A stretch of DNA of 64,000 bases. Origin: a virus. This document shows, in pieces, positions 1-64,000 of the stretch (position 1 is the first letter of the stretch; every line of letters begins with the position of its first letter). Location of the stretch: positions 1 through 64,000 of IMG/VR virus record IMGVR_UViG_3300017971_000213; one strand, 5' to 3'. Below the pieces are notes generated by a model. The model was given only the letters and a program-made list of their open reading frames with translations. It was not told the origin of the DNA and did not search any database. A program made the position numbers and the translations under genes.

Positions 1-126
1 GGAGCAGCGGCAGCCGGAGGAGCAGCGGCAGCCGGAGGAGCAGCGGCAGCCGGAGGAGCAGCGGCAGCCGGAGGAGCAGCGGCAGCCGGAGGAGCAGCGG
101 CAGCCGGAGGAGCAGCGGCAGCCGGC
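1..126 (-). repeat. 18-bp in-frame tandem repeat encoding Pro-Pro-Ala-Ala-Ala-Ala
   Basis: Seven head-to-tail copies of an 18-bp unit run from the window edge; the seventh differs at one base. Read on the minus strand in frame with the upstream gene, each copy encodes PPAAAA. The array forms the disordered C-terminal tail of the ssDNA-binding-like protein and continues past the edge, so the true copy number is unknown. Confidence 0.95.
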
Positions 127-1232
127 GGTGCGCCAACGGGGGAAGCACCCACCGGAGGAGCGCCCGCAGGCATACCAGCGGGAACACCGACAGGAGCACT
201 CGAAGCGTCAGGGGCAGCGTTGTAATCCGCACCGGCCTGGGACTGTTGCTGCTGTGAGACGTAGAACCGTCCCTCCTCGTACGAAAGGAGGTGAACGAAG
301 TCCGTCGGGTCCACCATAGCCGACTGGTTCTGAATGTAGGCAAGCCACGCATCGTCGTAGGCGTAGTACCGGTTGACGAACATGACGTCGTACTCCGTCT
401 TCATCAGCGAGCCGGGCTTGCACTTCGAGGTGTCCTTGACCACAGAGAGAACCGGGAAGCCCTGATCGGTAGGGCTGAAGAAAGCGAACCCTCCTCCACC
501 CGCGACCTCAGCACTCGCCGTGTACAGGTTGAGAAGCTTTGCGTGGACCTTCTTCGGAGCGAACCAGATCTGGTGAGCGACCTGGGCCTCGTCACCCTCG
601 TCGCGCGGACGAACCCCCAAGAACTTGTCGTGGTCGAACACCATGATGACGTACTTGCTGGCGGCCTGCATGCTCCTGGCCATCTTGCGCTCGGCCGACA
701 GGATGGGATCGTTGTCTACGTACTGCCAGTAGCCGTCCTTGGAGAGAGACTTCTTGTCGACGCCACACGACTCCCACCGGGCGTTGTACGCATCCCAGTG
801 GCGCTGCTCTTCCTCGCAAAACGCACACCGAACCGGCTGATCGAAGAGCGGTCCACAACCGAGGCTCTCCACGAGGTACTTGTTCATCTCGATGGGACAG
901 AGCACCGTGCTGTACCCGATTGTTCCATCAGGTCGAGAGAAGTTCTGGACGTTGTGCACCGGAAGCTTGAAGTAGAAGGTGTTGATGGGGTTGGACGCAT
1001 CGAGCGCCACCAAACCACCTCCCGGTCCTACCATCCCGTACTTCTGAACCATCTCCGCCGTCGGGTTGAAAAGACGCCAGTAATGCGGAGAGAAGAGAGG
1101 GACGAGGATGTTGTTGGTGTGAGTGGCACCAGCCTTGTCCGGAAGAGGCTTCCACAACTCTCTCGGGGAGGAGCCGCCCTTCTTCGACTCTGCCTCCTGC
1201 TCACGCTGATAGGGCATAGAAAAACCGTTCAT
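1..1232 (-). CDS. Putative gp32-like single-stranded DNA-binding protein (3' end outside window)
   Basis: This gene starts at ATG 1232 and is still open at position 1, so at least 410 residues are present. About 325 residues form a folded core, followed by a Gln run (about 325-330) and a Pro/Ala tail of PPAAAA repeats. The core has Cys112, Cys126, Cys136, Cys139 and Cys156, including a CAFCEEEQ segment like the zinc site of T4 gp32-type proteins. Hydrophobic strand-rich segments (about 193-205 and 220-240) fit an OB-fold protein. ATG overlaps the stop of the upstream UvsY-like candidate (ATGA), and the gene ends the replication/recombination operon, a common place for gp32 and uvsY partners. 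The fold is inferred from layout and zinc-like cysteines, not from a database match. The tail is not the acidic tip usual in SSBs, although the real C-terminus is not visible. Confidence 0.5.
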   Translation of the reverse strand, partial: MNGFSMPYQREQEAESKKGGSSPRELWKPLPDKAGATHTNNILVPLFSPHYWRLFNPTAEMVQKYGMVGPGGGLVALDASNPINTFYFKLPVHNVQNFSRPDGTIGYSTVLCPIEMNKYLVESLGCGPLFDQPVRCAFCEEEQRHWDAYNARWESCGVDKKSLSKDGYWQYVDNDPILSAERKMARSMQAASKYVIMVFDHDKFLGVRPRDEGDEAQVAHQIWFAPKKVHAKLLNLYTASAEVAGGGGFAFFSPTDQGFPVLSVVKDTSKCKPGSLMKTEYDVMFVNRYYAYDDAWLAYIQNQSAMVDPTDFVHLLSYEEGRFYVSQQQQSQAGADYNAAPDASSAPVGVPAGMPAGAPPVGASPVGAPPAAAAPPAAAAPPAAAAPPAAAAPPAAAAPPAAAAPPAAAA

Positions 1233-1882
1233 GAACTTCCTCCCATTTGCCGCATCAAGGCGGCTTCGTCGAGGGCCATTGGCCCGATGTTCCCTTTTTT
1301 GGCCATCTGCATCTTGGCGTACAGATCCAGATGGAAGGATTGGCTGTTCAGCCGGTCCGCTACCTTGTGTACGATCTCGAACTCTTCTTGAAGACGGCGC
1401 AAGGTATCCACCACCGTCTCGAAGTACCAAGCGCTCTCGCCCAGCAAGTACTTGTACATATCGGCGTAATACTCCTCTGCGGAACCCTTGTACCCCTTGC
1501 GGGATGCCAGGTTGAACGCCGCCGTACAGAACTTCATACGCTCATTATCGGACGCATCCGCAGTATAGATCTGGATGGCGGTATCCTGGATCACAGAAGC
1601 CGTCGGCTTGTTGTCGCCGTAAGAAGACAAGAGAGCCCGAGCATAGCTATTACTGTGCGCCCACCACTTCCGTGACCAGTTCTCCTTGAAGCCCTCGTAC
1701 CTACTCTTCAGACGAATCGCCAAGGCCTCCCAGTACGCCTGGATACCGGCATGCGTCTGAAGCATCTCCTCCACGTCCTCCGGGCGAAACGTGAGCATCT
1801 GCTGTACGTCCTGCTCGGGCAGGTTCTCGTTCAGAGACACCGTGACGTAACCCCCGTTGACACCTATGGAGAAGTTACCCAT
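1229..1882 (-). CDS. Helical protein, candidate UvsY-like recombination mediator
   Basis: This 217-residue protein begins with a short beta-like segment (MGNFSIGVNGGYVTVSL) and is then mostly alpha-helical and charged. One stretch (about 40-75, containing YWEALAIRLKSRYEGFKE) resembles the helix near the start of UvsY-type mediators, which load RecA-like recombinases onto gp32-coated ssDNA. T4 UvsY is about 137 residues, so this would be a long relative. Its stop overlaps the start of the ssDNA-binding-like gene, and it starts one base after the metallopeptidase stop. The UvsY idea rests mainly on that neighbourhood and the helix pattern. It should otherwise be read as a hypothetical protein. 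Confidence 0.3.
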   Translation of the reverse strand: MGNFSIGVNGGYVTVSLNENLPEQDVQQMLTFRPEDVEEMLQTHAGIQAYWEALAIRLKSRYEGFKENWSRKWWAHSNSYARALLSSYGDNKPTASVIQDTAIQIYTADASDNERMKFCTAAFNLASRKGYKGSAEEYYADMYKYLLGESAWYFETVVDTLRRLQEEFEIVHKVADRLNSQSFHLDLYAKMQMAKKGNIGPMALDEAALMRQMGGSS

Positions 1883-2533
1883 CTACTCACTGCCCTGAGA
1901 GCCGCCTTGCGGGAACTGGCCCGGCGTGAGACCCAAATTGTTGAGCCCCTGCACGTAATCCGAAGCGTCGTCCAAGCTCAGCCCCACCCCAGACGGGCCG
2001 ATGATGCCCTGCGTCCAGAACACACCGAACTTGTGCAGAACCTTCGAAAAGTCCTGGGTATCGTGCCCGAGGTTGCCATCCATGCCGGGCTTGATGTGCA
2101 GCATCTCGTGGTAAAGCGTGATCGTCTCCAAGATATCGATCATCTTCTCGGACTCTTCGCCCGCACCGACCTTGGCACGGATGGCGCTGTCGTTGAGCGT
2201 AATGACGTACCGGGGATCGAGAAGACTGGCTTGACTCTTCACGAAAGACGTCAGATCGAGCAACCCGGCGTGAACCAAAGAGGCGATGATGTGCCGGTAA
2301 ACAGTAGGCTGGGACTTCGAACCCACGTAGCGGCATTCCCCGAGCCACTTGCCGTTATTTACCCCTATCGCCCTTACGAATACGACGCGCTGAAGGTCGA
2401 TGTGCCCCAGGTCCTCCGAAAATTTCTCGACCAACGCTTCTGCTCGATCCCGAAGAGACTCTTCGAGCACCCACCGGTCGCCCTTCGGACCCACCAGCTC
2501 CAGCACCTCGTTCAACAGATCCCGTTCTTCCAT
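1883..2533 (-). CDS. Putative phage zinc metallopeptidase (HEMLH)
   Basis: This 216-residue protein carries a clear HExxH zinc motif (HEMLH, residues 142-146) inside LYHEMLHI, followed by NLGHDTQDF, where His157 is a likely third ligand. This arrangement fits the putative phage metallopeptidase family (HELLH, then a His-Asp pair about ten residues later). The N-terminal half contains a winged-helix-like region (about 75-100, QPTVYRHIIASLVHAGLL). ATG at 2533 is preferred over the TTG at 2557 because GGAG lies eight bases before it. The substrate is unknown. Its place between replication and recombination genes suggests cleavage of an intracellular protein rather than cell-wall work. The first ~180 bp are overlapped by a zinc-ribbon ORF in another frame. 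Confidence 0.75.
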   Translation of the reverse strand: MEERDLLNEVLELVGPKGDRWVLEESLRDRAEALVEKFSEDLGHIDLQRVVFVRAIGVNNGKWLGECRYVGSKSQPTVYRHIIASLVHAGLLDLTSFVKSQASLLDPRYVITLNDSAIRAKVGAGEESEKMIDILETITLYHEMLHIKPGMDGNLGHDTQDFSKVLHKFGVFWTQGIIGPSGVGLSLDDASDYVQGLNNLGLTPGQFPQGGSQGSE

Positions 2534-2720
2534 CTCTGAGACTCCTATACTCCTCAAGGGTCAATTTGCGGATCTCAAAAAACCCACAGATACGGCACCA
2601 CAGCTGAAGGTGACACGCCTCGTCTGTGACCACCGTCCCTCGTACCCGGAGGAAGCGATCTTCGCAGTTCGGACACCTCTGACGATCAAACCACGAATCT
2701 CTGTACTCCTCACTTCGCAA
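2355..2720 (-). CDS. Small zinc-ribbon protein overlapping the metallopeptidase gene
   Basis: This ORF has a convincing four-cysteine zinc ribbon (Cys16, Cys19, Cys42, Cys45; CPNC ... CRIC followed by GFFE). No ATG is in frame. A TTG at 2720, 11 bp inside the clamp-loader gene and preceded by AAGG, is the best start and gives 121 residues. The first ~60 residues look like a real protein. The rest (RTGSVERGAGAGG onward) is Arg/Gly/Ser-rich and overlaps the metallopeptidase reading frame by about 180 bp, so it may be a non-functional tail. The ORF fills an otherwise unexplained gap of about 175 bp between the clamp loader and the peptidase. The role is unknown. Confidence 0.55.
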   Translation of the reverse strand: MRSEEYRDSWFDRQRCPNCEDRFLRVRGTVVTDEACHLQLWCRICGFFEIRKLTLEEYRSLRDGRTGSVERGAGAGGSEGRPVGARRVSSGSSRSVGREIFGGPGAHRPSARRIRKGDRGK

Positions 2721-3792
2721 CGCTGCATACCTTGGCCGCGAACATGCTCCAAACAACCTTGGGGTCTGGAGCGTACCGCATGAGCTGGGAAGTCTCCTCC
2801 CACTCTCGAACCAGGTACCGAACGTCATCGAGACCTAACCTTAAATTACAAGAAAGGGACTCGTAGGGTAGCCCAGTTTTGTACGCCCCGGTATCTGCGG
2901 GGATACCCGACAGGTAGAGCATAAAATCGTGCAGCAGCGTAGGGATTCCGTCCAAAAACAGCGTACGCAGGTCCCGACCCTCAGAGTTCCACGAACGGAT
3001 TTCCTCCATGAAGACCCGGAGATTTTTCTGATCGAGGACCTCAGCCATATCACCGAACTCCTCCCTCGAAACTACCCCCACAGCCTCCTTGAGAAGGTTG
3101 ACGTCCAGAGGACCATCCCCGGAAGCGATAACCAGGGATTCCAAAATCTGCTGGGTATCCCTCAACGATCCACCGCCGAGCAGGCTCAGTCGCTCGACGA
3201 ACTCCTCCGTATGCGACTTACCTTCGGTCTGGAGAATACGCCGTACCCCCTCTGCTACCTCGGAAGAAGTGAAGGACCTCAGCGGCATCGACAGACACCG
3301 TGACCGCAACGTGTCCGACAGCTTCTGGGGGTCTGTGGTTACGAGTAGGAAGACGGTGTTCCGAGGGGGCTCCTCTACAAGCTTCAACAAGGCTGCCTGG
3401 GCTCCTTTGGAGAGCATGTGACACTCGTCGAAAATGATCACCCGGTATCGGTGGACGATGACCTGCTTCAGCAGACCCTCTAGCTCGCGGACATCATCTA
3501 CGCCGTTGTAGGTAGCAGCATCACGCTCCAGGATGGACTGGTGGCTATCGTAAAGCTCCCTACACGAGGAGCACACCCCACAGACATCCCCGGCTTGCAT
3601 GAAGCTGTCGCAGTTCAAAGCCCGCGCGTACAAACGGGCCAAGGTGGTCTTCCCGGTCCCCCTGATTCCCGCAAAAAGTACCGCCCCCGGAACCCTGCCC
3701 ATCAGGATCGAGTTCACCAGGATGCGCACAGACACCGGCTGTCCGATGACCTCTGAGAATGACCGAGGACGGTACTTGATCGAGAACTGCAT
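2710..3792 (-). CDS. dnaX: Clamp loader ATPase, DNA polymerase III gamma/tau (DnaX)-like
   Basis: This 360-residue AAA+ protein would open and load the phage sliding clamp. It starts with the DnaX signature KYRPRSFSEVIGQ and has Walker A GIRGTGKT (42-49). A zinc module follows (Cys61, Cys71, Cys74, Cys77), then Walker B IIFDECH (Asp122, Glu123), the SRC motif (164-166), and a sensor-2 region GGGSLRDT (Arg211). A helical collar domain follows. It is shorter than bacterial tau and lacks the tau C-terminus. ATG 3792 is chosen because it begins the family signature and lies one base after the upstream stop; an upstream start would add unrelated residues. The clamp gene is in the same operon (9030-10178). 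Confidence 0.93.
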   Translation of the reverse strand: MQFSIKYRPRSFSEVIGQPVSVRILVNSILMGRVPGAVLFAGIRGTGKTTLARLYARALNCDSFMQAGDVCGVCSSCRELYDSHQSILERDAATYNGVDDVRELEGLLKQVIVHRYRVIIFDECHMLSKGAQAALLKLVEEPPRNTVFLLVTTDPQKLSDTLRSRCLSMPLRSFTSSEVAEGVRRILQTEGKSHTEEFVERLSLLGGGSLRDTQQILESLVIASGDGPLDVNLLKEAVGVVSREEFGDMAEVLDQKNLRVFMEEIRSWNSEGRDLRTLFLDGIPTLLHDFMLYLSGIPADTGAYKTGLPYESLSCNLRLGLDDVRYLVREWEETSQLMRYAPDPKVVWSMFAAKVCSVAK

Positions 3793-3793
3793 G

Positions 3794-4717
3794 CTACTTG
3801 TAGTAGGAGAGGTCCCTCTCGTAGAACTCCTTGAACGCCTGCTTGATACGCACCACCCGAGGAGTCTTGTTCTCAGGCTTACCCCAACCCCAGTTGCCGA
3901 ACTTGGACCGGTTGACGCGCTTCCACGCCTCCACGAAGACCTGCTCCGGCCAATCACCGATGCGCTTCTTGGAGTTCTGGAACAGCCGATAGGCCGCAGC
4001 AGGGTTGTTCTGCCACAGGTTCAAGAAGAGGGCCACGCAGCCGCTCGACCACCCCGCCTCCTGGTCCGCCATGACCAGATCATTGATCGTAGCTCCCCCA
4101 AGAGGGCTACGGGGGTGTTGCATCTGGCGTGAGAACTCCTGCTCCGCGAAATGGGCCTGGGCAGCGGCCATCCCGAACGCACAACCCATATCCGCGAACA
4201 GACGAGCGAGACGGAGAGCGAACCGCTTCTGGCTCTGGAAGCTGTCCGGGTGCGCAACACGACCCATGCAGATGTCGACGATCTTCTTCTTCTGGGCTTT
4301 CTTACGAGGATCGAGCACCTGCGCTTGAACGCCCCCAGGTACCCACACGAACTTACCCCCAGTGATCCTGAAACCGAACTGCTCGAACTTCTGGCAACCA
4401 GTCTCTTCGTCACAGCAGATCACGTCGAAGAGGGTATCGTGATCGTCCTCCGCACCGTCAAAGTCGTAACAAGGGATCGACTTGAGGCTCTCCAGGAACT
4501 TCTGGAGTCGACCGCTCGTGAACGTCCACTGCATGAACCCAAAGGTGACTCCGGTCTCGTCATACATGACCACAGTGTCGTGCGCGCCCTCACACCGAGC
4601 CACGACACCGAGAACACGCTGCATCGGGGTAAGAGGCCCCGGAGGGTCGTAAAGGTTCTCCCCTCGTACACGAGGGCCTCCCCCGTCCTTCCACTTCACC
4701 CACGTCGCCTTAGCCAT
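3794..4717 (-). CDS. Lysozyme/transglycosylase-like protein of unknown role
   Basis: This is a 307-residue protein. Near the N-terminus, RCEG (Glu43) followed by DETGVTFGFMQW (53-64) recalls the catalytic Glu and the S/T-x-G-x-MQ segment of lysozyme-like transglycosylases and related muramidases. The C-terminal half is helical and basic, with several Trp residues (FGNWGWGKPEN). No signal peptide or membrane segment is seen, so any peptidoglycan activity would need a holin or another export route. It sits inside the replication operon, overlapping the C2H2 gene by 8 bp and ending one base before dnaX. A phage endolysin here is possible but the position is unusual. A non-enzymatic relative is equally possible. 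Confidence 0.4.
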   Translation of the reverse strand: MAKATWVKWKDGGGPRVRGENLYDPPGPLTPMQRVLGVVARCEGAHDTVVMYDETGVTFGFMQWTFTSGRLQKFLESLKSIPCYDFDGAEDDHDTLFDVICCDEETGCQKFEQFGFRITGGKFVWVPGGVQAQVLDPRKKAQKKKIVDICMGRVAHPDSFQSQKRFALRLARLFADMGCAFGMAAAQAHFAEQEFSRQMQHPRSPLGGATINDLVMADQEAGWSSGCVALFLNLWQNNPAAAYRLFQNSKKRIGDWPEQVFVEAWKRVNRSKFGNWGWGKPENKTPRVVRIKQAFKEFYERDLSYYK

Positions 4718-5534
4718 TGGAGGACCCCTTCTTCTTCGTGGCCTTCTTCTTCGTGGCCTTCTTCCCGTCCACCAGCAACGGCACCTTGCGCGTAGCGACC
4801 TTCTTCTTCGCGACCTTCTTCTTCGCGACCTTCTTCTTCGCGACCTTCTTCTTCGCGACCTTCTTCTTCGCGACCTTCTTCTTCGCGACCTTCTTCTCGT
4901 GCACCCGCATGTGAGCCTTCAATCCAGCGGCAGACTTAGCCTTGAAACCACAAACGGGGCAACGGAGGGCCTTATCGGTCTCGATGGCCTCCTCGGCGGC
5001 CTTGCGCTTAGACCGGAAAGCGTCGTCTCCCGTGTATTCGCACTTCGTCTCCCTGTGGAGGTTGAAGTCGTCCTCGTCACGGAAACCGAGACCGCAATCG
5101 GGACACCAGAAGGGGATCTCATCCTCGGGAGCCGTAGAACGCTCCGGACGGAGTCCCTTCTTCTTCTGCATGAAGTACTGCAACCGCTCCATGAGCATCC
5201 GGTAGGACGTGTAGGAGGTACCATCCCGGTCGGTGAGGACGTCCCGGATAGAACGACGCATCACGGATAGGTCAAAGAGATTCTCCTTCAAGAACGTCAA
5301 GACCCCCAAAATGGAACGCACGTTGTGCCGGCGAGCACGAGCCGACGCCAAAGCCCTCTCGTGGAACCGGATCTGTCCCTCCAGCTCCGCGTCTTCCTCT
5401 CGAAAAGACTCCAAGATGAGATCGAACTTCGTCAAGACAGCGCCCTTGAAGTCGTTGCTGGACCCAAAAACTTCCTCAGCCATCTTTGCGTGAACGTCCT
5501 CGACGTCCAAGTTCTTCTTCTTCGATTCAGTCAT
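4710..5534 (-). CDS. C2H2-type zinc-finger protein with Lys-rich repeat tail
   Basis: This 274-residue protein has a helical N-terminal region (about 10-120) and two zinc-finger-like modules. One is Cys144-Cys147-His160-Cys165, and the second is a classical C2H2 finger with Cys192, Cys195, His208 and His212. A very basic tail follows, made of KKVAK repeats (about 213-245), then VATRKVPLLVDGKK and KKATKKK. The tail resembles histone H1-like DNA-binding tails. ATG 5534 is chosen because GGAGGAG lies just before it; a longer upstream frame would run into the polymerase gene. Binding of DNA is likely from composition and fingers. The specific role, such as nucleoid compaction or regulation, is unknown. 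A second C2H2 protein is encoded at 20360-21679. Confidence 0.75.
   Translation of the reverse strand: MTESKKKNLDVEDVHAKMAEEVFGSSNDFKGAVLTKFDLILESFREEDAELEGQIRFHERALASARARRHNVRSILGVLTFLKENLFDLSVMRRSIRDVLTDRDGTSYTSYRMLMERLQYFMQKKKGLRPERSTAPEDEIPFWCPDCGLGFRDEDDFNLHRETKCEYTGDDAFRSKRKAAEEAIETDKALRCPVCGFKAKSAAGLKAHMRVHEKKVAKKKVAKKKVAKKKVAKKKVAKKKVAKKKVATRKVPLLVDGKKATKKKATKKKGSSNG
4801..4890 (-). repeat. Six perfect 15-bp repeats encoding KKVAK
   Basis: Six identical 15-bp units lie in frame within the C2H2 gene and encode the basic repeat of its tail; imperfect related codons flank them. Perfect identity at wobble positions suggests recent expansion by slippage or recombination. Confidence 0.95.
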
Positions 5535-5544
5535 CCTCTCCTCC

Positions 5545-7752
5545 TTACACAGCGTCTTCTTGGATGTGCTTGTCACTCCAACGCTGCACAATTTCAGTGT
5601 CCACCAACAACGGTACCCGGAACTGTGTCATCTCTCTGAGCCGGACAGTCATCGCGTCATCCATGATCGCGCACACCTGATCGATGCAAGAAGTATGGGC
5701 GTACACTACCAATTCATCGTGGATATGCAAAATAGGTGCTGCGGGCAACTCGTGACGATGGATCTCCTGGTTGATCCAGACCAGCGATAAGGAAGCCATG
5801 TCCACGGCAGTACCCTGAATAGGGCTGTTGACGGATTGACGCAGCGCGCGACCCACCTTGCCCTTCACGTAGCGAGCTTCCCTGTTGATGACGCACGAGT
5901 GGAGATGCGGGCACGCCTTGCACTTCTCGAACTGCCTGCTCTTGACTGCCCGCATGTGATCACGAAGCTGCTCGGTAGTGATCTGATAGAGTTCCTGAGG
6001 ATCGATGCCAAGCCATAGTGGGTACGGGCCGTCCTTGTAGCACGGAGGACGCGACTCCCACTTGGGAGCGGCTACGGTAGGCGGTACCTGTAGTTGAGCA
6101 TCGGGAAGATGACGTCTACGCCCAAACAGGTTGTTCACGTACCCGTAAGCCTTAACGAACGCGTGCGTATCATCGATCCATTGACGAAGCACAGGGGCTG
6201 CCCCGAAGTAGTCGTCGTTTATAAGAGTGTGTGCCTCATCAGGGGTCATCCCGAGCCTCTCCGCCAAGGAGAACTCGCTCTGCCCGTAAATGATACCGAA
6301 GTTGACCGTCTTGGCCTTGGAGCGATCCGCCTTATGCTGCCGCTTCACCTCCTCGGGTGAGAGATTCGGATGCCAGATCTTGGCAGCCATGGCCGCGTGC
6401 ATGTCGTGCCCTGCGTTGAAACCATCGATCCAGACCGGCTCTCCTGATAAGTGAGCAGCCACCCGCAATTCGATCTGGGAGAAATCCTTGAAGATCAACC
6501 TGTAGTCATCCGCAGCGCACCACATCGACTTCACGATCAAGCCGCCGTTCTCTGGTCTGGGCAACGTGGTGAGGTTCGGGTCGGCGCACTTCAGACGCCC
6601 AGTAGCAGAATCCATCCAGAACGTAGGGTGGACCCACCCCACTCGACCTCCATTGGTGACCTCCTCCACCTTGTCGAGAGCCGCCTCCGCGTACAAACCG
6701 TGGATCTGCTGCGCTCTACGGAAATTGAGCAAAGGTTCTCGAATAGGGTGCTCAAGACCCTTCAAGGCGTCTGCATCGGTAACCCACTCCTTATGCTTGT
6801 TCTTCTTCCCTGGCAGACCCAGCGTTTCGAAAAGCATCTGACCGAGCTGCTTGGGTGAACCCACGTTGAACTTCGCCCCGCACATCTGGTGTACCGCTCG
6901 CTCAGAATCCAGGAGAACCTTCGCCTGCTCGTTGAGAACCTGACGCGCCACCTTGAGGTCGAGCGGAACCCCGTGCAGCTCCATCAAGGTCAGCGTGTGC
7001 TGGAGCGGCATGATGAGATTGTTGAAAACCCACGTCAGCCCCTCTTCCTCCAGCATGGGCGTGAAAACGAACTTGAGAGCCAACGTGAGGTCGGCATCAG
7101 CACAAGCGTAGGGGTATAGGACCTTCAACGGCACCTTGGAGTACCGCTTCATGTGCTGATCGTAGAACTGGAGAGCCTGCTGGAGGTCGTCCTTGAAGTA
7201 GCTAGCCCCTTGAGACAGGTACGCGTCCGAAATACCGAGCTTGATCACCTTTCCGTCGACGGAGAAATCGGACTTCAGCGCGTGAGAAGACACCAGCCGC
7301 TCCTCGTCGAGAAGAGCGTGAGCGAGCATGGTGTCGAACGTCAAGTTCCTAGTGTGGATGCCCATCAGAGCGGCTAGCTGCCGAACATCGAACTTTCCGT
7401 TATGGGCGACCTTGGGAATGTCGGTCTCCAAGATCTCCTTGAGGGACCCCTCGGCGTTTTGTTGACGAGCACCCCAGTACGGGCCGTCGTCGGAACGACT
7501 CACCGGGACGTATGCCGCCGTACCCGCTTCCCACGGAAGTGCCTGGGTACGGCCCCATGCGAACGAGATGCCCGCTACGCGGTGAACAAAGTCTTCGGGA
7601 AGCTTCTTCTTACCCTTCCAGGTAGGGTGGTTGGTCTCGATGTCGAAAGCGAATTCAGCAGAACGCCCCAACTCCTCAAGAAGCCATGACAACTTCTTGG
7701 GGGTGTCGACGAGGTGGTAAGAAGGGGGCGCCTCTACCTTCGAGAAGAACAT
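5545..7752 (-). CDS. polA: DNA polymerase I-like (family A) with 3'-5' exonuclease
   Basis: This 735-residue replicative polymerase has a DnaQ-type proofreading domain followed by a family A polymerase domain. Exonuclease residues are visible: Asp37/Glu39 in FDIET, Asp122 in HNGKFD, and YACADADL near 214-221. Polymerase motif A (DFSQIELR, about 420), motif B (KAKTVNFGIIYG, about 480) and motif C (HIHDELV, about 675) are intact. There is no 5'-3' exonuclease domain; that activity is supplied by the separate gene at 18766-20310. A Cys/His-rich insertion (CKACPHLHSC, about 609-618) sits between motifs B and C, possibly a small metal site. The gene starts directly after the previous stop (TAGATG) and is spaced 10 bp from the C2H2 gene. 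Confidence 0.95.
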   Translation of the reverse strand: MFFSKVEAPPSYHLVDTPKKLSWLLEELGRSAEFAFDIETNHPTWKGKKKLPEDFVHRVAGISFAWGRTQALPWEAGTAAYVPVSRSDDGPYWGARQQNAEGSLKEILETDIPKVAHNGKFDVRQLAALMGIHTRNLTFDTMLAHALLDEERLVSSHALKSDFSVDGKVIKLGISDAYLSQGASYFKDDLQQALQFYDQHMKRYSKVPLKVLYPYACADADLTLALKFVFTPMLEEEGLTWVFNNLIMPLQHTLTLMELHGVPLDLKVARQVLNEQAKVLLDSERAVHQMCGAKFNVGSPKQLGQMLFETLGLPGKKNKHKEWVTDADALKGLEHPIREPLLNFRRAQQIHGLYAEAALDKVEEVTNGGRVGWVHPTFWMDSATGRLKCADPNLTTLPRPENGGLIVKSMWCAADDYRLIFKDFSQIELRVAAHLSGEPVWIDGFNAGHDMHAAMAAKIWHPNLSPEEVKRQHKADRSKAKTVNFGIIYGQSEFSLAERLGMTPDEAHTLINDDYFGAAPVLRQWIDDTHAFVKAYGYVNNLFGRRRHLPDAQLQVPPTVAAPKWESRPPCYKDGPYPLWLGIDPQELYQITTEQLRDHMRAVKSRQFEKCKACPHLHSCVINREARYVKGKVGRALRQSVNSPIQGTAVDMASLSLVWINQEIHRHELPAAPILHIHDELVVYAHTSCIDQVCAIMDDAMTVRLREMTQFRVPLLVDTEIVQRWSDKHIQEDAV

Positions 7753-8328
7753 CTACCACCTCCGCGCAGAAGCAGACGTGCTGTCACCCCAGTTGTCGCG
7801 CACGTACATCCACGCCCGGAGCAACACGATGATGAGATCACGGAGGTCCCGTTGCTGGATGAAGAACTCCCTCTCCCGATCTCCCGCTCCGTTAACGTAC
7901 TCCCTCCAGCAACACACCGAGAAGGAGGTCACCTCTCCTTCCTCGGTGGCCACAAGCTCCGCGACCACCGACCCTTTGCTGAACTCCTTGAGAGACGTAA
8001 CGTCCTGCATGACCGCAGAGGGCTCAAGCTCCTTGAGACCTGAGCAGGAGCTGCCGGACATCTCCGGCACTTCACGTGCGCCGTCACCGTCACGCATCTC
8101 CTTGTGACGCTCAGAGATGTAGGTCATCGCTTCCACGACCGACATCACCATCAACGGAATATTGGGGACTCGGGTGAACGGAGAAAAATACCGAGCAGTA
8201 CCCTCTACACACTCCGTGGCGCACACGACATCGAAGAACACCTTCTGCGCCGACCCTACATACTTGTGGTAGACCTCGACAACCACCCCCGAATCACCAA
8301 ACTCAGCGACTTTCACAGAATCCACCAT
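7753..8328 (-). CDS. Hypothetical protein in the replication operon
   Basis: I do not recognise this 191-residue protein. It is mixed alpha/beta with an acidic, Gly/Ser-rich linker (about 78-98, DGDGAREVPEMSGSS) between two halves. The C-terminal half has helical segments (RDLIIVLLRAWMYVRDNW). There is no signal peptide, zinc motif or nucleotide-binding loop. It is translationally coupled at both ends: its ATG overlaps the upstream stop (TGATG) and its stop abuts the polymerase start. This suggests co-expression with, and perhaps accessory function to, the polymerase and clamp. Confidence 0.7.
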   Translation of the reverse strand: MVDSVKVAEFGDSGVVVEVYHKYVGSAQKVFFDVVCATECVEGTARYFSPFTRVPNIPLMVMSVVEAMTYISERHKEMRDGDGAREVPEMSGSSCSGLKELEPSAVMQDVTSLKEFSKGSVVAELVATEEGEVTSFSVCCWREYVNGAGDREREFFIQQRDLRDLIIVLLRAWMYVRDNWGDSTSASARRW

Positions 8329-9020
8329 CAGCCGTCACCCTTACCTTTACGGAGGTTCTCCACATCGACGCGTCGGACGTATGCGGCGCGATCTACGAGA
8401 ATCTTCTCGATTTTCCCCTTCTTGACAAGGTTGAACATCGCCACATGAGTCAAACCTTGCATCCGGGCCGCTTCCGCAACAGTCACCAACTCGTTTCCGT
8501 CGTCGTCACGGAGCTTCTTAGGGGTTGATGGGGCAGCTTGAGCCTCTTCGGGTTCTTCGGTCTCTATCTCCAGGTCCATCTGCGCCTTGTCCTTGGGGGC
8601 TTCTTCGGACTCAACAACCTCAAGCTGACCCTCGCGAAGGACGTGACGCTCCATAACCAGATCGTACAACTCCTGGAAGCTCAGCTCTCGCAGGTTATGC
8701 TTAACGCATGACAAGAACTTCTTCCGCTTAGAAAAACCTATACCCAACCTCACGCCGTAAACGGCCAAACAGAAGTGGTGCACGTCACAGGTAATGTCGC
8801 AAGGACGACCTATGATGTTACCACACTTAGGACACTTCTGACCGCCGTCCATGGGGGCCAAGATGTTACAGATGTGACTCTCTAGCTGAGGATCAGAGAA
8901 GCACTCCCGTCCGATGACTTCCTCCCCGAGCCTAGAGGAGTAGTGCCGGTTCATCTCCTTCAGCACATCCTCGTCGAGGAGTACTTTCGGTGCTACCTTG
9001 GGCTTCTCGTTGCTCGACAC
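8328..9020 (-). CDS. Zinc-ribbon protein with C-terminal helix-turn-helix
   Basis: This 230-residue protein has an N-terminal zinc-ribbon-like module (CPKCGN with later Cys and His residues, about 62-85). An acidic Glu/Pro linker follows (about 145-170). The C-terminal winged helix, VTVAEAARMQGLTHVAMFN then KILVDRAAYVRRVDVENLR, is of the excisionase/MerR type. The GTG start at 9020 is supported by AGGAGG five bases upstream, right after the clamp stop. It probably binds DNA. Being wedged between clamp and polymerase genes, it could be a transcription cofactor or a replication accessory protein. Its DNA target is not known. Confidence 0.65.
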   Translation of the reverse strand: MSSNEKPKVAPKVLLDEDVLKEMNRHYSSRLGEEVIGRECFSDPQLESHICNILAPMDGGQKCPKCGNIIGRPCDITCDVHHFCLAVYGVRLGIGFSKRKKFLSCVKHNLRELSFQELYDLVMERHVLREGQLEVVESEEAPKDKAQMDLEIETEEPEEAQAAPSTPKKLRDDDGNELVTVAEAARMQGLTHVAMFNLVKKGKIEKILVDRAAYVRRVDVENLRKGKGDG

Positions 9021-9029
9021 GACTACCTC

Positions 9030-10178
9030 CTAGACGGGCGCCTTGATGAGAAGAGTAACGTCGGCTCCAGTCTCATCGGTGATGACCAGAGACGTCTCGT
9101 CCTTGTCATAGAAAACCAAATGCTCCTGATGGAGCTTCATCGAGTTGATCGCTCGGTTCTTGTGAACCCTGAAGGGGATCATGTCGGTCGCTCCCCCCAC
9201 AAGGCACTCTACCAACTCCTGAACCTCGCACCCGTTGTGCGTCTTGGCGCTCACGCTCCACACCGGGTTTCCGCTCGACCCTATACCGGACACCGAGAAC
9301 ACTACCAGCGACTCCTCGGTACCCACCACAGTCGACACCAGGTCCAGCACTTCCAAGAACCTCTTTTTGTTGAAAACGTACTTCCTGCCGGCAGGATCGA
9401 TCTGCATTACCCCCGATTGAAGACCCAACGCGTCGGCGTAACATATTGGCAGATCGTCATAGAGCTTCGGGGTGAGTACGATCACGGAACTGCGTAACTG
9501 GTAGCCGAACATGTTCGAAGAGAAGAAAAAGTTCTGCACCTCGTCCTTGAACACTTGAAGTGCCTTCGACTGGGAGAACGGCAACACGTGCCGGGCACCC
9601 GACCACGGCGCATCGTCCCAGAGAGACAGAGTAGGGTGTGCGCACAACCGAACAGCGGTTTCGCTGAACTTGACGACACGGCACAGACCTTCAACGGTGT
9701 TGTCAATCAGTATGCCCGAAAACCTGGGCGTCTCACCGATAGATCCCCCGCAAGTCACAATAGACTGAGCGAGCCACAGAATCGACTCAGTGTCCTCCTG
9801 ACGGAGACACGACAGCTCCGGTAGAGCCGGCTGCTTGACGTACGACGCGGCAGGGAACTTGACGGAGATGTTGTCCTCGACGACCAAGAGGAAGTTTTTA
9901 CGAGGCGTGAACTTGATCTTACTCCCCTCGTAGAGCCTCTTGAAAAGAGCAACGAACTTGGGCGACTCGACCCCCATGTTGAAGGTCTTGCCACCTTCCA
10001 CAGGGTGAGAGGCGAACACCACGGCTTCGGAGTCCTGGGAGAACAGGTAGAAGTTGGTACCATCGTACGAGATGTACACATAGTCGTTCTTGGGACTACA
10101 CTTCTCGATAGCCCGACAAAAATCAAAACCGAACTTGTAGTCGACAACGAAGCTGGAGCCGTCAACACTTACTAGCAT
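9030..10178 (-). CDS. dnaN: Sliding clamp, DNA polymerase III beta-subunit-like
   Basis: This 382-residue protein matches beta-clamp length (about 366-380) and three-domain layout. Recognisable segments include RFSGILIDN with GLCRVVKFSETAVRLC in domain 2. Domain 3 has YVFNKKRFLEVLDLV, SLVVFSVSGIGSSGNP and the closing strands NSMKLHQEHLVFYD and SLVITD. It would tether the family A polymerase and is loaded by the DnaX-like protein. The usual C-terminal MPMRL-like end is replaced by LLIKAPV. The start codon overlaps the end of the sigma-like gene by 7 bp. Sequence similarity is weak by eye, but the pattern and the clamp-loader neighbour support it. Confidence 0.75.
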   Translation of the reverse strand: MLVSVDGSSFVVDYKFGFDFCRAIEKCSPKNDYVYISYDGTNFYLFSQDSEAVVFASHPVEGGKTFNMGVESPKFVALFKRLYEGSKIKFTPRKNFLLVVEDNISVKFPAASYVKQPALPELSCLRQEDTESILWLAQSIVTCGGSIGETPRFSGILIDNTVEGLCRVVKFSETAVRLCAHPTLSLWDDAPWSGARHVLPFSQSKALQVFKDEVQNFFFSSNMFGYQLRSSVIVLTPKLYDDLPICYADALGLQSGVMQIDPAGRKYVFNKKRFLEVLDLVSTVVGTEESLVVFSVSGIGSSGNPVWSVSAKTHNGCEVQELVECLVGGATDMIPFRVHKNRAINSMKLHQEHLVFYDKDETSLVITDETGADVTLLIKAPV

Positions 10179-11020
10179 ACCTGGTCTGCCTTGATGTAGA
10201 TGGGCTCACAGCCCTTCTTCTCCGGATACAACTTGTGCACGACACTCACTGTCCTAGAGATCTCCCGACGAGCCACCTCGATCCTGCGGTAGGACATCCC
10301 TAAACGACGGGAAAGGGCCACGTCGGTCGCCCCAGGATCATCACAGAGGCTCTCCAGCACACCCTGCGCGGTCAAGGAGATGCGCTCAGAGATATTGCGG
10401 ACCAAACGGGCTGCCTCGATCCTCACCTCCGGCTCAGGGCCACCGTCAGTCAAGTGCTCCAGCACCTCGTCCCCCGTGGGGTGCTCGAAAGAACTCAGCC
10501 CACCCTCAGCCCGAGAGTCCCCGGCGTACTCCGGAAAGTCGACGTCTACGTGATGCGCGAACCCACCCTCCCCGGCATCGTAGCCGCGTTTTTCCGTCCG
10601 AGTCGACTTGACCAGGTTGAATGCCTTCCCGAGAAGACGGTTATATAGCAACGACTCTATTTTTGCGGTCTTCACGACCTCTACAGAGGACTCGTCCACC
10701 CAGATTTCCTCTGGGACCTTTGTCGTTCGGGGAGTAGAGAGGAGGACCGCGCGTCCGTCTTTGCGCAGCATGTGGTACAGGCGACGATTCCTCCGAAAAA
10801 GAGGGGATCTGTACAGCTCCATGACGTCTGCAACAGAAAGAAGCAGTTCACCGAGAACCTCCTCCTCTGGCAGAAACGTCGACTTCGCCGTGTCCACCGT
10901 CAACCTGAAGATCAGGCCACGCCACTTCTGGACCGCTAGAGCCAGACCAGGATGCTCGTCGTGTAGACGACGGATGACCTGATCGATGACTACCAAGGCA
11001 GAACGCTGACGATTCTTCAC
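10172..11020 (-). CDS. Sigma-factor-like protein with C-terminal HTH
   Basis: This is a 282-residue protein. The N-terminal 110 residues are helical and basic, with an arrangement reminiscent of sigma region 2 (DTAKSTFLPEEEVLGELLLSV, about 43-63). An acidic, disordered middle follows (about 155-200). The C-terminal helix-turn-helix resembles sigma region 4 (SLTAQGVLESLCDDPGATDVALSRRLGMSYRRIEVARRE in two parts). It overlaps the primase gene by 4 bp upstream and the clamp gene by 7 bp downstream. A phage sigma factor, for example for late genes, is the favoured reading. A generic HTH regulator is the alternative. No key residue proves RNA polymerase binding. Confidence 0.4.
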   Translation of the reverse strand: MKNRQRSALVVIDQVIRRLHDEHPGLALAVQKWRGLIFRLTVDTAKSTFLPEEEVLGELLLSVADVMELYRSPLFRRNRRLYHMLRKDGRAVLLSTPRTTKVPEEIWVDESSVEVVKTAKIESLLYNRLLGKAFNLVKSTRTEKRGYDAGEGGFAHHVDVDFPEYAGDSRAEGGLSSFEHPTGDEVLEHLTDGGPEPEVRIEAARLVRNISERISLTAQGVLESLCDDPGATDVALSRRLGMSYRRIEVARREISRTVSVVHKLYPEKKGCEPIYIKADQVC

Positions 11021-11994
11021 AGTCCCTCCGTACGTGACCGCACCTGCGCCAACCTGGAAGCGGAGAGCGCCCCTGGGTCTTCGTCCTTCTCAAGATGAAC
11101 CAAAGCAGGATCTAGCCCGAACGCACACAACTCGTCGTAGATCTTACGACCGTAGTCGACCACCTTGCCGTTCCTCTTCTGAACAACAGCATCCCCGTCC
11201 ATGCACACGACAAGCTTCACCCCGAGACGCACCGAAAGATCCCGCAACCGATTCAGCTGAGCTGCGCTGGCTTCCTTGGTGAACAACCCCACCGCTTCGC
11301 AACCCAGCTTCGCCATGTTCCAGACATCGCTCGGACCTTCTACGACCCACAGCTCACCAGACGTACCGGAGACGAGCCAACCTCCGTAGAGAACGTTCTG
11401 GATGGGGGAACCCGTTGGGGTTCTCCACCGCAGCTTGGCGTCAGGATTCAGATACCGGACCTGGAACGTGATGTACGCCCCGTTTAGATCGTAAACAGGA
11501 ACCACGATGGAGTCCCCAATGAAGATGCCCGCACTGTCTCCGCTACGTCCGTACAAGAGACCAAAACGACCAACTATCTCCGGACCAATCCCCCTCTCGG
11601 TCAGGTACGCCACAGACACGATGGGTTCTACCTGGGGGGCCTGCGGAAACTCACTGATCCAGTAGTTTCGCTTCTTCTCCGGATGGGCAGCAAGGAGGGC
11701 TTCGATGTCTGGGGTGACCTGGGTGACACGGAGGTCCCGGTACACCTGAGCCCAGCTCTCGATCCCCTCCATGAGCTTGTAGAAGTACGCGAACGACCCC
11801 CTGACGCCACAACGCGGAGAACCGCATACAAAAACGCCACGGTCTATATCTATGCTGAACGACGGAGAATTGTCGTCATGGAAAGGGCACTGGGTGTGTA
11901 GCTGGCCGCCAGAACTAGGCGTTTTATCAGGGAACTTCGAAAGTATATACCCACGAACGTCCAAAAAACACCTACCAGACACGTAGAGACTCAC
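11017..11994 (-). CDS. DNA primase, DnaG/TOPRIM type
   Basis: This 325-residue primase makes RNA primers for replication. An N-terminal zinc site is formed by Cys36, His39, Cys57 and Cys62 (QCPFHDD ... CGSPRC). The TOPRIM domain has Glu219 and Asp223 (VVEGPSDVW) and the metal-binding Asp266-x-Asp268 (VCMDGDAV). The core PVYDLNGAYITFQVRYL segment is also typical. It lacks the helicase-binding C-terminal domain of bacterial DnaG and has no fused helicase; the helicase is the separate upstream gene. It is the first gene after the 12.0-kb gap with promoter-like signals, so primase, sigma-like, clamp and polymerase genes likely share one transcript. Confidence 0.93.
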   Translation of the reverse strand: MSLYVSGRCFLDVRGYILSKFPDKTPSSGGQLHTQCPFHDDNSPSFSIDIDRGVFVCGSPRCGVRGSFAYFYKLMEGIESWAQVYRDLRVTQVTPDIEALLAAHPEKKRNYWISEFPQAPQVEPIVSVAYLTERGIGPEIVGRFGLLYGRSGDSAGIFIGDSIVVPVYDLNGAYITFQVRYLNPDAKLRWRTPTGSPIQNVLYGGWLVSGTSGELWVVEGPSDVWNMAKLGCEAVGLFTKEASAAQLNRLRDLSVRLGVKLVVCMDGDAVVQKRNGKVVDYGRKIYDELCAFGLDPALVHLEKDEDPGALSASRLAQVRSRTEGL

Positions 11995-12005
11995 ATAGCG
12001 TGAGC

Positions 12006-12039
12006 ACTATACCTAGCACATACAAAAAGGGGCTGTCAA
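12006..12039 (-). promoter_or_regulatory. Promoter-like signals upstream of primase (TTGACAG element)
   Basis: The 73-bp gap (11995-12068) holds a perfect TTGACA (12034-12039) and, downstream on the minus strand, TATAGT (12006-12011). The spacing is 22 bp, too long for a standard sigma-70 pair, so either one box is unused or a different factor reads them. The sequence TTGACAGCCCC resembles the elements in two other gaps (21.75 and 22.28 kb). Confidence 0.5.
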
Positions 12040-12052
12040 GAAAAATCCACTG

Positions 12053-12077
12053 AACAAAAGAACGGTACCTAAGTACC
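12053..12077 (-). terminator. Weak terminator-like hairpin at the helicase stop
   Basis: On the minus strand a 5-bp stem GGTAC with loop TTAG and partner GTACC overlaps the helicase stop codon and is followed by GTTCTTTTG. The stem is short and the T tract is broken, so termination would be partial at best. Confidence 0.3.
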
Positions 12078-13415
12078 CGTTATGTATGGATTTATCTTAA
12101 CTGCATGAGCCCAGAGACGGTGAAGTTCCCTAGAAATCGTCATCCGGGGCAAATCCGCGTCCAAAACAACCTCCGGTATAGTGATAGACCCTCCCCGGAC
12201 GAACTGAGGACTGAGAACGATGATCCCCTCCGCCTTCTCCTCATCGGTCTGATCGATGGCAATACTCAGATCGAGAGCCCTGGAGATGTCCGTGCTGAGA
12301 CCACGATGCTTCAAGCCGATACGCTCGACCGTTGCGCCTTCCATGTTCGCCTGAGAGGCCACGAAAAGCGGAACCGAGAACTTCTCGGCATGCCGCTTGA
12401 GGTCCCACACGATCTGCTTTTGGTCACGGCGCTCTTCACGGAAAGAACGGCTAGGCGCAATAATGTTCAGGTAGTCCCACACTTCGACATCCGGAATCCA
12501 ACCTTCTTTCACGCGGAAGTGTTCCAGCTCTGACTCGATGTCCGGGACGGTCGTCTCCTCCGGAGTTGCCTTGATGACCTTCAGCCGATTACCCCACGTG
12601 CTCATCCACCGGAAGGTGGCATCCATGGCGTCCTTCTCTGCCTGTGTCAGCAGGAGGCCGGAGACGCGTTCGTAGTTCAGCTCACTGAACATAGCGTCAT
12701 AGCGGTCCATGGTCATCTCCTGGGAGTTCTCGTACGTCACATGCAGGACGTTGAAACCCTGCAAGAGCGTCGAGTACCCCATCGCGTTCAAGAAGATGGA
12801 CTTGTACCGCTTGAAGGGGGCGAGAAAATCGACAAGCATCGGAGCGCGGATGGTGAACTGCGCGTCCAGACCTTGAATACCGGTAAGCACCCGTGGACTT
12901 GTCGCCGGGTTGTCACGGAGGACACGACGACGCTCGACACGCTCCTCGTAGGTCGACGCGTAGTCGACAATTTCCAACTGAGAACCCTCCACGACACGGC
13001 GACCTTCGAGGACAGCCTCGTGCAGCTCGTCGAAGAGAAAATCAATGCGAGAAGTCCGAGCGAACCCCTCATAGGCCGACCGCGTCTTAGTGTTGGCGAC
13101 ACAGTACGCCACGTAGGCCCGGAATCGATCCGAAGCATCCTGCTCGAACGTAAGTTGCTTCGCGTACAGATTCCAGATCTGGAGACGGTGCTTCTCCCGA
13201 ACGTCTTCGTCCTCAAGGGACAAAAACTCCTGCTCCATGAAGTCCCACACCGGAGGACTCCAGTCGCGCTCACGAAGGAGCTTCACCATCCACTGGTAGG
13301 ACTCGACCTGGAAGTGCTCGGGCTGCGTAGAGTGAAGGACGTCCGGATCGATAACGCCTGACCGCTGAACAACGGCGGCCAGGAACTCCTCCTCTACGCG
13401 AACATCGATTTTCAT
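12069..13415 (-). CDS. Replicative DNA helicase, DnaB-like, with degenerate P-loop
   Basis: This 448-residue protein has a DnaB-like N-terminal domain (EEEFLAAVVQRSGVIDPDVL, about 8-27), a linker, and a RecA-like ATPase core. The expected Walker A is APFKRYKS (199-206), which keeps the Lys-Ser pair but lacks the conserved glycines. Glu229 in VTYEN matches the catalytic Glu region, and Asp314 in EVWDYLNII matches Walker B. Later, SQANMEGATVERIGLKHRGLSTDISRALD matches the family's SQ and DIS...A segments when read in pieces. ATG 13415 overlaps the loader's stop (ATGA) and is preferred over the GTG three codons upstream. Its neighbours, loader and primase, support replicative helicase function. 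Whether ATPase activity is intact is uncertain. Confidence 0.8.
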   Translation of the reverse strand: MKIDVRVEEEFLAAVVQRSGVIDPDVLHSTQPEHFQVESYQWMVKLLRERDWSPPVWDFMEQEFLSLEDEDVREKHRLQIWNLYAKQLTFEQDASDRFRAYVAYCVANTKTRSAYEGFARTSRIDFLFDELHEAVLEGRRVVEGSQLEIVDYASTYEERVERRRVLRDNPATSPRVLTGIQGLDAQFTIRAPMLVDFLAPFKRYKSIFLNAMGYSTLLQGFNVLHVTYENSQEMTMDRYDAMFSELNYERVSGLLLTQAEKDAMDATFRWMSTWGNRLKVIKATPEETTVPDIESELEHFRVKEGWIPDVEVWDYLNIIAPSRSFREERRDQKQIVWDLKRHAEKFSVPLFVASQANMEGATVERIGLKHRGLSTDISRALDLSIAIDQTDEEKAEGIIVLSPQFVRGGSITIPEVVLDADLPRMTISRELHRLWAHAVKINPYITGT

Positions 13416-14155
13416 ACCGGCCACTCACTCATGCCATCAGCGGTTCTGAAGTCCTCGCCGCCCCCGACCTCTACCTGCCGAAAAACACGACCCCCAATGA
13501 CGCCGTCAGGACGAATCTCCAGCACCGAGTCCAGAACACCACCGTAGAACCCCGAAAGACTCGACGGGGCATAGTTGGAAGTGATGATGGTGGGGAGCCG
13601 ATGATCGAGCCGGTGGTGCATGATACGGTGCAGCATCGTAATGTTGGACTCTTTTTTCCAGTCTGCACTACGGGACTCCGTCCCGAGGTCATCGATAACG
13701 AGGACAGACGCGCGCCACGTCTCTTCGTCCCAACCCCTGCGCTCTTTCTCGCACATGGCGTGAATGTTCTCGAAAGCATAGGTACGGCGGGGATCGTAGT
13801 TCTCAGTCTTCGACAACGTCCACAAGAGCACGTACAGCAGGTAGTGCGCCAAGGTGGTCTTCCCGCGACCGTTCTCTTTCGAGAAGATGTACAGACACAG
13901 CCCCTTCGACATCACCTCGAAAGGGTTGTAGAGAAAGTACTGAACCGCTTCCGCACCGTTCTCTATCATCGGGAGTTGGTACTGAGGTGAGCTAACCAGG
14001 TCCAGGGTGTGCTCGTGGAAACCACCCCCTACGAGACGGTTGAACGCCCGAAACTTGATCGCACACGCACACAGCTCGTCACCGAGGTAACCCGTACCTC
14101 GGCACGCAGGACAATCGCGCTGGATCTTGATTCGCAGCGGTGACCAGTCGCTCAT
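13412..14155 (-). CDS. DnaC-like helicase loader AAA+ ATPase
   Basis: This 247-residue protein has an N-terminal zinc knuckle (Cys15, Cys18, Cys29, Cys31; CPACRGTGYLG) and an AAA+ domain. The AAA+ domain shows Walker A SKENGRGKT (92-100), Walker B VLVIDDLGTE (Asp155, Asp156), and the sensor-1 region PTIITSNY. This matches the DnaC/DnaI/IstB group that delivers DnaB to single-stranded DNA. Its gene overlaps the helicase gene by 4 bp, as expected for a loader-helicase pair, and overlaps the Nudix gene upstream by 4 bp. Confidence 0.92.
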   Translation of the reverse strand: MSDWSPLRIKIQRDCPACRGTGYLGDELCACAIKFRAFNRLVGGGFHEHTLDLVSSPQYQLPMIENGAEAVQYFLYNPFEVMSKGLCLYIFSKENGRGKTTLAHYLLYVLLWTLSKTENYDPRRTYAFENIHAMCEKERRGWDEETWRASVLVIDDLGTESRSADWKKESNITMLHRIMHHRLDHRLPTIITSNYAPSSLSGFYGGVLDSVLEIRPDGVIGGRVFRQVEVGGGEDFRTADGMSEWPV

Positions 14156-14856
14156 TCCTCGGACAACTCCTTCAGCGTCTTAGAAGACTCCGAGTGGGAG
14201 ACTCCATGAGCTTCCTGCCACGCCACAAGCGCGTTCACAACGATCTGAGACCACCCCTCCAGAACCCGCAAGCGGTGAAGTTCCTTCAACGGAAGCCACC
14301 GAAGGTTCTTCCCCTCAGACAGCATCTGTAGGCGCTGAGAGTCCCCCAGATCGACCTGTGCCTCCAATATGAGCCCAAGATGGACCCTCCCCACCTCGTC
14401 GCTCTCGTCATACAGGATACCCCTCACTCGCAGCTTATCGTGCAGAACAGAGCTGGCCGGAAAATGCTTACCGCCGTCCACGTACACCAACTCCTCGTCG
14501 ATCTCCCGGAGTGCCGCGTGGTACACCATCCGCTTCCAAAAAGTCTGCGCGTCGTCCTTGTTGATGTGGCCCCCGATACCGATGGAGTGCTTGGCGTCCA
14601 GACGGGATTCTCGGCCACCGGACCGTTGGTAGGTCAGGAACATTCCGTCGCAGGAAATGACGTTGTACGGGATGACCTGCTTGTACTGCGGACTCTTCTC
14701 TGCCTCGTCCCGGTCCACGAAGAACGCCCCCGACAGGAGACCCCAAAAAGCCTCGACAGCCTCATCCCCGAACACCAACGGGCTATCCGCGAGTCCCGGC
14801 ACCAGATTCAGTTCACTCTCCTTGATCACCCACACCCACTCTCGCTCGTTGGTCAT
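14152..14856 (-). CDS. Nudix-family hydrolase
   Basis: This 234-residue protein contains a Nudix-box-like segment. GIGGHINKDD (93-102) is followed by ALREIDEELVYV, with Arg117, Glu118, Glu121 and Glu122 in the REUxEE positions. The G-to-REU spacing is longer than the classical 23-residue box. Such proteins hydrolyse nucleoside diphosphates linked to another moiety and in phages may sanitise or adjust nucleotide pools. The ATG at 14856 is preferred over 14871 because it overlaps the previous stop (ATGA) and has GGAGGA nine bases upstream. The exact substrate cannot be read from sequence. Confidence 0.75.
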   Translation of the reverse strand: MTNEREWVWVIKESELNLVPGLADSPLVFGDEAVEAFWGLLSGAFFVDRDEAEKSPQYKQVIPYNVISCDGMFLTYQRSGGRESRLDAKHSIGIGGHINKDDAQTFWKRMVYHAALREIDEELVYVDGGKHFPASSVLHDKLRVRGILYDESDEVGRVHLGLILEAQVDLGDSQRLQMLSEGKNLRWLPLKELHRLRVLEGWSQIVVNALVAWQEAHGVSHSESSKTLKELSEE

Positions 14857-16004
14857 CCTCTTTTCCTCCATCGAACATCACGGATCGCCCGATACGGTGA
14901 CACGTTGATCCCGACGTCGTTCCAGATGTCGGGATAAAGACCCCACTTGCTGTACTCCTCCCACGTTGGCGAACCTGACAACAGCCGAGCGTCGTCCCAC
15001 GAGTGCTTGAACTCCACAAAGTTCTCCGGGAGGCACGAAATGCACAGATACTTGTTGTTGGCGTAGTGACGCTTGCCCCGACGCTGCGTGCCATCCGAAT
15101 AGTAATAGTACCCGTCCGCACGGATAGAAACTATCTGAGATGCGTCCTCGGAGTCGTCCGAAGAGGGCCTCCACCCCTTGGGGATGCAAGAATCTGGAAA
15201 GTCGCACTCAGCTGACAACCCCAAAAACTCCCGAATCGGGCGCCACGGATCGTTCTGGGTCTTCTTCAGAACTCTCATATCGGGGTCAAGGGCGTTGACG
15301 TTCACTATCGCCATGATGCCTACGTGATCGTCGGGACTGATCTCGACGCACCTAGAGAACTTCTGCTGAAGCCACCACAAGTAGTCGACACCCTCCGCTT
15401 TGAGAGAACGGATACGGTCGGTGATTCTGTGGTAGAGCACCAGGTACTTCTTCGGAGCACGTTTCCCGGAAGAAAACGACTTCGGCTCCGGACCCACAAA
15501 AACGCCTTTCCCGAAGTACGCCCGGCGTCGATGCTCGATCTGCAAGCGGATGAACTCCAGCATGAAGAACGCCACCTCGTCGACAGCCTCCCGAGAACCA
15601 GCGTGCTCCCGGAATTTCTCGAACCACGTCCAGTGGATACGCTGGTTGAGAAGCAGCGTCGGACGTTCCCACATCTCGTAGGGCGTCATCAAGCACGACA
15701 AGACCAGGTAGGACTTCCAGTGAACGTCCATCTCGTCCATCCGATAGAGGAACATCCGAAAGTTGTCGCGCTTGATCTTCAGGTACTTGTAAGGGTCCTC
15801 CTCGTGCCATGGCTTCATCAGCCCCGAGTACCCCATGTAGGCCCACATCTGCCCCGAGAGTTCGATGATCTCCGGAAAAATGGGGTCTGGGTCTGGGCGT
15901 GTGGTCTTGTCAAAATAGATCGGAGACAGCCCTTGCTCGGACGCCTTCAAAATAGGGTGACCGTGGAGATCAGTACGCACCATCTGGTCCAGGAACTCGT
16001 TCAC
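14853..16004 (-). CDS. Hypothetical protein between helicase genes
   Basis: I do not recognise this 383-residue protein. It is rich in Trp, Tyr and charged residues. The N-terminal two thirds look helical (LSGQMWAYMGYSGL, RIHWTWFEKFREHAG). The C-terminal third has Cys-containing strands (YLCISCLPENFVEF, and DFPDSCIPKGW) that may form a small zinc or disulphide site. No nucleotide-binding motif is visible. It starts with GTG at 16004 behind GAGG and is coupled to the Nudix gene. The operon position suggests a DNA metabolism role, but nothing in the sequence fixes it. Confidence 0.75.
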   Translation of the reverse strand: MNEFLDQMVRTDLHGHPILKASEQGLSPIYFDKTTRPDPDPIFPEIIELSGQMWAYMGYSGLMKPWHEEDPYKYLKIKRDNFRMFLYRMDEMDVHWKSYLVLSCLMTPYEMWERPTLLLNQRIHWTWFEKFREHAGSREAVDEVAFFMLEFIRLQIEHRRRAYFGKGVFVGPEPKSFSSGKRAPKKYLVLYHRITDRIRSLKAEGVDYLWWLQQKFSRCVEISPDDHVGIMAIVNVNALDPDMRVLKKTQNDPWRPIREFLGLSAECDFPDSCIPKGWRPSSDDSEDASQIVSIRADGYYYYSDGTQRRGKRHYANNKYLCISCLPENFVEFKHSWDDARLLSGSPTWEEYSKWGLYPDIWNDVGINVSPYRAIRDVRWRKRG

Positions 16005-16012
16005 ACTTCACC

Positions 16013-17824
16013 TCACAGAGACAAGTACCGCAAGAGGTCCTCACGTCCCATCTCTACCAGCTTTTCGTTACTCGTCGTGATCGCATCGGCCATGTCCTGC
16101 TTGCCCAGCAGCTTGTCCCGGATCAGCTCATCCACCGAGGCCACCACATCCAGAAAAACTACCGTCGCTGGTTTGGCGCGGATCATATCGAGCCTGGTCG
16201 GAGCGGACGCCGCTACCCGGCGGTGGATACGGTCCAGGGACTGCTTGTACAGAGTGAATGAGTACGGACGGTCTATGTAGATCGACGTGCGGCCTCGCGC
16301 CAAGAAGTCGACCCCCGTCCCTGCCTTGGCCGGAATGCACACCGCGACCCTCGGAGACGCGGCGTTCTCGAACTGGTCTGCGATAACTGCCAGCTCGTCG
16401 TTACCCACCCCTCCGTAGATCTTGACCGCTCCGTAGGTGGAGTTGTAGCGCTCGTAGAGCAGCTCCACCCCCTTCCGGTACTCCGTCCACAAAACGACCT
16501 TGGCCTCTGGATCGGAAAGCACCTCTTCGAGGACCGAATCGCACTCCACGTACTTCGCAGACTCCCCCTCCTCGTCCAGAAGACTCGGATGGTTCATCAC
16601 CTGACGTAGCCGCAAAACCGTCGAGTTGTCAGAGAGAAAGCGGTACAGGTTGACCATGCTGTCACGAGGAAGATCGGCAACGATCTCCCCGCAAATGGTC
16701 TTGTACAGAGCCAGCTGCTTGCCTGACATCTCGACGTCTCTGACCATGAACACCCGGTCCGGGAACCCAGTCATGTCGTCCTTGGTGCGCCTGATCGACA
16801 CCGCCTCCAGCAGACCCTTCAGCTCGTCGAGATTCTTGAAGCCCACCACCTTGCGGTGGGTCCCTCTATGCCCGTACGTGACGTTCTTCTTGACCACAAA
16901 ATGGTTCTCGAACTTGTTCTGATGGGGAACCGTGTCCAGGGACAGAGAACGGAGGACGACGAAAGCGTTCAACGGGCTCTCGCTGACGGGAGTACCGGTC
17001 ATCAGGATCGCACGAGGTCGATTACCCTCTCGATCCCTGGAGTCGTTCAGCAACGACAAAACACACTTCGTACGCTTCGCGTCCGGGTTCTTGTACATGT
17101 GGAACTCGTCAACGATAATCATATCCCACTGCATATCCCGGAGGAGCTTCAAAATCTGGCCACCCCACTGCTTGCCGCCCCCGATAAGGTTCTCCGGATG
17201 GATGAGCAAGACGTCCCACTCGGTGTCCTTGTTCCCTTGGATAAAGCTGAGCGCTCTCTTGCGTCCGTTCGGGACCGCCAAGGGCTTCAAATGTGTGTGC
17301 TTTTTGATCTCCTTCAGGAAACCGATCTGCACTGTGTAAGGGCAAATAAGGAGCGAACGACGTACCTTCGGACCCAAGGCAACGACAGTCGCCAGGGCTT
17401 CCAAACTCTTGCCAACTCCCATCTCGTCGAAAATCCCCACACGCCGATTGTTGTACGCGAAGGAGATCGCAGAGAGCTGATCTTCGTACGGAACCGTCTT
17501 CAACTTACCGTCGAGAAGACCGCTCACGAACTGATTGTTGACGCCCTTCTTGATCTCTTCGTTGCGCACCCGCTGTGAGTGAATCCACGTGATCCACTGG
17601 AAAGCATCCTCGTGGATGGTTCGCCCCTCCACGAGACCCAGCATATCGAGACGGTGCCGGAGCATCGCCATGTCGTAGTAAGAGATTGTCCAGGTGTTCT
17701 CGTCCACCTCGTACGACGACAGCAGACCACGCACTACCAGGTACACCCGCTCGTAGTAGGGATGCCGGGGATCTAACTGAACGCAGATGCGTTTCCCCTT
17801 GAGAGAGATCTCAATCAAAATCAC
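16013..17824 (-). CDS. SNF2-family DEAD/H helicase-like ATPase
   Basis: This 603-residue superfamily 2 ATPase shows a Q-motif-like PYEDQLSAISFAYNN, motif I DEMGVGKS (GVGKS 136-140) and motif II IIVDEFH (Asp239, Glu240). It also has motif III-like ILMTGTPVSESP (about 273-284), GTGVDF (motif V) and DRIHRR (motif VI, Arg finger). Order and spacing match SNF2/RapA-type double-stranded DNA translocases. It may remodel protein-DNA complexes during replication, recombination or transcription. A GTG at 17824 begins the frame, with TTGAGGG immediately before it. It overlaps the preceding gene by 14 bp. No nuclease domain is attached. Confidence 0.9.
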   Translation of the reverse strand: MILIEISLKGKRICVQLDPRHPYYERVYLVVRGLLSSYEVDENTWTISYYDMAMLRHRLDMLGLVEGRTIHEDAFQWITWIHSQRVRNEEIKKGVNNQFVSGLLDGKLKTVPYEDQLSAISFAYNNRRVGIFDEMGVGKSLEALATVVALGPKVRRSLLICPYTVQIGFLKEIKKHTHLKPLAVPNGRKRALSFIQGNKDTEWDVLLIHPENLIGGGKQWGGQILKLLRDMQWDMIIVDEFHMYKNPDAKRTKCVLSLLNDSRDREGNRPRAILMTGTPVSESPLNAFVVLRSLSLDTVPHQNKFENHFVVKKNVTYGHRGTHRKVVGFKNLDELKGLLEAVSIRRTKDDMTGFPDRVFMVRDVEMSGKQLALYKTICGEIVADLPRDSMVNLYRFLSDNSTVLRLRQVMNHPSLLDEEGESAKYVECDSVLEEVLSDPEAKVVLWTEYRKGVELLYERYNSTYGAVKIYGGVGNDELAVIADQFENAASPRVAVCIPAKAGTGVDFLARGRTSIYIDRPYSFTLYKQSLDRIHRRVAASAPTRLDMIRAKPATVVFLDVVASVDELIRDKLLGKQDMADAITTSNEKLVEMGREDLLRYLSL

Positions 17825-18239
17825 CCCTCAAGAACTCGTCAACCTCAGACTCCCGCTTATCCTGCTCGGACACCGACGCCATCTCCAAGACACGACCCTT
17901 CAGGAGGGGGTACCCCTTGCACCCTACCCCCTTGACCTCGATCTCGCGTACAGGAGCCCCAGGGCTCAAGTAGTAGAGCGACTCGAACGTCCTACGCTCG
18001 TCCGCCCCCACGTTGACCAACGACGTCTTGACCGAGATCCGAATAACGTCACCCGAGTCGGCCTCACCCTTCCACAGGTACCACAGGATGCCCTTGGAAG
18101 ACTCCAACCGCGACGTCAGGTACTTGCCGCACTTGTCCTGCCACGAACACTCCTCGTCGTTGATCCACGCACGGATGAGCTGGCCCTCTCGACGTCGTTG
18201 AGCCGTCTTCTGGTAGCCAATCTGTACGATGAACTTCAC
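17811..18239 (-). CDS. Hypothetical protein, 142 aa
   Basis: No family is recognised. The protein is beta-rich at the start (MKFIVQIGYQKTAQRRREGQ), with strands continuing through ILWYLWKGE and VIRISVKTSLV, and it ends in a charged helix (SEQDKRESEVDEFLRGDFD). The small size and basic patch suggest a nucleic-acid or protein-binding accessory factor, but this is only composition. GTG start overlaps the upstream stop (GTGA), and its end overlaps the SNF2 gene by 14 bp, so it is co-translated with both neighbours. Confidence 0.7.
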   Translation of the reverse strand: MKFIVQIGYQKTAQRRREGQLIRAWINDEECSWQDKCGKYLTSRLESSKGILWYLWKGEADSGDVIRISVKTSLVNVGADERRTFESLYYLSPGAPVREIEVKGVGCKGYPLLKGRVLEMASVSEQDKRESEVDEFLRGDFD

Positions 18240-18769
18240 TCGCCACCCTGCGGAGCTGTGCTGACCTCCTCAACAACCTGCTGCCACTCGGCGTCGGCCT
18301 CATTGAGGGGCAAGCCGGTCTTCGCCGTCGGAGGAAGCTTGGCCTCCATCCACCGAACAACGAGATCTACGAGAGATTTCGCCACAGGAACATCAGGAAC
18401 ACCGCTGATGCCCGACGGCTGGAACTCTTGGTACTTGAACTTCTCGTAGACCTTCGCCGGAGGAACCCCGAACTGAAGAAGCAGCGAAAGGGCGATGGAC
18501 CACATGTCCGCGAGACCATGCAACTCGTGCCCGTGCTTGCCCATCCGGATGAACACCTCGCCAGGGGTACCGTCGGGGTAGCAACCCACCGTGAAGTACC
18601 CCTTGATCTCCGTGATCTCCTTCTTCTCGTTCTCACGAGTCAGGGTGAACCGCACCGTACGGCTCTTGCGCTCATCGAGAAGGGGACGACGGATAGGCTC
18701 GTCCCCGTAGCACTCGTGGAGTCCAACCAGAGAGGTCTCGATGTCGACCGGCTGTTCTTTCTTGATCAT
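18236..18769 (-). CDS. TSCPD-domain protein, like the C-terminal domain of B12-dependent ribonucleotide reductase
   Basis: This 177-residue protein closely follows the C-terminal region of class II ribonucleotide reductases (NrdJ). It shows GEVFIRMGKHGHELHGL, then SIALSLLLQFGVP with a KF...FQPSG segment, and AKSLVDLVVRWMEAKLP at the end. The catalytic NrdJ barrel is absent, so it cannot reduce ribonucleotides alone. Stand-alone forms of this domain are known from phages. It might modulate a host or phage reductase elsewhere in the genome. The gene is coupled by ATGA to the exonuclease-UDG gene and by GTGA to the next one, fitting a nucleotide supply and DNA repair block. Confidence 0.7.
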   Translation of the reverse strand: MIKKEQPVDIETSLVGLHECYGDEPIRRPLLDERKSRTVRFTLTRENEKKEITEIKGYFTVGCYPDGTPGEVFIRMGKHGHELHGLADMWSIALSLLLQFGVPPAKVYEKFKYQEFQPSGISGVPDVPVAKSLVDLVVRWMEAKLPPTAKTGLPLNEADAEWQQVVEEVSTAPQGGE

Positions 18770-20310
18770 CGCGTCACCTTGTCCAGAAAAGTTCTGATCG
18801 TGGTCGCCGCGTAATCCATATCACGCGAGGTCTTGACAGACCGAAGTGCTCCCGAAGGGTGCACGCAGATAGCCACCTTGGCGTCAACGTCCCCCACGAG
18901 ACCAGTAGGGTTCTCCAGGATTTCCCCACAGTGCTTGGACACCCGGCTCCGATACGGCGTCACCGCAGACATCGCTTCGTTCCCGAAGCAGATGATGAAC
19001 TTGGGCTTGAGCAGATCCAGCTCGGCGCGCAGATACGGAAGGCACGCCATGACCTCGGGGTACGTAGGGGGTCGATTGTTCTCCGAATAGCACTTGCAGG
19101 TGTTGGTGATCCAGCACTCCGACCGGCTAACACCGATCTGCTCAAGAAATCGATCCAACCGGGACCCCGCAGGGGCCTCGGGGAAGAAGGGCACGCCGTT
19201 CTCCAGCTCCTGCGCCCCTGGGTTGCGACCGAGGAGAAGAATCTCGCGATCTTCCGCCCCCGAAGCGTACGTGGGGCCTTTATCCCCGCAATGAGACCTC
19301 AGCTCACAACGGTTGCACTCCGAGATGGCCCAATCGACCTCCCTCAGAGAGCCCCAGGACGGATTCTGCGCGCCGTAAGCTTCCATGTAGTCCACCATGC
19401 CCGTCAGGTCCGTTACACGGTCTGGAAGGAGCCCTGACGGCACAGGATAGCGTCTCCCTATGTGCTCCGACAAGATCTGAACCCGCATAGGGTCCCTGTA
19501 GAGGGGTTTGGACACCTGTTCGAGGAGAACTTGGCGTTCCTTCTCAGAAAGACAGTGAATCGCCTCCCGTAGAGATGGAATCTTGACGAGCCGGTACATC
19601 TCGGCAAGAAAATCCCCCTCGGGGAGTATCTTGGAGGTGGATTTCTTCTCGTCGAGTTCCTTGGCGTGCTCCGGGTTGAGCAGCTCGCCAAGACTCCCGA
19701 ACCGGCGCAACAAAGCAGACCCGGTTTTCGGCCCAACCCCCTTCACCCCCGGAAGATTGTCCGAGGCATCCCCAACGAGAGCCTTCAGATCGGGAATCTG
19801 AGCACAATCCACCTCGAAGTGAGCCTGCGCGGACGTCTGATCCACGAACAGCTCCTTCTGATGGTCGTAGACGTGGACCCGGTCGCTCACGAGCTGCCAG
19901 AGATCGCGATCTCCGGTCGCCAGGATGACTTCCCAGCCACCGAGGACGTACGCGAAGTACTCAGCGAGCCACGCCAATACGTCGTCGGCCTCCACCCCGT
20001 GGACAACTACCTGACGGACTCCGTACGCGTCGAGATACCGGCGTGCGAGCATCAACTGCTCGTCGAGGGCCTCCAGATCGATGGCAGAGTCCCTCTTTTT
20101 CTGCGCCCGGTGGGCTTTGTACTCCGAGTACAGCTCCGTCCGCCACCGAGATTTCCCCCTATCCCAGCACACCACAACATCCTGAGGCGTGAATTTCGAC
20201 ATCACCTCGAAGAAGTAAGTGATGACCTTCTGAGCGATGCCCTCGATGGGGCTGGAGTGGGCGGCACGCCACAGAAGAGGGTTACCGTCGATGAGAAGCA
20301 CGCGACTCAT
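18766..20310 (-). CDS. 5'-3' exonuclease (flap/PIN) fused to family 4-like uracil-DNA glycosylase
   Basis: This 514-residue protein has two domains. Residues 1-~205 are a polymerase I-type 5' nuclease with LLIDGN (Asp8), Asp50, RTELYSEYKAHR, EADD (107-110), GDRD (133-136), GDASDN (180-185) and the helix-hairpin GVKGVGPKTG. Residues ~328-510 are a UDG domain with Cys332, Cys335, Cys407 and Cys423 in the positions of the 4Fe-4S ligands of family 4 UDGs. It also has GRNPGAQE (361-368), PFF, NNRPP and HPS (484-486). The usual acidic GEAPG-like water-activating segment reads GRNPG, so glycosylase activity may differ. The polymerase in this phage lacks a 5' nuclease, which this gene would supply. 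ATG 20310 is preferred over an upstream TTG. Confidence 0.88.
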   Translation of the reverse strand: MSRVLLIDGNPLLWRAAHSSPIEGIAQKVITYFFEVMSKFTPQDVVVCWDRGKSRWRTELYSEYKAHRAQKKRDSAIDLEALDEQLMLARRYLDAYGVRQVVVHGVEADDVLAWLAEYFAYVLGGWEVILATGDRDLWQLVSDRVHVYDHQKELFVDQTSAQAHFEVDCAQIPDLKALVGDASDNLPGVKGVGPKTGSALLRRFGSLGELLNPEHAKELDEKKSTSKILPEGDFLAEMYRLVKIPSLREAIHCLSEKERQVLLEQVSKPLYRDPMRVQILSEHIGRRYPVPSGLLPDRVTDLTGMVDYMEAYGAQNPSWGSLREVDWAISECNRCELRSHCGDKGPTYASGAEDREILLLGRNPGAQELENGVPFFPEAPAGSRLDRFLEQIGVSRSECWITNTCKCYSENNRPPTYPEVMACLPYLRAELDLLKPKFIICFGNEAMSAVTPYRSRVSKHCGEILENPTGLVGDVDAKVAICVHPSGALRSVKTSRDMDYAATTIRTFLDKVTR

Positions 20311-20359
20311 GCTCTTAAAATACAAGATGGGGTTGAAGGTGGCAGAACTAGGGGTTGGG

Positions 20360-21679
20360 CTACTCGGCTAGACGGTTCACCAGAAGTCGTTCCCTGTCGT
20401 CCTCCTTGCGAGGCTGCTCTACCTCACGAATGAACTCCGCAGGAACCAGCCTCTGGCCTTGAGTGTTCACCTCACCCTTCAAGGCATTCCACTTGGGAAC
20501 GTCGAGAACAAGCCTGAGGCAGTCGTCGAACCCGTTGGCCGTGAGCCACTCGACGATGCGCGCCTCGTCCCGCTTGATCACCGTATCCCCGACCGAAACG
20601 ACCACCTGAGCCGCAAAACCGCCGTCTTCTAGGTACTTGGAGGGCTTGCCCGGCTCCGACTCCACTCCGTGCTCCTTCACGTAAGCCATGAGAGGTGCAC
20701 GAAGCTCCTTCTGGACCTCCTCGAAGGCCTTCTTGTACTCAGCCTGGGCATCACGGGCCGCAGCGTACCTCTGAAGATCCTCGCAGTACTTCACGCGAAG
20801 CTGAGCCTGCTCCTCCTGGAGTCGCTGCTCCTCGAAGTAGTCGTACTCGGGCTCGTCGATATCTCGCTCACCGTCATCAGGCTTGAAGCCCAGCGCCCCC
20901 ATCGAGGGCTCGACCGGAGACAGCTTGAGGACACGGACATGACCCGCCAGGACCTGCTTCTCCTGGACCGCCCAGAGCGCCTCTCCGCCTTCGGCACGAC
21001 AGATCAGCATCACGTCTCCCTGCACGACCTCCTTCTGGAGCACCTGAACCGTCAGATCCTCGACATCGACTGCCTGCCAGGAAGCCGTCTGGGGGTTCTG
21101 CCACCAGGTAGGGCCGTTCAGGATGAGAGCAGACCCCACGGGCACCGTCAGAATAACAGCAGGCGGCACTTCCGGAGGTGGAGGAGCGTCCGGAATCGGG
21201 TCCGCAGCCGGAGCGGTGATCGTCTGGTTCCCTTCGAGGGGAGGGGTGACCTCCACGGGCGTTGAGGTCGGGACAGTAGACGAGACATTCTCGGTCGACG
21301 GGACCTCCGGCTCCGCAGGAACCTCCTCGGTTTTCTCGGGAGCCTTCTCTGCCTCCTCAGGAGCAACAGGCTTCGTCGCAGTCGTCTTCTGAGGTGCCTT
21401 GCGGGCCGGGACTGCGGGAGCTGCCGGCGCGGCCTCCCCGTCATCGACCACAGGGTCCGGAGGGACGTTCCCCATCTTCTCCAGCTCCGCCTTATGCTTG
21501 AGCTTCATGTGGGTCTTCACGTACCTCTCGGCCTTGAAACCACCTTTTCCGCAAATCGCGCACTTCCACTTGGTCCCCTCGGACATCATCTCCTCCTTGG
21601 CAGATCGTACCCTGTCTAAGGTCCTCTCAAGCGGAGGCGTGAGAGCCCTTTCTACAGCACCGAGAGCCTTTGCAAACAT
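20360..21679 (-). CDS. C2H2 zinc-finger protein with Pro/Ala/Glu linker
   Basis: This 439-residue protein has an N-terminal helix and one C2H2-type finger (Cys40, Cys43, His57, His62; CAICGKGGFKA ... THMKLKH). A long low-complexity linker follows (about 75-180, rich in Pro, Ala, Glu and Thr). Next come a beta-rich region (about 185-265), a helical coiled segment (about 290-345, YFEEQRLQEEQAQLRVKYCE), and a folded C-terminal domain. ATG 21679 has GGGAGGAC upstream. The linker makes the frame look disordered but there is no break. DNA binding through the finger is probable and function is unknown. It follows the regulator and leads the replication operon, so it may be an early protein. Confidence 0.8.
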   Translation of the reverse strand: MFAKALGAVERALTPPLERTLDRVRSAKEEMMSEGTKWKCAICGKGGFKAERYVKTHMKLKHKAELEKMGNVPPDPVVDDGEAAPAAPAVPARKAPQKTTATKPVAPEEAEKAPEKTEEVPAEPEVPSTENVSSTVPTSTPVEVTPPLEGNQTITAPAADPIPDAPPPPEVPPAVILTVPVGSALILNGPTWWQNPQTASWQAVDVEDLTVQVLQKEVVQGDVMLICRAEGGEALWAVQEKQVLAGHVRVLKLSPVEPSMGALGFKPDDGERDIDEPEYDYFEEQRLQEEQAQLRVKYCEDLQRYAAARDAQAEYKKAFEEVQKELRAPLMAYVKEHGVESEPGKPSKYLEDGGFAAQVVVSVGDTVIKRDEARIVEWLTANGFDDCLRLVLDVPKWNALKGEVNTQGQRLVPAEFIREVEQPRKEDDRERLLVNRLAE

Positions 21680-21726
21680 CGATTGTCCTCCCGTACAGCC
21701 CACATACAAGCCAACGAGGCAACCTT

Positions 21727-21750
21727 ACTATAGCATTGAGGCTCTGTCAA
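21727..21750 (-). promoter_or_regulatory. Promoter-like signals upstream of the C2H2 gene (TTGACAG element)
   Basis: The gap 21680-21758 contains TTGACA (21745-21750) and TATAGT (21727-21732) on the minus strand, separated by only 12 bp. A 17-bp spacing would place a poorer TAAGGT box at 21722-21727. The sequence TTGACAGAGCC resembles the elements at 12.03 and 22.28 kb. A T6 run follows the upstream stop codon but no convincing terminator stem precedes it. Confidence 0.45.
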
Positions 21751-21758
21751 TGAAAAAA

Positions 21759-22208
21759 TCAGGAGGCGTCTTCGGAGTCCGGCGGGGTGAGGTCAGCGAA
21801 GGGGTCCCGAATCGGGGAAAGGTTCTTGATCCCCGTGATGACCATGTTGACGACGAACGCGTTCTTGGACATCTCCGCGCGCTTGGAGAACTCGACAATA
21901 CGGTCATGAACAGACGAAGGGAAGCTGACCAGCATCTTCCTCGGGATGTCCGGTGCGTACTCCGTCCCTGTCAACTTCCACTGGCGTACACCGCGCCGAA
22001 CCTTGTCCTCGACCACCCGGTGCTCTCTCAAAACACGAAGATTGTTCCCCACCTTTGACAAGGTGTGAGTCTCCGCGAACTTCATCTCCAAGAACTTGAC
22101 CACCATCTCGGTAGTCACCCACTCGTGCTCGCGCTCTAGGTACCCCAGAGCCTCGATGATCTTGTGACGCAGGACAATAAGGGGGTCTTCCTGCCGGCCC
22201 GTGCTCAT
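21759..22208 (-). CDS. Transcriptional regulator: winged helix plus ribbon-helix-helix
   Basis: This 149-residue protein combines an N-terminal winged-helix-like region (about 10-75, WVTTEMVVKFLEMKF then VGNNLRVLREHRVVEDK and a wing RRGVRQWKL) with a C-terminal ribbon-helix-helix segment. The C-terminal part begins at a beta strand KMLVSFP (about 90) and has helices SVHDRIVEFSKRAEMS and KNAFVVNMVITGIKN. Such proteins are dimeric DNA-binding regulators. The ATG at 22208 has GAGGAGG upstream. It has its own promoter, an inverted repeat in the leader and an 11-bp palindrome on the -10 box, which suggests autoregulation. It separates the structural from the replication half and may act as a timing switch. 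Confidence 0.75.
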   Translation of the reverse strand: MSTGRQEDPLIVLRHKIIEALGYLEREHEWVTTEMVVKFLEMKFAETHTLSKVGNNLRVLREHRVVEDKVRRGVRQWKLTGTEYAPDIPRKMLVSFPSSVHDRIVEFSKRAEMSKNAFVVNMVITGIKNLSPIRDPFADLTPPDSEDAS

Positions 22209-22222
22209 GAGAATCCTCCTCT

Positions 22223-22236
22223 CCGGTATACACCGG
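22223..22236 (-). promoter_or_regulatory. Inverted repeat in the leader of the regulator gene
   Basis: CCGGT and ACCGG flank a 4-base centre (GTAT on the minus strand), between the promoter and the AGGAGG of the regulator gene. It could be an operator for the regulator or an RNA hairpin just upstream of the ribosome binding site. Confidence 0.45.
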
Positions 22237-22246
22237 AAGCCTTAAC

Positions 22247-22283
22247 ATCTTGAAGATATATCACGAATCCCGGAGGCTGTCAA
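22247..22283 (-). promoter_or_regulatory. Sigma-70-like promoter with overlapping palindrome
   Basis: On the minus strand TTGACA (22278-22283) and TATATC (22255-22260) are separated by exactly 17 bp, the best host-type promoter in the window. An 11-bp palindrome (ATCTT, one centre base, AAGAT; 22247-22257) overlaps the -10 box, a natural site for repression by the ribbon-helix-helix protein it drives. The promoter lies in the 88-bp gap 22209-22296. Confidence 0.75.
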
Positions 22284-22296
22284 TAGAGGGGAGTCT

Positions 22297-25200
22297 CTAT
22301 ACCCAGGTGTAGATGGGGGGAGTACCGCCGTTATAAGACGTGAAGTTGGTGAAGGTCAACGTCTCATAGAAGCACCCGCCGTAGTAGTTTGAAGGCCAGC
22401 CGCCAGATTTCGCCAAGTAGACTTTAGGGGTATCGGAAAGCAGAGAAACGGATGCAACAACGTGAATGGCATTTCCGTTGAAGAAGAATTCCGGAAGCCT
22501 CCCCGCACCGCCCGTATTCAGCAGAGACTGCACGTGCATCACGTAAGGGTGGTTTGCGGAAACTGCCCCTGAGTTCCCCTCCCAGTTGAACGCACTCGTA
22601 CTCGTGCACGTGGTGTAGAAAGTATTCCCTTCTACGTGAACAAGAGGGTATTCCCCGTTAGCAGCATCCCACCCAGAAGCCGGGAGGATGTAGAGAGCAT
22701 GGAGCGGAGTAGGAACTCCGGTGAACACGGAGTCCGTATCATCGAAAACACACCCCTTGATCGAATACTGGGAAGGGTACGACGTCGGCATCCTCAAGTA
22801 GCAGAGATAACCGTAAGTGGACGAACCATTCGTGCCTGCAACGGTCTGTACACCTCCCCCAGGACCTGCCCTTGTCGTCAGGAGACAACCGTCGATGGTC
22901 ACGTTAGCGCAGTCCCTGGCCTTGATGCACGCGCTACCCGCCGGAACGTCCAAAGTGGACCCATTGAAGATCGGCTGGAGGAGCATCTTGTTGCCGCTTA
23001 GAGAAACCCCAGCGCAATCATCCCCGTACACCACGCAATGCGAGCCTGAACCACCCCCGAGGCTGCTATAGGGGTTCCCGTTGTACGCCGCAGCCACGAC
23101 CACGTTGTCGCTGATCAGAGAAAGAGGGGTGGAGGTGGCGGCGTAGATCCCCGTCCCGTTCCCGTAGATGTAGTTGTTGTTCACGGAAACTTGATTGGCG
23201 ATCTTTCCGAAGAAACCCGCCCGGAGACCGCTCAGCACGTTTCCGCTGACCGTGCAGTTGATCGGCACCCTGTCCGAAGAAGACGTACTCCCCATGTAGA
23301 GCGCCGCTCCGTTAGACGAGTTGTCCCCGTTCAGGATCACGGTATTACCGGACACCGCGCTGTCCGCCAAGGCGTGGTCCACGTCGATCCCAGCCACCCG
23401 GAAAGAGGTCGTCGACATCCCAGGAAGGATGACAACGTTATCGTTGATAGTGGCACCCTGGATTCCCTGCGTGCCCACCACATAGCTAGTACCGCTGATG
23501 TAGATCCCGCGAGTGCTGTTACCACTGGACCTGAGACCGTACAGGATGTTCGCGTCCACAGTGAGGCCCCTGGTATGGTCTCCCCCGGAAGAGGTGTGGT
23601 CCAGGGTGATGCGGATACCACGAACCGACCCCTCGGACGACAGACCTCCCATCAGGTTCTCGCTCACAGAGATCATCGAGAGGTCGGGCTCCGTCACCGT
23701 CAAATCGCACTCGACGATGACCCCCGTCAGCTCGCTGCTCAAGTAGTGCCCGGAAGAAGTACCCTTCACGAAAGCCGTCATGAAGTTACCGTCGATCTTC
23801 AGAACACCAGCTGTGTTCAGGACCGGGAAGCTATTGATGTTGGCCCGAACACCCAAATGGTAGAGATACGTCATCGTGTTGCGGGAGATCTCCACCCCGT
23901 AACACGCCCCTTCCAGGAGAACACCCCCTCCAAGATACGAGAACGCGTTCCCCGTAACGGAAATACCACCTCCGTCGAGGAGCAGCACCCCTGTGATGAT
24001 CTGCGTCGACGATCCAGAGTGCCTATCAACGTTGTTCCCCTCGATATGCACTGAGAACAGCTGATCGACGATGATGCCCGTAGGGGAGTTGAGTTGCGCT
24101 CCGTTGTTGCCGATCCTGATCGTGTTGTCCCTGATGTAGATGTCTCTCGTATCGATACTGGAAGAAGATGTATTCTGCACCAGAATACCAGCACCGATAG
24201 CAGAATCATTCGTGTCAGGAACCTCGATGTAGTTCCCCTCCAGGTGGAGGTCTGCCACATCGAAGAGCGAGATCGCTATCGGGTAGATCGAGGGGACGCT
24301 GTAGATTCGGTTGTTCCGGACCGACCAGCTCGTCATCCCGTCGGCCTTGAGACCTGCGCCAAAGATAAACGGACAACCGATGGATACGTTGTTCTCGATA
24401 GTGACGTTGTTGACAGACGTCTCACCGATCACAAGCAGCTCCCAGGCCACGAAAGGGGCTCCCGTGCTGAAGTGATAGCAATCCCGGATCGTGGTCAAGG
24501 AACCGGCAGCGAAAGTGATCGAAGTAGCATCGTTGTTGACGATGTTGACCCCTTCGACCACGCAACCCTGCTGGACGTGCCAGTTGTAATCAGCTGCGAC
24601 GTTACACTGGACGACAGCGCCAACAGGGCTCACGGAGAGCCCCTTCACGCCGCGAACATTCACATACTGCGGCTGCCAGACCGGAAAATCGATGGTCACG
24701 CTGCCGATGATGTTGATCCAGTGGGCACCGAGATTCTCGGTGCCGGACATCGCGTGACGCGCATACTCAAACGCCGCGAAGAGGTTGTCGTACGCCGCCT
24801 GCCCGTGGTGGGCAACGCTGGTAGCGATACGAGACGCTACCGACCACGGATCGGTGACGTGGTTCACGTTCTGGGTGAAGTCGACAATCCGCGTAATGTC
24901 AGTGGAATCCGTAGCCAGATAGTAGAGGAGAACCCCTCGTTCCGGAGGATCTCCCGGACCCGAGAAGTGGTAGGTATCCGAAACGTTCGGGATGTTCTCC
25001 GTCAGCCCAAGAACGTACCTCATAGCCGCAGAGACGTCACCGCCGTAGCCCCCTGTGATGTCGAGAACGTGATAGTTGCCCTCCATGTCAGCCCACACGA
25101 ACTGAGACGTGCTGGGGAGAGCCGAAACCGTCTGCACGGAATCCGCCACGATCCTCTGCCCACGGCAGTAATAGGCACCTCCGTTGATATCGATGCCGAA

Positions 25201-27039
25201 CCCGGTGCCCCCGTAGTCGTACCCAAATTCGTTGTAGACACCGTTACGCCGCATCACGCAGCCCGAACGTCCAAGCTCGTTATTCGGGGAGTAGATGAGG
25301 TCCTGTAGCGCGCTATCCGCCATGTTGCGCTTACAGGTGTTGCCCCAGTGACGCTTGTCCACAGAGTTCCGGCTGGAGCTGAGAGGGTTGTACCCGAGAA
25401 CCCAAGAAGGTCCCGTAGGCTCGTAGTAGTACACCAGGGACGCGATGTGCATGTACTCATCGGTACCGTCGGTGAGAGACGCGAAGATGGTAATCGTGTC
25501 CGAAGCATTCGCCAGAGGCAAAAACTCGTCAGAAGCCACAGCGGAGAACGTGGGGTTGACCCACAGATCGATCCAGTGGACGCCGTCAGCGGCATAGAGC
25601 CTGATAGCCTGCGGAGGGACGGCAACCGAGGTCACCGTGACCGGCTTGCCTCCATCCCAGATGAACGTCCACGGCGCCCCTCCCGTGCACTGCACCTCCA
25701 ACGTCGCGCTGCCGGAGGGGTAGTTGTCGCTCATGTCGACGATCCAACAGCCCGTGACGTTGCGAGAGTGGCCGGAAGGCGAACCAGGGAAGGCCGCCTT
25801 CATCTCGTGGATCATATCCCCTTCGTCGGTCACCAAGACCTCGTAGAGATACGCCGACTTGTCCGTCGGAGGCGTGATAGTGACAGCCGACGTAGGTTCG
25901 ACGGTAGTCAGCTTCTGCCCGTTCACGTAGTAGGTGTCGCCGCCTACAGCACCTACGACAGTGTAGGTGTCCGGGGTCTGTGTCTCGTCGATACTCACGG
26001 AGAGGAAGTTGGGCTGCGATATCCACGAGATCCCATTACAGTGCATGAGGTTCTGATGCTCATCCAGTAGCGAGAACGACTCCCCGGTGATGTCGTCCAA
26101 AGACAACGCATGGGGGTTGGTGGGGGATAGAACACCCGTACCAAGCATGTTTCGATGCAGGGAGTCCTCGCCCGTCAGCCTCGGGATGTCCTGGTAGTAG
26201 AGATTAGAGATCGTGATGGTCTCCGTCATCGGGAACGTACCCGACGTCGGAAGAACCGACGTGGCGACAGAAATCCTGATGTACTCACCTGCACCATCAG
26301 GGACATCGATGGTCGCGTCAGCGCTGATCGTCTGCGTGGCACCTGCTCCGTTGGAGGTGGTCCACGTGAAGTCATAAGTACTCGGAGCCGTGTAATCGTA
26401 CTCAAGCGTGCCATCACCGACCGGGGTGTCCGGAGAGACCGCCAAGACGTCCACACCGAGAATCGTCGTCAAGGCCCGAGGAGTCGCGTACAGGATGTTG
26501 TTGAACTCCAACGGGTGCTGAATACTGCTCGCGGTCAAGTCCGAAGCCGGTCCGTTGGCGGTCACCTTGGCCAGGATCATGCACCTGTCCTGCGCGTCGT
26601 TGGCCAGATTGTCGTCCGTGGCGGCAAGCGCCAAGAACTCCGCCTCGGTGTAAACCCGAAGACGCCAACCCATCTCGGAGAAGATAGGGTAGGTGTGTTG
26701 ATCGCTCTCGTGGGGCTGACTGTGAGTGTTGTTCTCGGTGTAGATGGCCAACACGTAGTTGACCACGCCGCTCGTCTCGTCCGACAACGCGATGTCGAAG
26801 TAATCGCTGTCGCTCTCCAGGTACTCACCGTTAGGAGCGAAACCCCCAAACTGCGTCACGTCGATGTGCGTGTACGGGCCTGGGCCAAAGGTATTCACCG
26901 ACACTACACCGCCGTACAGGATGCCCCTGCTTGTCCAGTCCAGGCGATTCCTGAGAATCTCGGCAGCCTTGGTGGTCTCGGTACGACGCAGCGCAATGTG
27001 GTCAACAGTTACGCCATCAGGATAGAGAGAACCCAGCAT
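22297..27039 (-). CDS. Large tail fibre/tailspike-like protein with right-handed beta-helix
   Basis: This is the largest protein here, 1580 residues. The N-terminal ~180 residues resemble baseplate- or particle-attachment domains. Residues ~200-275 carry a beta module shared with the 1200-aa neighbour. From about 770 to 1500 the sequence is a long series of short strand-turn units (VRNNRIYS, IRDNTIRIGNN, VSGNTVILNGDN, INDNVVILPG), typical of parallel beta-helix (PbH1) repeats found in tailspikes that bind or cleave surface polysaccharide. No catalytic residues can be assigned by eye. GCAGGAGG precedes ATG 27039. It is the last structural gene before the regulator and has its own leader with a hairpin and the TTTAGAATCCC motif. 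Receptor binding is the likely role. Confidence 0.8.
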   Translation of the reverse strand: MLGSLYPDGVTVDHIALRRTETTKAAEILRNRLDWTSRGILYGGVVSVNTFGPGPYTHIDVTQFGGFAPNGEYLESDSDYFDIALSDETSGVVNYVLAIYTENNTHSQPHESDQHTYPIFSEMGWRLRVYTEAEFLALAATDDNLANDAQDRCMILAKVTANGPASDLTASSIQHPLEFNNILYATPRALTTILGVDVLAVSPDTPVGDGTLEYDYTAPSTYDFTWTTSNGAGATQTISADATIDVPDGAGEYIRISVATSVLPTSGTFPMTETITISNLYYQDIPRLTGEDSLHRNMLGTGVLSPTNPHALSLDDITGESFSLLDEHQNLMHCNGISWISQPNFLSVSIDETQTPDTYTVVGAVGGDTYYVNGQKLTTVEPTSAVTITPPTDKSAYLYEVLVTDEGDMIHEMKAAFPGSPSGHSRNVTGCWIVDMSDNYPSGSATLEVQCTGGAPWTFIWDGGKPVTVTSVAVPPQAIRLYAADGVHWIDLWVNPTFSAVASDEFLPLANASDTITIFASLTDGTDEYMHIASLVYYYEPTGPSWVLGYNPLSSSRNSVDKRHWGNTCKRNMADSALQDLIYSPNNELGRSGCVMRRNGVYNEFGYDYGGTGFGIDINGGAYYCRGQRIVADSVQTVSALPSTSQFVWADMEGNYHVLDITGGYGGDVSAAMRYVLGLTENIPNVSDTYHFSGPGDPPERGVLLYYLATDSTDITRIVDFTQNVNHVTDPWSVASRIATSVAHHGQAAYDNLFAAFEYARHAMSGTENLGAHWINIIGSVTIDFPVWQPQYVNVRGVKGLSVSPVGAVVQCNVAADYNWHVQQGCVVEGVNIVNNDATSITFAAGSLTTIRDCYHFSTGAPFVAWELLVIGETSVNNVTIENNVSIGCPFIFGAGLKADGMTSWSVRNNRIYSVPSIYPIAISLFDVADLHLEGNYIEVPDTNDSAIGAGILVQNTSSSSIDTRDIYIRDNTIRIGNNGAQLNSPTGIIVDQLFSVHIEGNNVDRHSGSSTQIITGVLLLDGGGISVTGNAFSYLGGGVLLEGACYGVEISRNTMTYLYHLGVRANINSFPVLNTAGVLKIDGNFMTAFVKGTSSGHYLSSELTGVIVECDLTVTEPDLSMISVSENLMGGLSSEGSVRGIRITLDHTSSGGDHTRGLTVDANILYGLRSSGNSTRGIYISGTSYVVGTQGIQGATINDNVVILPGMSTTSFRVAGIDVDHALADSAVSGNTVILNGDNSSNGAALYMGSTSSSDRVPINCTVSGNVLSGLRAGFFGKIANQVSVNNNYIYGNGTGIYAATSTPLSLISDNVVVAAAYNGNPYSSLGGGSGSHCVVYGDDCAGVSLSGNKMLLQPIFNGSTLDVPAGSACIKARDCANVTIDGCLLTTRAGPGGGVQTVAGTNGSSTYGYLCYLRMPTSYPSQYSIKGCVFDDTDSVFTGVPTPLHALYILPASGWDAANGEYPLVHVEGNTFYTTCTSTSAFNWEGNSGAVSANHPYVMHVQSLLNTGGAGRLPEFFFNGNAIHVVASVSLLSDTPKVYLAKSGGWPSNYYGGCFYETLTFTNFTSYNGGTPPIYTWV

Positions 27040-27059
27040 GTATCAGCCTCCTGCTACAT

Positions 27060-27093
27060 GCCCGTCGGTATCGAGGAGATGTGACCGACGGGC
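27060..27093 (-). promoter_or_regulatory. 10-bp stem-loop in the leader of the beta-helix gene
   Basis: GCCCGTCGGT pairs perfectly with ACCGACGGGC around a 14-base loop. The loop contains CTCCT on the minus strand, which is complementary to AGGAG of the ribosome binding site 10-15 bases downstream of the stem. A loop-RBS pairing (pseudoknot) that limits translation is possible. There is no U-tract, so a terminator is less likely. Confidence 0.55.
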
Positions 27094-27122
27094 CTCGGAA
27101 CACGTTTCCGGTTCCACCCACT

Positions 27123-27308
27123 CTACCATCTCGGAGGTGGGGATTCTAAACCCAAGGAACCTCCAAGAAGAAACCCTGCCAAACAGAGAATCCCTACGAA
27201 AAAGGACACAAGCAGGAACGCCAAGGAGACGTCCTCAGCGAAAGAATAATACGGCAATTTCGAACCCTTAGGTGCTATAGGAGTAACCCCCACGACGCCC
27301 CTACACAT
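27123..27308 (-). CDS. Possible small single-pass membrane protein
   Basis: A 61-residue ORF begins with ATG inside the stop region of the 1200-aa gene (ATGTGTAG), an arrangement that permits coupled translation. Residues ~27-52 are strongly hydrophobic (VSLAFLLVSFFVGILCLAG), consistent with one membrane helix. It ends in LESPPPRW. No strong ribosome binding site is present, and the TTTAGAATCCC motif lies inside its last codons, which could mean the ORF is accidental. It is listed because the remaining gap of about 260 bp has no other gene. Confidence 0.4.
   Translation of the reverse strand: MCRGVVGVTPIAPKGSKLPYYSFAEDVSLAFLLVSFFVGILCLAGFLLGGSLGLESPPPRW
27140..27150 (-). promoter_or_regulatory. 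TTTAGAATCCC motif (copy 1), upstream of beta-helix gene
   Basis: This is one of three identical 11-bp motifs on the minus strand in gaps of the structural half. TAGAGT lies 14 bp downstream (27120-27125), the same spacing as TATACT in the copy at 51.5 kb. It is a candidate phage late promoter element. Confidence 0.45.
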
Positions 27309-30300
27309 TCGTCAAGCCGGGAACATACGCCCCCGGACCGAAGAGATGCAGACCCTTGAGCAACACGGAGTGCATCCTGAAATCCCTCAGGTCTCGAACA
27401 CCGCTCACCGACAACCGTAGCTGATGGATGACGTGGCCACCTGCGGGCTGGGTCACGTCGACGTTCTCGTTGCGCTCGATCTCTACCCAGGAAGCGGCCA
27501 AGCACGCCGAAGAGTCTACCCCGGAACGATGCTCGAACTTGATGGTCAGCTCGTTCTGGACGTACATCCTGGCTTCCTGATGAGTCAGGAAGTACTGAGC
27601 ACCCTCCAGGTACTGCGAGGAGTCCATGCTGACCGTAAAGGGATCAACGAACCGCCAGTTGGCCGGAGAGATTTCCCGACGCTCCTCGGGACCTTCGAAG
27701 TAGAGAGAAGCCTGCGCCTGGTCCATGTTCGAACGCCGGTCGAGTGCAGCACGCCGAGTCTCCCTGTTGAAGTACACCGGGACAGTGGCCTCTCGGGTGA
27801 GAACGTTGTGCTCCATCCGGTTCCACAAGAGGTAGTCTGCAAGCCACATGTAGTCCTGGTAGGGACTTCCTAGATCGAGAAGAGGTGTCGTGAGCTGGTA
27901 AACCGGATTGTAGTTCATCGTGTAAGACGACGACGGCTTGTAGTCGGCGGGGTTGATGAACTGGATCTGGTTGGACGAGTTGAACTGCCAGAGATCGTTC
28001 GGTACGGAGATGCCGTCTTCGAACAAGATCGCAGCTACCTGGTCCATGTCAGACTCGTAGAGAAGTGAAGCCGTGTAAGGTGCACCCGCACTGAACGTCA
28101 ACTGCTCCCCTTTTACCGGCAGCAACGACGGAGACAAGAAGGAGTACCGGAACGGCGTCGTAGGGACGATATCCAGGTTGACCAAAGTGGCAACGGAGAA
28201 GTCGGCCTCACCGATAGAGCCGTGCACGTTCACCGGCACTCCGTTAGAGTCGAACTCCGTCACATCGAAGATATCGAGTGACGAATGCGCCGGCATGATG
28301 TCGCGCGTACGACCCTGCTGCACGGTGTTGTCGGTAATGGCGATGGTCTTGGAGGTAGTAACCGCTGGGGGACTGCCGGTGGGCAGCGGCAATAGCGAGT
28401 ACACCACGTCTACCTCGATCTCAGAGCCATCGGGAGCCACCAAGATGTAGCTTCCATCACTGGGGATGGACACCCACCCGGCCCCTGGAGTCCACGACGT
28501 GCCGTAAGGAGTCCACCGGAACCGACGAAGGTCACCCACAGAGTTGTACTCGTACTCGAACGCTCCGTTCCCGGCTGGCGTGTCATCAGAGAGACGAATG
28601 ATCTGGGCACCCGCGAACACCCTCTCGCGGCTCGCCTCCTTGAAGTGCAGACCGAGGTACTTCTGCGTCGTCGTCCGTAGTTCTTCCGGAGACCACGAGA
28701 AGACCAGCTCACCGAAGAACTGTCGGTGCCGATACCGGGGGACGGTGACCTCCCCGAGAGCCCTGGAAGTGATGTACTCGATGTCGATCCGAGGATCATC
28801 CACCGAGACCTCCATCCCTGGAGTTGCCTGAGCCATCTCCACGGACACCAGAACCTCGTTCGGGATCAATCCAGCGGGAATGATCTGCTCTACTTCCACG
28901 TAGGTAGCCTTTTCGATCCCCGTACCGCCAGCATCGGTGGCCACTGGAGTCAATGTGCCTGAACGCCACGTAGCTCCACCGTCGAAGCTGAAGCTCAGAA
29001 CAGCCTGAACAGCGGTGGCGTTGTGGGACAAAATCCACGCGGAGAACTTGGCCTTGAAGCCCTCGTAGTCGTAGAGGAGACCGGAGTTCTTCTGCGGGGA
29101 CAACCCTCCGCGCTCCACCATAGGAGCCGGATACTGAAGGGCGCGACCCCTGAAGTTCACGTAGTCCCCGGCAGCGTCACGGTAGACGTACCTGAAAGCC
29201 GGACACGGGGCCAACGGATGTGTCCTGCCCCGTATCACACGAGAAGGTTCGATCCTGGAAGTTGCTCCCGCACCCCATCCGGTGAGGTACCACGCATCCG
29301 GTGTTTCAGGATCTCCTACCGACGTGTCATCGAAGATATCAACAAGACCTGCCGTGACAACCGCCGGTAGCGCAGAGGTGTCCACAGTCACCCAGGTCCC
29401 CTTCGTCGACGACAGCTGATGTGCTTTCTTGCTGTAGTTGGTCGAGAAAGCGTAGATGAAGCTGACCGTAGAGGACCCGTAGGTGGGGAGATCATCCAGG
29501 AACACGTGCACCGTCAGGGTATGCCCCAGGGCGTCCGTCAGCGTGTAGGTGCCGTCTTCGGTGATCGTCACCCATCCGAGACCGGGTGCCCACGTACCAC
29601 CTGGAGAACCCCATCTCAATCGTTGCACCGGGGGTGTGACGGTCCCGTCGTAGTAGTACTCCAAGGTGGAATCCGTATCGACCCGGATAGCACCCATGAT
29701 GTTACGAAAGGTCACCCCCGCTAGCGTACCCGTAGGCGCAAATACGATGTCACCCGGCTCCACGCCGAAGATCTCGACCGCCGCGTTCAGAGGTCCCGGC
29801 TCGACGCAGACCCAAGGCTTCGTGAACCCGTACGCAAACAGGACCTTGGAGTTGTAGGACGAGAAGATGGTCAAGCCCGCAGCGGCGTTCACAAACGCCA
29901 CTACTTGCGCCACAGACGGAGTAGGGTAGCCGGGGATGGTGCTGAGATCGACCGTAAGGGTACCATTCCCCCAGTTGAGGTAGAGATAACGAGTGGTCGC
30001 GTTCAAGACGAAAGGACCCGCTCGTCCGAGAATAGAAGGCGGATTGGTCTCCACCGGTCCAGGGAGGAACATCTCCCCGTCAACGGCTTTCACCGGAAGA
30101 CCAGGGGTGAACAACGTGCCCCACCGAAGCTCCTGCGTGACAGGGTTGTACTGGAGCGCCATGGAAGGCGCACCGCCGGAAACGTCAGCCTCGGGCGTGC
30201 CGAGAACCACCCCAGGAACGCCAGCACCGCTGTACTGCGAGTACGCCGACCTCTCCAGGAATCGATGATTATCGAGCATCGACTGGTCTAGCACCCAGTT

Positions 30301-30903
30301 CGGCCCCCAGAACCGACGAGTGTATCCGAACGGAGGGATCTGAGTGAACGCGGCTACAGAGGTCTCCAAGCCGCGCACTTTTCCGCCATAGTTTCGATAC
30401 GCATTATGCATCTCGTGCACTACGTACCGATACGTATCGAGGTCCTGACCCAAGTCGTTGTAGACCCCGATATTCTTCCCGAAACGATCCTCGATACCGT
30501 TAATGGTAACCGTCTCGATGGACAGGTCGTCCTTGGCTTCTTGCCAGTCGTCGTCCATCCCCTCGAAGACCTCAGCATAAGCGACATGCCAGATCGCACT
30601 CTCGCGAACGGTGACCCAACTCGGGAGACGACGACCGTTAGCGAGATTCACGAGCAGGAACTCGTTCTCCCCCAGGTTGAGGTGGCGACTGAAAACCACG
30701 TTCCCTTGGCTGTCAGAGGTGACGTGTCCGGAGAAAAACTCGTTGATGTAGAGCCCGAACTGCGTGTTCGGATACGCCGTACGGAGACGAATATCCGTGT
30801 TCCCGTGCCGGTAGGGAATGATGGTACCCTTGGCCTCGTAGAAGGGACCATCGATGACAGCCTTGACCAGCTCAGCGTACCTGTTCACACCTTCGAGAGC
30901 CAT
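27301..30903 (-). CDS. Large baseplate/tail structural protein with duplicated beta module
   Basis: This is a 1200-residue protein of the distal tail. Residues ~408-474 (DTDSTLEYYYDG ... GGTWAPGLGWVTITEDGTY) and ~770-842 (DDTPAGNGAFEYEYN ... TSWTPGAGWVSIPSDGSY) are clearly related modules. A third relative is in the beta-helix protein. The rest is beta-rich, with Tyr/Trp/Pro-rich segments as in fibres and receptor-binding proteins, and helical pieces near 105-130. No enzymatic motif is seen. It starts two bases before the IPT/lectin-like gene ends and closes the baseplate operon. A role in joining the fibre to the baseplate or in receptor contact is inferred. Confidence 0.75.
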   Translation of the reverse strand: MALEGVNRYAELVKAVIDGPFYEAKGTIIPYRHGNTDIRLRTAYPNTQFGLYINEFFSGHVTSDSQGNVVFSRHLNLGENEFLLVNLANGRRLPSWVTVRESAIWHVAYAEVFEGMDDDWQEAKDDLSIETVTINGIEDRFGKNIGVYNDLGQDLDTYRYVVHEMHNAYRNYGGKVRGLETSVAAFTQIPPFGYTRRFWGPNWVLDQSMLDNHRFLERSAYSQYSGAGVPGVVLGTPEADVSGGAPSMALQYNPVTQELRWGTLFTPGLPVKAVDGEMFLPGPVETNPPSILGRAGPFVLNATTRYLYLNWGNGTLTVDLSTIPGYPTPSVAQVVAFVNAAAGLTIFSSYNSKVLFAYGFTKPWVCVEPGPLNAAVEIFGVEPGDIVFAPTGTLAGVTFRNIMGAIRVDTDSTLEYYYDGTVTPPVQRLRWGSPGGTWAPGLGWVTITEDGTYTLTDALGHTLTVHVFLDDLPTYGSSTVSFIYAFSTNYSKKAHQLSSTKGTWVTVDTSALPAVVTAGLVDIFDDTSVGDPETPDAWYLTGWGAGATSRIEPSRVIRGRTHPLAPCPAFRYVYRDAAGDYVNFRGRALQYPAPMVERGGLSPQKNSGLLYDYEGFKAKFSAWILSHNATAVQAVLSFSFDGGATWRSGTLTPVATDAGGTGIEKATYVEVEQIIPAGLIPNEVLVSVEMAQATPGMEVSVDDPRIDIEYITSRALGEVTVPRYRHRQFFGELVFSWSPEELRTTTQKYLGLHFKEASRERVFAGAQIIRLSDDTPAGNGAFEYEYNSVGDLRRFRWTPYGTSWTPGAGWVSIPSDGSYILVAPDGSEIEVDVVYSLLPLPTGSPPAVTTSKTIAITDNTVQQGRTRDIMPAHSSLDIFDVTEFDSNGVPVNVHGSIGEADFSVATLVNLDIVPTTPFRYSFLSPSLLPVKGEQLTFSAGAPYTASLLYESDMDQVAAILFEDGISVPNDLWQFNSSNQIQFINPADYKPSSSYTMNYNPVYQLTTPLLDLGSPYQDYMWLADYLLWNRMEHNVLTREATVPVYFNRETRRAALDRRSNMDQAQASLYFEGPEERREISPANWRFVDPFTVSMDSSQYLEGAQYFLTHQEARMYVQNELTIKFEHRSGVDSSACLAASWVEIERNENVDVTQPAGGHVIHQLRLSVSGVRDLRDFRMHSVLLKGLHLFGPGAYVPGLTNV

Positions 30904-30905
30904 CT

Positions 30906-31907
30906 CTAGTATCCTCCACCGAGACCCTTCGACGCATCACTGGGAGTGACGAGCTGGGTATCGTTCACGATGTCCATCTCTACCCCGGATTGAGCGCTGT
31001 TGATCGATCTCAAGCCGTCCACATAGTAGTACCTGTACGAATCCCTGGAGGTGGCCTTGTCGTTACCCACAACGGAGACGTCCACCTCCCCCTCGTAGGC
31101 CGCCGACTGCCACGCATCGTCCCGGCTCGCCGGCACCAGACCGCGTACTCGTTTATCGGAGACCACCACAGTGTCATGCACAGGCTGGTTCTGAAAAACC
31201 GCGAACGGTCTGTAGTAGAACCACTCCACACGAGCCACGTCGACGTCGTAAGAAGCTGACCCGTTGAAAGAGTAGATGACGAAATGCGCTGGGTTAACGA
31301 TGTACCTCACAGAGCGCATCACTACCGAACCGTTCGCGATGAAGTACACGTCGGTTCCCCAACGCAGTATCTTGAACATCGAGAGACCGGTCGTCCAGGG
31401 AAGCTCGATCTTCAACAGATCTACCGGAGAGCCTCCGACGTAGACTCCACATTCCAGACGAAGGTTCCCTTCATCTGAGAGATAGACAACCATGGCCGCG
31501 AAGTTAGAAGAGTCCACAAACAGGTTGAGGGCAAACAGAGCGACATTGCTCGAAGGGTTCGCAGTCGGAGCAGACAAGGACATACGGACTTCACCTTGGG
31601 TATCGCCCCACTGCTTCACCGACTGAACACCAGCGATGCTTGCCGGAGTAGTTCCGGTGGACATCTGCAAGTGATCGGCCCCTACCGTGATCGAACCGCT
31701 CCCCGTCGAAGCGTCCGTCCACTTGAGGGGGTCAAGAACCGCTCCAGTGAAGTAGTCATCCCACTGACGAGGATCGAACCCCTCACCGAGGATGACGAAG
31801 CGGTTACCTCCCGGAGCAGGGCCTTCGAGAGGGTCCACCGAGTGAACCACGGCCTGCGGGCCGTACAGGACCCCGCTACCGTACTTGAATAGCTGATAGT
31901 AGCCCAT
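30906..31907 (-). CDS. Tail protein with IPT/TIG-like fold and lectin-like insertion
   Basis: This is a 333-residue protein. Residues ~20-45 (VVHSVDPLEGPAPGGNRFVI, then LGEGF) match the first strands of IPT/TIG immunoglobulin-like domains. From ~48 to ~235 the sequence changes to a jelly-roll pattern (DDYFTGAVLDPLKWTDAS, later LRLECGVYVGG and WGTDVYFIANGSVVMRS) typical of concanavalin-like/LamG domains. Afterwards VHDTVVVSDKRVRGLVPAS and GEVDVSVVGND resume the IPT pattern. This suggests a sugar-binding domain inserted in an Ig-like scaffold. It overlaps the gpJ-like gene (TAATG). A carbohydrate-binding accessory of the baseplate is the likely role. Confidence 0.7.
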   Translation of the reverse strand: MGYYQLFKYGSGVLYGPQAVVHSVDPLEGPAPGGNRFVILGEGFDPRQWDDYFTGAVLDPLKWTDASTGSGSITVGADHLQMSTGTTPASIAGVQSVKQWGDTQGEVRMSLSAPTANPSSNVALFALNLFVDSSNFAAMVVYLSDEGNLRLECGVYVGGSPVDLLKIELPWTTGLSMFKILRWGTDVYFIANGSVVMRSVRYIVNPAHFVIYSFNGSASYDVDVARVEWFYYRPFAVFQNQPVHDTVVVSDKRVRGLVPASRDDAWQSAAYEGEVDVSVVGNDKATSRDSYRYYYVDGLRSINSAQSGVEMDIVNDTQLVTPSDASKGLGGGY

Positions 31908-33337
31908 TACGACACCAAGCTGACCACGAGGTCTGCGTCCTCGATGAAAGCGTGTTCGTATGGTCCGATTTCGATGTCCGACACCCCCGTACCGTCTTTC
32001 TCAGCCAAGGTCACGTAGACCCAGTTGTCCACACCGAAGATCTCAGCCACCTGAGCATCGATATCAAACTCCTCCAGATTCTCCCCAAGCTTCAACCCGT
32101 TGATGTAGCTGATGACGCGCTCCCTGACCAAGTTGAGGACCGTAGTCGGGTTACCCGACTTCACCTTCAGTTCCGCCTCGATCTCCACCAGCTTCGGCTG
32201 CGCCCACCGGAACAAGACGTCGGAGCCCATCACGAAGTACTCGGGCTGCGTGTAGTAAGAAGTGACGATGGTGATCATCGAGTTGTAGTTGTAGACAATC
32301 CGCAACGGGTCCCCGAGAGCAGGTGCCGTCCCTCCAAGGATGAACCGGATACCGTCCTGACCCCGGTCGCTGTAGGCGTAGATCCCTTCCCCGGTGACGA
32401 CTTCGTAGTCAGTCCCTTCGGTATACACGGTCACGCCGCTCGAAACCGTCAAGACCGACATCAACGGTTGCTTGGGAACCGGTATCAGCTCCCCCAGACC
32501 GGGATAGGTAGTGTCGAACGTGTCGTTGAGGGGAGCCTCTGCCATCAGCCAGACGTCGACTGCCCCGGCGTCGTCGGTATGCCGGGTCAGGTTGACGTCA
32601 TTGCCGTACACAACATACACATCCTCGATATTGTTAAAGTTGTCCAACCCAAAAAGCGACAAACCCGCCGGAGTCGACCCCTGATTCCCCCGCACTTGCA
32701 TCAAGTAGCGCTCAGCAAGATCGCTATTGGTTTCTCGACCAAGACCACTGGTGGTGGCTTCCTTATTCGTCACGTACTCGAACGAAGAAAACGCACGGCG
32801 AAATTGAACAATCGTGTTCGCCCCCACCATCGAAGCTTCTCCGGCGAGAACACTCGCCACCGCAACATCAATTTCGTACCTCTCGGTCGCGGCGTTGTAA
32901 TAGCTAGACGAGGGGACAGTCAGAGGACCGTACATCACCGCTGACTCAATCGTCCTGAAGTTGATGACGTTCCCCGTCTGAGGGTTTGCTGTCGTAGCCA
33001 AAGGGAAATTGACGGGTATATGGATATCAGTCGTCGGAGGCTGAAGTCGGGAAAACGTCACTGTGGTCACTGCCGGAGAACCAGACCAGCGGATCATCCC
33101 TTCGTTGAACACAAACGCGTCCAGATCATCCGGGTTGAAGCGCTCCGCGTACCTCATGCTCATCAGCTGGCTGAGATAGACGGTGTTGTCGTGCATGTCC
33201 TTCATCACCGACGCCGGAGGGGTGACGAAGAGGTCCTTGACCGGACCTATCGAAGTGTCGAGGTTACCATCCCTCGCTGCCGCTGCATCGGAGATCTCAC
33301 CTTCGAACTGAGCTACTGTTTTTCGTTGAATAACCAT
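31907..33337 (-). CDS. Baseplate wedge protein, gpJ/gp6-like
   Basis: This is a 476-residue protein. The central region (GLGRETNSDLAERYLMQVRGNQGSTPAGL, read as two pieces) and the C-terminal pattern (VEIEAELKVKSGNPTTVL, YINGLKLGENLEEFDIDAQV, VTLAEKDGTG) fit the Baseplate_J family. These proteins dimerise into the baseplate wedge ring. It follows the gp25-like gene by 3 bp, the order seen in P2 and many myoviruses (W, then J). ATG 33337 begins the frame. Confidence 0.85.
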   Translation of the reverse strand: MVIQRKTVAQFEGEISDAAAARDGNLDTSIGPVKDLFVTPPASVMKDMHDNTVYLSQLMSMRYAERFNPDDLDAFVFNEGMIRWSGSPAVTTVTFSRLQPPTTDIHIPVNFPLATTANPQTGNVINFRTIESAVMYGPLTVPSSSYYNAATERYEIDVAVASVLAGEASMVGANTIVQFRRAFSSFEYVTNKEATTSGLGRETNSDLAERYLMQVRGNQGSTPAGLSLFGLDNFNNIEDVYVVYGNDVNLTRHTDDAGAVDVWLMAEAPLNDTFDTTYPGLGELIPVPKQPLMSVLTVSSGVTVYTEGTDYEVVTGEGIYAYSDRGQDGIRFILGGTAPALGDPLRIVYNYNSMITIVTSYYTQPEYFVMGSDVLFRWAQPKLVEIEAELKVKSGNPTTVLNLVRERVISYINGLKLGENLEEFDIDAQVAEIFGVDNWVYVTLAEKDGTGVSDIEIGPYEHAFIEDADLVVSLVS

Positions 33338-33340
33338 GAT

Positions 33341-33775
33341 CTACCTCGTAGTACCCCCCAAAGAAAAATTAGGAAGATTACCCAACGTGTAAAAATCTAC
33401 ACGCCAACGGAAATTGCGAGGATCAGTCTCATCGCCCCACACCTGTATAGGCGAGAATGAATCCAGCAGCTCTCTGTAGGTACGCCGACTATACTGTTTG
33501 TGGCGCTGAGTCCACTGATACCGATTCAGGGAGTTCCTAAGGAGAGTCTGGAACTGGAACAACGCAGGCATGCTCCAACCCAGCTCGGGCTCCCCATCTA
33601 CGGCCCTCCCGACGACACGATTGAGCCCGGCACCGATCCCATCAGCGCGCACCCCCGTAGTGAGCACCATCCGACATTCCTGGCGTAGCTTCTCCTCGCC
33701 CGTGATAGTCTCGTACCCGTTGTTATCGTGGTACCGAACGATGTCACCATTTTCGATTTTCAGAGTCCAACTCAT
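33341..33775 (-). CDS. Baseplate wedge protein, gp25/gpW-like
   Basis: This 144-residue protein has the gp25-like core: ENGDIVRYHDNNGYETITG, then EEKLRQECRMVLTTGVRADG and an AGLNRVVGRAV segment. This corresponds to the family pattern of G..K..Q.I..LLT..GE....YG. The protein connects sheath and wedge at the baseplate rim. ATG 33775 overlaps the upstream stop (TGATG); an alternative GTG precedes it by one codon. Its neighbours gpJ and spike support the call. Confidence 0.7.
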   Translation of the reverse strand: MSWTLKIENGDIVRYHDNNGYETITGEEKLRQECRMVLTTGVRADGIGAGLNRVVGRAVDGEPELGWSMPALFQFQTLLRNSLNRYQWTQRHKQYSRRTYRELLDSFSPIQVWGDETDPRNFRWRVDFYTLGNLPNFSLGGTTR

Positions 33776-34275
33776 CACGGCACCGCCGATGCTGCTTCCA
33801 TCATGGCCCAGTAATGAGCGTCATCGACAGACTCTACTAGGGCCACGAGTTCGTTCTTGATACCCTCCCAGTACTGAAGAAGCACTTCCAGCTCGTCCGT
33901 GAAGGATACCACGTTCTTGTACCGTTCCCTCCAGACCGTGAGCGCAGACGTTGCGGTGTCGAACAGCAACAGCGCAGGGTCGGTGATCATCTGGTAGAAC
34001 TCCGGGCACAGTTCTTTCAAAGGGCCGTCCGGTATGTTCGTCAACGCGTCCCTGACCTGATCAATGATCGTCTGGACAATCGCCCACGCAGCCTCCTCCA
34101 GAGCCTTCAAGATGTCGAACTGCGCCAACCAAGCCACGAGCCACTGAATCTGTAGATCGATGTACTCGATGATGGCCAACAAGATGGCCTTCAGCGCCTC
34201 AAGCAGAGGAGCCACCTGTGCGTAGAGCCATCTCAAGATGCACAACGCGATAGTCCCTGCGCCTGTTAGAGCCAT
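33775..34275 (-). CDS. Helical baseplate-cluster protein of unknown function
   Basis: This 166-residue protein is almost entirely alpha-helical and hydrophobic in its first half (LCILRWLYAQVAPLLEALKA, then ILLAIIEYIDLQIQWLVAWLA). The second half is amphipathic. It might be membrane-active, forming one or two membrane helices, or might be a helical bundle inside the baseplate. It sits between the spike and gp25-like genes, so a baseplate or hub-associated role is inferred. No family is recognised. Confidence 0.65.
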   Translation of the reverse strand: MALTGAGTIALCILRWLYAQVAPLLEALKAILLAIIEYIDLQIQWLVAWLAQFDILKALEEAAWAIVQTIIDQVRDALTNIPDGPLKELCPEFYQMITDPALLLFDTATSALTVWRERYKNVVSFTDELEVLLQYWEGIKNELVALVESVDDAHYWAMMEAASAVP

Positions 34276-34284
34276 CCTGTCCTC

Positions 34285-35802
34285 CTACAACGTCATCGAC
34301 TTCGTGGACAACGTACCGCTCAAGGCAGACAACAAGGTCTGCGCCGCTGTAGCCAATGTCTGGAAAGGAACAGACAGTGGCGTCAAGGGCGGAGATGATG
34401 TCGCCGTAGAAAGCGCCTGGAACGTCGTCGCCGTGAGAGTCAAGTATGCCGTCAACGCCGTGTTGAAAGTAGTACCCTTGATCAGCGGCTCTACCGCACC
34501 TGTTCCGAGCTGCAAAAGAGGAGCTTCGAAAGTCAAGTTGCCCAGACAAGTCACCACGGCAGGGCTTGCCCCAAGACTGATCGACCCCGACGCTAGGGAG
34601 ATCGAAGGTGCCGTAAGAGTCATCGCCCCTGCGGAAGTGAGGTCCATGACGCCACCAGCAGTAAGACCTAGAAGACCGCCCACGGTTATGTCCCCGAGAC
34701 CGCCAACAGCGACCCCGTAGTCACCACCCACATTCAAGGAGTACGAACCCCCAACAGTCAAATCGTAGGTCCCCGTCGAAGTCCAGCTCGTAGAGGTGTT
34801 GAGAACAGTCCACGTCGAGACCGGGGTGAACCATTGGAAACCGGTAACCAACGGAGCGGAGACTCCGTAGTTCCCCAGATTGTCTACAAGTTCCGTCCAC
34901 AAGGCAACCTGGCCCGTCGCGTCGTCAAAAGTACGACGAAGAACGCGCGTAGCGGTGCCGGTCATGGCCACCGATAGGTCCGGAGAAAAGACTTGGGGAC
35001 CAACGATCTGCTTAGTCGTGTCGTCGACAACCTGACCCTCGGAGGTACGCACCATCAGGAGACCGTTTTGGTCCACAGAAGTCAGCGAAGCGCGCCTAAT
35101 GTAGTTGGTGTGCTCCTGCCCGACATTGCCAGCGCCCGGAGTGACCAAATCGTAGATGTAGCTCTCCTGGGAATCCACGCCGGGAACGAGGATGCGCCGG
35201 GCCGACCCAGCCCTGATCTCGGAAGAGTCTCCGTACCGGGTGTGCACGAGGTCGGATTGGATGCGTACCTCGCCGTTAGGCTTATCGAGAGTCACCGAGT
35301 GGGGACCTGCTGTCAGGGACGCTCGGTCCCCCAAGTAGAGAGCGCAATTCCGCGCGCTCTTGAACGACCAGTCCCCCGGACGTAGCCGCTTACCCGAAGC
35401 ATCCCCCCACCCGATGCCGCCCCTCTCTTCGTTAGCGTCATCGTACCTCTTAAAAGCAGAAAAATCTATCGTGTGGTAGCTAAGGGAGAACGCATTCCCC
35501 ATTGCGTCGAAACCCACCAACAGGGTATCGCCTATCTGGGGTAGATAGACACCCCACGAAGAACGAAGATAGTTCTTGTCCGTATCACTTTGCTTCGGAG
35601 GGAAAGACCACCCCGCAAGAGGTATCGGGACTTCAGGACGCGGATGACCCCCTCCTTTCAGGAACTCCACGCTCACCGTACCACGCTCCAAGTGCAAGTC
35701 CTTTACACGAACCATATGTATGGTTGAGTAAAACTCCCGGTAAAGACGTCTTTCCTCCAAGATCGGAGAAGTACTGGGATTCATGTTGGAGCGGCCAGAC
35801 AT
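34285..35802 (-). CDS. Baseplate central spike, gpV/gp5-like with OB fold and beta-helix
   Basis: This is a 505-residue protein. Residues ~28-110 (MVRVKDLHLERGTVSVEFLKG, read as two parts, then WGVYLPQIGDTLLVGFDAMGNAFSLSY) follow the OB-fold of gpV/gp5/VgrG spikes. A middle domain follows. From ~350 a run of short repeats (DLTVGGSYSLNVGGDYGVAV, then GGLGDITVGGLLGLTAGGVMD) forms a triple-stranded beta-helix, the needle-like part. A Ser/Thr-rich helical end follows at ~440-505. No lysozyme domain is inserted. It is followed directly by the hub gene upstream in the operon, as expected for a hub-spike pair. Confidence 0.85.
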   Translation of the reverse strand: MSGRSNMNPSTSPILEERRLYREFYSTIHMVRVKDLHLERGTVSVEFLKGGGHPRPEVPIPLAGWSFPPKQSDTDKNYLRSSWGVYLPQIGDTLLVGFDAMGNAFSLSYHTIDFSAFKRYDDANEERGGIGWGDASGKRLRPGDWSFKSARNCALYLGDRASLTAGPHSVTLDKPNGEVRIQSDLVHTRYGDSSEIRAGSARRILVPGVDSQESYIYDLVTPGAGNVGQEHTNYIRRASLTSVDQNGLLMVRTSEGQVVDDTTKQIVGPQVFSPDLSVAMTGTATRVLRRTFDDATGQVALWTELVDNLGNYGVSAPLVTGFQWFTPVSTWTVLNTSTSWTSTGTYDLTVGGSYSLNVGGDYGVAVGGLGDITVGGLLGLTAGGVMDLTSAGAMTLTAPSISLASGSISLGASPAVVTCLGNLTFEAPLLQLGTGAVEPLIKGTTFNTALTAYLTLTATTFQALSTATSSPPLTPLSVPFQTLATAAQTLLSALSGTLSTKSMTL

Positions 35803-35805
35803 TTT

Positions 35806-38313
35806 CTAACCCTTCGCGTTCTCTGACAAAAGCCTCGCGTAGTTGAACGGCGTCTCTCCTCCGAAATGCTGAAAGTCCTCTAGCTTAGGGGAAGTCCCTT
35901 CCTTGTAGACGCCTTTCCACCCCCTAGCCAGATTAACGTTAACCGTCGTATCGCAAGCGCTGTTGACGACCATGCTGTGCTGACAACTAACGATATTCGC
36001 CACGTAGTTCCTCTGCCTCCAGTACAACGGACGGTTCACCATGAGTCCAAAATGAGGGAGAGTCTGTAACCCGATATTACGAGCCTCCGCATTCGTCTTC
36101 CTTAGCTCCACCGCAGCAAAAAGACGGGCAGCCTCTTCAGAAGTGACCTCCGTCCAAGGACCTTTATCAGCTGCGGGGCGTACACCAAGCAGAGGAACAA
36201 GGCCGTGGGCTGCCGCCCACTGAAAGCGCCGAGAGTTGATGTCGTTGGCCTCTTCAACACGAGCGATGTTGTTCGGAGCTATTCGAGCCAACGTCTTGAG
36301 ACCGTTATCGTTCAGCGAACTGCTGAAACCGAAGGTTTCGTGACGGTTAATAGTAAAGTAGTCAGAATAGTTAAAATTCTGCGCGTTGTAGGAACCACCG
36401 AACCCCTCCAACGTGAGCTGAAGATCCGAAGACAGCTCCATCATCTCCAAAATATCAGACTCCGTGTAGTCCCCGCTCGCAGCAGACCACTCCGACACCC
36501 ATTCACGAAGCGGCTTCTCCCCTTCCTTTCGCAAACCCTGCAAACCTGCACGACCTTCGATCTCCGCATTCGTGATATGGGAGTCCTCTCCATCGAACAT
36601 CCAAGGATCGAAATCGTAGAAAGGCATCTCGAAAACAAGGTCCCCCCTACCTGTGGAGTAAAAACAGAACTGAATCTGCTCCGCCAAATCGTAAATGTAG
36701 GTAAGACGGTCACGAAAATCGGAATGGAGATCCCCCTGAGCCCCACTAACCATCTCGTTCATTACGCCTGCGGAGAGACCGAGACCCAGACGCGTCGGGG
36801 CCACGTAAAACACACGACCACCCCCTACTGGATAGGTGTCTATGTCCGACCCAATGATGCTGACAACGTCCACCACGCCGAGACCGTCAGAATTAGGGGC
36901 GGAGGTCTCGTCGGCAGCCATATCGGTTAGATCGTCAACACGAACCCGACTGTGCAACATGTCGTTGAGCTGACGCAGATTCCCCATCGTGATCGGACTT
37001 CCTGTGGCCTTCTCTAAACCGTCTAGCTCGGCGTCCCCGATGTAATATGCGTACACCCCCTTGGACTCTTCTTTGCGCTTAAACGTTACCCCGTGAGGAG
37101 CATACACCGGAGGGAAGAAGGACCCCTGGAACCTACTCTGCTTAGCGCCAATCAGGTACTCTTCCAAGGATGACCGCCGTTGAGTATCGGTCATCTTGTT
37201 GATTTCATCCAAACTCTTATAAACACCGTGCTTCTGAAGGAAGACCTGCACCTCTGAGTCACTGAAAGCCTCTACAGCCCGATTGGTCAACTCAGTCATG
37301 ACCCCCTCGTAGGCTTCCTTACCGAAGAAGAGCATCTCCAGAATCTCGTACGCAGTAAAATGAGCAAATAGCTCCTGATACGCAACCCAGTTCAACGCGG
37401 CTACGTCGCCCGCACCCTCGAACGCAGGATCAAACTTGAAGATCTCCTGAATGCTCTTGTCGAGCCCAGCGTCTACGTTGAGCTGGAAATAAGAGTACCG
37501 AAGTGTTTTACTGACGTCAGTCCCTACGATAGTAACCGTGGACTCCTGATTCACCCCAACGTCTTCGGTGAAACCGTCTACAAAGCCGGAAAACATCCAG
37601 TACCATATGGTCGGGACAAAAGGATCGCGAAACGCAATTCTTATAGGATCGTTCGGATGGAAGATGCAGTCACCTTCAGTAAAAGGGTACGTGTATATGT
37701 AATCTTCCAAAAAAATAGGAAACGCGTCCCAATCCTCTCCCAAGGCGTCTATGACCTTCTGAGACTCCGGGGCATACTGCGTGGCCTTCTTTTCCACTAC
37801 CGTCTTCTTTATGGAATCGGGGACAGAACCCTCCTCCCAGTTCTCCTGGAACCAACCCGAGGCAGCTCTCAACTCGTCATTGAATGCGCTAACCACGTCC
37901 ACAAAAGACTGCCCCACCTGCTCATTGGCGAATGCCCCAAAAAAAGCCTCTAGTACATCTACGTCCTCCCCCGCTTCGTCGCGAAAGTACTGCTGCAACC
38001 CTGCGAAGAGGGTAACGTTGTCTTTAAGGTAGTTGACAAGCTGTTCCCGGCTGTCGCTAAGCGCAACCATATCGGTATGATCGATGATGTATTTGTCCAA
38101 CGGGTTATGCAGAGTGATTGAACACGTAGAAGGAGCGCGATCCATGCTGCCCCCGGATTGGTTGACACGCACGTCTATAACGTCCCCCGACACCTCCTGC
38201 CCGTAAATGAAAACACGGAACGCCGGAAAAGCGGCGCGGTAGATGCCTTCTTGAGACGAGAGGACCGACTGCTCCGTCCAGAGTTTTTCACCCAGTTTAC
38301 CCAGTTCAACCAT
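35806..38313 (-). CDS. Baseplate hub protein, gpD/gp27-like
   Basis: This 835-residue protein starts with a hub-like beta domain (FRVFIYGQEVSGDVIDVRVN, then GSMDRAPSTCSITLHNP). A similar closing domain comes near the end (RQRNYVANIVSCQHS). Between them lies a large helical and mixed insertion (about 100-450), which makes the protein about twice the length of gp27-type hubs. FSGFVDGFTEDVG (about 245) is typical of tail hub proteins that interact with the spike. ATG 38313 overlaps the upstream stop (TGATG). The insertion may form extra contacts with the tape measure or membrane. Confidence 0.75.
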   Translation of the reverse strand: MVELGKLGEKLWTEQSVLSSQEGIYRAAFPAFRVFIYGQEVSGDVIDVRVNQSGGSMDRAPSTCSITLHNPLDKYIIDHTDMVALSDSREQLVNYLKDNVTLFAGLQQYFRDEAGEDVDVLEAFFGAFANEQVGQSFVDVVSAFNDELRAASGWFQENWEEGSVPDSIKKTVVEKKATQYAPESQKVIDALGEDWDAFPIFLEDYIYTYPFTEGDCIFHPNDPIRIAFRDPFVPTIWYWMFSGFVDGFTEDVGVNQESTVTIVGTDVSKTLRYSYFQLNVDAGLDKSIQEIFKFDPAFEGAGDVAALNWVAYQELFAHFTAYEILEMLFFGKEAYEGVMTELTNRAVEAFSDSEVQVFLQKHGVYKSLDEINKMTDTQRRSSLEEYLIGAKQSRFQGSFFPPVYAPHGVTFKRKEESKGVYAYYIGDAELDGLEKATGSPITMGNLRQLNDMLHSRVRVDDLTDMAADETSAPNSDGLGVVDVVSIIGSDIDTYPVGGGRVFYVAPTRLGLGLSAGVMNEMVSGAQGDLHSDFRDRLTYIYDLAEQIQFCFYSTGRGDLVFEMPFYDFDPWMFDGEDSHITNAEIEGRAGLQGLRKEGEKPLREWVSEWSAASGDYTESDILEMMELSSDLQLTLEGFGGSYNAQNFNYSDYFTINRHETFGFSSSLNDNGLKTLARIAPNNIARVEEANDINSRRFQWAAAHGLVPLLGVRPAADKGPWTEVTSEEAARLFAAVELRKTNAEARNIGLQTLPHFGLMVNRPLYWRQRNYVANIVSCQHSMVVNSACDTTVNVNLARGWKGVYKEGTSPKLEDFQHFGGETPFNYARLLSENAKG

Positions 38314-39065
38314 CACACCAACTCGTTAAAAAACTCAGTCCCCAGCGTGAGGGAAATGTACCTAAAAATGTCATCCATTGAAGGAATCGTTTCTGTCGCC
38401 ACGAAAGAAAAAGAGTACGTCTTGCTGAAAGGGTTAGCCGCGTCGTCGGTAAACTCCAGCACACGGTCAAAATGACCGATGAACTGAATCAACGCATTGG
38501 CCAACATAGGGCTACTGTACATGAAATAAAAACGATTAGGGTACCCCCCGAACGGATCAATAACAGGCTCCCGCGTGAGGCTGTACAGGTTCCAGAAGTT
38601 CACGAGCTTCGAAGCACCTTGCAACGCCTCGATATCAAGCCCCTCCTGGTTCGTGACCGACTTCACCCAGTCCCGGAACTTCTTGATATTCTCAGAGAGA
38701 TACTTGCTGTTGCGCTGCATCCCAGTACGGATGTTGATGTTCCCCGTCGCCCCAGCAAAACTGATGTTGATGACGTCGTTGTTGCGACCCTTCGCGTTCG
38801 TCCAGTGATAGAACACAGCACCGGACTGCGTATCTCGCCTCGTAATCCTCTTGTTCTGCGAAAAGGTCACAGTCTCCGGATTCATCTTCATGCGCACAGG
38901 ATCAATGCCGTTGTTCATACGTTGATCCGAAGTGAACATAAAAGGAACTCGATACGCAACATCCTCGTAGGGGTTGAGTATCCGATCAAGAATACGTTCT
39001 GTAGAAGGTGTAGGAGTCGTCTCCCCACCAAACGTATTACGCAAATTTTCCAAAAATGTCGCCAT
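38313..39065 (-). CDS. Tail/baseplate protein (tail tube initiator-like)
   Basis: This is a 250-residue protein. The beta-rich segment PVRMKMNPETVTFSQNKRI with RRDTQSGAVFYHW resembles tail-tip proteins that bridge the tube and hub and often carry LysM-like domains (gp53/gpX-like). Its position directly before the hub gene in transcription order and after the tape-measure genes agrees with that. No catalytic residues are seen. The name is inferred from location and strand pattern. Confidence 0.6.
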   Translation of the reverse strand: MATFLENLRNTFGGETTPTPSTERILDRILNPYEDVAYRVPFMFTSDQRMNNGIDPVRMKMNPETVTFSQNKRITRRDTQSGAVFYHWTNAKGRNNDVINISFAGATGNINIRTGMQRNSKYLSENIKKFRDWVKSVTNQEGLDIEALQGASKLVNFWNLYSLTREPVIDPFGGYPNRFYFMYSSPMLANALIQFIGHFDRVLEFTDDAANPFSKTYSFSFVATETIPSMDDIFRYISLTLGTEFFNELV

Positions 39066-39073
39066 TACCTACC

Positions 39074-41869
39074 TCAGCCCGGAGCGAGCCCCAGCGCAGC
39101 AAGCTGGTTAGCCTGCTCCCCTTGGCGCTTCTTGGTTCGCTCTCGATGTTGCTTTCCGGTTGCCCATTCACGCGCCTCGCGACCAGCAGCGGTATCAGCT
39201 CCTGGCCTCCAGAAGAGGGCACGCTCGTAGTTCCGTCCTCCAGAAGGAATGGAACCTAAGAGACCCCCACCCCTCATGAACGGCGGAAGTCCCTCGCCCT
39301 CGTTGGCGTGAATGAACCCCGTCGCACCCTTCGTCCAGTCCTGTGTCCCGGAATCACCTCTCAAGATGCTGCGCGCGAAATCAATCGTAGCCTGCGAGGG
39401 GCGACGGCGCGTAGCGTACTGGCGGTTGTACCGCTTATTGTTGTTCTGCTTCCCCCACCCCTTACCGGAAGTGGCCTTGTTCTTGAGAGCACCCCCACCC
39501 CTGCCCTTGGCACGATTGATCAGAGTGTGCGCGATACCTACCAGCTCCTTCTTGCGCGCAGGACTGTACCCTCCAGCTTCGCTCTGAAGGACACGAGCCA
39601 GCGCCTCCACGTCGTCCCCGGTGTACTTGCCCTCACTGGCAAGAGCCATACTGCTGAACTCTCCCTCCAGCTCCGCTTCCTCGGAAGCGAAGGAAAGCCC
39701 ACAACGAGGGCAGTTGCCGCCGATCTCGAATGAAATGTTGCCCTGGGTGTCTACACCGCCCACTTCGAGAGTGACTCCGCCTCCAGCCCACGGGCCGTCC
39801 CATTCCGACTGCGCAGCCTGAGGGTCCTTCTTTACCGAAGCAGGTGCCTTCGCCATCTGCTTGGGAGCCATCGAAGATTGACCCGACTGGAGCGATGCCA
39901 CGGGGATCTGCACCACTTGAGACGGAGCGAACGCGTTGCCCGCACCCCGACCCTTGGTACCCGGCATCGATCTGAGTCGAGAAGACGCAGGATCGAAGTT
40001 CCAGGCCTCCTGGAGGGTCTTCATCGAGGTCCCCAGGACGTCAGAACCCATGCGCTTCATCGCCTTTGTCATCTGGGACAGACCCCGGTTCATCTTGCGC
40101 TTGTGCTCTTCCGTGTTCCCGAACAAGGCGTTGATGTCAGCCGCCAACCGATTATTGTCCTGCTGATCGCCGCTGATGCCGTTCACAATGAACTCAGGGA
40201 GGGCCTTGAAGAACGCAATCAGCCACGACACGGCCTGGATGACCATGCCCATGATACCCTGCCCTACCTTGGCCAGTCCCTTCATCCACGAGTTCATCGT
40301 GCGCTCGAATTTGCTGCGCTTGGTGGCCTCCACGCCAAACGACTTGGACAGGATCTCGGAATTCTGCTTGGCCGCCGTGGCTGCCTCTACGGTCTTCCCC
40401 TCCTTCATCTTGGAACCGATCTCGGCTATCAGACGGGCACCCTCAAACCCGAGACCCATCTGCTTCTCCATGTAGAACCGCGCGGTCTCCTCGTCCCCTC
40501 CAGTGGCCTCCATGGCGATGTCGTAGACGGCCTCGACGATTCGCGTGACTTCTCCACTGTTGTTGCCCTCGGCAACACGGCGGAATGCGTCCATCATCTT
40601 CTGCCGTGCTTCGAGTCCTCGACCGTAGCCGAGCCGTTCCCCGAGAATGATCTTCCAGGAATCCGACATCTTGGCGATCCCAGACGCCATCTGCTGTATC
40701 CCCATCGCGGCCTGCTTTCCCGCGAACTGCTTGGGAACACCCATCTTGGAGAACTGCTCCGTAACGTGCGAGTAGATGTCCACGACGTTATCGATGTCGT
40801 ACCCCATCTTGGCCAGCTCCTTGCCAGCATCCTCCACGTTCTTCACGTACTGCATCGCACCGATACCGGAATCCCGACCCACCATGTACATCCGGGTCAA
40901 GGACTCCCTGGCCTCGTCAGTGGTCTTGCCGTAGTCGGCCATCAGGCCCACCATCCGCTTAGCGCTCTCCCCACCTCCCAGCTCGAACATCTTGTCCAGA
41001 GCCAGAGTCACCGTGACGGCACTGCTGTGGACGCCCTTGAGCCGCGTATCGACAGTCCGCGTCATCTGATCGACGCTGACACCGCCGTCGACAAAAGCCT
41101 GGGCAACCGACTGAATCTGTTCCCGGTTGATCCCCATGTACTGCTGCAACGACTCCTGGATCGAGGACAGGTGACGAGTTCCAGAACGTACAGCCCCCTT
41201 CACCCCGTCATCGTAGGCGGCGATGAGGATGTTCTTCATCTCCCCGGCCTGGGCACGAACCCTGTCGCGGTCCATGTAGCCGTGGATCATGATGCCGATA
41301 CCACCCGCTGCAAGGGCCTTCCACTTCGGCACCTTGAGCTTCTGCATCATGCCGCCGATCTTACCCTTCAGCGTCCTCCACTCTGACCGAACCACCTGCT
41401 TGGACTTGTTGGCCGCCCAAGCACGCGCACCGCTCTTCTTACGGCCCTTGCTGTCACGCCCCTTAGCGCCTCCTCCGCCGTCCTCGGCGTCCACCTGACC
41501 CGCAACAGCGTCTGCCTTGTCTACAAGCCCCCTTGCGCCCGCTGAGAGGCTCTCAAAGTCCTTCTCGGCGGCCTTGACCGTCTTCTCCAGCTCGTCGAAG
41601 GACTTACCCATGCTCCCCGCGAGCTTCTCGAACTTCTGAGAAACCCCCTGGACGTACTCCTGCCCCATACCGGTCAGCTTCGACCCCTCCTTGAGGGTGG
41701 GATCGTTCTCCAGATCCGAGAACACGGTCTTGAAGCTGTCGCGTAGAGACGCACCGAGCGCATCGATCATCTCAGTGTTGCGCTGAGATACCTCACTGAT
41801 GGCGTCACCGAGTTCGGTGAACTTGAACCGAGCAGCATCGAGATGCTGTATGTCAACGATATCGGTCAT
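39074..41869 (-). CDS. Tape-measure-like protein 1 with C-terminal cell wall hydrolase domain
   Basis: This 931-residue protein is related to the next two genes. All three share GYxxRDRxR near residue 200, a FAGKQA segment (about 385), and a helical membrane-like region (about 530-590, QGIMGMVIQAVSWLIAFFKAL). Unique to this copy, the C-terminal part contains a possible zinc pair CPRCGLSF (about 718) and a SleB-like hydrolase domain (about 750-880). That domain has ALARVLQSEAGG, ELVGIAHTLINRA, and TGFIHANEG, which could open peptidoglycan during DNA entry. It is coupled to the upstream paralogue by ATGA. Confidence 0.8.
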   Translation of the reverse strand: MTDIVDIQHLDAARFKFTELGDAISEVSQRNTEMIDALGASLRDSFKTVFSDLENDPTLKEGSKLTGMGQEYVQGVSQKFEKLAGSMGKSFDELEKTVKAAEKDFESLSAGARGLVDKADAVAGQVDAEDGGGGAKGRDSKGRKKSGARAWAANKSKQVVRSEWRTLKGKIGGMMQKLKVPKWKALAAGGIGIMIHGYMDRDRVRAQAGEMKNILIAAYDDGVKGAVRSGTRHLSSIQESLQQYMGINREQIQSVAQAFVDGGVSVDQMTRTVDTRLKGVHSSAVTVTLALDKMFELGGGESAKRMVGLMADYGKTTDEARESLTRMYMVGRDSGIGAMQYVKNVEDAGKELAKMGYDIDNVVDIYSHVTEQFSKMGVPKQFAGKQAAMGIQQMASGIAKMSDSWKIILGERLGYGRGLEARQKMMDAFRRVAEGNNSGEVTRIVEAVYDIAMEATGGDEETARFYMEKQMGLGFEGARLIAEIGSKMKEGKTVEAATAAKQNSEILSKSFGVEATKRSKFERTMNSWMKGLAKVGQGIMGMVIQAVSWLIAFFKALPEFIVNGISGDQQDNNRLAADINALFGNTEEHKRKMNRGLSQMTKAMKRMGSDVLGTSMKTLQEAWNFDPASSRLRSMPGTKGRGAGNAFAPSQVVQIPVASLQSGQSSMAPKQMAKAPASVKKDPQAAQSEWDGPWAGGGVTLEVGGVDTQGNISFEIGGNCPRCGLSFASEEAELEGEFSSMALASEGKYTGDDVEALARVLQSEAGGYSPARKKELVGIAHTLINRAKGRGGGALKNKATSGKGWGKQNNNKRYNRQYATRRRPSQATIDFARSILRGDSGTQDWTKGATGFIHANEGEGLPPFMRGGGLLGSIPSGGRNYERALFWRPGADTAAGREAREWATGKQHRERTKKRQGEQANQLAALGLAPG

Positions 41870-44175
41870 CGTGCGCCCATCCGGGTAGAGCTATTCTGAG
41901 AAACCCGTTTCCTCGATTCTATCAGAGAAGATGTCGTTCCTTTTTTACCCACAGCGGGTTTTGAAATACCGTCAGAAGACTCACTCACGTTGGAGTTCAT
42001 CGTGCGGTCCTTGGCACGAGCCTCCCTGCGAACCTTCTGCGGAGAGCGGCGTCTAGACTTTCTACCAGCCTGCGGTTTGTCTGCGGAGGAGACTGCCTTC
42101 TGGACCTTCCCTCGACGTTCCGTCTGATCAGGAACCGCCGCGTCCAGCTCCACGTCGGCGTCCGTATCGACATCGAGATCGTAGTCTCCGCTAGACAGAA
42201 TATCCGGGTCTTCGTCGATCAGGTCCTCCCGAACCCTTTCCTCGTCAACGTCCATACCCCCACCGTACCCAGGAGCCATCGGAGCCTCTACCGGGGCTTG
42301 ATCACGCAAAACATCCAAGAGAGGGCCAAACGTCTCCCGAAACTCACCACCCAAGGCCTGTCCGGCGATCTCGAAACCACCGATGAGCTTCTCCCAGCTA
42401 CCGGCCATCGTGTTGAAGACCTTGTTCTGCTGAGCGTAGATGCGGTGATACACCTCTTGACGCTCAGAAACAGGAGTCAAGAGAATCTGAGCCTCCCCTT
42501 TGAGGCCGACCATCAACACCGAGACCAGGTCCACCAGGATCGCCAGGATCGCCTCACCGATACGCGCCATCCCGCGAATCAGCTCTCTCCGAGTACGGTG
42601 CAAAGAGGAGACACGCTCGCTCTCCGTCTGGAAAGCCTTGCGAAGCTCTTTTCGCTCTTTCTCGGACAGGTCCTCCAGCTTGCCACCCTCAGCTAGCTTC
42701 TCCCCCGCGTCCCAAACCAACTGAGCAGTCCGGTTCTTGACGTTCAGAAGCTTCGAAGTGGCGTAGATCCCCCGACTCCGCGACGTAGAGGTCTTGGACT
42801 TCAGAGTACGTACGGTGGAACGGATGAGATTCTCCAAAAACTGGTCATCATCCCCCTTAGAGATGCGGCGCAGACCGTCGTCGAACCTCAGCATCAACGA
42901 AACCGCATCCGCCTCCTGGTCCTGGTACATGTCCCTAGCAAGAACGATCTTGAGCTGATCGTCCAGCTTCGTAAACGACGTCATCAGATCGGCTACAACA
43001 CCTTCGGCCTGCTTCCCCGCGTACCTCTCGGACAACCCATGCGCGGAGTAGAAATCGATCACCTTCCCCGCGAAAACAGCAGCCGTCTCCGCCTGTACGC
43101 CCATTCGCGAAAGAGGATCAGCAGCAGACATAACGATGCGCGTGAAGTTACGAACACCGATAGCGCTCCGAGCACCGGCAGCGGTCAACCGAGTGTAGAA
43201 CCCCGCAGCGTCATCCAACTTCATCCCGTAGTCGCGAACGAGACTCGTGATGTCCCCCATGGCCTCCGCCGTGGCGAAGTTGAAGTGCTTCCCTATACCC
43301 AGCGCCAGGGTGACGACGTTCTTCCCCACCTTCCCCAACCCATCATCAAAGGTCTTCAACATGTCAGAAGCGCGGAAGCCATTGTCGACCATCAACTTCA
43401 CCGCGCCCTGGGTTTCTTTCCGACCCACACCCCATTGCCACTGGGCACGCTCACCCCAGTTGGCAAACCACCGAGTGGCTCTCCGGGAACTCGCTGAGAA
43501 CAGCGAGTCCACACTACCCTCGAAGAGGTTGGCCATCTCGGACATCTCAGCACGCCGACGGTCACGCTCTGTGTACCCGAGAACCATCGCCCCGATGAGA
43601 CCACCGACAAAACCCGTAGCCACTCCCCCTGGAATCTTGCGCAGAACGCTCTGTAGCTGTTTCTTGACCGAAGCTGCCTCTTTGCCAACAAACTTCGCAA
43701 GACGTGATTGCCGCTCTTCGGCCTCATCAGTGGCGCTGTCTGCCTCCTGGGCCACCTTCTCGGTCGACTTCAGGGCCTCCTCGGCATCGTTCTTAGCCCC
43801 TGCCGTATCCGGGACCGGCGGAAGAGGTTGCGTCTTCTCGGGGGCTTCCCCTCGGGGGTCCTCGTTACCGAGAAAGTTTTCGATCTTCAACGACCGGAGC
43901 TTGTCGAGAGCGCTGCTCATGGTGCGCTCCTGTCGGTCGTACGCGCTGAGGCTGCTCTCAATCTTGGACACCGAGGCATCCGTCATGGGAAGAATCAACG
44001 GAGGAGGATCACCCACTGAACCGGAACCCAACGTGATGTCGTCCGATGCACGCATAACGCGCGCTGAAAGCATCTGAATCGTGTTCCCCAGCTCAGTGTA
44101 TGCTCGCGTGGTACCCTCTAGCTGAGAACTCAGCCAAGGGAGATCAACTACGAGCCGTGGAATACCGTCGGTCAT
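41866..44175 (-). CDS. Tape-measure-like protein 2 (paralogue)
   Basis: This 769-residue paralogue is the middle of three. It has MVLGYTERDRRR (about 200), a hydrophobic IPGGVATGFVGGLIGAMVLG stretch just before it, RYAGKQAEGVV (about 390), and TESERVSSLHRTRRELIRG (about 520) before a hydrophobic helix region. The N-terminal 150 residues and the C-terminal 150 residues (Asp-rich, then basic SRRRSPQKVRREAR) are low complexity and differ from the paralogues. No enzymatic domain is seen. It is flanked by 4-bp overlaps on both sides. It may form part of a composite tape measure or an internal tail protein. Confidence 0.75.
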   Translation of the reverse strand: MTDGIPRLVVDLPWLSSQLEGTTRAYTELGNTIQMLSARVMRASDDITLGSGSVGDPPPLILPMTDASVSKIESSLSAYDRQERTMSSALDKLRSLKIENFLGNEDPRGEAPEKTQPLPPVPDTAGAKNDAEEALKSTEKVAQEADSATDEAEERQSRLAKFVGKEAASVKKQLQSVLRKIPGGVATGFVGGLIGAMVLGYTERDRRRAEMSEMANLFEGSVDSLFSASSRRATRWFANWGERAQWQWGVGRKETQGAVKLMVDNGFRASDMLKTFDDGLGKVGKNVVTLALGIGKHFNFATAEAMGDITSLVRDYGMKLDDAAGFYTRLTAAGARSAIGVRNFTRIVMSAADPLSRMGVQAETAAVFAGKVIDFYSAHGLSERYAGKQAEGVVADLMTSFTKLDDQLKIVLARDMYQDQEADAVSLMLRFDDGLRRISKGDDDQFLENLIRSTVRTLKSKTSTSRSRGIYATSKLLNVKNRTAQLVWDAGEKLAEGGKLEDLSEKERKELRKAFQTESERVSSLHRTRRELIRGMARIGEAILAILVDLVSVLMVGLKGEAQILLTPVSERQEVYHRIYAQQNKVFNTMAGSWEKLIGGFEIAGQALGGEFRETFGPLLDVLRDQAPVEAPMAPGYGGGMDVDEERVREDLIDEDPDILSSGDYDLDVDTDADVELDAAVPDQTERRGKVQKAVSSADKPQAGRKSRRRSPQKVRREARAKDRTMNSNVSESSDGISKPAVGKKGTTSSLIESRKRVSQNSSTRMGAR

Positions 44176-46541
44176 TCGCTGTTCGGCCTCTTGAGGATAT
44201 TCTTCTGGGCTTCCTGGTTGGCAGTCCCGGCGTCACCGGCACTGAGCACCGTCTTGCCTTTGCTGGCACCCACCTGCTGGTCCACCTGGGAGCGCTTCTT
44301 CTGTCTCTTGTAAGCACGGCGTATACGAGCCAACTCTTTCTTCTGCAAATGCCCCTCTACGGCGCTCGCCCTCTCTTCCAGTGCCTGAGTGCGCCTACTC
44401 CACTTCTGGAAGTCTTCGCTCGGTGCCTCGCCTTCTTCAGGAGCGTGCATGAGCTTCATCATCTCCGACGCCCACGCAGCGTTCTTCAAGAAGTCGACCG
44501 TCATCTGGTCCTTGACCTGACGACGAAAGTCCTCGTCCCCCGCCAGGTCACTAAAAACACTCCCTAGCTCCTTGGCAGCCGCATCCGCATCCTCCAGAGA
44601 GGTAATAGGCCTCATGCCGCCGCCCGTAGGAACCTTGTAGTTCAGTGCGTCCAAAAGGGGCTTGAAGTCCCGTCCGAACTCCTTACCCAAGATGCCGGGA
44701 ACCATACCCGCGCCCTTCATGATCTGGTCCACACCGGTACCCATGTGCGCGTTCAGCGTGTCGAGTTGATCACTGATGCGACTCAGCTCGGTCTGCACCT
44801 GACCGGGGCTACCTGAAACCGCAGCGGAAACGATATCCGGGAGCGCACGGATACCTGTCACGATAACCCCTAGCAGCCCCACGAGAACCTTGATCAAGCC
44901 GCGACCGATCTCACCTATCGCACGGTAGAGACGACGCTGCGTCTTGTGCAACGATGATACCCGCTGACTCTCCGTCATGAAGGCACGACGCAGGTGCTTC
45001 GTCTCATCCTTCGACAGCTCGGACAAATCGTTGGTCCGCGCGAGCTTCTCCCCCAGATCGTACAACGTCGCCGCCGTACGGTTATCCATACCCTGGTACT
45101 CCATGACACGGATGGATTGAGCACGACTACGACCACCGCGACTGGACCACTGAGTGAAAAGCACCAACGCCTTCTGCATGAAGTCGTCGCCCCCACCCTC
45201 AGCAACACGAAGAAAACCGTCCTCCCACTTCTGGAGGGCGTCCAGCGCGTTCAGCTCAGGGAACATCTGCTGCGCCAGAACAGCCTTCATGCTCGGGTTG
45301 AGGTTCGCGAGACCTGCGGACATGCCACCGATGACCTGCGAGGCCTGATTGCCCGCGTATCGGGGATCGAGCCCCATGTCCTCGTAGTGCTTCCGGATGG
45401 TCTCCATGACGGACGCAACGTTGGACACGTCAACGCCGTACTGCTGCATCGCGGAGGAGCCTGAGATGACAGAATCGACGAACCTACCGATACCCATCGC
45501 GCTACGCTGCCCCGCGAAAGCCAGCTTGACGTACTTGTCCGTAGCGGTATCGAGAGAATCACCAAGCTCAGTAGTGATCTTGATGATGTTGCTCATGGAG
45601 GTACCGGTCTTCTGGTTGAAGTGCTTGTCCACGGCGATGGACGCAACAGTCACGTTCTTGCCAACAAGACCCAAGTCTTTGTTGTACGTGGTCATGAAGT
45701 CCTTCGACCGGTACCCAGCGTCAACCATGCTCTTCAGTACAGCCTGCGTTTCCTCCTTGGCCACCCCGTAGAACCACTGCGCGGTCTCTTGGAACCCAGA
45801 GAAGAACCGAGTAGCTCGCTTCGATGCTTTCGAAGAAAGCGCCTCTCCGGTAGCTTCGAAGACATTCAGAATCTCTCCCGATTGCCACCGAAGACGGTCC
45901 CTCTCCTGATACCCCATGACCATCGCAGCCAGGAGACCCCCAGCGATGCCCCCGGCAGTCATAACGCCGCCAGGAACATGACTGAGCACGCTCTTGACCT
46001 GACCCTTGGCGGCGTCCAGCTCAGACTTCAAGTACCGCTTAGCGCGGTTGATAACCATCACCGAGGCCTTATCGGCCTCCTGAATCTTCTTGATCGACTC
46101 CAAAGCCGCATGCTTGACCTCGTCGGAGGACATGCTGGCCAGGCGAACGCTCTCCTTGACGATTTCCGCCTTGGCCTCCGCTGCGCTGAGCTGAGGAGGT
46201 GTGGGGTCCTTGGTAGCGGCCCCCATCTTGACCCCCGACAGGCGAGTCATGTCGTTAGCGATCTTCTCGCTATGACGTGACATCTCTTCGAGGAGGTTGG
46301 ACGTAGAGCCTACCCCGGACTCCATGATCTGGACCGACCGCTCCATCTGCGGAGTGATCGAAGAGAGACTGACATTGACCGACGCCGCCTGCTCCTGGAG
46401 AGAGACCAGCTCTTCGTCCGTACGGGAAATGAGACCCTGAAGAGACCTGCCGAAATCCGTGTAGGTCCTCCGAACGTCGTCGATCTGAGCCTGGAACTTA
46501 TCCAGGTCGAATCGAAGCAGGTACTCTTCAGTGGTCGCCAT
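44172..46541 (-). CDS. Tape-measure-like protein 3 (paralogue)
   Basis: This 789-residue paralogue is the first of the three in transcription order, directly after the tail assembly chaperones, where a tape measure is expected. It has a coiled-coil N-terminus, VPGGVMTAGGIAGGLLAAMV followed by MGYQERDRLR (about 212), RYAGNQASQVI (about 395), and TESQRVSSLHKTQRRLYRA (about 525). A hydrophobic helical region (GLIKVLVGLLGVIVTGIRAL) comes next. The C-terminus is charged and helical. ATG 46541 overlaps the chaperone stop (TGATG). Three copies may set the tail length together or act at different stages. Confidence 0.8.
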   Translation of the reverse strand: MATTEEYLLRFDLDKFQAQIDDVRRTYTDFGRSLQGLISRTDEELVSLQEQAASVNVSLSSITPQMERSVQIMESGVGSTSNLLEEMSRHSEKIANDMTRLSGVKMGAATKDPTPPQLSAAEAKAEIVKESVRLASMSSDEVKHAALESIKKIQEADKASVMVINRAKRYLKSELDAAKGQVKSVLSHVPGGVMTAGGIAGGLLAAMVMGYQERDRLRWQSGEILNVFEATGEALSSKASKRATRFFSGFQETAQWFYGVAKEETQAVLKSMVDAGYRSKDFMTTYNKDLGLVGKNVTVASIAVDKHFNQKTGTSMSNIIKITTELGDSLDTATDKYVKLAFAGQRSAMGIGRFVDSVISGSSAMQQYGVDVSNVASVMETIRKHYEDMGLDPRYAGNQASQVIGGMSAGLANLNPSMKAVLAQQMFPELNALDALQKWEDGFLRVAEGGGDDFMQKALVLFTQWSSRGGRSRAQSIRVMEYQGMDNRTAATLYDLGEKLARTNDLSELSKDETKHLRRAFMTESQRVSSLHKTQRRLYRAIGEIGRGLIKVLVGLLGVIVTGIRALPDIVSAAVSGSPGQVQTELSRISDQLDTLNAHMGTGVDQIMKGAGMVPGILGKEFGRDFKPLLDALNYKVPTGGGMRPITSLEDADAAAKELGSVFSDLAGDEDFRRQVKDQMTVDFLKNAAWASEMMKLMHAPEEGEAPSEDFQKWSRRTQALEERASAVEGHLQKKELARIRRAYKRQKKRSQVDQQVGASKGKTVLSAGDAGTANQEAQKNILKRPNSE

Positions 46542-47832
46542 CAATCACTCTCCACGATCACAGTCGGCCTGTCGAGGCTCGGTTCTGCCTCCACGGACTT
46601 GTCCGATGTGACTTGGACCGACACCAAATCAACGTGCTCCACAATGTGCTGCTGAGAATGCTCGCGCTTCATGTCATGCCGGGCTTGACCGATAGTGCGC
46701 GCAGCGACATCCGACAGGGAGTTTTCCTCGATGTCGTCTTTGTTGAGAACCAGAGACTCCAGAAGGGCCTGGTTGTCCCGACCACCCCAGGACATCATCC
46801 GTTGCAGCTCCTCAGGGGTGCTGTCGCACTCGACGTCGCCGTCGTCCTCCATGAAGGCTTCCAGCTCGTCGGGGGTCATCTCCACGACACCGGTATCGAC
46901 GGGGCGACCGTCGTCACCAACCTGGCCCGATGCAGCGAGCTGACCCGCCACCTCCTGCTGGGTATGGAGCTGTTCGGTACGGTCTTTGATCATCGAGAGG
47001 ACGTCATCACGCCCAGTCATCACAGAAAGTGGCATGATCTCGTCAGGAGTAGGCATCCGAAGCAACCCCGTCTCCTCGTCCTCCACCGGACACAGGTTGA
47101 GGCCCAACATGCTCACCACCTGGTCTTTCACTATGTCCGCCATCAGCTCGATGTCCTTGTACCGATCCAAGTCCTCCTTGTTCATCGCCTCAAGCTCAAA
47201 CACCCACTGGGTATCGTTCATCCCCTTGATACGGGGGTCCCCGATGGGGATCTGTCGCTTCGTCAAGACCTTGGCCTTGATCCGAAGGCGAGAAGCTATT
47301 CGTCGCCAGACGGGGAAGACTCGGTCCCAGTGGGCTTCTCGCCCTCTTCCGAACCCTCCCCGGAGGATTTTTTTGCTGCGTCCTGGGCGTCCTCCCTACG
47401 CTGTTCGAGAGACTCCCAGAAACCCCACATCTCCTCCAGACGCTCCGGAGGACGCTCCGCCAGGTACTGCATCAGGTACTCGGCCGCGAAGTACTTCTGA
47501 TTGTAACGCCCCCGACCATCGACGAGCTGCACGATCTGACGTCCCTCCTCGGTGCTCTCCCACTCCTCGCGGAAGAACTCGAAGACAGGAATTCCGTTGA
47601 TGGCGCGAATGCCGATGGACAGTGTGGGCAACCTCCAGGAAGAAACCGTCGAGATGCGCGACCCGGTGTTGATGAACGAGTTACGCCAGTTCGACTCTTC
47701 CTCCGTCAGCAGACGTATCGTCCACTCACGGCCCATCCACAGGAAAGTATCCTCGATGGTCTCGCCATCGAGTTCCCGAGCAAGGTCCAGCAACATCTTT
47801 TTGGGACTTTGATTGTCGTTTGAAGGCAACAC
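46541..47832 (-). CDS. Tail assembly chaperone fusion made by -1 frameshift
   Basis: The downstream frame (to 46541) has no convincing start: the first in-frame candidates are a TTG at 47266 and an ATG with poor spacing, neither with a ribosome site. This frame is open upstream through the end of the first chaperone gene. A -1 slip on A AAA AAA at 47368-47374 would join the 155 codons before it to 275 codons in the new frame, giving about 430 residues. This is the lambda G/GT arrangement common in tailed phages. The extension is acidic and helical (MTPDELEAFMEDDGDVE). Its product should bind the tape measure, encoded immediately downstream. Confidence 0.85.
47296..47832 (-). CDS. Tail assembly chaperone (short product)
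   Basis: This 178-residue protein starts at GTG 47832, supported by GGAGGAG eight bases upstream. Longer upstream starts would run through the leader hairpins and are unlikely. It is alpha/beta with a helical middle (LTEEESNWRNSFIN, NQKYFAAEYLMQYLAERPPE) and an acidic Ser/Gly tail after the slippery site. It corresponds to the G-type chaperone that coats tail tube or tape-measure protein during tail assembly. It lies between the tube genes and the tape-measure genes, the canonical position. Confidence 0.8.
   Translation of the reverse strand: MLPSNDNQSPKKMLLDLARELDGETIEDTFLWMGREWTIRLLTEEESNWRNSFINTGSRISTVSSWRLPTLSIGIRAINGIPVFEFFREEWESTEEGRQIVQLVDGRGRYNQKYFAAEYLMQYLAERPPERLEEMWGFWESLEQRREDAQDAAKKSSGEGSEEGEKPTGTESSPSGDE
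47368..47374 (-). promoter_or_regulatory. Slippery heptamer A AAA AAA for programmed -1 frameshift
   Basis: In the zero frame the codons are GCA AAA AAA TCC, so the seven A bases form a perfect X XXY YYZ slippery site. A short G/C-rich stem can form just downstream (CCTC with GAGG). The -1 frame stays open to the end of the second chaperone ORF. Confidence 0.85.
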
Positions 47833-47848
47833 GGCTTTCGCTCCTCCT

Positions 47849-47887
47849 CCCGCTACGCGGGGTCTAATTGTGAGTCGCTTTCGCGAC
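47849..47887 (-). promoter_or_regulatory. Two-hairpin element between tail tube and chaperone genes
   Basis: On the minus strand GTCGC-GAAA-GCGAC (GNRA tetraloop; 47874-47887) is followed by TTAG and then CCCGC-GTA-GCGGG (47849-47861), which ends in the AGGAGG of the chaperone gene. The second stem is nearly the same as one after the capsid gene (59701-59714). It may be an RNA-processing, attenuation or translation-control element that lowers chaperone expression relative to the tube. Confidence 0.6.
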
Positions 47888-47891
47888 AAAC

Positions 47892-48497
47892 CTACAACAG
47901 AGGTCTCACCTTGGTGTAGACCATCGTTGCGTTGACTGAGACGATACGGTCTCCTTGCGCTTGCATGTTCCGACCCAGACTGGTGAACCAGCAACCCGAG
48001 TACCAGAGCTTCTCCACGCTCACTTCCATCCCCTGAGGGACGGCCCCGGTGTCGATACCATCGAGGTCGTTCTCGGTCCCGATACCCAGTGCACCCCCGA
48101 CCTTAGTGTTGCCGAGAGTGTTGAGCATGCTGTCGCTGACCGACTGAAGCCACGGGGTGAACGGGGAGTCGTCCTTCTTCCCGTACCTGACCCATTTCTC
48201 CTCAACGTCGAACGGGTTGTGCTGGTCGGTGAGCATGTAGAGTGCCTTGTCGGTCCCCCAGATCTCCTCCATCTTCTTCGTGAAGAGATCGTACCTCGCC
48301 ACCTGAACGGTCTGGGAAGACGAGATGCCGGCAACGTGCTCGATGGGCGCCCCGAGACCGACAGCGTTGATCTCGTACTTCGGCTTGACGTCCCTCGCCT
48401 GGGAAGGAGCCCACGTCTGGATATGTCCGATGGTCTTCCCGCCCGCTCTGATAGAGATCGCATGGCTAGTGCGTACTTGCGTGACGGGTACTGGCAT
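47892..48497 (-). CDS. Tail tube protein 2 (paralogue with insertion)
   Basis: This 201-residue protein is homologous to the neighbouring tube protein along most of its length. They share RTSHAISI near the start, IQTWAPSQ, TVQVARYDLF, MEEIWGT and, near the end, CWFTSLGRNMQAQGDRIVSVNAT. It has about 50 extra residues (about 125-165; SVSDSMLNTLGNTKVGG) before the final strands. The ribosome site is weak (AGGCC), so it may be made in smaller amount. It may form a specialised ring, for instance at the tail tip or terminator end, or a decorated tube. Confidence 0.8.
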   Translation of the reverse strand: MPVPVTQVRTSHAISIRAGGKTIGHIQTWAPSQARDVKPKYEINAVGLGAPIEHVAGISSSQTVQVARYDLFTKKMEEIWGTDKALYMLTDQHNPFDVEEKWVRYGKKDDSPFTPWLQSVSDSMLNTLGNTKVGGALGIGTENDLDGIDTGAVPQGMEVSVEKLWYSGCWFTSLGRNMQAQGDRIVSVNATMVYTKVRPLL

Positions 48498-48504
48498 GTG
48501 AGGC

Positions 48505-48951
48505 CTAGAGCGGTCGGATCTTGACGTAGTTGAGGGTCGCGTTGACCATCACGATACGGTCGCCCTGAGCTTGCATGTTGCGACCGATCTGCGAGAACCA
48601 GCAACCCTCGTAGTGGTAGAACTCGGTAGCGCCGTCCGGGTTTCTCCACTTCTCGCGCAGCTCCAAGGGATTGAGCTGGTCGGACAGCATCCAGAGAGCC
48701 TTCGCCGTACCCCAGACCTCCTCCATCTTGGAAGCAAAGAGGTCGTAACGCGCCACCTGGACGGTCAGGCCGGTGATGTTCCCCGGAACGTTCTCCGTCA
48801 CCTCACCACTCGTCTCCGACCGCAACTCGTACGTTGGCGTTATGGTACGAGACTGGTTGGGCGCCCACGTCTGGATCTGCCCAATGGGCACCCCTCCTGC
48901 CAGGATCGATATTGCATGGCTGGTGCGGATGTTTGTCTGCGGAACTGGCAT
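48505..48951 (-). CDS. Tail tube protein 1
   Basis: This 148-residue protein has the size and order expected for a myovirus tail tube protein, just after the sheath gene. It shows an N-terminal beta strand (SHAISILAGGVPIGQIQTW), a central strand-loop, and a final beta-alpha-beta pattern (CWFSQIGRNMQAQGDRIVMV). A strong GGAGGAGG-type site lies upstream, fitting high expression. It shares about half its positions with the 201-aa paralogue directly downstream. Confidence 0.85.
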   Translation of the reverse strand: MPVPQTNIRTSHAISILAGGVPIGQIQTWAPNQSRTITPTYELRSETSGEVTENVPGNITGLTVQVARYDLFASKMEEVWGTAKALWMLSDQLNPLELREKWRNPDGATEFYHYEGCWFSQIGRNMQAQGDRIVMVNATLNYVKIRPL

Positions 48952-48974
48952 CTCTTAGCCTCCTCCCCTCTCGC

Positions 48975-51476
48975 CTACGCTGCCACGCTGAAGAAGGGGT
49001 TGTCGACGGAGAACTCACCGAAGAACCGCTTGGCCGGGTACTTCAGGTTGTACCAGTACTTGAAGTAGAACGTCCTCGGATCGGTCGAGGACTGGTACAC
49101 CTGGATGTCCGTGGTGGCGTCGATGTCCCTCGGGAGACCGGAAGAATCGCGGTAAGCCGCGATGGAACCGTTGTTGATGTTCGCCAGGATACCGAGCAGA
49201 ATCCACTTCTTGCAGTCTGTGATGAAGTCCGCGAGGTCGTCCGGAACGATACCCACAACGTTGCTCGTGAGCAACGTATCGACAGTCTTGGTGACAGCGT
49301 CCTTCTGCGCACTCGCTGAAGGCTCCTCGAACTGCACCACCTTGCCCCCGCCGGCCTCGGTGGTGAGAGGATCGAGCATGACGAAGCGACCTGCGTCGTA
49401 GGTGACTACGAGGACACCTTTGTCCGCCAGAGCGTGCCGCTCCCCGCGCAGGTAGGTCCCGAAACCGTCAGCGGTGAAGCCGGTGATCTGGAGACCGATG
49501 AGCGCCGACGAGGGACTCGGGAGACCCGCATAGATGGACGCCACCGCCGCCGCGATGTAGGTCCCGTCTAGATCGACGTTGACCTCCTGTCCCGTATCCA
49601 GGGTGAGGGTACGGGTAGCGTTCGGCGGAGCGATAAGGTGCATGCGCCCGCGCCCCGGAGAGTTGTTGCCCGGCTGGAGCGTCTGGGTGGACGCGAAGAT
49701 CAAGGTCCCCGGCGTATCGGGATCACCGACGTCGGTGTCCCTGGCCATGCCGAACCAGCCGCGACGATAGTGCTTCTCCAGCATCGACGACTCGCTGGAC
49801 ACATGGTTCATCTGGTAAACCATCGTCTCCAGCGCCGTATCGAGGGTCAACACTTCGGTGATGTTGACGTACTCCTTGGCCACGTCGATAGCAGAGTTGA
49901 TCTGGGTCTGCGTGGGAGAACCCGGCACCGTGGCATCGTTGACCTGGACCAAGTAGAGCGAAGACGCTCCGTTCTCGAAAGCAATCTCACCTGCGATACA
50001 CAGATGGTTGCGGATGTAGTTGCTCAGGTTGAGCTGCGTCGTATACGCGTAGAGCTGGTCGACATCGAAGACCCGGTGAGCGGTGGAGTAGTCCGTGGAA
50101 GGCCGGGTGTAGTCGTAAGTGCTGTAGAAGGAGGTCCCGTAAGCGGGACGCTGTCCGGTCCCGTTCACGATGTAGGGCTGCGTGATGTTGCCGAAGATGG
50201 TCGTGAAGGCGTCGGTGGCGTTCGACAGGAACATGATCGAGGACGCGGCGCCCTTCTCGGCCGGCGTGTTCTCGAACGCATCCGGAGCTGTCAGCACCAC
50301 CGTGTTGCCCAACACCTGCGCCACATGGCTGAACTCGGGACCGTAGGCGGTAGCGATGCTGTTCAGTGCCGTGTTGATGTCATCCGCCACCGTGGTCACG
50401 TTGGTCGGAGCGCCTGGGGTTAGCGTAACCGCCACCTGGGTGAGACCGTTGATCTGGATGAGCAACTGGTCGTTCACGCCGGCCACAATCGTCGGAGGAG
50501 ACGCAACGAAGTCAACCGAAGTCACCGTAGCCTGCGACCACGAAGTGGTGTCCCAATCAAGATCGTTGGAAGCACCATTCTCGTAATCGTAGTTCTTGAT
50601 GTAGTCGATACCGCCCGGATACGAACCCACGCTGACAATGTCGGACAGCGGCGTCGAAGTGCCGGCTCCGGACAGAGCGTCTGTGAGCGTCTCGATTGAG
50701 ATGTACTCGATGGTGTAGGTGGCGGCGGAGTTGTAAGCGGCGTCAGCAACCGTGATGGACGTCGCGGCCTGCACCCCACCCGAAGCCGCCGGAACCCACG
50801 CAGCGTTTGAAATGATGGACGCGGCGTCTTCTTCCATCGACAGGAAGACCTTCACGTCACTGGCAGACTCCGTCGAGGGAGACGTGAGAGTGATGTACTT
50901 CTGCGTCACACCAGCGACCGCCGCTGCCACCGCAGAGTATGCAGCACCGTAAGTGCTGTAGTAGGTCCCCAAGGGATTACCCAACTCGTAGTTGACGTAT
51001 GCCGCGACCTCGTCCGCAGTCGCCGTAGCAGGGGCCGCGATGATGCCAACCGGGGCAACACCGAAATCGATGGTCACCGCGCGCTTCCCATCGAGAGACA
51101 CGGTGAAGTTGTGAGTACCGCCAGCGGTGGATACGTCCACCGTGGCAGCGCCCCACTCCGAGCCGGTCAAGACCGCCGGGTTGAACGACCAATCTCCGAG
51201 ACCCAGCTCGTTGTCGTTCATATACAGGACGGCCTCGTTGCGGGATCTGTTCGAAGCGTTCGACAGAGTAGCCGTATGAGGGCTAGAAGACGCCACGGTC
51301 AAGGTCTCGTCGTACACCTTTCCGCGAACGATCTCCTCGTCGACGCTACGACGAGTCCGGGGCGCAATCCCGACCAGAGCGAGCGTTCTCTCGGACGTCA
51401 CCGAAACGGAACCCGGAGTGATTACCTCCGAGATATATACGCCAGGGTCAACGTATCGTGAAATCGAGATTGCCAT
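48975..51476 (-). CDS. Contractile tail sheath protein
   Basis: This 833-residue protein begins with a sheath-type N-terminus (ISRYVDPGVYISEVITPG and the related SERTLALVGIAPR). Its C-terminal domain has the conserved sheath pattern VVTYDAGRFVML, DAVTKTVDTLL, DFITDCKKWILLGILANI and TFYFKYWYNLKYPAKRFFG. It is longer than T4 gp18 (659 residues), with large beta-rich insertions (about 150-420) that probably form outer domains. GGGAGGATT precedes ATG 51476. It heads the tail operon behind the TTTAGAATCCC motif, as expected for a highly expressed gene. Confidence 0.93.
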   Translation of the reverse strand: MAISISRYVDPGVYISEVITPGSVSVTSERTLALVGIAPRTRRSVDEEIVRGKVYDETLTVASSSPHTATLSNASNRSRNEAVLYMNDNELGLGDWSFNPAVLTGSEWGAATVDVSTAGGTHNFTVSLDGKRAVTIDFGVAPVGIIAAPATATADEVAAYVNYELGNPLGTYYSTYGAAYSAVAAAVAGVTQKYITLTSPSTESASDVKVFLSMEEDAASIISNAAWVPAASGGVQAATSITVADAAYNSAATYTIEYISIETLTDALSGAGTSTPLSDIVSVGSYPGGIDYIKNYDYENGASNDLDWDTTSWSQATVTSVDFVASPPTIVAGVNDQLLIQINGLTQVAVTLTPGAPTNVTTVADDINTALNSIATAYGPEFSHVAQVLGNTVVLTAPDAFENTPAEKGAASSIMFLSNATDAFTTIFGNITQPYIVNGTGQRPAYGTSFYSTYDYTRPSTDYSTAHRVFDVDQLYAYTTQLNLSNYIRNHLCIAGEIAFENGASSLYLVQVNDATVPGSPTQTQINSAIDVAKEYVNITEVLTLDTALETMVYQMNHVSSESSMLEKHYRRGWFGMARDTDVGDPDTPGTLIFASTQTLQPGNNSPGRGRMHLIAPPNATRTLTLDTGQEVNVDLDGTYIAAAVASIYAGLPSPSSALIGLQITGFTADGFGTYLRGERHALADKGVLVVTYDAGRFVMLDPLTTEAGGGKVVQFEEPSASAQKDAVTKTVDTLLTSNVVGIVPDDLADFITDCKKWILLGILANINNGSIAAYRDSSGLPRDIDATTDIQVYQSSTDPRTFYFKYWYNLKYPAKRFFGEFSVDNPFFSVAA

Positions 51477-51507
51477 CTGGAATCCTCCCTTAGATTCGTT
51501 GTGACCT

Positions 51508-51538
51508 AGTATAGCGTGCCCGGCCTCGGGATTCTAAA
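51508..51538 (-). promoter_or_regulatory. TTTAGAATCCC motif (copy 2) with TATACT, upstream of sheath
   Basis: In the 71-bp gap 51477-51547 the minus strand has TTTAGAATCCC (51528-51538), a 14-bp spacer, and TATACT (51508-51513). It lies 32 bp before the sheath start codon. The TATACT box is a good -10. The 14-bp gap and non-host upstream motif suggest a phage-specific promoter. Confidence 0.6.
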
Positions 51539-51547
51539 GACAAGGGG

Positions 51548-52705
51548 TCAACCTATCTTCAAGTAATTGGCACCGAAATAGTCCCCTTGGGGCAGCTCCT
51601 CGGTACTCACCAGATCCGTCTCGCGGATAAAGGTGTACTCGCCTCTGTTGAAGGGCCGATCCACGAAGTCCGCCGTCACCACAGGCACGCTACCCCGGAT
51701 GGAGTGGATAAACGCCTGCTGCTCTCCGCCCTGTCGGGGTACGTTGTACTCGCCAGCCCAGGTGAATTCTCTCTTCAAGATGATCTGGAACCACTCCGGA
51801 GGGCTCAACTCGGGGTCGTCGTATGAACGCCCGAGCATCTGGAAGAACTGACGTGACATGTAAAAAGTGAAAAAATCGTACACCAGATCGGCCAAAGCCG
51901 TACGGGTGTTCAAGCTGTCCGCGACCACATCGATGTTGATGGTGAGATCGGCAGCCACGGCATACCTACGATACGGAGGGTTGACCTCGTAGTCGAGGTA
52001 CGTGACGTACTGACCGGTCTTGTACCCCAACGCCAACAAGCAATCAGGGGTACCTCCGATGACCTCCATAGCGTTCGGAGTTCCGTGAGCGGCAGGTCCC
52101 CCGCTGACGATCTGAAGCTGTCCGGTACCGTTCTTCTGCGCGTGAGTATACAGGACCTGGGCGTTGATGGCTTGGATGACATCGTCCACCGTAGCGCTGT
52201 GGATATCCGGGAACAGGATGTCCTCGAACAGAATCACAGTATCCACAGGATCGTTGTCCAGCCCGAGAGGCCACGTACGGATATGAAGCTCCCACCCCGG
52301 TGAGAGGTCGTAAGGACCCCCATTCTCAGCGGTCAGGCGAGGAAGAGTCTGATTCGTCACCGCGTGAACATCACCAAGACCCAACGCCTTCTCTTTGGCG
52401 TTGGCAGACGTAATCACCACCATCGGAAACTTGTCCGGAGTGTCCCCAAAGCTCATGATGAAGTTCATCACGGTCTCCATGGACTGCGTGGTGTTGTTGG
52501 TTCCCATGTGAGCGAACTTCTCGATGGCCGGGAACTCTCCGATCTTAGCCCGGATGTCATCCGAACGGTAATCGAAGAAACGACGAATCTCGGACGCGAA
52601 GGCGTCCTTGGTCGTCTCGATCAGCTGACCAAACCTGGGCGGATCGTCAGGATCGAACGGCTGCGTGGGTCGGTACTCGCGCGGCCCTGAGAAGTCATCA
52701 ACCAT
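51548..52705 (-). CDS. Virion protein upstream of sheath (tail terminator/neck candidate)
   Basis: I do not recognise this 385-residue protein. It starts with a Pro-rich segment, then has helical (AFASEIRRFFDYRSDDIRAKI) and beta parts. The C-terminal pattern (LTINIDVVADSLNTRTALAD, then FTWAGEYNVPRQG) with a final TADFVDRPF resembles tail-completion or terminator proteins. It precedes the sheath gene, where tail terminators (gp15-like) are often encoded. Naming is inferred from location. Confidence 0.6.
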   Translation of the reverse strand: MVDDFSGPREYRPTQPFDPDDPPRFGQLIETTKDAFASEIRRFFDYRSDDIRAKIGEFPAIEKFAHMGTNNTTQSMETVMNFIMSFGDTPDKFPMVVITSANAKEKALGLGDVHAVTNQTLPRLTAENGGPYDLSPGWELHIRTWPLGLDNDPVDTVILFEDILFPDIHSATVDDVIQAINAQVLYTHAQKNGTGQLQIVSGGPAAHGTPNAMEVIGGTPDCLLALGYKTGQYVTYLDYEVNPPYRRYAVAADLTINIDVVADSLNTRTALADLVYDFFTFYMSRQFFQMLGRSYDDPELSPPEWFQIILKREFTWAGEYNVPRQGGEQQAFIHSIRGSVPVVTADFVDRPFNRGEYTFIRETDLVSTEELPQGDYFGANYLKIG

Positions 52706-53421
52706 TAGGCCCTCTCGTCCATATCCGGATCATACGTGTACGGGCGCATGTACTCGTCCCTCAGGGTATCCATGGCATCCCGCCAGTCGGACTCCTGCTG
52801 CTCCAGCGCGCGAACCCTCCGAGCCACCTCGGAGGTGTCGACCCCGAACATCTTGGCTGCGATGTGGATCGACAGCCCCCGACCCTGATCCCGAGCAGCC
52901 ATGTCCTGTAGAGCCCACGCCGCAGCGTCCTCTACAGGATCGGTAGACGCGTACTTCTCCTCCATCTCGTTGAGATGAGTGTAGTACTTGGGGTCCTCGA
53001 CCAGGTGGTCGAGGGCGATCTCCAGCGCGAGCTTGGGGTCGTCGGTGTGCTCCATCTCCACGCGAACACCCTCGAAGACCTGACACAGGCAGAAATCGCT
53101 CGGGTACATATCGTCCCCGAGACCACCGTCGAGACGATCACCTTCAGCGGCACGACGACGGAGCGCAACCTTGATCATCGAGTCCAGGTACCCAAGCACC
53201 TTCTCTGCGTTGTGCTCGTACGCCAACTCGTAGATCTCCTCAACGTCAGCCCCGGCATCCATGAGCCGGTCAACGTAGCTCACATCGTCGGACATCACAG
53301 CATCCCAGAGGTACTGGTGGTACTCCGGAGGAAGGGCGGCTTTGCGCTTCTCCATGAAAGACGCCATGCGGACTTCCGCACCCTCCAAGAAACCGCGCTT
53401 CATCAGGCTTCGAGTGAACAT
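52705..53421 (-). CDS. DUF5661-like phage protein
   Basis: This is a 238-residue, mostly helical protein. Residues ~121-152 (VRVEMEHTDDPKLALEIALD, then HLVEDPKYYTHLNEMEEKY) match the widespread phage pattern of EHT...A..IALDHL.E.P.YY..L..ME. This domain is common in phages of many types and has no established function. The C-terminal part has a helix-turn-helix-like segment (LSIHIAAKMFGVDTSEVAR). GGAGGACAGA precedes ATG 53421. It lies among neck/tail completion genes. Confidence 0.65.
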   Translation of the reverse strand: MFTRSLMKRGFLEGAEVRMASFMEKRKAALPPEYHQYLWDAVMSDDVSYVDRLMDAGADVEEIYELAYEHNAEKVLGYLDSMIKVALRRRAAEGDRLDGGLGDDMYPSDFCLCQVFEGVRVEMEHTDDPKLALEIALDHLVEDPKYYTHLNEMEEKYASTDPVEDAAAWALQDMAARDQGRGLSIHIAAKMFGVDTSEVARRVRALEQQESDWRDAMDTLRDEYMRPYTYDPDMDERA

Positions 53422-53430
53422 TCTGTCCTC

Positions 53431-54543
53431 CTACCAAACGAGACTCATGGGCTCGACCGGGTCTGCAATACGAATCTTGAACGTCTGTGACGTGATGATG
53501 TACCCAAAGGGATCGGAGTTCTTCCAGGTCGTGGTCACGTACCGGTTGCCTGCACGCGCGCCATCGAGAACCTCGATCAGCACGTTCGGACCCTTGATCA
53601 TCTCTTCCTCGCTCCCCACGGTGATCGTGGGATCGAACAAGGACAATCCGGCTGTCCAGAACTCCAACCCGTCCTCCAGCGGGATGTCACCGTACTCCTG
53701 CTTCTTGTACCCCGTCGTCGGAGGCTCTCGCATGATGAGAATCCAGGGACCCATCCTGTAGGAGCCGCCAACGTCCTCCCTGCTGAGAGCGATGGTGGCG
53801 TACCTGGCCCGGACGACCTCGAAAAAAGGCGACAGAACGTTCGCGGTATCCCTGGTCAAGGTAGCCCGGAAACGGATGTTGCCGCTGCTCGGGTTGACCG
53901 TCAGCAAGTCACAGATCGGGCTCCAGCTACCGCCAGAGTCCAGAGAGAACTCCACAACGACGTCAGAGACGCCGTCCTCGCGCACCAGAGACCAGTAGTC
54001 GGCTTCCCAGGTAGAACCCAGGACGTCACGGATAAACGGCTTGTCAGCGCTCTCGATAGTACCTGAGAGTGCATCATCTACGAGTTCGAGCTTGGCCGAT
54101 TTGAAATTCTTGGACAGGCGCAGGTTCGTCAACGTCGCGTCAACGTCCATGCCGGTCATCCAGAGGGTTTCGTAGCCGAACTTGAAGAACCCAGGAACCT
54201 TTCCCACTCCGTGACAGGCAGAGCACTTCCGATCCGGTTGCTGGTTCGACTCCTTGTAGCACCCGCACTTGACGCCGTCCTCGACACCCTGCCAGAGATC
54301 AGCACGAATACTACCGGCGAGAATCTGCTCGATCAGGAGCGCCCTCTCCTTGGAGAGTTGCTGCTCACCGAAGACGTGGGAATGAATGTCGCGACCCCAG
54401 TAGCCGACGGCCATGTGTCCCAGGTCCATACAACCCGGACGCTTCGGCCCGCACACACCTTGGTCGCCGTCACCGTTGCCGTTCGAGCCGTTCCCGTTTC
54501 CGGAACCGTTGCCGTTAAGGCCACTGGGAGTACACGTGGTCAC
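53431..54543 (-). CDS. Virion protein with Asn/Gly N-terminus and Cys-rich motif
   Basis: This 370-residue protein starts with GTG 54543 (GTGA overlap). It opens with a low-complexity Gly/Asn segment (about 9-28). A Cys-rich module follows (about 91-115, CGCYKESNQQPDRKCSACHG), with a CxxCHG-like end that could bind zinc. After that, the protein is beta-rich and contains FSLDSGGSWSPICDLLTVNP. No family is recognised. Neck or head-completion function is suggested by location only. Confidence 0.6.
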   Translation of the reverse strand: MTTCTPSGLNGNGSGNGNGSNGNGDGDQGVCGPKRPGCMDLGHMAVGYWGRDIHSHVFGEQQLSKERALLIEQILAGSIRADLWQGVEDGVKCGCYKESNQQPDRKCSACHGVGKVPGFFKFGYETLWMTGMDVDATLTNLRLSKNFKSAKLELVDDALSGTIESADKPFIRDVLGSTWEADYWSLVREDGVSDVVVEFSLDSGGSWSPICDLLTVNPSSGNIRFRATLTRDTANVLSPFFEVVRARYATIALSREDVGGSYRMGPWILIMREPPTTGYKKQEYGDIPLEDGLEFWTAGLSLFDPTITVGSEEEMIKGPNVLIEVLDGARAGNRYVTTTWKNSDPFGYIITSQTFKIRIADPVEPMSLVW

Positions 54544-54707
54544 CGTCCCTCCAAAAGCTCCTCGAACAACTCATCGAGCGGCCGACCCTGTCCGCCGTCG
54601 TACTCATCGATCAGCTTCCGCCACCGTCCATCATCGAAAAGGTTGACCGTCTTCTGGTTGTCCTTCTTGGCAGGATCGAAGAGGTCTGCTCGGATCTCTT
54701 CGGTCAT
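54540..54707 (-). CDS. Small acidic protein, 55 aa
   Basis: This small ORF starts with ATG 54707, overlapping the stop of the upstream gene (TGATG), and ends overlapping the next start (GTGA). The sequence is charged and acidic (RWRKLIDEYDGGQGRPLDEL then FEELLEGR), probably a helical hairpin. It is too short to classify. Tight coupling on both sides supports a real gene, perhaps a small chaperone or adaptor for head completion. Confidence 0.65.
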   Translation of the reverse strand: MTEEIRADLFDPAKKDNQKTVNLFDDGRWRKLIDEYDGGQGRPLDELFEELLEGR

Positions 54708-55615
54708 CAGCTCGAACTCCACAGGTTACGGAACAAGGACCCTGGAGGTGCACTGGCCAGCATCATCGAGAACGCCATGTCCATACGAACCTCGACACCT
54801 ATGGTACCGGAGTTGATGAAGTGTCGCTTGAAGTTGGGAACACGCTCCTCCAGCTCAGCGCGGAGCTGCTGGATGTACCCCGCCAGAGGCGTGGCGTGTT
54901 GCAGAACAAAGCTGTGACCGGAATCCGAGAAGTTCGGAACGTCGGTGTCGATGGAGAACAGGAGCTGACTCGTGATTCCCTGGTAGAGCGCAGCCCGGAG
55001 TAGGATGTCCGAATGCAGCTCAATGGGGAAGTAATCGATATTGTGCCACATCGGATAGGGCTGGAAGGTGTTGATGTACGCCAACCCCAGCTTGAGGAAG
55101 AGAGCCAGCATGCCGTCGGTGTACCCGATGAAGCAGTACTTCTCTGGCAGGTTGGGCTTGACCGTCTTGTCGATGAGCAAACGAAGAGCCGGCAGCAACG
55201 ACAAGGTTCTCGGCGTAACCACCTCTACAACCTGCGTACGGTATGCATCCTCGGAGGTAGCGTTCTGCCGCGAGTGCCAATTGAACAACAACGTCTGCGC
55301 CGTGTCCGTCTCGCCGTCCTCGGAACCAAACCTGAGATAGTACTTTCCCGTAGTGAGGTTCTTCAAACGCCGTTGATCGGGATCGGCCAACGGCGGGTTG
55401 TAGGCCTCGGAGTAGATGACGTTGCCGCCAACATCCGTGACCTCGACCTCCAGCTCGCCTTTGGGATCTCCAGCCGCGTCAACACCCGTCTCAATGTCAA
55501 TGACGGACCCCGTGGAGTCTTGCAGCTCTATGTCTATTCGACGCACCGCATTCGTACGAACAAGCTCCGTCATGTTCGCCACGGACGGGTGCTCAGCTCC
55601 GGGCTGGATGATCAA
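54707..55615 (-). CDS. Virion structural protein in neck region
   Basis: This 302-residue protein begins with TTG 55615, supported by AGGAGAG six bases before it; the next ATG is 14 codons in. Residues ~25-105 are beta-rich with an Ig-like look (ELEVEVTDVGGNVIYSEAYN). The rest is helical and contains PEKYCFIGYTDGMLALFLKL and HNIDYFPIELHSDILLRAAL. It is not recognised. A neck or connector role is possible given the surrounding genes. Confidence 0.65.
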   Translation of the reverse strand: MIIQPGAEHPSVANMTELVRTNAVRRIDIELQDSTGSVIDIETGVDAAGDPKGELEVEVTDVGGNVIYSEAYNPPLADPDQRRLKNLTTGKYYLRFGSEDGETDTAQTLLFNWHSRQNATSEDAYRTQVVEVVTPRTLSLLPALRLLIDKTVKPNLPEKYCFIGYTDGMLALFLKLGLAYINTFQPYPMWHNIDYFPIELHSDILLRAALYQGITSQLLFSIDTDVPNFSDSGHSFVLQHATPLAGYIQQLRAELEERVPNFKRHFINSGTIGVEVRMDMAFSMMLASAPPGSLFRNLWSSS

Positions 55616-55616
55616 C

Positions 55617-56003
55617 CTACTCTCCTACGATCAGGACGTACACGTTCGCGTCGAGGACACCAGGATTGGTGATCTCCAACGCTGTCAAGGTCGCGCCGTT
55701 CCACATGATGAAACCGCCCTCAGCGAGGTTAAAGACCTCCGTGCCGCCATTGACCTTGTACGTGACCGCCTTGTCGGTCCCCACATAGACGAACTTGCCG
55801 TCCGCGACGGTACCGAAGTTCACCGGCTGGATACCGGCAGGCGCGATGGTGTACTCGAACACCACCTTCTCGGCGTAAGTCACCTCAACGCCAGTGTCAG
55901 AGTCGTCAGGGGTCACTTCCGGGGTTCCGATGATGATCGGCGTGGTGGAACCGCCCGGAGAGTTCGGAAGGGTCATGCGCCCCGTCACCGCCAGAGTTGC
56001 CAT
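55617..56003 (-). CDS. Small beta-rich protein, possible capsid or neck decoration
   Basis: This 128-residue protein is Gly/Thr/Val-rich and nearly all beta (VEVTYAEKVVFEYTIAPAG, GKFVYVGTDKAVTYKV, DANVYVLIVGE). It has no Cys and no signal peptide. The composition and size resemble decoration or Ig/jelly-roll proteins of phage virions. It lies between the membrane-protein cassette and neck genes. Function is inferred from composition only. Confidence 0.6.
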   Translation of the reverse strand: MATLAVTGRMTLPNSPGGSTTPIIIGTPEVTPDDSDTGVEVTYAEKVVFEYTIAPAGIQPVNFGTVADGKFVYVGTDKAVTYKVNGGTEVFNLAEGGFIMWNGATLTALEITNPGVLDANVYVLIVGE

Positions 56004-56015
56004 GTCGTGTCTCCT

Positions 56016-56468
56016 CTATCTCGTTTCGGCCAAACCGAAATTCAAACCCACAGCGAGCGCAGCAGCACCCACAAAACCGACACTGAACCAAAGAATGGGA
56101 GATCGATACCACTTCCGCAAAGACTCGATCTCGCTCTCGTAGTAGTCTTGCTGAGCCTCTGTCACCGAGACCTGATCGTTGAAAGCCTTTTCCCACTTGC
56201 CGGAGATCTTCTCAGTGATCTCTATGTCACGCTTCAGCAGTAACGTGTAGTCCTCGAACTTCTCAACCTTCAGCTCCAGCTTCGATACCTTGAGACGGAG
56301 CGGAGGAAGCTCCTTGAGGTCCTTGAGCATCCGGGTCGCGCTCTCTTCGGGGAACCAGAAACCCGGATGGCCCTCGTGCTCCAGCTCGACACTCTCCACG
56401 TCCTCCGCGAGAACAACTGACGGTGTCAGCAGGGTGATGAAGACGAAGACGAGAAGGAGCAGCCTCAT
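56016..56468 (-). CDS. Secreted or membrane protein with coiled coil (spanin-like candidate)
   Basis: This 150-residue protein has a signal peptide-like N-terminus (LLLLVFVFITLLTPSVVLA, cleavage near 21), a long charged coiled-coil region (about 45-118), and a C-terminal membrane helix (PILWFSVGFVGAAALAVG, about 124-141). The middle would lie in the periplasm. Such a layout fits proteins that act at the cell envelope during lysis, like spanins, though no lipoprotein Cys is present. It follows two further small envelope-like genes and the holin-like gene. Confidence 0.55.
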   Translation of the reverse strand: MRLLLLVFVFITLLTPSVVLAEDVESVELEHEGHPGFWFPEESATRMLKDLKELPPLRLKVSKLELKVEKFEDYTLLLKRDIEITEKISGKWEKAFNDQVSVTEAQQDYYESEIESLRKWYRSPILWFSVGFVGAAALAVGLNFGLAETR

Positions 56469-56473
56469 GGCGA

Positions 56474-56779
56474 CTAAAGACCCTTAGGGGCACCGGACGG
56501 TGTCGTGTCTATCGCAGTGAACTCTTCCACGATGCGCTCTACGGCATCCAACCGCTCAGAGGCTTCCTCGTGTTTCCCCTCATCAGCGAGCCTGTGCGCC
56601 TGGTCCCAAGCGTCCCACGCCATATCGTACCAGTACCCACCCGTATCGAGGAGCCGGTCCTCTATCGCCGCCAGCTCCTCTTTCCAGTAGTGAAGAGAAT
56701 CCCACGCCAGGTATTCTTCCTGCGCGGTCTTGCTGGCAATACGATAAAGGGAATCATCGCTGAAAGTGGTATTCCTCAT
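56474..56779 (-). CDS. Small helical protein, 101 aa
   Basis: This is an all-helical, acidic protein with many Trp/Tyr residues (DSLHYWKEELAAIEDRLL, GGYWYDMAWDAWDQAHRLAD). Two or three amphipathic helices are likely. It lacks a membrane segment. It sits within the putative lysis cassette but nothing shows its function. Confidence 0.65.
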   Translation of the reverse strand: MRNTTFSDDSLYRIASKTAQEEYLAWDSLHYWKEELAAIEDRLLDTGGYWYDMAWDAWDQAHRLADEGKHEEASERLDAVERIVEEFTAIDTTPSGAPKGL

Positions 56780-56780
56780 G

Positions 56781-57131
56781 CTAGTACCTCAGCTTTCTGA
56801 ACTCTTCGAGCTTCTCCTTCGAAGAGAGACGGTCTACCTCGTCCCGCTCGTTCTTAATCTTCTCGTTGAGCTTCTCAATGTCTGCATCAATGGCTTTGAT
56901 CTCTTCCTCTACGTCGCCCTCGCGCTCGCGAATGATGTCGCGCTTCCCTTCGAGACGCGCAACCTCTCGCTCGGCCTTGAGCACCTTAACCTTGTGCTGC
57001 TGAATGAGGCGCTTCTTCTGATCTCGGATAATGGTCGCCCCGAAAAACGCAGCGAAAAGGAGCACGACAGTACCCGCGATCCACTCCCAGTTACGCTTCA
57101 ACCAGCGCCAAGCTTTCTTCAGCCAAGACAT
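56781..57131 (-). CDS. Inner-membrane protein with coiled coil (i-spanin-like)
   Basis: This is a 116-residue protein with an N-terminal basic amphipathic stretch, a single membrane helix (WIAGTVVLLFAAFFGATII, about 18-36) and a long coiled coil rich in Lys/Glu (about 37-110, VKVLKAEREVARLEGKRDII). This is the layout of Rz-type inner-membrane spanins. The lipoprotein partner is not obvious, although the 56016 gene product is a possible functional counterpart. It overlaps the next gene upstream (TGATG). Confidence 0.55.
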   Translation of the reverse strand: MSWLKKAWRWLKRNWEWIAGTVVLLFAAFFGATIIRDQKKRLIQQHKVKVLKAEREVARLEGKRDIIREREGDVEEEIKAIDADIEKLNEKIKNERDEVDRLSSKEKLEEFRKLRY

Positions 57132-57913
57132 CAGCGGTTACGACCAACAGCGTCCTCTGCACCTTCAAGTCCCTCAACAATCAGTTCCAGCGCGTCCCAG
57201 TCATTCAGCATATAGTGCACAGAGTAATCCAGAAGATTCTGCGCGTAAAACAACGCTTCCGGGGCCGTCAAATTGGCCGTATGCGCGTTCCTATTGATGA
57301 ATCTGGAAATATAGCTCAAGAGTTCCGTCCAGTCCAAAACCCCAGGGACTCCGCCATGCATAAGAGCGTCTACGCGATCCTCGTCCATGACAGGAGCGTC
57401 CTCCTGCGCCACTCTATCGAGAGACCTTCCACCCTTACGTTCGTGCGGTCGCTGACCGTAGATGTCGCTCTGGCAATACGGACATTCTCCGTACTCCTCC
57501 AGCTCACCGCTCCACTCCCCGCAATACGGACACCGACGCTCCTCCTCTGACTCCTCGTGCTGGCGCTCCGCCTCTTCGAGCCAGTCACCCCACGACGAGA
57601 TGAAAAAACCCTCCGCGTCCGTATACATCAGGGTAGGGACATAGGTATCTCCGGCGTTGAGATAAAGGACCTCCTGATCCCTGAGAGGGCCGCCGCTCTC
57701 GTACGGCAGCACCTCCACGCCGAAACTCATGACGTCATTCTCGTTCAGGTATTTATCCGCCTCTTCGAGCGCCGCATGCGGAGGAAGAGCACTCTCCTCG
57801 ACGATCCCCAGAGCCTCGTTCAACACACGCAACTCATCGCCATGTCCGGCGCGCTTGGGTCCGTACTGCTTGGCCAGCCGCTTCAACCCGGCATCCTTGA
57901 TCGCACGTTCCAT
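57131..57913 (-). CDS. Zinc-ribbon protein of unknown function
   Basis: This is a 260-residue protein. The middle has a CPYC pair (about 129-132) and a second CPYC pair (about 146-149) separated by an acidic loop, forming a rubredoxin-like zinc ribbon. Before it is VLYLNAGDTYVPTLMYTD, followed by FFISSWGDWLEEAER, a segment seen in many small phage proteins. The C-terminal half is helical. The protein probably binds zinc and may contact nucleic acid or protein. It lies between the holin-like and i-spanin-like genes. Confidence 0.65.
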   Translation of the reverse strand: MERAIKDAGLKRLAKQYGPKRAGHGDELRVLNEALGIVEESALPPHAALEEADKYLNENDVMSFGVEVLPYESGGPLRDQEVLYLNAGDTYVPTLMYTDAEGFFISSWGDWLEEAERQHEESEEERRCPYCGEWSGELEEYGECPYCQSDIYGQRPHERKGGRSLDRVAQEDAPVMDEDRVDALMHGGVPGVLDWTELLSYISRFINRNAHTANLTAPEALFYAQNLLDYSVHYMLNDWDALELIVEGLEGAEDAVGRNR

Positions 57914-57916
57914 GAC

Positions 57917-58237
57917 TCAACCCTCCCGAGAACCGGCCTTAGCCATCAGCTTGGCCTTGCTGGCAAACGTACGAGTAAGAGCCTTGTAGATCAGGCTCGA
58001 ACACGTACCGAGCGCACCACCGATGAGCAGCTTGTCCGCGAAGGACTCCGGAGGAAGCAGTAATCCCCCAACCATGCCCAAGAGAATCGGGATGAACGGA
58101 AGGATGCGCATCCCGACATGATGCTTGGTGAAAAACTTCTTGAAGCCCTGCTTGAACGCCTGCACGACTCCAGCCACTACCACAGCGAGACCCACGTAAG
58201 GGCCATACTCGGTCAGAATGACGATGAACTCTTCCAC
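57917..58237 (-). CDS. Holin-like membrane protein
   Basis: This 106-residue protein has membrane helices at about 10-27 (YGPYVGLAVVVAGVVQAF) and 44-63 (RILPFIPILLGMVGGLLLPP), with a third weaker one near 68-85 (ADKLLIGGALGTCSSLIYKA). A basic C-terminus follows (KAKLMAKAGSREG). Size and topology fit class I/II holins. It is upstream of spanin-like genes, fitting a lysis cassette. An endolysin is not next to it; candidates are the protein at 3794-4717 or the SleB domain in the tape measure. Confidence 0.6.
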   Translation of the reverse strand: MEEFIVILTEYGPYVGLAVVVAGVVQAFKQGFKKFFTKHHVGMRILPFIPILLGMVGGLLLPPESFADKLLIGGALGTCSSLIYKALTRTFASKAKLMAKAGSREG

Positions 58238-58246
58238 GATGTCCTC

Positions 58247-58717
58247 CTAGCCCGACTCGGAGACGGTCTCCGACACGAAGACAACCTTGCACCGGAGGGG
58301 GGCTCCGCCGCCACAGTTGTTGTAGATGTGCAACGCACGCGCCCGGTTACCGTCCTCCCGAACACGCCAACCATCCCGGACTCGGTCAGCCGGGAAGATC
58401 TCCAGGTTGGTAGAACCCTGAAAAACAGTCAGCGGAAACGTAATAGTGTTCGCCGGAAGAGTAACCGTCGACCCCTGCTGAATACCCGTCTCGTAGTTCG
58501 GGACAGCGTAAGCCTTGGCTGGTTGACCGTAGCCGCCGCCGTAGAAGGTCTTGACGATGACGTTACCCGCACCAGCCGGAGTCTTCGGACCGTCGTAGAG
58601 CGGAATGATGTCGATGGTCAGGTTCTTGATCGGCTCGCTGACAGGGGCATCCGTCACCCTGATCTCCTGACCATCAGGGAGATCGATCTCGATCTCTCGC
58701 TGCCTGTATCTTCCCAT
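58247..58717 (-). CDS. Small beta-rich virion-like protein, 156 aa
   Basis: No family is recognised. The protein begins with MGRYRQREIEIDLPDGQEIR and is beta-rich with Gly/Tyr loops (TFYGGGYGQPAKAYAVPNYE) and a terminal strand pair (CKVVFVSETVSESG). Two Cys residues (CGGG ... RC) near the end may bridge. It is the first gene after the TTTAGAATCCC motif at 58.78 kb. It could be a decoration or neck protein. Confidence 0.65.
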   Translation of the reverse strand: MGRYRQREIEIDLPDGQEIRVTDAPVSEPIKNLTIDIIPLYDGPKTPAGAGNVIVKTFYGGGYGQPAKAYAVPNYETGIQQGSTVTLPANTITFPLTVFQGSTNLEIFPADRVRDGWRVREDGNRARALHIYNNCGGGAPLRCKVVFVSETVSESG

Positions 58718-58749
58718 GATTCACCTCTTTAGACGTACGTGTCCTGGTG

Positions 58750-58788
58750 ACTATATACGATAGCATAGTCGAATGTGGGGATTCTAAA
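58750..58788 (-). promoter_or_regulatory. TTTAGAATCCC motif (copy 3)
   Basis: In the 100-bp gap 58718-58817 the minus strand has TTTAGAATCCC (58778-58788), then TATATAGT-like boxes (TATAGT at 58750-58755). The 14-bp position used in copy 2 holds only CTATCG, so the -10 assignment is unsure. No hairpin terminator is seen for the upstream gene. The rest of the gap shows nothing clear. Confidence 0.45.
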
Positions 58789-58817
58789 ATTGAAGAGGAA
58801 GTTCTCAGAAGGAGGAG

Positions 58818-59663
58818 CTAGAAGCGCGCACCCAACTCACGCTCTGCCCACTTCTTCACCGACGGGTAGAAACCGTGTCCGAGCAAGTACTCCAGATCTC
58901 CCCGCGTGAGCTGCTGCCCCTCGTCGAGATCCCGCAACTCGTCCAACATCGGCCCGGCCTTCATCCGGTCCTTCTCCTCGACGTCGTCCCCCACGCTGTT
59001 GCAGATGCCCACTACACGCGCCGTGACCTTGTCCTGGGGGTCCATGGGCTCCGCCTCACGCTCCTCGGCCATCTGCTCGATGGTCTTGCGCGGCTCCGGA
59101 GAGGGCTTCGTGAAAGTGCGTCGGTTCTGGAGGTCAGACTGCTCCTGGTGAGCCATGTCGATGGCCTCCTCAGCCGAGATACCGTACTGAGCACCGAGCT
59201 TCTCGTAGTACTCCAAGTACTCCCCCTCGTCCATGAGGACGAGTACCGGCGGACGGCGGTTGACCATCTTGCGCAGGTCCGTGGACGCCTTGATGGCGTG
59301 GAACGGAACGAGCTGCGTCAAGTTGATCGGCTTCTTCCCCTTCGGGATGAGGATCGACTCGGTGCGACCCACGATAAGCTCGAACTGGAGCGACACCTGA
59401 GTGTTACTGCGGTTCTGCACGTAGACGTCGCGCTCCTCACGGAAGTACTCCGTGAAGTTGGTGATGATCGGAACCCTGTTACCTTGACCGTTCATGACAA
59501 CCTCCCTGGGATCTCTCGCCAGTTTGATGATGAAAGGCTCTCGCTTCACCACGACAGCCTTCCCCTTCTTGACCAGTTTTCTCGCCCTGGCGGGATGGGT
59601 GTACGACAGGACGGACCCGGACGTGTCCAAAACCGGGACCCGCGAACCTGTCGTACGTACCAT
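58818..59663 (-). CDS. RRXRR-domain protein adjacent to capsid gene
   Basis: This is a 281-residue protein. Residues ~8-48 (VPVLDTSGSVLSYTHPARA, then RKLVKKGKAVVVKREPFII and KLAR) match the RRXRR domain. That domain is known at the N-terminus of HNH-nuclease proteins and of IscB, where it reads VLD..G.PLMP..PARAR.LL..GKA.V..R.PFTIQL. No HNH or RuvC motif follows. Instead there is a beta-rich region (QVSLQFELIVGRTESILIPK), a helical middle and an acidic/Lys C-terminus (about 185-281). It follows the capsid gene behind two hairpins, so a head-associated or DNA/RNA-binding role is possible. ATG 59663 has AAGG upstream. Confidence 0.6.
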   Translation of the reverse strand: MVRTTGSRVPVLDTSGSVLSYTHPARARKLVKKGKAVVVKREPFIIKLARDPREVVMNGQGNRVPIITNFTEYFREERDVYVQNRSNTQVSLQFELIVGRTESILIPKGKKPINLTQLVPFHAIKASTDLRKMVNRRPPVLVLMDEGEYLEYYEKLGAQYGISAEEAIDMAHQEQSDLQNRRTFTKPSPEPRKTIEQMAEEREAEPMDPQDKVTARVVGICNSVGDDVEEKDRMKAGPMLDELRDLDEGQQLTRGDLEYLLGHGFYPSVKKWAERELGARF

Positions 59664-59700
59664 CAGTGACCTTCAGGTGTGCCAGGGTGTTACCCTACCT

Positions 59701-59754
59701 CCCGCCGAAGCGGGGTTCATCGGATTAGGCGGCGGCGCGCGATGCGCCGCCGCC
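59701..59754 (-). promoter_or_regulatory. Two-hairpin element after the major capsid gene
   Basis: A very strong stem (GGCGGCGGCGC with its complement, 5-base loop, 59728-59754, extendable to 12 bp) is followed on the minus strand by TAATCCGATGAA and then CCCGC-TTCG-GCGGG (59701-59714), a UUCG tetraloop. There is no U-tract, so it may stabilise the 3' end of the capsid mRNA or mark a processing/attenuation site. The second stem closely matches the one at 47849-47861. Confidence 0.65.
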
Positions 59755-59777
59755 TGCACCTGCTTCCACGTCACGCG

Positions 59778-61040
59778 CTACTTCTGGCCCTTGGCGCAGG
59801 AGCGAGCGTTGGCAATCGCGAACCCGACCATCTCGATGAAGGCCCAGCCCTTGACCGTCTCCTGGTGGCTGTACTTGTTGTACGGCTCGGAGAACAGCTC
59901 GATCCTGACACCCATCTCGCCCATGTAATCCGCGCCCGTCGTGGCATAGAAGCTTCCGGGCTCGATCACCTCTTCAACCCCCGTGCCTGCGGCGGTCAGA
60001 ATCTGGGCGTTCAGGACGTTGCCGATGTAGCCCGCGAGGATCAACTCGCGCTCCGTCACCGGGTCCACGCTGGTCGACATGGTCTTGACGATGTCGCTCA
60101 GCTCGGACCGCGAGATCAGGAAGTTCTCGACCATCAGACGATGGCGCTCGACCTGGAACCGGACGTCCTCGAAGGCGCCGATGCCCAACGTCGCGAACGT
60201 GGTCACGGCGTTGTCGGTCTGCGCGGCCTCGTCGATGAGGCTGATCGCAGCCTTGTCCTCCTGAAGCTCGATCTCCTGACGCGCGGTGTCCTGCGCCCGG
60301 TCGAGGACATCGAAGTTCATCTGGTAGATGTCCATGATGTCGATGGCCGGGAAGCTCGTCACCTTCCACTCGGGCGGGGTGATCCACTTCGTCTTGATGC
60401 GGCTCTCGGGGGACTGACCGTCCTGGCCGATGACCCACGCCGTCGAACGGATGTCCAGCGGGATACGGAACAGCTCGGCCTGGGCCAGCTTCCGAACCCG
60501 GTAGATCTTCCGCGCGAAGCCCTCGTAGTCGAGGATCGCCTTGATCGGGAGCGCCAGCTCCTGACCGACGATGTGGAAGCCCTGTCCGGTCGGGTCGGTG
60601 AGCGCGGCGGCGAGAATGTCGCGCCGAGCTTCCTTGCTGATCGAGGTCTCCGTGTCGGGACGGTAGAAGGAGAGCGCCTGAGCGTTCTTCTTCGTGACCT
60701 CGTTCATCAGCTGATGGATCTGCGTCATCGCCTCGCGCTTGTCGTGCGCGTTGATCTCACCCCTGCCGTCGAACATGCGACGGTCGGTGCTGCTGGCGGT
60801 GGCGCGACGGCTCGACGGAAGGTCGTACCGCTGCGGGTTGAACGTGCCGTTGCCCTCGAAGAGGCCCTCGTCGCGCTTGTTGGCGAAGCGGCCCGGACGT
60901 ACGGCCATGCGGTCACGCGGCTGCTCGGAAGCCTCGCGACGGGGAGCGCGCTGTCGCCGGGTCTGGTCGCCATTCCTCTGCGCGGACCGCGAGGGGCCGG
61001 GGCGACGATTCTTGCTGATGCTCTTGAACGGATTGGACAT
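59778..61040 (-). CDS. Major capsid protein, HK97-like
   Basis: This is a 420-residue protein. The first ~90 residues are basic and disordered (NRRPGPSRSAQRNGDQTRRQ), probably a delta-like or cleaved N-arm. After that, AALTDPTGQGFHIVGQELAL with PIKAILDYEGFARKIYR and the C-terminal pattern (ELILAGYIGNVLNAQIL, then FYATTGADYMGEMGVRIEL, VKGWAFIEMVGFAI) fit HK97-fold capsid proteins. The gene has a strong AAGGAGG site at 61040 and is followed by a strong hairpin, both typical of the most expressed structural gene. Scaffold-like and decoration-like genes precede it. Confidence 0.85.
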   Translation of the reverse strand: MSNPFKSISKNRRPGPSRSAQRNGDQTRRQRAPRREASEQPRDRMAVRPGRFANKRDEGLFEGNGTFNPQRYDLPSSRRATASSTDRRMFDGRGEINAHDKREAMTQIHQLMNEVTKKNAQALSFYRPDTETSISKEARRDILAAALTDPTGQGFHIVGQELALPIKAILDYEGFARKIYRVRKLAQAELFRIPLDIRSTAWVIGQDGQSPESRIKTKWITPPEWKVTSFPAIDIMDIYQMNFDVLDRAQDTARQEIELQEDKAAISLIDEAAQTDNAVTTFATLGIGAFEDVRFQVERHRLMVENFLISRSELSDIVKTMSTSVDPVTERELILAGYIGNVLNAQILTAAGTGVEEVIEPGSFYATTGADYMGEMGVRIELFSEPYNKYSHQETVKGWAFIEMVGFAIANARSCAKGQK

Positions 61041-61054
61041 CGTCAGCCTCCTTC

Positions 61055-61834
61055 CTAGCTGGTGGGTCCGCCGGCATACTGGACGCCGAGGAACGGGTCA
61101 TCGGGGGTCGGGACCTGGTAGACGCGGCCGATGTACGGACCGGCGCCACCCTTCGTCACGAGACCCTCCATGTTGGCAGCCGAAGTGCCAGCGGTGAGGG
61201 CATCGTTGACCGCGAAGGTCTGGGCGACATCGTACTGGGTCGTAAAGATCAGTGACCAGTCGTTGATCACGGTGATCTTCCGATCCTGAATGTCAACGTC
61301 ATTCAGGAAGTTCCAGAAGTTGCGGCCCTCGAACTTCAGCTCCTGCTCGGTCACCGTGTACTGGTAGTCCACGCCGACGATCTCGCCGTCAGCGATGGTA
61401 CCGCCAGCCACGCGGGTGATCTGACCGTTGGTGTAGTTCGCCGTGTAGTCGCTACCGGCGCCCTCGGTGTAGACCGTACCCGTGGTCAGGTTGTAGACCC
61501 GAACACCGCCCGTCGCGCCCGGAACCCACAGGTTCGAATGCGCGAGATTGGTGGCGGCTACGCCAACGAGCTGGATCTGCTCGCCAACGACAGACGCGTA
61601 GAGCGTGTTCGCCTTCGTGTACTTCGCGAAGCCGAAGGGATTCGTCGCGCCGCCGTTACCACAGATCTCGATCTCCTGGCTGCTGTTCAACTGAACGAGC
61701 ATCCCGGCCCGGAACGTGGAAGAAGCGGAAGCGACGAAATGCCCCAGGTTCCGCGTGTACTGGGAGCGCATCAGGTCGATACCGATTGCTCGGCTCGATA
61801 CCCGAAACGCCTCCATGCGCGGTGAGAAAGACAT
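61055..61834 (-). CDS. Beta-rich head protein (decoration or minor capsid)
   Basis: This 259-residue protein is mainly beta. FRAGMLVQLNSSQEIEICGN with NPFGFAKYTKANTLYASVV resembles head decoration/stabilisation proteins that open with an N-terminal arm and a beta-tulip-like domain. Next come VYNLTTGTVYTEGAGSDYTA and NYTNGQI, and a C-terminal beta region. It is directly upstream of the capsid gene, a common place for decoration proteins. The assignment rests on position and the GMLVQL.../GFAKYTKA... pattern. Confidence 0.6.
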   Translation of the reverse strand: MSFSPRMEAFRVSSRAIGIDLMRSQYTRNLGHFVASASSTFRAGMLVQLNSSQEIEICGNGGATNPFGFAKYTKANTLYASVVGEQIQLVGVAATNLAHSNLWVPGATGGVRVYNLTTGTVYTEGAGSDYTANYTNGQITRVAGGTIADGEIVGVDYQYTVTEQELKFEGRNFWNFLNDVDIQDRKITVINDWSLIFTTQYDVAQTFAVNDALTAGTSAANMEGLVTKGGAGPYIGRVYQVPTPDDPFLGVQYAGGPTS

Positions 61835-61866
61835 TCGTTTGCTCCTCTGCTTTGCCTACTTCGAAG

Positions 61867-63834
61867 CTACTGGCCCTGGACCCCGCCGAGACGTCCGAGT
61901 CTACGTCCCAGAAGAGTGCTTCCACCAATAGCGCTACGAAGATCAGCGACACCTGAAGATTGCGGAGGGCTGGATGCAGGAGCCCCATCGACCTCGAAAT
62001 TGCCCTCGGCGGCTTCCCTACGAACCAGAGAAGCGCGACGAGAGGTACGTCGCATATCAGTCGCCTCGGCAGATCCCCTCACAGCAACCGGAGCGAGGTT
62101 CCTGAGGTCCTCCTCCGCGTCCTTGAGGTACGAGGCGTCCTTGGCCATCAGGTCGGCGGCTTTCTCCAAGAGAGCCTCCACGAACCTGTCATGACCTTCT
62201 GCGGTAATCAGCTCCGTCAGATCGACGGCGGCGGAAACGTCCATACCCGAATAGACGTCACCGTTGGCGAACTCGATGTCACCGGACTCCGCCGACAGGA
62301 CGTCGACGGCGGCAACCTTGATCGGGTGCTCCTCATGGTTGAGGCGCATCCGCGACGACGCCACCCGGACCGCACGAGCGAACTTCCGGACGAAGTCCTC
62401 CTTGGCCTCAGCGACAGCCTTCTTCGTCCGCTCGTCGTAGAGCTTCTTGAAGTTGGCGTGCGCCGAACGAATCACGTCATCTCCGCCCGAGAGAACATCA
62501 CCTTCGGAACCGTTGTGCTGCTCCTGGGCGTTGGTGTCGGCGTCGGAAGTGGAGTCCATGGACGGCTTGGAGGGCTTCTTCTCCTCGATGACGTTCTCGG
62601 CTTCGTCGAGGATGTCCTTGGTCTCGCCCTCAGCCTTCTTGCGAGCTTCGAAAGTAAGGCGCGCTCGCCGCAGGACAGCCCTGCGCTCACCGCTCAGGGT
62701 GCGCGGGGTCACCTTGTCGGGCTTCTCCCTGGTATCAACCTCGCCACCGGGAAGCGCCGAGTCCGGATCGGAGTCGTCGTACTCCTGACGGTTGACGTCC
62801 TCGGCGTCCGCGAGGATGCCCTGATTCTTCGGCTCGACTTCCTCGGCGCTGTTCAGCTCGATGTCATCGTCGACACCGGCAGCCCGCAGCATCTTCGCGT
62901 TACAGAACTCAGCGGCCTTGCTAAACCCCTGGTAAACAGCGAGCCCGTACACACGGTTGGCCAAACGCCGAAGAGCTTCGGGGTCGTTGCGATACTTGTC
63001 AGCAGGAACTGCGTGGAAGATCGCGCCATGATCCTCGTGATGCGCGACCAGCGTACGGCTTCGGGTGATGGCGATCTTGATCTTCTTCGCCCTGGCAGGC
63101 ATCGTAGTGTCCTCGTGAGCCATCGAACCCTCCCCGGCATCCGAGATGCCCATCTCCTCCGCTGAAGGAGAAGTGCCGGCTTCCTCTGCGCGCTCCTGAA
63201 GCTCCTGGATGTCTCCGTGCTCCTGCTCCTGCGCACGCCGCAACGTGGCCTCGCGCTCCTTGGAGAGGTCCGGCTTGTCGTCCTTCTTTTCCTCGGGCTT
63301 GTCGTCCTTCTTTTCCTCGGGCTTGTCGTCCTTCTTGGGAGGCTTCTCCTCGCCGGACTCGTCCTTCTTGGGAGGCTTCTCCTCGTCGGGCTTTCCACCC
63401 ATCGAGGGCACCGGCTTGTCGTCGAGCTTGACCTCGATGGGATCGCCGCCACCCATCTCCTTGACCTTCTCCGTGATCGGAGACGAGGGACCATCGGTAG
63501 CCTTCTCCTTGACGTCCGCCAGCTCGTCTTCCAGAATCTCGGCCTCCTCAGCCCTCTCGATCTCTTCCTTGATGATTCCCTCGGTCTTCAGGAAGTCGAC
63601 GATCACGTTGTACGCCGCGTCGGCATCGGGAGCCTTCTCCAGCTCCATGAGAACCTTCTCGAACCCCGGAGGGGCGGACATGGCCGTCCGGTTCAATACC
63701 GACTTACGAACGAGATCCATGGTCTCGGATTCGATGCGCTCCTGGTCTGATGCCGAGAGGTTGATCGTGCCCTTGGCGTGAAGATCCGCCACGGTCTTGA
63801 AGAGCTTGAATCGTTCGGTAAACGGCATTGTCAT
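61867..63834 (-). CDS. Scaffold/prohead core-like protein with charged repeats
   Basis: This 655-residue protein is highly charged and mostly helical or disordered, with a Lys/Glu/Asp/Pro tract (about 145-195, PEEKKDDK repeats) and several acidic stretches. A folded region around 250-320 has KIKIAITRSRTLVAHHEDH and RLANRVYGLAVYQGFSKAAEF. A helical C-terminal half follows with QGFSK/KKLYDERTKKAVAEAKEDF and a long core near 540-610, ending in a Gly/Arg-rich tip (GGSTLLGRRLGRLGGVQGQ). It is the gene before the decoration and capsid genes, fitting a scaffold. A fused protease is possible but no Ser-His-Asp pattern is clear. Confidence 0.6.
   Translation of the reverse strand: MTMPFTERFKLFKTVADLHAKGTINLSASDQERIESETMDLVRKSVLNRTAMSAPPGFEKVLMELEKAPDADAAYNVIVDFLKTEGIIKEEIERAEEAEILEDELADVKEKATDGPSSPITEKVKEMGGGDPIEVKLDDKPVPSMGGKPDEEKPPKKDESGEEKPPKKDDKPEEKKDDKPEEKKDDKPDLSKEREATLRRAQEQEHGDIQELQERAEEAGTSPSAEEMGISDAGEGSMAHEDTTMPARAKKIKIAITRSRTLVAHHEDHGAIFHAVPADKYRNDPEALRRLANRVYGLAVYQGFSKAAEFCNAKMLRAAGVDDDIELNSAEEVEPKNQGILADAEDVNRQEYDDSDPDSALPGGEVDTREKPDKVTPRTLSGERRAVLRRARLTFEARKKAEGETKDILDEAENVIEEKKPSKPSMDSTSDADTNAQEQHNGSEGDVLSGGDDVIRSAHANFKKLYDERTKKAVAEAKEDFVRKFARAVRVASSRMRLNHEEHPIKVAAVDVLSAESGDIEFANGDVYSGMDVSAAVDLTELITAEGHDRFVEALLEKAADLMAKDASYLKDAEEDLRNLAPVAVRGSAEATDMRRTSRRASLVRREAAEGNFEVDGAPASSPPQSSGVADLRSAIGGSTLLGRRLGRLGGVQGQ
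63272..63336 (-). repeat. 24-bp in-frame repeat encoding the PEEKKDDK unit
   Basis: About 2.7 copies of a 24-bp unit (start ggcttgtcgtccttc on the plus strand) lie in the scaffold-like gene; the first two copies are identical. A related shorter unit (PPKKDESGEEK) follows within the same tract. Confidence 0.85.
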
Positions 63835-63844
63835 CAGACCTCTC

Positions 63845-64000
63845 CTAACGTCCCGCCAAAGCTGAGTTAATCAGCCCAGCCAGGGACTCCGGGATCTTAC
63901 TGGCGTTCTTCGCAACGTAGGTGGTGATCTCACGCACCTGATCTTCTGTCAAGGAATGAGCCTGCGGGTCCGTGGCAGCCACCCGAAGGATACCCTCCTG
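63845..64000 (-). CDS. C-terminal fragment of an upstream gene (5' end outside window)
   Basis: The last 51 residues of a gene that starts beyond the window are visible, ending at TAG 63845. They are helical and amphipathic (LTEDQVREITTYVAKNASK, then IPESLAGLINSALAGR). No function can be given from this fragment. GAGAGG right after the stop serves the scaffold-like gene. Confidence 0.8.
   Translation of the reverse strand, partial: QEGILRVAATDPQAHSLTEDQVREITTYVAKNASKIPESLAGLINSALAGR

Follow-up and report, generated by a model that had tools for sequence, protein, structure and literature searches.

Three full-length tape-measure paralogs in tandem in a viral tail module and their possible assembly as one heteromeric bundle

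Organization of the tail module

The window analysed here, i.e., the whole stretch of 64,000 nucleotides, forms the left-hand 64 kb of a virus record of 129,006 bases. Its tail genes are encoded on the minus strand in the order sheath, two tubes, G, T, A, B, C, X, a hub-like gene and further baseplate genes. The tail sheath gene (48975..51476, minus strand) codes for a protein of 833 aa which matches gp178 of Bacillus phage G, named as a tail sheath (E 3e-9). Two tail tube paralogs of 148 aa (48505..48951, minus) and 201 aa (47892..48497, minus) follow, both matching phrog_985 (2.7e-7 and 4.8e-6, respectively). Next comes the open frame of a G-like tape-measure chaperone (47296..47994, minus), whose true start lies inside the frame, and then a T-like extension frame (46541..47266, minus) predicted to be translated via a -1 frameshift from G. 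G is joined to T at a -1 slippery site, the heptamer A AAA AAA (47368..47374, minus), with TCC next to it. A -1 slippery heptamer stands at the equivalent place in 18 of the 20 tail modules examined, the variants found in relatives being GGGAAAA, CCCTTTA, AAAAAAC, AAAAAAT and GGGAAAC; none was found in the modules of L058 and L059.

Downstream of this chaperone pair, three consecutive genes code for tape-measure paralogs: copy A (46541..44172, minus; 789 aa), the first in transcription, copy B (44175..41866, minus; 769 aa) and copy C (41869..39074, minus; 931 aa), which has an extra C-terminal region. The 931-aa gene, listed first in an initial reading of the sequence only, is leftmost on the plus strand but last in the order of transcription. 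The stop of A and the start of B share an ATGA overlap (44172-44175), as do the stop of B and the start of C (41866-41869), and both overlaps resemble those of translationally coupled genes. Another IMG/VR record, of 192,260 bases, carries copies A and C identical to those of the window. Directly after C lies gene X (38313..39065, minus), coding for a 250-aa protein which we describe as tube-initiator-like from a weak PF23980 match and its position in relatives. The conserved next gene (35806..38316, minus) probably encodes a hub-like baseplate protein of 836 aa, a name inferred from its position.

The three genes are full-length paralogs

The sequence-only reading had reported an ordered set of motifs common to the three proteins. 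The GYxxRDRxR, [FY]AGxQA and TESxRVSS segments are indeed collinear, with a measured spacing of ~185 residues between the first two (about 190 in that reading), and the hydrophobic region placed after the TESxRVSS segment is present at residues 539-567. Paralogy extends far beyond these motifs and far beyond chance, so that the check named in that reading, for alignment outside the motifs, spoke for it. By BLASTP, A and B are 33% identical over 650 aa (E 1e-102), A and C 23% over 589 aa (E 1e-43), and B and C 25% over 431 aa (E 2e-43). Alignment with hhalign of family profiles, built from four orthologs per copy, was significant for all pairs (E 7e-99 to 1.8e-39): A-B over 621 columns at E 7e-99, the two being aligned at residues 4-636, A-C over 584 columns at E 2.8e-41, and B-C over 464 columns at E 1.8e-39. 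A, B and C are full-length paralogs, similar over ~600 N-terminal residues, and their C-termini alone are unrelated.

That these paralogs are tape measures, as first proposed from the letters, agrees with their gene position, with the frameshifting G/GT chaperone and with fold matches. In the window and its relatives, they are sited after the sheath, the tubes and the G/GT chaperone pair, and before the baseplate genes; tape-measure genes characteristically have a frameshifting chaperone encoded upstream of them (PMC3556154; PMC2147016). An AlphaFold model of B, based on 15 natural sequences, had a pLDDT of 60, with a helical domain at residues 188-625 reaching ~70-85. The top named matches of this model in BFVD by Foldseek were tape measures (probability 1.00, best E 2.9e-9, TM ~0.3). 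A model of C has its helices in the same order as that of B, both AlphaFold models being of modest confidence. Copy B and some relatives gave weak matches, under the curated cut-offs, to TMP_3 (best E 0.0009), PhageMin_Tail (0.0057) and PHROG tape-measure profiles, the window member itself being below cut-off; phrog_1272 (tape measure) was matched at E 5.7e-5 in one relative. Because of position, frameshift and fold, we place A, B and C with the tape measures.

Copy number among relatives

Relatives were retrieved from IMG/VR using A, C and the tube protein as queries, for a total of 20 distinct viruses. Copies were counted at the tape-measure site and, for most viruses, across the whole record. 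Three copies are found in nine viruses (the window, or G001, and G002, G003, G004, G005, L044, L046, L047, L048), two copies in four (L058, L059, L064, L075) and one copy in seven (Rctr197k, L062, L063, L069, L079, L084, L085). The seven single-copy relatives bear out the earlier premise that one tape measure per phage is the usual state. None of the 20 viruses carries four copies. As two-copy viruses are not rare, three appears as a ceiling and not as a rule.

A more divergent tandem pair is found in L070 and L072 (763 and 657 aa at L070:11552-15814), and the pair of L070 is possibly another independent duplication. No relatives of A or C were detected in INPHARED by tblastn, nor any relatives in the GTDB genomes searched with the family alignment.

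Two routes to three copies

The window's group is designated clade 1, and L046, L047 and L048 constitute clade 2. In the clade 1 tree, each of the three copies is monophyletic and the internal branching is identical in all. We considered that orthology might hold 1:1:1 between the copies of all three-copy viruses, a reading which AU tests rejected after the addition of clade 2. In the resulting tree, the A and B copies of clade 1 are sisters (100/100), as are the B and C copies of clade 2 (98/93). With the small tree, clades joining the A copies, or the B copies, of both groups were rejected (p ~6e-7), the value for the C copies being p 0.034; with the larger tree, the corresponding values were p 4e-78 for A and p 2.6e-5 for C. 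The first copy of the two-copy viruses L064 and L075 joins A+B of clade 1 (100/100) and the second joins C (100/100), so that these viruses preserve a two-copy, pre-duplication stage of clade 1. The rejection of 1:1 orthology and the two-copy stage of L064 and L075 together show that three copies arose by two routes, the only two documented.

Gene conversion could blur such a tree. A single ancient triplication followed by conversion between neighbours, of A with B in clade 1 and of B with C in clade 2, would account for the sister pairs being genomic neighbours in each clade. We regard this origin as improbable, since the two copies of L064 and L075 fall with A+B and with C, respectively, the pattern which a later A/B split would leave, since no mixing between copies is seen inside recent clades, and since gene X occupies differing places among the copies: in Rctr197k it comes after the single copy, in clade 1 after the last of the three, and in clade 2 between A and B.

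C-terminal domains

Differences between the copies are concentrated at their C-termini. The CPRC cysteine pair ascribed earlier to the last copy is real in C (residues 720-723; 39701..39712, minus) and conserved in the C copies of clade 1, and copy 2 of both L064 and L075 has a related cysteine pair. It is followed in C by a putative cell-wall hydrolase domain (residues ~746-862; 39284..39634, minus), SleB-like by motif only. The motif, consisting of one invariant Glu, LNR, GYG/GWG and (D/N)P..GAT.F.H, is found in copy 3 of clade 1 and in copy 2 of L064 and L075. Of the earlier proposal of a SleB-like hydrolase on the last copy, this motif resemblance stands; a profile match does not, as the isolated C-terminal domain gave no hydrolase match in Pfam, PHROG, NCBIfam or PDB at permissive E-values. 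Likewise, three whole genomes searched at E <= 10 contained no PF07486 match, and a Foldseek comparison of the C model with PDB gave no support for SleB. Because the resemblance is at the level of motifs, we do not assign the domain to SleB / Hydrolase_2 (PF07486).

Other lineages carry other domains. Copy 3 ends in a glucosaminidase domain (PF01832) in L046 (43.5 bits, for a cut-off of 30.2) and L048 (38.5), and in an SLT-like domain, below cut-off, in L047. In L058, it is copy 1 which ends in a peptidase M23 domain (PF01551; 39.7, for a cut-off of 28.7), the match in L059 being weaker. No Pfam hydrolase was found in the single-copy proteins tested. Each multi-copy set thus has just one copy that ends in a hydrolase or hydrolase-like domain; the class and the position of the enzyme vary between lineages, yet the restriction to one copy stays.

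Such a distribution could reflect a functional split, in which one or two copies act as the ruler and the others are lumen or pilot proteins at one end of the tube, with roles in holding the DNA end, forming a membrane channel or entering through the cell wall. This is the main rival to the heteromeric bundle discussed below. It would explain why C-termini differ between copies, why a hydrolase or hydrolase-like domain sits on one copy only, and why the C copies of clade 1 have a long branch. Still, all copies retain the full N-terminus and core at equal length, most with both hydrophobic segments, and the hydrolase-bearing copy differs between lineages. We consider such a division between ruler and non-ruler copies unlikely. 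In agreement with the sequence-only reading, a putative cell-wall function appears confined to one copy.

Ruler length

The N-terminus and core together average 592 +/- 4 aa in viruses with three copies, 582 +/- 13 aa with two and 548 +/- 21 aa with one. Viruses with more copies do not have shorter ones, indicating that copies were added and that the ruler was not divided. The single protein of Rctr197k aligns with C without net gap over 339 residues (225-563 vs 184-522), and with A over 401 vs 400 residues. These equal alignment spans, together with the N-terminus and core lengths, indicate that each copy is a full ruler. In three-copy viruses, core length varies by 1-5% among the copies of one genome. 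A within-genome covariation of lengths, which would be a sign of side-by-side packing, was sought and none was found beyond general constancy (shuffle p 0.91).

Lengths were converted by taking 0.15 nm for each residue of a fully helical chain, with myophage A-1(L) as calibration, whose tape measure was modelled to residue 689 for a tail of 104.5 nm (PMC10966104). One chain is then computed to span from ~90 nm, if its N-terminus and core are counted, to 118 nm for A in full, and A, B and C placed end to end (2489 aa) ~373 nm. Tail length would equal this sum, ~370 nm, if the three proteins formed a composite ruler, an arrangement raised by the sequence-only reading, and very long tails do occur in jumbo phages. 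Yet single-copy relatives which share this tail module encode a complete tape measure of ~650-740 aa, whose ruler part is about that of each of the three copies (548 vs 592 aa). Moreover, the copies are homologous across the whole ruler part without shortening, and every copy keeps a common set of N-terminal and core elements, as expected of parallel chains. A hetero-oligomer therefore fits better than a composite ruler, to which we give little credence. Least probable of all are alternative rulers, each copy forming its own homotrimer, one per virion, in a mixed tail population: the genes are separately translatable and their C-terminal domains differ, but equal ruler lengths would leave tail length unchanged, the ATGA or similarly tight junctions suggest balanced co-expression, and all three copies have been retained long-term in nine divergent viruses.

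A possible heteromeric tape-measure bundle

Taken together, the full-length paralogs, the ceiling of three, the two routes, the tight junctions and the single enzyme copy point to a heteromeric bundle, most simply A:B:C. We lean towards the reading that A, B and C are diverged full-length tape measures of one contractile tail, assembled as such a bundle; its assembly and stoichiometry, the presence of the proteins in the virion and their function in entry are what we infer here. The tape measure of JBD30 is trimeric, with three chains running through the tube (PMC11445458). In myophage A-1(L), three C-terminal helices were modelled at the tip, together with a six-fold bundle (PMC10966104). In the viruses studied here, A, B and C would replace the usual homotrimer and run next to one another through the tube lumen, one of each, or in a 2:2:2 ratio if the bundle is six-stranded; two-copy viruses would build a 2:1 bundle.

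Translational coupling through the ATGA overlaps would ensure a balanced supply of A, B and C, which the G/GT chaperone, produced by frameshifting from the frames just upstream, may coat. Tube subunits would then polymerise along the bundle, whose length of ~90-120 nm would bring elongation of the tail to a stop. The strongly hydrophobic segments could form a membrane channel at DNA entry. The putative hydrolase would be located at the C-terminal, tip-side end, on copy C alone, hence one enzyme domain per bundle. About evenly poised is the wider proposal that, in this virus lineage, a homotrimeric tape measure has repeatedly become an obligate heterotrimer, through duplication until the copies match the symmetry of the complex, one chain being specialised to cut the cell wall.

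How many tape-measure chains a tail contains, and in what arrangement, is still debated, three or six strands being considered. A family with one, two or three paralogs makes this question testable, since distinguishable chains can be counted and tagged singly, and a comparison of tail lengths between one-copy and three-copy viruses would separate side-by-side from end-to-end rulers. If the heteromeric bundle is correct, the family would show clearly how duplication can turn a symmetric complex into an asymmetric one, with the enzyme kept on a single chain.

Comparison with known tape measures

Single tape measures of the TMP_3 / PhageMin_Tail type (e.g., JBD30 gp46, phiCbK gp95 and A-1(L) gp13) resemble A, B and C in their locus, and share with them a long helical protein, hydrophobic segments and Foldseek similarity. 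They are encoded by one gene, whereas the window has three full-length paralogs in tandem with a hydrolase-like domain on one, and the sequences of A, B and C are too distant from known tape measures for gathering-level Pfam matches. The phiCbK tape measure carries a CHAP cell-wall hydrolase domain (PMC3556154). Like the virus of the window, the large myophage 0305phi8-36 has paralogs among its tail genes and a chaperone of the G/GT type; unlike the window, its paralogy lies in the chaperone and in domains of other virion proteins, and it has one long tape-measure gene (PMC2147016). Tandem, duplicated or split tape measures were not found in the literature searched, and similar wording on SuMu, Shady and phiCbK refers to other things.

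The closest and only named relative, Rctr197k (KX853510.1), has a common gene order, with a sheath 40% and a major capsid protein 60% identical to those of the window. Unlike the window with its three, it has exactly one tape-measure homolog, of 669 aa. This gene (KX853510.1 78062-80071) is annotated as a misc_feature "similar to hypothetical protein" and can be named tape measure protein.

Other components of the structural modules vary as well. Tube paralogs number two in the window and three, in tandem, in several relatives with a single-copy tape measure (L062, L063, L069, L079), and tube and tape-measure copy numbers consequently vary independently. The sheath measures 833 aa in the window, 927 aa in Rctr197k and 1046 aa in L033 (L033:4391-7531; also L034:14000-16783), a strong variation indicating that large sheath insertions are tolerated. 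A gene coding for a TnpB-like transposon protein of 396 aa is inserted in the structural module of L033 (L033:1872-3062, minus). RRXRR/HNH-type and homing-endonuclease genes are scattered in structural modules, for instance at 58818-59663 in the window, at L009:307-1308 and as Rctr197k_064.
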